Shown here: piece by piece, positions 1 through 13,299 of the stretch
Layout of the letters: each line of letters begins with the position of its first letter
Position numbering within the stretch: position 1 is the stretch's first letter
Source of the DNA: an uncultured Eubacteriales bacterium
GTDB lineage: Bacteria > Bacillota_A > Clostridia > Lachnospirales > Cellulosilyticaceae
DNA length: 13,299 nt
Reading direction: 5' to 3'
Assembly (NCBI GenBank): GCA_900556665.1
Contig: USPX01000039.1
Location: 1-13,299 of the forward strand
Notes under the pieces: model-generated
Told to the model about the DNA's origin: nothing
Databases searched by the model: none
What the model saw: the letters and a program-made list of their open reading frames with translations, nothing else
Translations under genes and position numbers: made by a program

Positions 1-331
1 TAGCGACTTGCCACTTAATAGCTTGTCTTGCTCTATTTTTCACATCTTCTTTATTAAGAAAGGCTTTTCGCTCTGACCAGCATTGAATGCCCTCGAAAAG
101 TGTCCCACTTTCATTCCATCTAGGTTCTCCTGCTGTAAGGGTTGTATCTAAATGAATATGTGGTTCTATAAAAGGTGTTGTTACCATCCAGCCACCTGCC
201 TCAATGACTTCTTCTCCTTCTTTAGGGGCTAATCCCTTGCCATCTGCAACTGGTACAATTTCTGTAAAAATGCCATTTTCTATTTTAATATCTACTAATT
301 GACCTTCTAAATTTGCATTTCTAATAATCAT
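1..331 (-). CDS. codA: Cytosine deaminase, N-terminal 110 residues (runs off window)
   Basis: CodA hydrolyses cytosine to uracil and ammonia in the cytoplasm, feeding pyrimidine salvage. Only the first 110 codons are present; the gene continues beyond base 1. The translation has the N-terminal beta-sandwich of metal-dependent amidohydrolases. Then comes FIEPHIHLDTT (residues 54-64), whose H58 and H60 are the metal-binding HxH pair of the family. NESGTLFEGI (73-82) and the stretch ending in IKWQVA follow E. coli CodA closely. The ATG at 331 is preceded by an AAGAGGAA ribosome site (339-346) at good spacing. It lies 158 bases downstream of codB and is probably cotranscribed with it, although a hairpin at 388-410 lies between them. 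The identification rests on remembered similarity to E. coli CodA plus the adjacent codB, and is firm. Confidence 0.93.
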   Translation of the reverse strand, partial: MIIRNANLEGQLVDIKIENGIFTEIVPVADGKGLAPKEGEEVIEAGGWMVTTPFIEPHIHLDTTLTAGEPRWNESGTLFEGIQCWSERKAFLNKEDVKNRARQAIKWQVA

Positions 332-387
332 AATATGCTTCCTCTTTTCTACTCTCAGATTTTTCGTGTAATTTCTATATTATAAAA

Positions 388-410
388 GCGAAGTAACACC
401 TGTACTTCGC
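388..410 (-). terminator. Hairpin between codB and codA, possible weak terminator
   Basis: A perfect 8-bp stem (GCGAAGTA paired with TACTTCGC) closes a 7-nt loop. In the direction of codBA transcription it is followed by TTTTATAATAT, a short and interrupted U-tract. It could act as a partial terminator or as an RNA-processing or stability element that lowers codA relative to codB. The rest of the 332-489 gap is A-rich on the coding strand and holds no gene that I can support. Confidence 0.55.
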
Positions 411-489
411 CCCAAATTTATATATCAGACCAACCACCACGAAAGTCCAATTCTTTATCCTTTTGTTTTCTTTTTGTTCTTCTTCTCTT

Positions 490-1740
490 TTAATCTGCTA
501 CCACCTTAGCAGGTGCCTTAATAGCTGTAAACACTATATAGGCTATTATTGATGTAACTACTGCATTAACTGGTGTAATACCTGGTAAGAAGTGCGCTGC
601 TATAACACCTACTAACCATGCAATAATTGCAACTTTGTTTACACTTGTAATATTGGCTGCTTCTAATGCAACATATTTTCCTTTGCGTACAAAGAAATAA
701 TCTGCAATGATAACACCACCAATGCTTGGCATAAATGTATTTAATAAACTAAGCCATGACATAAAGTTATTATATAGTGTAATTGCTAAAAGTGTTCCCA
801 CAATACCATTAATAATAACTAATCTATTTTTAGGCTGTTTTGTAATGTTTGAAAAGCCAAGTCCAGAGGCATATAAAGCATTATCATTTGTTGTCCAAAT
901 ATTAAGACCTAATACAATGATTGCTGGAATAATAAGCCCTTGAAGAAACATTACTTCTGAAATATCTGCCTCGCCTGTTACCATTGCACCAATTGCGCCA
1001 AATGCAAACATTAATGTGTTTCCAATTAAGAATGCGATAACTGTTGTACTTACACCAATACGTTTATTTTTTGCAAAACGAGTAAAATCTGGTGTAAGTG
1101 TACCGCCACTAATGAAAGATGCAACTACTACACCTACTGCGGCGCTCATTGACATTGTTTCTGCTGGTACAATGTCCATTAAGCCATTTATTCCACCCAC
1201 ACTATTCATCGCCATTCCTGCTGATACTGACCCAAGAATTGCAATAGCTGGTACGGCTACCGCACTTAAAATCATAAGTGATTTCATACCGAAGTATGCT
1301 GTTGCTGTAATTAAAAAGCCTGCAATGGCTACTAATATCACAACATTAATTCCTGTTACCTTTGCTACTGGATATGCGAACATTGCTGTTCCTACGCCAA
1401 ACCAACCAACTTGCGTTGCACCAAGTAAGAAAGAAACAAGATAAGACCCCTTTTCACCAAAAGAATATCTAGCAAGTAAATGTGTTGACAGTCCTGTGTC
1501 TCCTGCAATATAAGCAAGTAAACCTGTATAGATACATAATATAATGTTTCCAATAAATACTGCTTTAAAGAAGTCTTTAAAATTCATACTTGTTCCTAAC
1601 GTCCCACCACTAAGCATACTTGCTGAGAAGAATGCAAATCCTAACATTACTACAAGCATTGCTAAAAAGCCTTTTCTACTTTGATGATCTACTGCTGTAA
1701 GGGAAAAATCATGATCATGATGTTGTTGTTTCTCTTTCAT
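490..1740 (-). CDS. codB: Cytosine permease (NCS1 family)
   Basis: CodB is an inner-membrane cytosine importer of the nucleobase-cation-symport-1 family. The 416-residue length matches E. coli CodB (about 419). Family blocks are obvious: FFSASMLSGGTLGTSMNFKD near residue 40, ATQVGWFGVGTAMFA near 110, SFISGGTLTPDFTRFAK near 210, LGLNIWTTNDNALYASGLGF near 280 and SIGGVIIADYF near 340. The protein is almost entirely hydrophobic helices, with about 12 expected. The N-terminus carries a short His/Asp-rich cytoplasmic tail (HHDHDHD) before the first helix. The ATG at 1740 follows AAGGAG (1748-1753) at 7-base spacing. It is the first gene of the codBA operon and sits behind a leader with a PyrR loop, so repression by PyrR and UMP is likely. 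The reading frame stays open for 23 codons past the stop, which is odd and is treated as a finding. Confidence 0.96.
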   Translation of the reverse strand: MKEKQQHHDHDFSLTAVDHQSRKGFLAMLVVMLGFAFFSASMLSGGTLGTSMNFKDFFKAVFIGNIILCIYTGLLAYIAGDTGLSTHLLARYSFGEKGSYLVSFLLGATQVGWFGVGTAMFAYPVAKVTGINVVILVAIAGFLITATAYFGMKSLMILSAVAVPAIAILGSVSAGMAMNSVGGINGLMDIVPAETMSMSAAVGVVVASFISGGTLTPDFTRFAKNKRIGVSTTVIAFLIGNTLMFAFGAIGAMVTGEADISEVMFLQGLIIPAIIVLGLNIWTTNDNALYASGLGFSNITKQPKNRLVIINGIVGTLLAITLYNNFMSWLSLLNTFMPSIGGVIIADYFFVRKGKYVALEAANITSVNKVAIIAWLVGVIAAHFLPGITPVNAVVTSIIAYIVFTAIKAPAKVVAD

Positions 1741-1779
1741 TATGTACTCTCCTTAATTGTTAAGTACCGTAAACAGAAA

Positions 1780-1822
1780 AAGAGTTAACCTTTTTACCTT
1801 TACTGTAAACCGATTAACTCTT
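1780..1822 (-). terminator. Attenuator terminator upstream of codB
   Basis: In the codB direction, AAGAGTTAATC pairs with GGTTAACTCTT to give an 11-bp stem (one T-G pair). The loop is 21 nt and the stem is followed by TTTCTGTTTAC. It ends about 40 nt before the codB start codon, inside the leader, so it would stop transcription before codB. With the upstream PyrR loop it fits the attenuator layout known from Bacillus pyr genes. The U-tract is interrupted, so termination may be partial. Confidence 0.7.
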
Positions 1823-1955
1823 CATAAGATAAGCTTTAAATAAACTTATTTCATATAATTTACTCTTCATTATAAGGATTTAAAGTATTGTTTATTGCTT
1901 CTTGAGCCTTTGATAATCCGCCTTTAATTCCTGAAATTTACTATATGATCCGTTC

Positions 1956-1988
1956 ACCTTATAAGCCTCTCTGGACCCATTTAAAGGT
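1956..1988 (-). promoter_or_regulatory. PyrR-binding loop (anti-antiterminator)
   Basis: On the transcript, ACCTT pairs with AAGGT as the lower stem and TAA bulges on the 5' side. ATGGGTC then pairs with GGCTTAT as the upper stem, closing the hexaloop CAGAGA. The core TCCAGAGAGGCT is the conserved PyrR recognition sequence (Rfam PyrR element), and the preceding CCTTTAA also matches the Bacillus binding loops. PyrR bound to UMP or UTP would stabilise this hairpin and favour the downstream terminator at 1780-1822. No pyrR gene is in the window, so the regulator must be encoded elsewhere. Confidence 0.88.
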
Positions 1989-2009
1989 ACTCATTATTTT
2001 GTTAGACAT

Positions 2010-2038
2010 ATTATTCCACAATAATCTACTTATGTCAA
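2010..2038 (-). promoter_or_regulatory. Sigma-A type promoter for codBA
   Basis: On the minus strand, TTGACA (2033-2038, perfect -35) is followed by exactly 17 bases and AATAAT (2010-2015, five of six -10 matches). Transcription would begin near 2003, about 15 nt before the PyrR loop. This near-consensus strength fits a gene controlled by attenuation after initiation. Confidence 0.85.
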
Positions 2039-2101
2039 CACTTTTTATAATATTTTTCATTAAACTTAATTTCATATTTAAACTATAAAATTTACCCAAC
2101 A

Positions 2102-2146
2102 AAAAAGACTACTTACAGTTTAATGTTTTACTGTAAATAGTCTTTT
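2102..2146 (-). terminator. Strong terminator after the CxxCxxCC-protein gene
   Basis: Arms AAAAAGACTA and TAGTCTTTTT enclose a single C-A mismatch and a second paired block (TTACAGT with ACTGTAA) around a 10-nt loop. The U-tract is TTTTTT. It lies 23 bases past the stop codon at 2169 and insulates that gene from the codBA promoter downstream. The flanking A and T runs make it potentially bidirectional. Confidence 0.9.
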
Positions 2147-2168
2147 TAGATCCTTAAGTTATATAAGC

Positions 2169-2837
2169 TTAAATAACGCCTAATTTACTTTTAGCTTCTG
2201 GCAATACTCTAGCAAATGCCATATAAAAATCTTCGCCTTCTTTGACTTCTAAACGATAAAAAGCATCTAATAACATTTGGTGAAGTCTTGCCTTTTCTGC
2301 TTCATCATAAACAAATTTAAGGCGGAAACTAAATGCTTTTACTAAGTGATACCACTCTATAATAAAGGCTTTATTTTGCTCATAATTATGAATGCCAATC
2401 CAGTCACTTACTTTTACTTCACTAAGCTTTGGTTTGACACAGCTACCCACTTGTAAAAAGTATTTAAAATCATCTTTTACATAAGCACGTCCTAATGGGA
2501 ATAGGCGACAAATATTAGGGCGATGCCCATGAATTGTGCAGCGTCCCTCTTCACTTAAAAAATTACAACGTAAATCTTCATCTACCATCTTTAAAAAAGG
2601 TAATAAAATTTTATTTTCTTCTCTAAGCTCAAGATGTACACCTAAAAGTTCATCAAAAGATTTTCCTAAACAGCTACACATCTCATAAGCATCAAAAGGA
2701 CTAAGTACAACTAAATCCCCTATATCATGACAACAAACATTACAACCTTTACATCCATCTGTATCTGCTTGTACCATATCTTCAATATCATAGAGTTTTC
2801 CATCTGAAATATCCTCTAAATTCTTTACTACTCTCAT
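2169..2837 (-). CDS. YkgJ/UPF0153-family CxxCxxCC metal-cluster protein
   Basis: This is a 222-residue soluble protein with no signal peptide or membrane helix. Its defining motif is C29-x2-C32-x2-C35-C36 (GCKGCNVCC). Further cysteines follow at 91, 100, 110 and 133 in the family context CNFLSEEGRCTIHGHRPNIC. The family is annotated as putative zinc- or iron-chelating or Fe-S binding, and its biochemical role is not settled. The ATG at 2837 is preferred over an upstream in-frame GTG at 2855 because GGAGG (2845-2849) sits 7 bases before it. A promoter at 2878-2905 and a terminator at 2102-2146 let it act as its own unit. The ABC pair upstream has no clear terminator, so read-through from that pair is possible. 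Confidence 0.88.
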   Translation of the reverse strand: MRVVKNLEDISDGKLYDIEDMVQADTDGCKGCNVCCHDIGDLVVLSPFDAYEMCSCLGKSFDELLGVHLELREENKILLPFLKMVDEDLRCNFLSEEGRCTIHGHRPNICRLFPLGRAYVKDDFKYFLQVGSCVKPKLSEVKVSDWIGIHNYEQNKAFIIEWYHLVKAFSFRLKFVYDEAEKARLHQMLLDAFYRLEVKEGEDFYMAFARVLPEAKSKLGVI

Positions 2838-2844
2838 ATATTTT

Positions 2845-2849
2845 CCTCC
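2845..2849 (-). promoter_or_regulatory. Ribosome binding site that fixes the start at 2837
   Basis: GGAGG stands 7 bases upstream of the ATG at 2837. The alternative GTG at 2855 would place this site inside the coding sequence and has no comparable site before it. Confidence 0.85.
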
Positions 2850-2877
2850 AAGCACTCCGCTTATAAGTTATGATATG

Positions 2878-2905
2878 ATTGTATCATGTGTAAAAATGTT
2901 GTCAA
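2878..2905 (-). promoter_or_regulatory. Promoter for the CxxCxxCC-protein gene
   Basis: On the minus strand, TTGACA (2900-2905) is a perfect -35. It is followed by 16 bases and TACAAT (2878-2883), which matches five of six -10 positions. It lies in the 94-base gap after the ABC exporter gene, so the downstream gene can be expressed independently. Confidence 0.8.
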
Positions 2906-2931
2906 TGATTAACCCTTTTGAGGCTAAGCTT

Positions 2932-4686
2932 TTAAACAGCAAATTGACTATTATAGAGATTTGCATAGAAACCATTTTGTGCAAGTAATGTCTTATGATT
3001 ACCTTGTTCAATAATATGGCCATCTTTCATCACTAAAATAATATCTGCATTTTGAATGGTTGAAAGCCTGTGGGCTACAATGAAACTTGTTCTACCCTCC
3101 ATAAGTTTATTAAAAGCACTTTGAATCTTAATTTCTGTACGTGTATCAATAGAAGATGTGGCTTCATCTAAAATAAGCATTGGTGGTTTACAAAGCATTA
3201 CTCTTGTAATACAAAGTAATTGTTTTTGCCCTTGTGATAACATACCGCCATCTTCTCCAATAACAGTATCATACCCCTGTGGTAAACGTTTAATAAAAGA
3301 ATGTGAATGGGCTGCCTTAGCTGCTGCAATAATTTCTTCTTCTGTGGCATCTGGTTTTCCCATAACAATGTTTTCTCTAATTGTGCCTTTTTTAAGCCAA
3401 GTATCTTGAAGTACCATACCATAGCTTTCGCGTAAGCTTTTACGTGTTACTTCTCTAATATCTTTGCCTTCTACCAAAATGCTACCATCATTTACATCAT
3501 AAAAGCGCATAAGTAAATTAATAAGCGTTGTTTTACCACAACCTGTCGGCCCTACAATTGCCACCTTTTGTCCTGGTTTAATATGAATATTGAAGTTTTC
3601 AATAAGTTTCTTTTCTGGTACATAAGAAAAGGCTACATTTTCACAAATCACTTCACCTGCTACATGATTTAATGCTACGGCATCTCTTGGTTCTTCTACT
3701 TGTGGCTCTTCTTCAATAAGTTCAAAAATTCGTCCTGCACAAGCAATGGCATTTTGAAGCTCTGTAACAACTCCTGAAATCTCATTAAACGGCTTTGTAT
3801 ATTGGTTGGCATAACTTAAAAAACATGATAATGCCCCAACGCTCATGCGTCCTGAAAGCACTGTAAATGCCCCAGTAACAGCAACGCCAGCATACACAAT
3901 ACTATTAACAAAACGTGTACAAGGATTTGTTAAAGATGAAAAGAAGGTCGCTCGTAAAGAATACTTTTGAAGGCGTTTATTAATTTCATCAAATTTCTTT
4001 ATGGCCTCTTCTTCATGAGCATACGCTTTAACAACCTTTTGATTACCTATAATCTCATCAATAAATGCTGTTTGCTCCCCTCTTGTTTCAGATTGCAACT
4101 TAAACATTGTATAAGTCTTCTTAGCAATGAAGCTTGCTACAAACAAAGAAAGTGGTGTTACAAGTACAACAACGAAAGTAATGCCTACATTAATGCTTAG
4201 CATAAATCCCAATGTTCCTAAAATCGTTACAACGCCAGTAAAAAGTTGTGTAAATCCTAATAAAAGTCCATCTGCAAATTGATCCACATCTGTAATAATA
4301 CGGCTTACAATCTCACCTTGTGATTTACTATCTAAATATTTAAGTGGTAAAATCTCAATTTTTTCAAAAGCTTCATTACGAATATCTCTGACCACATTAT
4401 AAGTCACTTTATTATTAATCATATTCATAATCCACTGAGCTGCTGCTGTAATCACTACCATAATCACAACTAAACCAAGTGCTTTTAAAATACCATTAAA
4501 GTTAACATTGCCATAAACGATGCCATCTATGGCTTTCCCAATTAAAATCGGCACATATAAAGTAAGTATAACAATCAAAGTAGCTAGTAGTATTGAAACT
4601 ACCATAAGACCTCTATATTTTTTAATATAATTTAAAACCTTCTTAAGCGTTGCTTTTTGAGAGGCTTTATCTATTTTTTTACTCAT
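2932..4686 (-). CDS. ABC exporter half-transporter, catalytically competent subunit
   Basis: This 584-residue type IV (multidrug exporter-like) ABC half-transporter has a six-helix membrane domain (about 25-325) fused to an ATPase domain (about 345-584). Visible motifs are Walker A GPTGCGKT (379-386), Q-loop Q427, Walker B MLILDE with catalytic E508, and switch H539 in VAHRLSTI. The signature is LSQGQ (483-487) instead of LSGGQ. The partner gene just upstream has the opposite pattern, so the two should form a heterodimer with one working and one degenerate ATP site, as in TM287/288, BmrCD and LmrCD. Only 3 bases separate it from the partner's stop. Its GAGGAGG ribosome site (4695-4701) lies inside the partner's last codons, implying translational coupling. 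The substrate cannot be deduced; drugs, lipids or peptides are all possible. Confidence 0.93.
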   Translation of the reverse strand: MSKKIDKASQKATLKKVLNYIKKYRGLMVVSILLATLIVILTLYVPILIGKAIDGIVYGNVNFNGILKALGLVVIMVVITAAAQWIMNMINNKVTYNVVRDIRNEAFEKIEILPLKYLDSKSQGEIVSRIITDVDQFADGLLLGFTQLFTGVVTILGTLGFMLSINVGITFVVVLVTPLSLFVASFIAKKTYTMFKLQSETRGEQTAFIDEIIGNQKVVKAYAHEEEAIKKFDEINKRLQKYSLRATFFSSLTNPCTRFVNSIVYAGVAVTGAFTVLSGRMSVGALSCFLSYANQYTKPFNEISGVVTELQNAIACAGRIFELIEEEPQVEEPRDAVALNHVAGEVICENVAFSYVPEKKLIENFNIHIKPGQKVAIVGPTGCGKTTLINLLMRFYDVNDGSILVEGKDIREVTRKSLRESYGMVLQDTWLKKGTIRENIVMGKPDATEEEIIAAAKAAHSHSFIKRLPQGYDTVIGEDGGMLSQGQKQLLCITRVMLCKPPMLILDEATSSIDTRTEIKIQSAFNKLMEGRTSFIVAHRLSTIQNADIILVMKDGHIIEQGNHKTLLAQNGFYANLYNSQFAV

Positions 4687-4689
4687 CTT

Positions 4690-6387
4690 TTATGCCTCCT
4701 CTTTTTTAAATTGAGAATAATAAATCTCACGATAAACTTCACATTCCTCAAGTAAAGTTTCATGTGTTCCTTTACCCACCATTTTTCCATCATCTAAAAC
4801 AATGATTTGGTCGGCATACTGAATGGAAGAAGCTCTCTGAGATACAATAAATACTGTTGGCTTATAATCTAAATTACGAATTGCCATACGTAATTTTGCA
4901 TCTGTTGCAAAGTCTAGTGCTGATGTACTATCATCTAATATTAAAATCTCTGGCTTTTTAACAAGGGCTCTGGCAATGCTCATACGTTGTCTTTGTCCAC
5001 CAGATAAATTTCTACCACCTTGCTCAATCTTACCTTCTAATCCACCTTTTTGCGCTACGACTTCACTGCCTTGAGCTAAGGCAACAGCCTCATTTATATC
5101 TTCTTCTGAAGCTTCTTTATTTCCCCACTTAATATTACTTGCTATATCCCCTTTAAATAAAACAGCTTTTTGCATGACAATACCTATTTTATTAAGCAGT
5201 GCCTTACGTTCATATGATTTAACATTTTCACCATTTATAAGGACTTCTCCTGCCGTAGCATCATAAAATCTAGGAATTAAATGGACAAGTGAACTTTTTC
5301 CTGAACCTGTTCCCCCAATAATTCCTACTGTCTCACCTTTTTTTACTTCAAAATTAATGGCTGTTAAAGATTCTTCTCCAGCCCCTTTATAAGTTAGAGA
5401 AACATTTTTAAAGCTTACAATTGGTGCACTTTCATCTACATTTCCAGCTCCATAACTGCCATATGCCATACTTGACTTAATCTCAAATACATCTGAAATA
5501 CGATTACCACATGCAATGGATTTGTTAACTGTAATAATAAGTGCTGCAAGCTTAATGAGTTCTACTAAAATCTGTGACATGTAATTATAAAGGGCTACAA
5601 CTTGACCTTGTGATAAAATACCTTGATCTACTTGAATTGCCCCAACCCATATGAGTCTAACAATGGCCACATTAAGGGCAGCAATTGTTCCTGCTTTCTT
5701 TTGAATATGTGTTAAAGCTTCATTACGCGTGGTAAAGGCTTCTAACTCCTCTTGTTCCTTTCCAAAAGCACGAATAACGCGTACTCCAGCTAAATTTTCT
5801 CTTGTACTACTTAATACTTGGTCTAATCTTTGCTGTACAGCTTTAAGCATAGGGATATTCATAAGCATAATGCCAAATACAACAATAGATAATAAAATAA
5901 TGGCAATCACAAAGATTAACGCTGATTTTGCATCAATTGTAAATGCCATAACTGTTGCCCCTAAAACAACAAATGGTGAACGTAAAAATAGACGTAGTAC
6001 CATATTTACACCATTTTGTGCTTGATTGACATCACTTGTCATTCGCGTCATCATCGTGGCTGTTCCCAACGTATCAACTTCTGTAAATGAAAGACTTAAT
6101 AAATGTTTGAATAAGGCTTGTCTTACACCTGTTCCAAAACCAACAGCGGCTTTAGCTGAAAAGTACTGGGCAGTTACAGAACATACTAGCCCAATAACAG
6201 CTAATAAAACAAGCATAAGACACATCCTTACAATGTACCCTAAATCTCTTCCAGCAATACCCTTATCAATAATTGCTGCAACAACAAGAGGTACAAAAAG
6301 TTCAAAAGAAGCTTCTAGCATTTTAAATAAAGGTGCTAAGACACATTCTTTTTTATAATCTTTGAGGTAAATCAATAACTTCTTCAC
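4690..6387 (-). CDS. ABC exporter half-transporter, degenerate-site subunit
   Basis: This is a 565-residue fused membrane/ATPase half-transporter and the first gene of the pair. Numbered from the GTG start, it has six membrane helices (about 15-300), Walker A GGTGSGKS (358-365), Q-loop Q406 and a canonical LSGGQ (461-465). Walker B is ILILDD, with D486 in place of the catalytic Glu. The switch residue is Q517 (VSQR) in place of His. These losses are typical of the non-hydrolysing subunit of heterodimeric exporters. The start is chosen as GTG at 6387 because AGAGG (6397-6401) is 9 bases upstream and the protein then begins with the common KKLLIYLKDYKKE. An ATG at 6396 abuts that site with no spacing and is less likely. 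The gene is divergent from a broken LysR regulator at 6536, which may once have controlled it. Confidence 0.92.
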   Translation of the reverse strand: MKKLLIYLKDYKKECVLAPLFKMLEASFELFVPLVVAAIIDKGIAGRDLGYIVRMCLMLVLLAVIGLVCSVTAQYFSAKAAVGFGTGVRQALFKHLLSLSFTEVDTLGTATMMTRMTSDVNQAQNGVNMVLRLFLRSPFVVLGATVMAFTIDAKSALIFVIAIILLSIVVFGIMLMNIPMLKAVQQRLDQVLSSTRENLAGVRVIRAFGKEQEELEAFTTRNEALTHIQKKAGTIAALNVAIVRLIWVGAIQVDQGILSQGQVVALYNYMSQILVELIKLAALIITVNKSIACGNRISDVFEIKSSMAYGSYGAGNVDESAPIVSFKNVSLTYKGAGEESLTAINFEVKKGETVGIIGGTGSGKSSLVHLIPRFYDATAGEVLINGENVKSYERKALLNKIGIVMQKAVLFKGDIASNIKWGNKEASEEDINEAVALAQGSEVVAQKGGLEGKIEQGGRNLSGGQRQRMSIARALVKKPEILILDDSTSALDFATDAKLRMAIRNLDYKPTVFIVSQRASSIQYADQIIVLDDGKMVGKGTHETLLEECEVYREIYYSQFKKEEA

Positions 6388-6454
6388 CCTGTTCATCCTC
6401 TCTTTTTATCTGTGTATTTAAAATTTCCGACTATTATCTTATCACAATATGTTC

Positions 6455-6480
6455 TATACGAAAATTATTAATATGGTATA
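6455..6480. promoter_or_regulatory. Divergent intergenic region with an inverted repeat
   Basis: The 148 bases between the ABC exporter start and the LysR start must hold both promoters. An inverted repeat, TATAC then 16 bases then GTATA, spans 6455-6480 and could be a LysR-family operator. Candidate -10 hexamers are TATACT (6477-6482, plus strand) and GATAAT (6433-6438, minus strand), but neither has a good -35. The region is very AT-rich, so the repeat may be chance. Confidence 0.3.
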
Positions 6481-6535
6481 CTTAATATATGATTTTTATA
6501 TAGTTACAATGTATTTATAACAGGAGACGTATCTT

Positions 6536-7419
6536 ATGGACTTTAAACAACTTACCTATTTTTATACAACTGTACAAGAAGGTAATATTTCTAAAGCTGC
6601 ACAACGGTTACATATTTCTCAGCCCCCACTTAGTACAAAGCTTAAAGATTTAGAAGAAGAACTTGGCCTTACGCTTTTTGAAAGAGGTTCCCGAAAAATA
6701 GAACTTACACAAGCTGGGCGCATTTTTTATGCTAGAACTGCTTCTATATTAGAACTTATGGACCTTGCTATTAAAGAATTAGACGATTATAAACAAGGCA
6801 AAATGGGTACTTTACGCATTGGCATTATCTCTTCTATTAGTAGTACTTTAATTAATGAATGGCTTCATGAATTTCATAAATGCTATCCTAATATTCAATT
6901 TAATATCTTCGAAGGAAATACCTATGAACAACTTGAAAAGTTACGTAATAACCTTATTGAACTTGCCATAGTCCGCACACCCTTTTCTGCAGATGATTTA
7001 GAATGTACCCTTAGAAAAGAGCATGTATTTGCAGTAGGTACACCAGAATTTTTCCAAGGAATCACTACACCTACAGTTACACTTAAAGAGATTTGTCAAA
7101 AACCTCTTATCTTATATCGTAGGTGGGAAAATGTTATTTGGCATATCTGTCAATCGGAGCACTTAACCCCTCAAATCTTTTGTATGAATGATGACGCACG
7201 AACAACTGCGAGTATGACCAATGCCGGACTTGGCATAGGTATTATACCCGAGTCAGCCTTTCACTAATCACAAATCCTCACATTATTAAAAAAAGCATTG
7301 CCAATGAAGCACTGATTTCTAGCATTTGTATGCTGCGTAACCCTAATAGCTACCGCTCTACTGTAGTAGAACTTTTTTATAATTTCTTAAAACAAATACC
7401 GCACAACTCTTCTAACTAA
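6536..7419 (+). pseudogene. LysR-family transcriptional regulator, frameshifted near the C-terminus
   Basis: The intact frame runs 6536-7267 (243 residues), with an N-terminal winged HTH (residues 1-60). FKQLTYFYTTVQEGNISKAA, SQPPLSTKLKDLEEELG and LFERG in that region are classic LysR. The start of the effector-binding domain follows. The frame ends at ESAFH-stop. In the -1 frame translation continues without interruption as LITNPHIIKKSIANEALISS and on to a stop at 7417-7419. Restoring one base near 7259-7263 gives about 294 residues, the usual LysR length, so a base has been lost or misread there. The truncated protein keeps DNA binding but lacks the last strands and helix of the regulatory domain. 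AGGAGA (6522-6527) precedes the ATG. It is divergent from the ABC exporter pair, which is its probable ancestral target. Pseudogene and sequencing error are both possible. Confidence 0.87.
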
Positions 7420-7436
7420 GAAGTTGTGCGGTATTT
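7394..7436. terminator. Bidirectional terminator between convergent genes
   Basis: A perfect 15-bp stem (AAATACCGCACAACT with its complement ending at 7436) has T-rich sequence on both sides. It serves the convergent LysR gene and the exporter operon ending at 7469. The restored LysR stop codon (7417-7419) falls in its loop, so the regulator's last codons form the 5' arm. Confidence 0.9.
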
Positions 7437-7468
7437 ATTATTTCAATAATATATTTACTAATATCTTA

Positions 7469-8614
7469 CTAGCATGTTTCTACTTCTGAACCAAATTTTC
7501 TTTTAAAGCACCAAATGCCTATTGGTAACATAATTAAAATATAAATAACAAGTGCTATAATATCTCCTTTTACATCTGCAAAAGATAGATTTTTAATTAG
7601 GATTTCATCAAAGCTTCTTGCATAACTCATAAGTGGCCAAAATGTTTTTACAAGGGCTACTAATGCATTTGGCATTTGATCTATTGGCCATACATAACCA
7701 CATGTTAAAAATGTTGGTAATGATAACATATACGCGATTTGTGTGAAGCGTGTTTTCTTACCTGTGAAACTATATAAGATAATACCTGCGCAGCTTATAG
7801 CTACAGCAAATAATACACTTATTAAAACAGCTAGGCCAATGCTTCCATTAAATATCAAACCAAACTTCCTATGTATTAAATAGATTGAAAAGGCACCTGA
7901 ACCGATAAGACATGTTCCTGCTACTACCATTTTCGCAAATAATTTAGGAAGTGTTCCTTTAGCTGCTACTTCTTCTGGATTTCTTGACATTAATGTTGCC
8001 ATACTTGATAGCATAAGCTGTTGTAAAAATACAGCAAAGATACCATACATTAAATAATTCATATAAGTTAATTTAGAATCATATAACATACGTTCTTCAA
8101 AGGTTATAGGAAGTGCCATATTATTAGCTACATTTTCTTCTAAACTCCCTTTTGCTTCTATAACTTGAATAGCCGCACCTGCTGATACTGTTTGAACAAT
8201 ACTTGCTGCCCCTGCATATAAGTTATTACTTATAATAGCATTTGTCCCATCTGTTAAAATTAAAACTTGAGATTGTATCCCATCTTTAACATTCATATTA
8301 AGGTCTTTTGGAATATATACCCCCATATGAACCTTACGTTCATCAATAAGTTGTTCAAGCTCTGCTTTATCCTTTGCATAGTACTCAACAATAAAGCGTT
8401 CATTTTCATCAAAGTAACGTACAATCTTTCTACTTAAACTACTATTATCTTCATCTAAAACAGCAATAGCTACGTCATTTACATAGCTATTGTAATATGC
8501 CCCACCAATCCACATTGATAAGAATGGCATAGCAATGAAGAATATGAGAAGTAACCCTATTTTCTTAGAGGTAAAATCAATTTCTTCTAAAAGGCTTTTA
8601 AAAAAAGTGATCAT
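7469..8614 (-). CDS. ABC-2 type permease, second of a tandem pair
   Basis: This 381-residue membrane protein has the ABC2_membrane_3 layout. One helix (about 19-38) is followed by an outside domain of about 145 residues, then five helices (about 185-208, 228-248, 258-283, 291-310 and 350-370). The outside domain begins VAIAVLDEDNSSLSRKIVRY, and the C-terminal half has the family CGYVWPIDQMP segment. Length, layout and these motifs match the upstream neighbour, so the two are an old duplication and probably pair as a heterodimeric pore. It overlaps the neighbour by 4 bases (ATGA), with GGAGG inside the neighbour's end. No ATPase is encoded in the operon, so the energy source is unknown. The nearest known layout is E. 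coli YbhG-YbhF-YbhS-YbhR, which does include an ATPase. Confidence 0.87.
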   Translation of the reverse strand: MITFFKSLLEEIDFTSKKIGLLLIFFIAMPFLSMWIGGAYYNSYVNDVAIAVLDEDNSSLSRKIVRYFDENERFIVEYYAKDKAELEQLIDERKVHMGVYIPKDLNMNVKDGIQSQVLILTDGTNAIISNNLYAGAASIVQTVSAGAAIQVIEAKGSLEENVANNMALPITFEERMLYDSKLTYMNYLMYGIFAVFLQQLMLSSMATLMSRNPEEVAAKGTLPKLFAKMVVAGTCLIGSGAFSIYLIHRKFGLIFNGSIGLAVLISVLFAVAISCAGIILYSFTGKKTRFTQIAYMLSLPTFLTCGYVWPIDQMPNALVALVKTFWPLMSYARSFDEILIKNLSFADVKGDIIALVIYILIMLPIGIWCFKRKFGSEVETC

Positions 8615-9756
8615 CGATTATCTTCCTCCTTTGGTTTCCCCATATTACGAATAGTGATTCCCAGTGTACCTATTGCAATCATAACAACTGTATAAAGTAC
8701 TAAAAATCTAATATCTGCGCCAACATTTACTGTGCTTCCTTTAAGATAAATATCTCTTAAATTATCACCATAATGTGTAAATGGAATAAACTGTGCCATC
8801 CATTTATAAGAAGGAATCATAGAGATAAGTGGCCATGTGTAACCTGCCATAATAGAGTTAGGAATAAGTAATAAACCTGATACTGTCATAGCAACTACAC
8901 GATTACGTAGGCATGCTGAAAGCGCTACTGCTAGAGAAGCTACAGCAAACATAAATAACACACTTAAGAAGTACACAAGTGGTAATGATCCTCTACAAGG
9001 AATTTTAAATAGCGTTACTTGCATAGTTACATTGATTAAAATAGCAATGCTACCTAATATACCGTAGAATATAACTTTACCTAAAATGTAAGCAAGTTCA
9101 TTACGTTTTTCTTCGCCTTCTTCTTTACGTCTGCGGCGCACGCACAGTACACCCGTTAAACCTATACCCAGCTGGCAAATAACTGTTCCATACCCTGGTG
9201 TCATAAAGTAGTTGAAATTCTTAGTTGGATTATAAAGTGTACGTGTCACAAAGCTAATTGGCATAGCTGTTGTGAAGGCTTCATCATAGCTTTTATTTAA
9301 ACGGCCTTGAAGATGCTTTACACTAGCGCCAACTCGCATTGAAATAAGAATTTCACTGGCCTTACTTTTTGCGATACTTGTAAGACTCATGTGACTACCA
9401 TCATAAATCATCATAATCGTTGGAGATTTTAAATCTGTTACATCTTCTGAGAAATTTTTAGGAATAACCATTCCCGCTCTTACTTTACTTGAATTAATAA
9501 GTGCTTCAAGTTCTGATTGACTATCTATCTGATACTTTAAATCAAAAGCATCATTATCTCTAAAGTAACCTATCAGCTGTCTACTAAGCTGTGAATCATC
9601 ATAGTCCACAACAGCGAAAGGCACTTTATCTATAACTCCCTTATTAAGCTGCCAACCTACTAAGAGGTTGACAACAATAGGGATGATTAAACATGCAATA
9701 AGCATAAGTTTATCTGATTTTAACTTACTTAGCTCTTCTCTGATACTTCCTAACAT
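8611..9756 (-). CDS. ABC-2 type permease, first of a tandem pair
   Basis: The protein has 381 residues and the same layout as the next gene. Helix 1 is at about 17-36, and an outside domain (about 37-183) starts VPFAVVDYDDSQLSRQLIGY. Further helices lie near 188-207, 228-247, 258-280, 288-306 and 350-372. The family GYTWPLISMIP segment precedes the last amphipathic stretch. A basic loop, RRRRKEEGEEKRNE, lies after helix 2, where an ATPase would be expected to dock from the cytoplasm. The ATG at 9756 follows AAGGTGAG. Its stop overlaps the next start by 4 bases. It lies 40 bases after the HlyD-type gene. Export of a small molecule or lipid with the HlyD and TolC-like partners is the natural inference; the substrate is unknown. 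Confidence 0.87.
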   Translation of the reverse strand: MLGSIREELSKLKSDKLMLIACLIIPIVVNLLVGWQLNKGVIDKVPFAVVDYDDSQLSRQLIGYFRDNDAFDLKYQIDSQSELEALINSSKVRAGMVIPKNFSEDVTDLKSPTIMMIYDGSHMSLTSIAKSKASEILISMRVGASVKHLQGRLNKSYDEAFTTAMPISFVTRTLYNPTKNFNYFMTPGYGTVICQLGIGLTGVLCVRRRRKEEGEEKRNELAYILGKVIFYGILGSIAILINVTMQVTLFKIPCRGSLPLVYFLSVLFMFAVASLAVALSACLRNRVVAMTVSGLLLIPNSIMAGYTWPLISMIPSYKWMAQFIPFTHYGDNLRDIYLKGSTVNVGADIRFLVLYTVVMIAIGTLGITIRNMGKPKEEDNR

Positions 9757-9796
9757 TTACTCACCTTCTTTGCGTAAGCTTTCATAGGGCGTCTCA

Positions 9797-11146
9797 TTAT
9801 TCAGCCTCATTGGCAAATTGAATATATGCACTCATACCTGGTCTTAATGTTTGCTCAGTATTTTCAAGTTCAATTTTTACACCAAATGATACGATATCGA
9901 AATCACCATTTTCATTAGTTGCTCTTTTAATCGCAAAGTCAGGTTGTGCATTAATTGTTGTTACTGTACCTGTAAATGTTTGATCTTTGTAAGCTGGTAC
10001 TTTAACTTGTACTTGTTGCCCTTGTGTGATTTTGCTAAGGTCAGTTTCTTTAACGCTTACTTCTACCCAAGTTCCTTTTAAGTTACTTACGATAGCCATT
10101 TGTGAACCAGATGATACAAGTTCACCTTCTTCAGAATTGATAGTTGTTACAACGCCATCCATTGGTGCTTTAATAACAACTTCTTTAAGATAAGCCTCAA
10201 CTTCCGCTACTGCTCCTTTAGCTTGTTGTACTAATCCCTCTTTAGCTTCTACGCCTGCTTGTGCTTGTGCGAGAAGCGCTTTAGAAGAATCTACACTTGC
10301 CATAGCTTGTGTAAGTTGCGCTTTTGCTGCTGAAAGTCCAGCTTCAGCTTGGTCTACTCTTGTTTTAGCTGCTTCAAGTCCAGCTAATGCTTGCTGACTT
10401 GTTGCTGTAGCAGCTTTTTTATCTTCTTCTCTAGCACCTTCTTGTGCCATACTTAATGTTTGTTTTGCTACTTCAAGTTGTGTTTTGATTTCATCTAATT
10501 TTTGCTGTGATACTGCACCTTTTTCTACAAGGGCTGCTACTCTATCATAAGATGCTTTCATTAAATCATAAGCAGCTTGTGCTTGCACGACTTCTTGATT
10601 TCTTGCACCATTATCAGCTTTTTCTTTCACTGCTGTTGCTGCTTCATATTGTTTTTCTGAAGCTGCTACACCAGCTTTAGCTTCATTTACTTTTCCTGCT
10701 GCTGCATTTACGCCAGCTTGTGCCTGCTCTACTAAACCATTTGAAGCATCAAGTCCAGCTTGTGCTTGCTCATATGTTTTTTTAGCTGCTTCAAGTCCGG
10801 CTTTTGCTTGTCTTAAAGCTGCCTCAGCTTGTTGTTTCTTAGCTTTGATTTCATCACTTGAAATCTCGATAAGTGGGTCACCAGCTTTTACTTCTTGACC
10901 TTCTTGTACGTAAATTTTTACGATTCTACCTGGTACTTTACTATTTACATTTACTTCTTGAGTTTCAAGAACCCCTTGTGCCACTAAGCCATCTTTAGCA
11001 TCAAAGAATTTTCCGATTGCTGCAAGCTCTGTATCTTTAGTCCCATTAAATCCATATGTTAATATGCATAAAACGATTGCTAAGCAAGCTGCAATTGCAA
11101 CTACATTAAGTAATTTCTTTGCTTTGAACACTTCTTTAAAATTCAT
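9797..11146 (-). CDS. HlyD-family membrane fusion (periplasmic adaptor) protein
   Basis: The protein has 449 residues. One N-terminal membrane anchor (about 11-32) is followed by a first lipoyl half-motif, VPGRIVKIYVQEGQEVKAGD (71-90). A very long Ala/Gln-rich coiled coil spans about 97-320, with repeated QAQAGL-type units. Then come the second lipoyl half, VIKAPMDGVVTTINSEEGEL (324-343), and a beta-barrel domain (about 358-449). The hairpin tip YDRVAALVEKGAVSQQKLDE carries R202, L206 and S213, the R-L-S pattern of MacA- and AcrA-type adaptors that contact TolC tips. The start at 11146 is preferred to ATG 11185 because AGGAGG (11154-11159) is 7 bases upstream. The protein would link the ABC-2 permeases to the TolC-like protein encoded just before it. 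The coiled coil is longer than in AcrA, which may suit a thick cell wall; that is inference. Confidence 0.93.
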   Translation of the reverse strand: MNFKEVFKAKKLLNVVAIAACLAIVLCILTYGFNGTKDTELAAIGKFFDAKDGLVAQGVLETQEVNVNSKVPGRIVKIYVQEGQEVKAGDPLIEISSDEIKAKKQQAEAALRQAKAGLEAAKKTYEQAQAGLDASNGLVEQAQAGVNAAAGKVNEAKAGVAASEKQYEAATAVKEKADNGARNQEVVQAQAAYDLMKASYDRVAALVEKGAVSQQKLDEIKTQLEVAKQTLSMAQEGAREEDKKAATATSQQALAGLEAAKTRVDQAEAGLSAAKAQLTQAMASVDSSKALLAQAQAGVEAKEGLVQQAKGAVAEVEAYLKEVVIKAPMDGVVTTINSEEGELVSSGSQMAIVSNLKGTWVEVSVKETDLSKITQGQQVQVKVPAYKDQTFTGTVTTINAQPDFAIKRATNENGDFDIVSFGVKIELENTEQTLRPGMSAYIQFANEAE

Positions 11147-11153
11147 GTTTCTT

Positions 11154-11159
11154 CCTCCT
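11154..11159 (-). promoter_or_regulatory. Ribosome binding site that fixes the HlyD start
   Basis: AGGAGG lies 7 bases before the ATG at 11146. The longer in-frame start at 11185 would put this site inside the gene and add 13 residues ahead of the membrane anchor with no good site of its own. Confidence 0.88.
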
Positions 11160-11223
11160 ATAACTATACGTTTAAATACTCTCATTTAAATTAAGCATTT
11201 AGCATGCTTATTCTTATGTATGA

Positions 11224-12879
11224 TTAATATGGTAAGATACCAATATCATTTAAATATTTAAGTCTTGATAAGTTATAACCGTTTACAACTTCGATTTCTT
11301 TTTCTTCAATATTTGTAAGGTTTTCTTCTGCTGCAATAACTTCTACAATTGTTCCTGACATATCTTGTAAGTTAAGTTGTTTAAGAAGAGCATTATCAAA
11401 CCCATAACCTACTTCATATTTAACTTTGGCAATTTCAACATTTTCTGTAGCATCTTGACGAAGCTCAGCTGCTGTTTTTACAAGTTTTCTCATAGACTCT
11501 ACTGTAGCATGAGATGTACGAATATCACTTTCTGCTTGAAGTTTTGCTTGGTCAATTGCAATTTTAGCCGCCTTCTGTAAAAGTATAACTTCTTTATATT
11601 GATTATCACTGCTTGTGTAATTCGGGGCTCTTACAGCATCCATTAAATCATCATAAAGTCCTGCTTGTACTTCAGCCTTTCTAATAGCTAATTGATTACT
11701 AAGCCCACTTGCAATACCTTTTGCTAAATCAAATTCTTCATCTGGATTTGCTTCTACTTTTGCAAGTTGAATATCTTTTGATAAATCCATATTCATATTT
11801 TTCTTAAGCTCAATTAAAGCTGAATTGTATTCTTTTACTTGCAGTTCACGTGCCATAACTGTTGAATTATAGTATGATTTAGCAAGTAACATATCATCTT
11901 TAGATTTACCGCCTACTTCATAAGCTGCTTTTGCTAACTCATATTGTACAAGTCCTCTTTCCATAGCTTTATCTTTTACTCTTAAGATTTCTTGTTGTTT
12001 TAAAGCTTCGAAGTAACTATTTTCAATAAGAAGTGCTACTTGATTTTTTAAAATATTAACAGCATAAGCTGTTACTTTATCTTGTGCTGTTACCATTTTG
12101 ATAACAAGTTCCCCAAGAGGTTCTACTCTTAAAGATGAAATTGTGCTTACTGAAAGTTTATTAGCTACATTGGCCATAGCAAATTGTACAGCCGCATCAT
12201 ATTGAGATTTACTTGAAAGATACTCTTGTGTACTTGCCTCTAATTTCTTTTCACTTTCTGAAAGTAATACTCCTGATTCTTCTAATGTTGATTTAGCTAT
12301 TGCAAAAACTTGTTCTTCAACACCTTTGGCAACTCCAGTTGCTAAAGCCTCTGGTATACCCATGTTTTTTAATTGTGCTGTTACGTCTTCTACTATCTTA
12401 GTTCCAGCTTTAACATTAACTGAAACTTTAAGCCCATATTCTGGTTTATCAATTTCTATTGTCTTTGTTATTGGTGAAAGCCCTGCTTCAAGATAAGCTT
12501 TGGCATTATTATACTCTGTTTGCTTTTCATAAAAGGTGTCTCTACCATCATTAATTAAGTATCCTGCATGAGATAATGCCATTGTGTTTTCATTTAAAGT
12601 ATTTCTTACGTCTTCACCATTGCTTCCCACAAGTTTGGCAATATCCGCTTGATTATGAACTTGTTTTAGCGATAAACTATTTTCAAGTCCATATGCTATA
12701 GCTTCATCTAAGGTTAAAAGTGTGCCTTTTATTTCTGCTATTTGCTTAGTATCTTGTTTTTGAGTGTTTGTTTCTACCACACTAGTTGTACTATCTTTTG
12801 CAGCTGGAGTTTGTGCGTAAAGTGTATTACTTACTAGTAATGTTGCGATCATTAAAGATGCTATTAGCTTTTTACTCAT
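11224..12879 (-). CDS. Secreted TolC-like efflux protein, apparently lacking the beta-barrel
   Basis: The 551-residue protein starts with a Sec signal peptide (1-22, ending TLYA before QTPA). There is no lipobox, sortase motif or membrane anchor. It has the two-fold repeat of TolC: LTLDEAIAYGLENSLSLKQV (56-75) is echoed by FDLAKGIASGLSNQLAIRKA (383-402). Each half has a hairpin-tip motif, YEVGGKSKDDML (320-331) and YEVGYGFDNALL (488-499). In the second half only about 15 residues (417-430) stand where two membrane strands would be, too few for a barrel. In the first half that place holds a mostly helical insert of about 170 residues (90-260). It is the first gene of the exporter operon, 77 bases before the HlyD start, with a GAGGGAG site before its ATG. 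TolC family membership is secure; function without an outer membrane is not. Confidence 0.85.
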   Translation of the reverse strand: MSKKLIASLMIATLLVSNTLYAQTPAAKDSTTSVVETNTQKQDTKQIAEIKGTLLTLDEAIAYGLENSLSLKQVHNQADIAKLVGSNGEDVRNTLNENTMALSHAGYLINDGRDTFYEKQTEYNNAKAYLEAGLSPITKTIEIDKPEYGLKVSVNVKAGTKIVEDVTAQLKNMGIPEALATGVAKGVEEQVFAIAKSTLEESGVLLSESEKKLEASTQEYLSSKSQYDAAVQFAMANVANKLSVSTISSLRVEPLGELVIKMVTAQDKVTAYAVNILKNQVALLIENSYFEALKQQEILRVKDKAMERGLVQYELAKAAYEVGGKSKDDMLLAKSYYNSTVMARELQVKEYNSALIELKKNMNMDLSKDIQLAKVEANPDEEFDLAKGIASGLSNQLAIRKAEVQAGLYDDLMDAVRAPNYTSSDNQYKEVILLQKAAKIAIDQAKLQAESDIRTSHATVESMRKLVKTAAELRQDATENVEIAKVKYEVGYGFDNALLKQLNLQDMSGTIVEVIAAEENLTNIEEKEIEVVNGYNLSRLKYLNDIGILPY

Positions 12880-12923
12880 CTTTCTCCCTCTTTCTCGAAG
12901 TATTTTATTTTACATTCAAACTA

Positions 12924-12939
12924 GTTAATCATAATTAAC
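12924..12939. promoter_or_regulatory. Palindromic operator candidate for the exporter operon
   Basis: GTTAAT and ATTAAC form perfect 6-base arms around CATA. The palindrome lies just after the predicted transcription start (near 12947) and before the TolC-like gene. Its size and place suit a TetR- or MarR-family repressor, but no such regulator is in the window. Confidence 0.5.
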
Positions 12940-12953
12940 ATTTTCACTTCTTT

Positions 12954-12982
12954 GTTATACCCCAAAAATAGACTACCGTCAA
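12954..12982 (-). promoter_or_regulatory. Promoter of the TolC-like/HlyD/ABC-2 operon
   Basis: On the minus strand, TTGACG (12977-12982) is followed by 17 bases and TATAAC (12954-12959), each matching five of six consensus bases. Transcription would start near 12947, giving an untranslated leader of about 67 nt that contains the palindrome. Confidence 0.82.
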
Positions 12983-13022
12983 TTATCTATTTGCAAATTT
13001 TACCTTTTTTTAGACATAAATA

Positions 13023-13050
13023 AAAAACAGTCGCAAAAGCAACTGTTTTT
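13023..13050 (-). terminator. Terminator after the threonine aldolase-family gene
   Basis: AAAAACAGT pairs with ACTGTTTTT. An inner GC-AAAA-GC tip sits beyond a single C-A mismatch, and T-rich sequence follows in the minus direction. It lies 12 bases past the stop at 13063 and separates that gene from the exporter operon. Confidence 0.88.
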
Positions 13051-13062
13051 CTTTAGTGTTTT

Positions 13063-13299
13063 TTATACGTCTTTTAAAGCTTTAATGAAGCTTTCTACAC
13101 CTTCCCTTTTAGTAGCCCATGAAGTTACTAAACGGATAGCCGTACGATTTTCATCAATTTTCTCCCATACTGTAAAATCAAAGTCTTTTTCTAACCTTTT
13201 AAGTGTTTCATTTGGAAAAATAACAAACACTTGATTCGTTGGTGATTCACTGAAGAATTCGTAACCAGTTTCCTTAATAGCAGCTCTTAAAATATCTGC
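13063..13299 (-). CDS. Threonine aldolase-family enzyme, C-terminal 78 residues (runs off window)
   Basis: Only the C-terminal small domain is present; the PLP-binding lysine and the rest lie beyond the window. The fragment runs from ADILRAAIKETGYEFFSESP through NQVFVIFPNETLKRLEKDF. It ends with RTAIRLVTSWATKREGVESF, which is the conserved end of low-specificity L-threonine aldolases (LtaE-like). These are fold-type I PLP enzymes of the beta-eliminating lyase superfamily that split threonine to glycine and acetaldehyde. Another member of that superfamily cannot be excluded from the tail alone. A terminator follows directly, and the gene is not part of the exporter operon. Confidence 0.85.
   Translation of the reverse strand, partial: ADILRAAIKETGYEFFSESPTNQVFVIFPNETLKRLEKDFDFTVWEKIDENRTAIRLVTSWATKREGVESFIKALKDV

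Follow-up and report, generated by a model that had tools for sequence, protein, structure and literature searches.

TolC-like pumps have been described before in monoderm Firmicutes (PMC8809574), and the available text of that paper shares several features with the locus described here: a TolC-like gene stands in an operon with an adaptor and a membrane component in the absence of BAM, the model of a C. difficile protein has a gap in its barrel, and a seat in the cell wall or S-layer is proposed. Its figure S6A presents 12 operons, which may include the TolC-HlyD-permease-permease type. Further likeness is found in the CecR-YbhG-YbhF-YbhS-YbhR system of E. coli (L031; PMC7190983), which according to the accessible part of its description unites a TetR regulator, an HlyD adaptor and two ABC-2 permeases, and in Spr0693-0694-0695 of S. 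pneumoniae (PMC5768738), for which the accessible part of the report describes a Gram-positive adaptor nanotube with a suggested path across the inner wall space. Here, we compare these systems with a four-gene block in a 13,299-nt stretch of clostridial DNA (the window). The original prediction for this block, a trans-envelope exporter forming a conduit through the wall of a single-membrane host, was largely right but had been anticipated, and the lack of a motor is the greater surprise.

A four-gene operon in a probable single-membrane host

The four genes form a tight minus-strand operon with its own promoter and terminator (Table 1). The genes for the TolC-like protein, the HlyD adaptor, permease A and permease B follow one another at distances of 38 nt and 40 nt and then with a 4-nt overlap, and none of 200 shuffles of the terminator region was equally stable. 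Open reading frames, promoter and strong hairpin thus bear out the predicted layout of one promoter, four closely spaced genes and one terminator, and the predicted families are borne out by Pfam matches above the cut-offs. A consensus promoter and terminator scan listed neither element, the promoter being missed as the scan demands a final T, and Rfam returned no match above gathering scores. A promoter-like layout resembling that of the window also precedes the block in six other loci (L001, L002, L004, L006, L007 and L008).

Table 1. Position of the genes and control elements of the operon in the window.
Feature	Coordinates	Strand	Details
TolC/OEP-like duct gene	11224..12879	-	551 aa; Pfam OEP, fold model
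HlyD-type adaptor gene	9797..11185	-	462 aa; Pfam HlyD_D23, HlyD_3
Permease A gene (ABC2_membrane_3)	8611..9756	-	381 aa; without ABC-2 coupling signature
Permease B gene (ABC2_membrane_3)	7469..8614	-	381 aa; type V membrane fold; without ABC-2 coupling signature
Promoter TTGACG-17-TATAAC	12954..12982	-	-35 at 12982-12977; -10 at 12959-12954
Terminator hairpin	7391..7439	-	-27.1 kcal/mol; z -8.55

The block also occurs in other genomes: the order TolC-HlyD-permease A-permease B is kept in 9/9 loci of a species-genome scan, a count that includes L007, whose contig stops within permease B, and the C. ruminicola type strain (L001), whose TolC-like open reading frame is in two pieces. The split in L001 (227 and 317 aa at 9001-10669) may be a strain difference or an assembly error. 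A chimeric origin of the window's block was rejected, given the gene order common to the nine loci and a 551-aa protein that is 100% identical on other contigs (P0002). Elsewhere in the window, a plus-strand LysR-type regulator frame of 243 aa (6536-7267) has a substrate-domain match that ends at profile position 159 of 209 and, by eye, LysR-like residues in frame past its stop, and may represent a truncated or disrupted copy; at 2-1740 on the minus strand lie a gene for a cytosine permease (568.8 bits, at 490-1740) and a partial window-edge frame that by eye resembles cytosine deaminase.

The closest named proteins to those of the window belong to Cellulosilyticum, a genus to which the host is near, and in C. 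ruminicola the adaptor and permeases are 87-94% identical to the window's. Because nine block-carrying genomes of relatives of the window host, five of them possibly incomplete MAGs, contain neither BamA (0/9; control 7/14) nor LpxC (0/9; control 4/14), the predicted single-membrane host is supported, and placement in a diderm lineage appears unlikely. In a class-wide sample of 291 genomes, BamA exceeded the cut-off in none and gave one weaker match, and OEP was matched in 94 and exceeded its cut-off in 92. The gene set does match diderm pumps, and an ordinary tripartite pump in a host with a hidden outer membrane would account for that; we regard this explanation as very improbable, given the missing markers in all nine genomes with working controls, and barrel hairpins that are missing or replaced in the structural model considered below.

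The TolC-like duct protein and its adaptor

The TolC-like protein carries an apparent signal peptide, as judged by eye, and matches Pfam OEP (PF02321) at 31.6 bits (cut-off 22) over profile positions 88-186 only. No TolC match emerged when solved structures were searched, either with the sequence alone (up to E 1) or with a profile, which returned two unrelated chains at E 1.2, and hhalign against the single E. coli TolC sequence gave too weak a signal (2.3% probability); the fold comparison was decisive and identified a TolC fold with two helical repeats. In the monomer model (mean pLDDT 78.5, pTM 0.57), barrel hairpin 2 has shrunk to an 8-residue turn (residues 418-425) and barrel hairpin 1 is exchanged for a helical stalk (approximately residues 90-238) bearing a small 7+7-residue hairpin, and the two barrel-building beta hairpins per chain that define an outer-membrane factor are not found. 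The segment that would traverse an outer membrane thus appears to have been lost from the duct. The loss is consistent with the predicted wall conduit, which we nevertheless only infer and which had already been published for monoderm Firmicutes, as far as the available text of PMC8809574 goes.

In 59 clostridial OEP genes the two repeats are separated by 166-185 residues, compared with 218 in E. coli TolC, when two repeats above 15 bits are demanded and the profile derives from 29 segments taken from 17 of the same clostridial loci that it then measured. This count excludes L004, CusC, MdtP and all of L136 and L137 (2 of the 40 OEP loci fetched), together with two chance rows of period 56, the duplicates L138 and L139, and the window's own protein, whose raw repeat matches are spaced by 168; weak matches place the spacing of CusC and MdtP at about 208. 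Against hairpin loss weigh two of the 40 OEP loci (in G257 and G110), where the OEP profile was matched in its early part too and no two-repeat match was obtained. With early-profile coverage like that of diderm proteins, these two genes (G257 C312:404-1525 and G110 C79:597-1961) may be contaminants or true keepers of the barrel. Short OEP proteins (about 360-420 aa) with the same short repeat period are also encoded in many genomes of the 291-genome sample, often by two adjacent genes.

A seat in the S-layer would agree with the distribution of surface domains, since 89 of the 94 OEP-bearing genomes encode SLH or CWB2 domains, versus 122 of the 197 others (Fisher p 4e-10, a value that ignores kinship and genome size). 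The five OEP genomes with neither domain (G049, G081, G096, G167 and G232) weigh against it.

The adaptor, with HlyD_D23 at 92.2 bits (cut-off 30) and HlyD_3 at 72.1 (cut-off 22.2), possesses the lipoyl/barrel-sandwich domain of the HlyD type. Its lipoyl halves, like those in L001-L008, are 225 residues apart (9 of 10 block adaptors), compared with 169 in L009 and 127 in YbhG, and if fully helical each arm would measure about 169 angstroms, versus 95 for YbhG. A rough pattern applied to six further block loci measured only two, at 145 (L081) and 261 (L083); the extra-long adaptor is not general across block loci.

Permeases and the source of energy

Both permeases match ABC2_membrane_3 (157.5 bits for permease A and 113.6 for permease B, cut-off 31.6) and possess the type V membrane domain of ABC-2 exporters. 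The ATPase gene expected in the operon of such an exporter is absent from the block in 16/16 loci; the operon comparison drew on 17 regions from a genome scan, weaker places being left out. The ABC-2 coupling signature, located between membrane helices 2 and 3, is likewise absent, with 0/112 matches listed to permease A and 0/120 to permease B showing it (drawn from the best 120 of 250 and the best 120 of 276, with 5 and 1 entries below 340 aa, respectively), whereas ATPase-bearing control operons retain it in 12/13 cases by the strict and 13/13 by the loose pattern, and E. coli in 2/2. The loose pattern occurred in one of the 112 listed permease A homologues (P0287), near the C-terminus and outside the loop. 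The earlier reading named the component families correctly but missed the absence of an ATPase gene; with that gene and the usual coupling signature both absent, the four-gene set is not a complete ABC exporter. The permeases appear to have become uncoupled from an ATP-hydrolysing motor. Two observations weigh in the other direction: permease A of L086 retains a partial coupling signature, and in L005 (Defluviitalea phaphyphila) an ATPase gene and an ABC2_membrane_3 permease lie directly upstream of the block on the same strand (6613-8664).

Some sugar importers use shared ATPases, and the block could likewise be a conventional ABC-2 exporter served by an ATPase from another genomic locus that binds via a diverged contact. 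We consider this possible but doubtful, because the signature is missing throughout both permease families among the matches listed, and because the block carriers G003 (a MAG), G005 and G006 hold only distant relatives of the control-type ATPase (best 121, 157 and 177 bits, versus 581 in the query's own genome, G188). Also in the window, two complete MsbA-like ABC half-transporters are adjacent on the minus strand (2932-6396), as they are downstream of the block in L001; a partnership with the block was rejected, because each of the two carries an ATPase domain of its own and because a terminator and the LysR gene on the other strand separate them from the block.

ATPase-free relatives of the ABC-2 fold exist in YhgE/Pip and EsaA/YueB, and they provide a precedent for a non-exporter, that is, a wall-spanning surface scaffold or sensor. 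Permease A matches the YhgE/Pip models TIGR03062 and TIGR03061 of NCBIfam weakly, at 25.6 and 24.3 bits, values far under the cut-offs of 102.2 and 96.15 that would assign it to this family, and no YhgE/Pip match was listed for permease B. Efflux accounts better for the presence of a specific adaptor and duct and for control by TetR, and we judge a scaffold or sensor improbable. More tentatively than the exporter itself, we propose that, in single-membrane Clostridia, one clade of paired ABC-2-derived permeases may have abandoned ATP hydrolysis altogether and, with a stalked, barrel-less TolC duct and an extra-long adaptor, could form an ATPase-free conduit from the membrane through wall and S-layer to the surface. 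The membrane helices of permease B contain no conserved acidic residue that could provide an ion path, a point that weighs against the favoured account.

Regulation, proposed mechanism and known systems

TetR_N was found in 6/6 open reading frames tested downstream of the block (L002, L003, L004, L005, L006 and L008). Paired TGACYANTRGTCA sites, 33-34 nt apart and with 0-2 mismatches, lie upstream of the block in L002, L003, L004, L006, L007 and L008, the contig of L007 ending before any TetR gene could appear, and L005 has a single perfect site. In L001, L009 and the window, which have no TetR gene beside the block, no site occurs under 5 mismatches. The upstream palindrome pairs track the neighbouring TetR gene. 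Sites with at most 2 mismatches are as frequent in the ten loci as in a shuffle (20 versus 20 in 154,204 bases) and show no excess; therefore the weight lies on pairing, spacing and perfect copies. For the window, an intact TetR site was rejected (best site with 5 of 13 mismatches), and a 16-nt palindrome at 12924-12939 found no further support.

A TetR-regulated exporter with a duct ending in the wall or S-layer is, in our opinion, the most likely reading. Permeases A and B would pair as a two-part type V (ABC-2) membrane unit, on top of which the HlyD protein would form a tube with long helical hairpins reaching outward, and the secreted TolC-like protein would dock to this adaptor via conserved helix tips. 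With one hairpin deleted and the other now a helical stalk, the duct would lack a complete outer-membrane barrel, and the stalk would carry it into the zone of peptidoglycan and S-layer, so that a substrate might pass from the membrane outwards. In most relatives a TetR repressor would switch the operon, as it does for drug efflux operons. Because the permeases lack the usual ATPase contact, the energy may come from a source other than ATP or may be delivered via a diverged contact. We put the probability of this whole account, from wall-spanning exporter and barrel-less duct to TetR switching and unusual energy supply, at roughly 0.55. Computation shows the gene order, the folds, the loss of hairpins and of the signature, the TetR gene and its site pairs, and the missing outer-membrane markers in relatives, whereas assembly, wall location, direction, substrate and energy source are inferred. 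If the account is true, an envelope machine has been re-tooled in cells without an outer membrane, losing its membrane barrel, keeping its helical duct and gaining a stalk. A separate question is what drives two large permease families that have neither an ATPase gene nor the coupling signature; both points are testable in culturable Cellulosilyticum.

Compared with the block, the E. coli CecR-YbhGFSR system has a two-domain ATPase (YbhF), intact coupling signatures and an operon without a duct gene. YbhG and the window adaptor are 30% identical and permease A is only 21-22% identical; the block has the adaptor and two permeases of the YbhGFSR type and lacks its ATPase. Clostridial HlyD-ATPase-ABC2 operons (L063 and L087-L097) use the same adaptor and permease families and coexist with the block in, for example, G009 and G188, but differ in having an ATPase gene (12/12) and a retained signature, and no two-repeat OEP gene in the stretches examined. 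Spr0693-0694-0695 has a MacB-type permease with ATPase, and the accessible part of its report describes no TolC-like part (PMC5768738). For the ATPase-free state, no description was found in the literature searched, which left subscription literature mostly outside, and we do not claim that it is unpublished. In the available text of PMC8809574 the word ATPase occurs 0 times and a helical stalk is unmentioned; the stalk, the class-wide repeat spacing, the ATPase-free block lacking the signature and the site pairs are results of the present analysis that go beyond that text, though any of them may have been published elsewhere.
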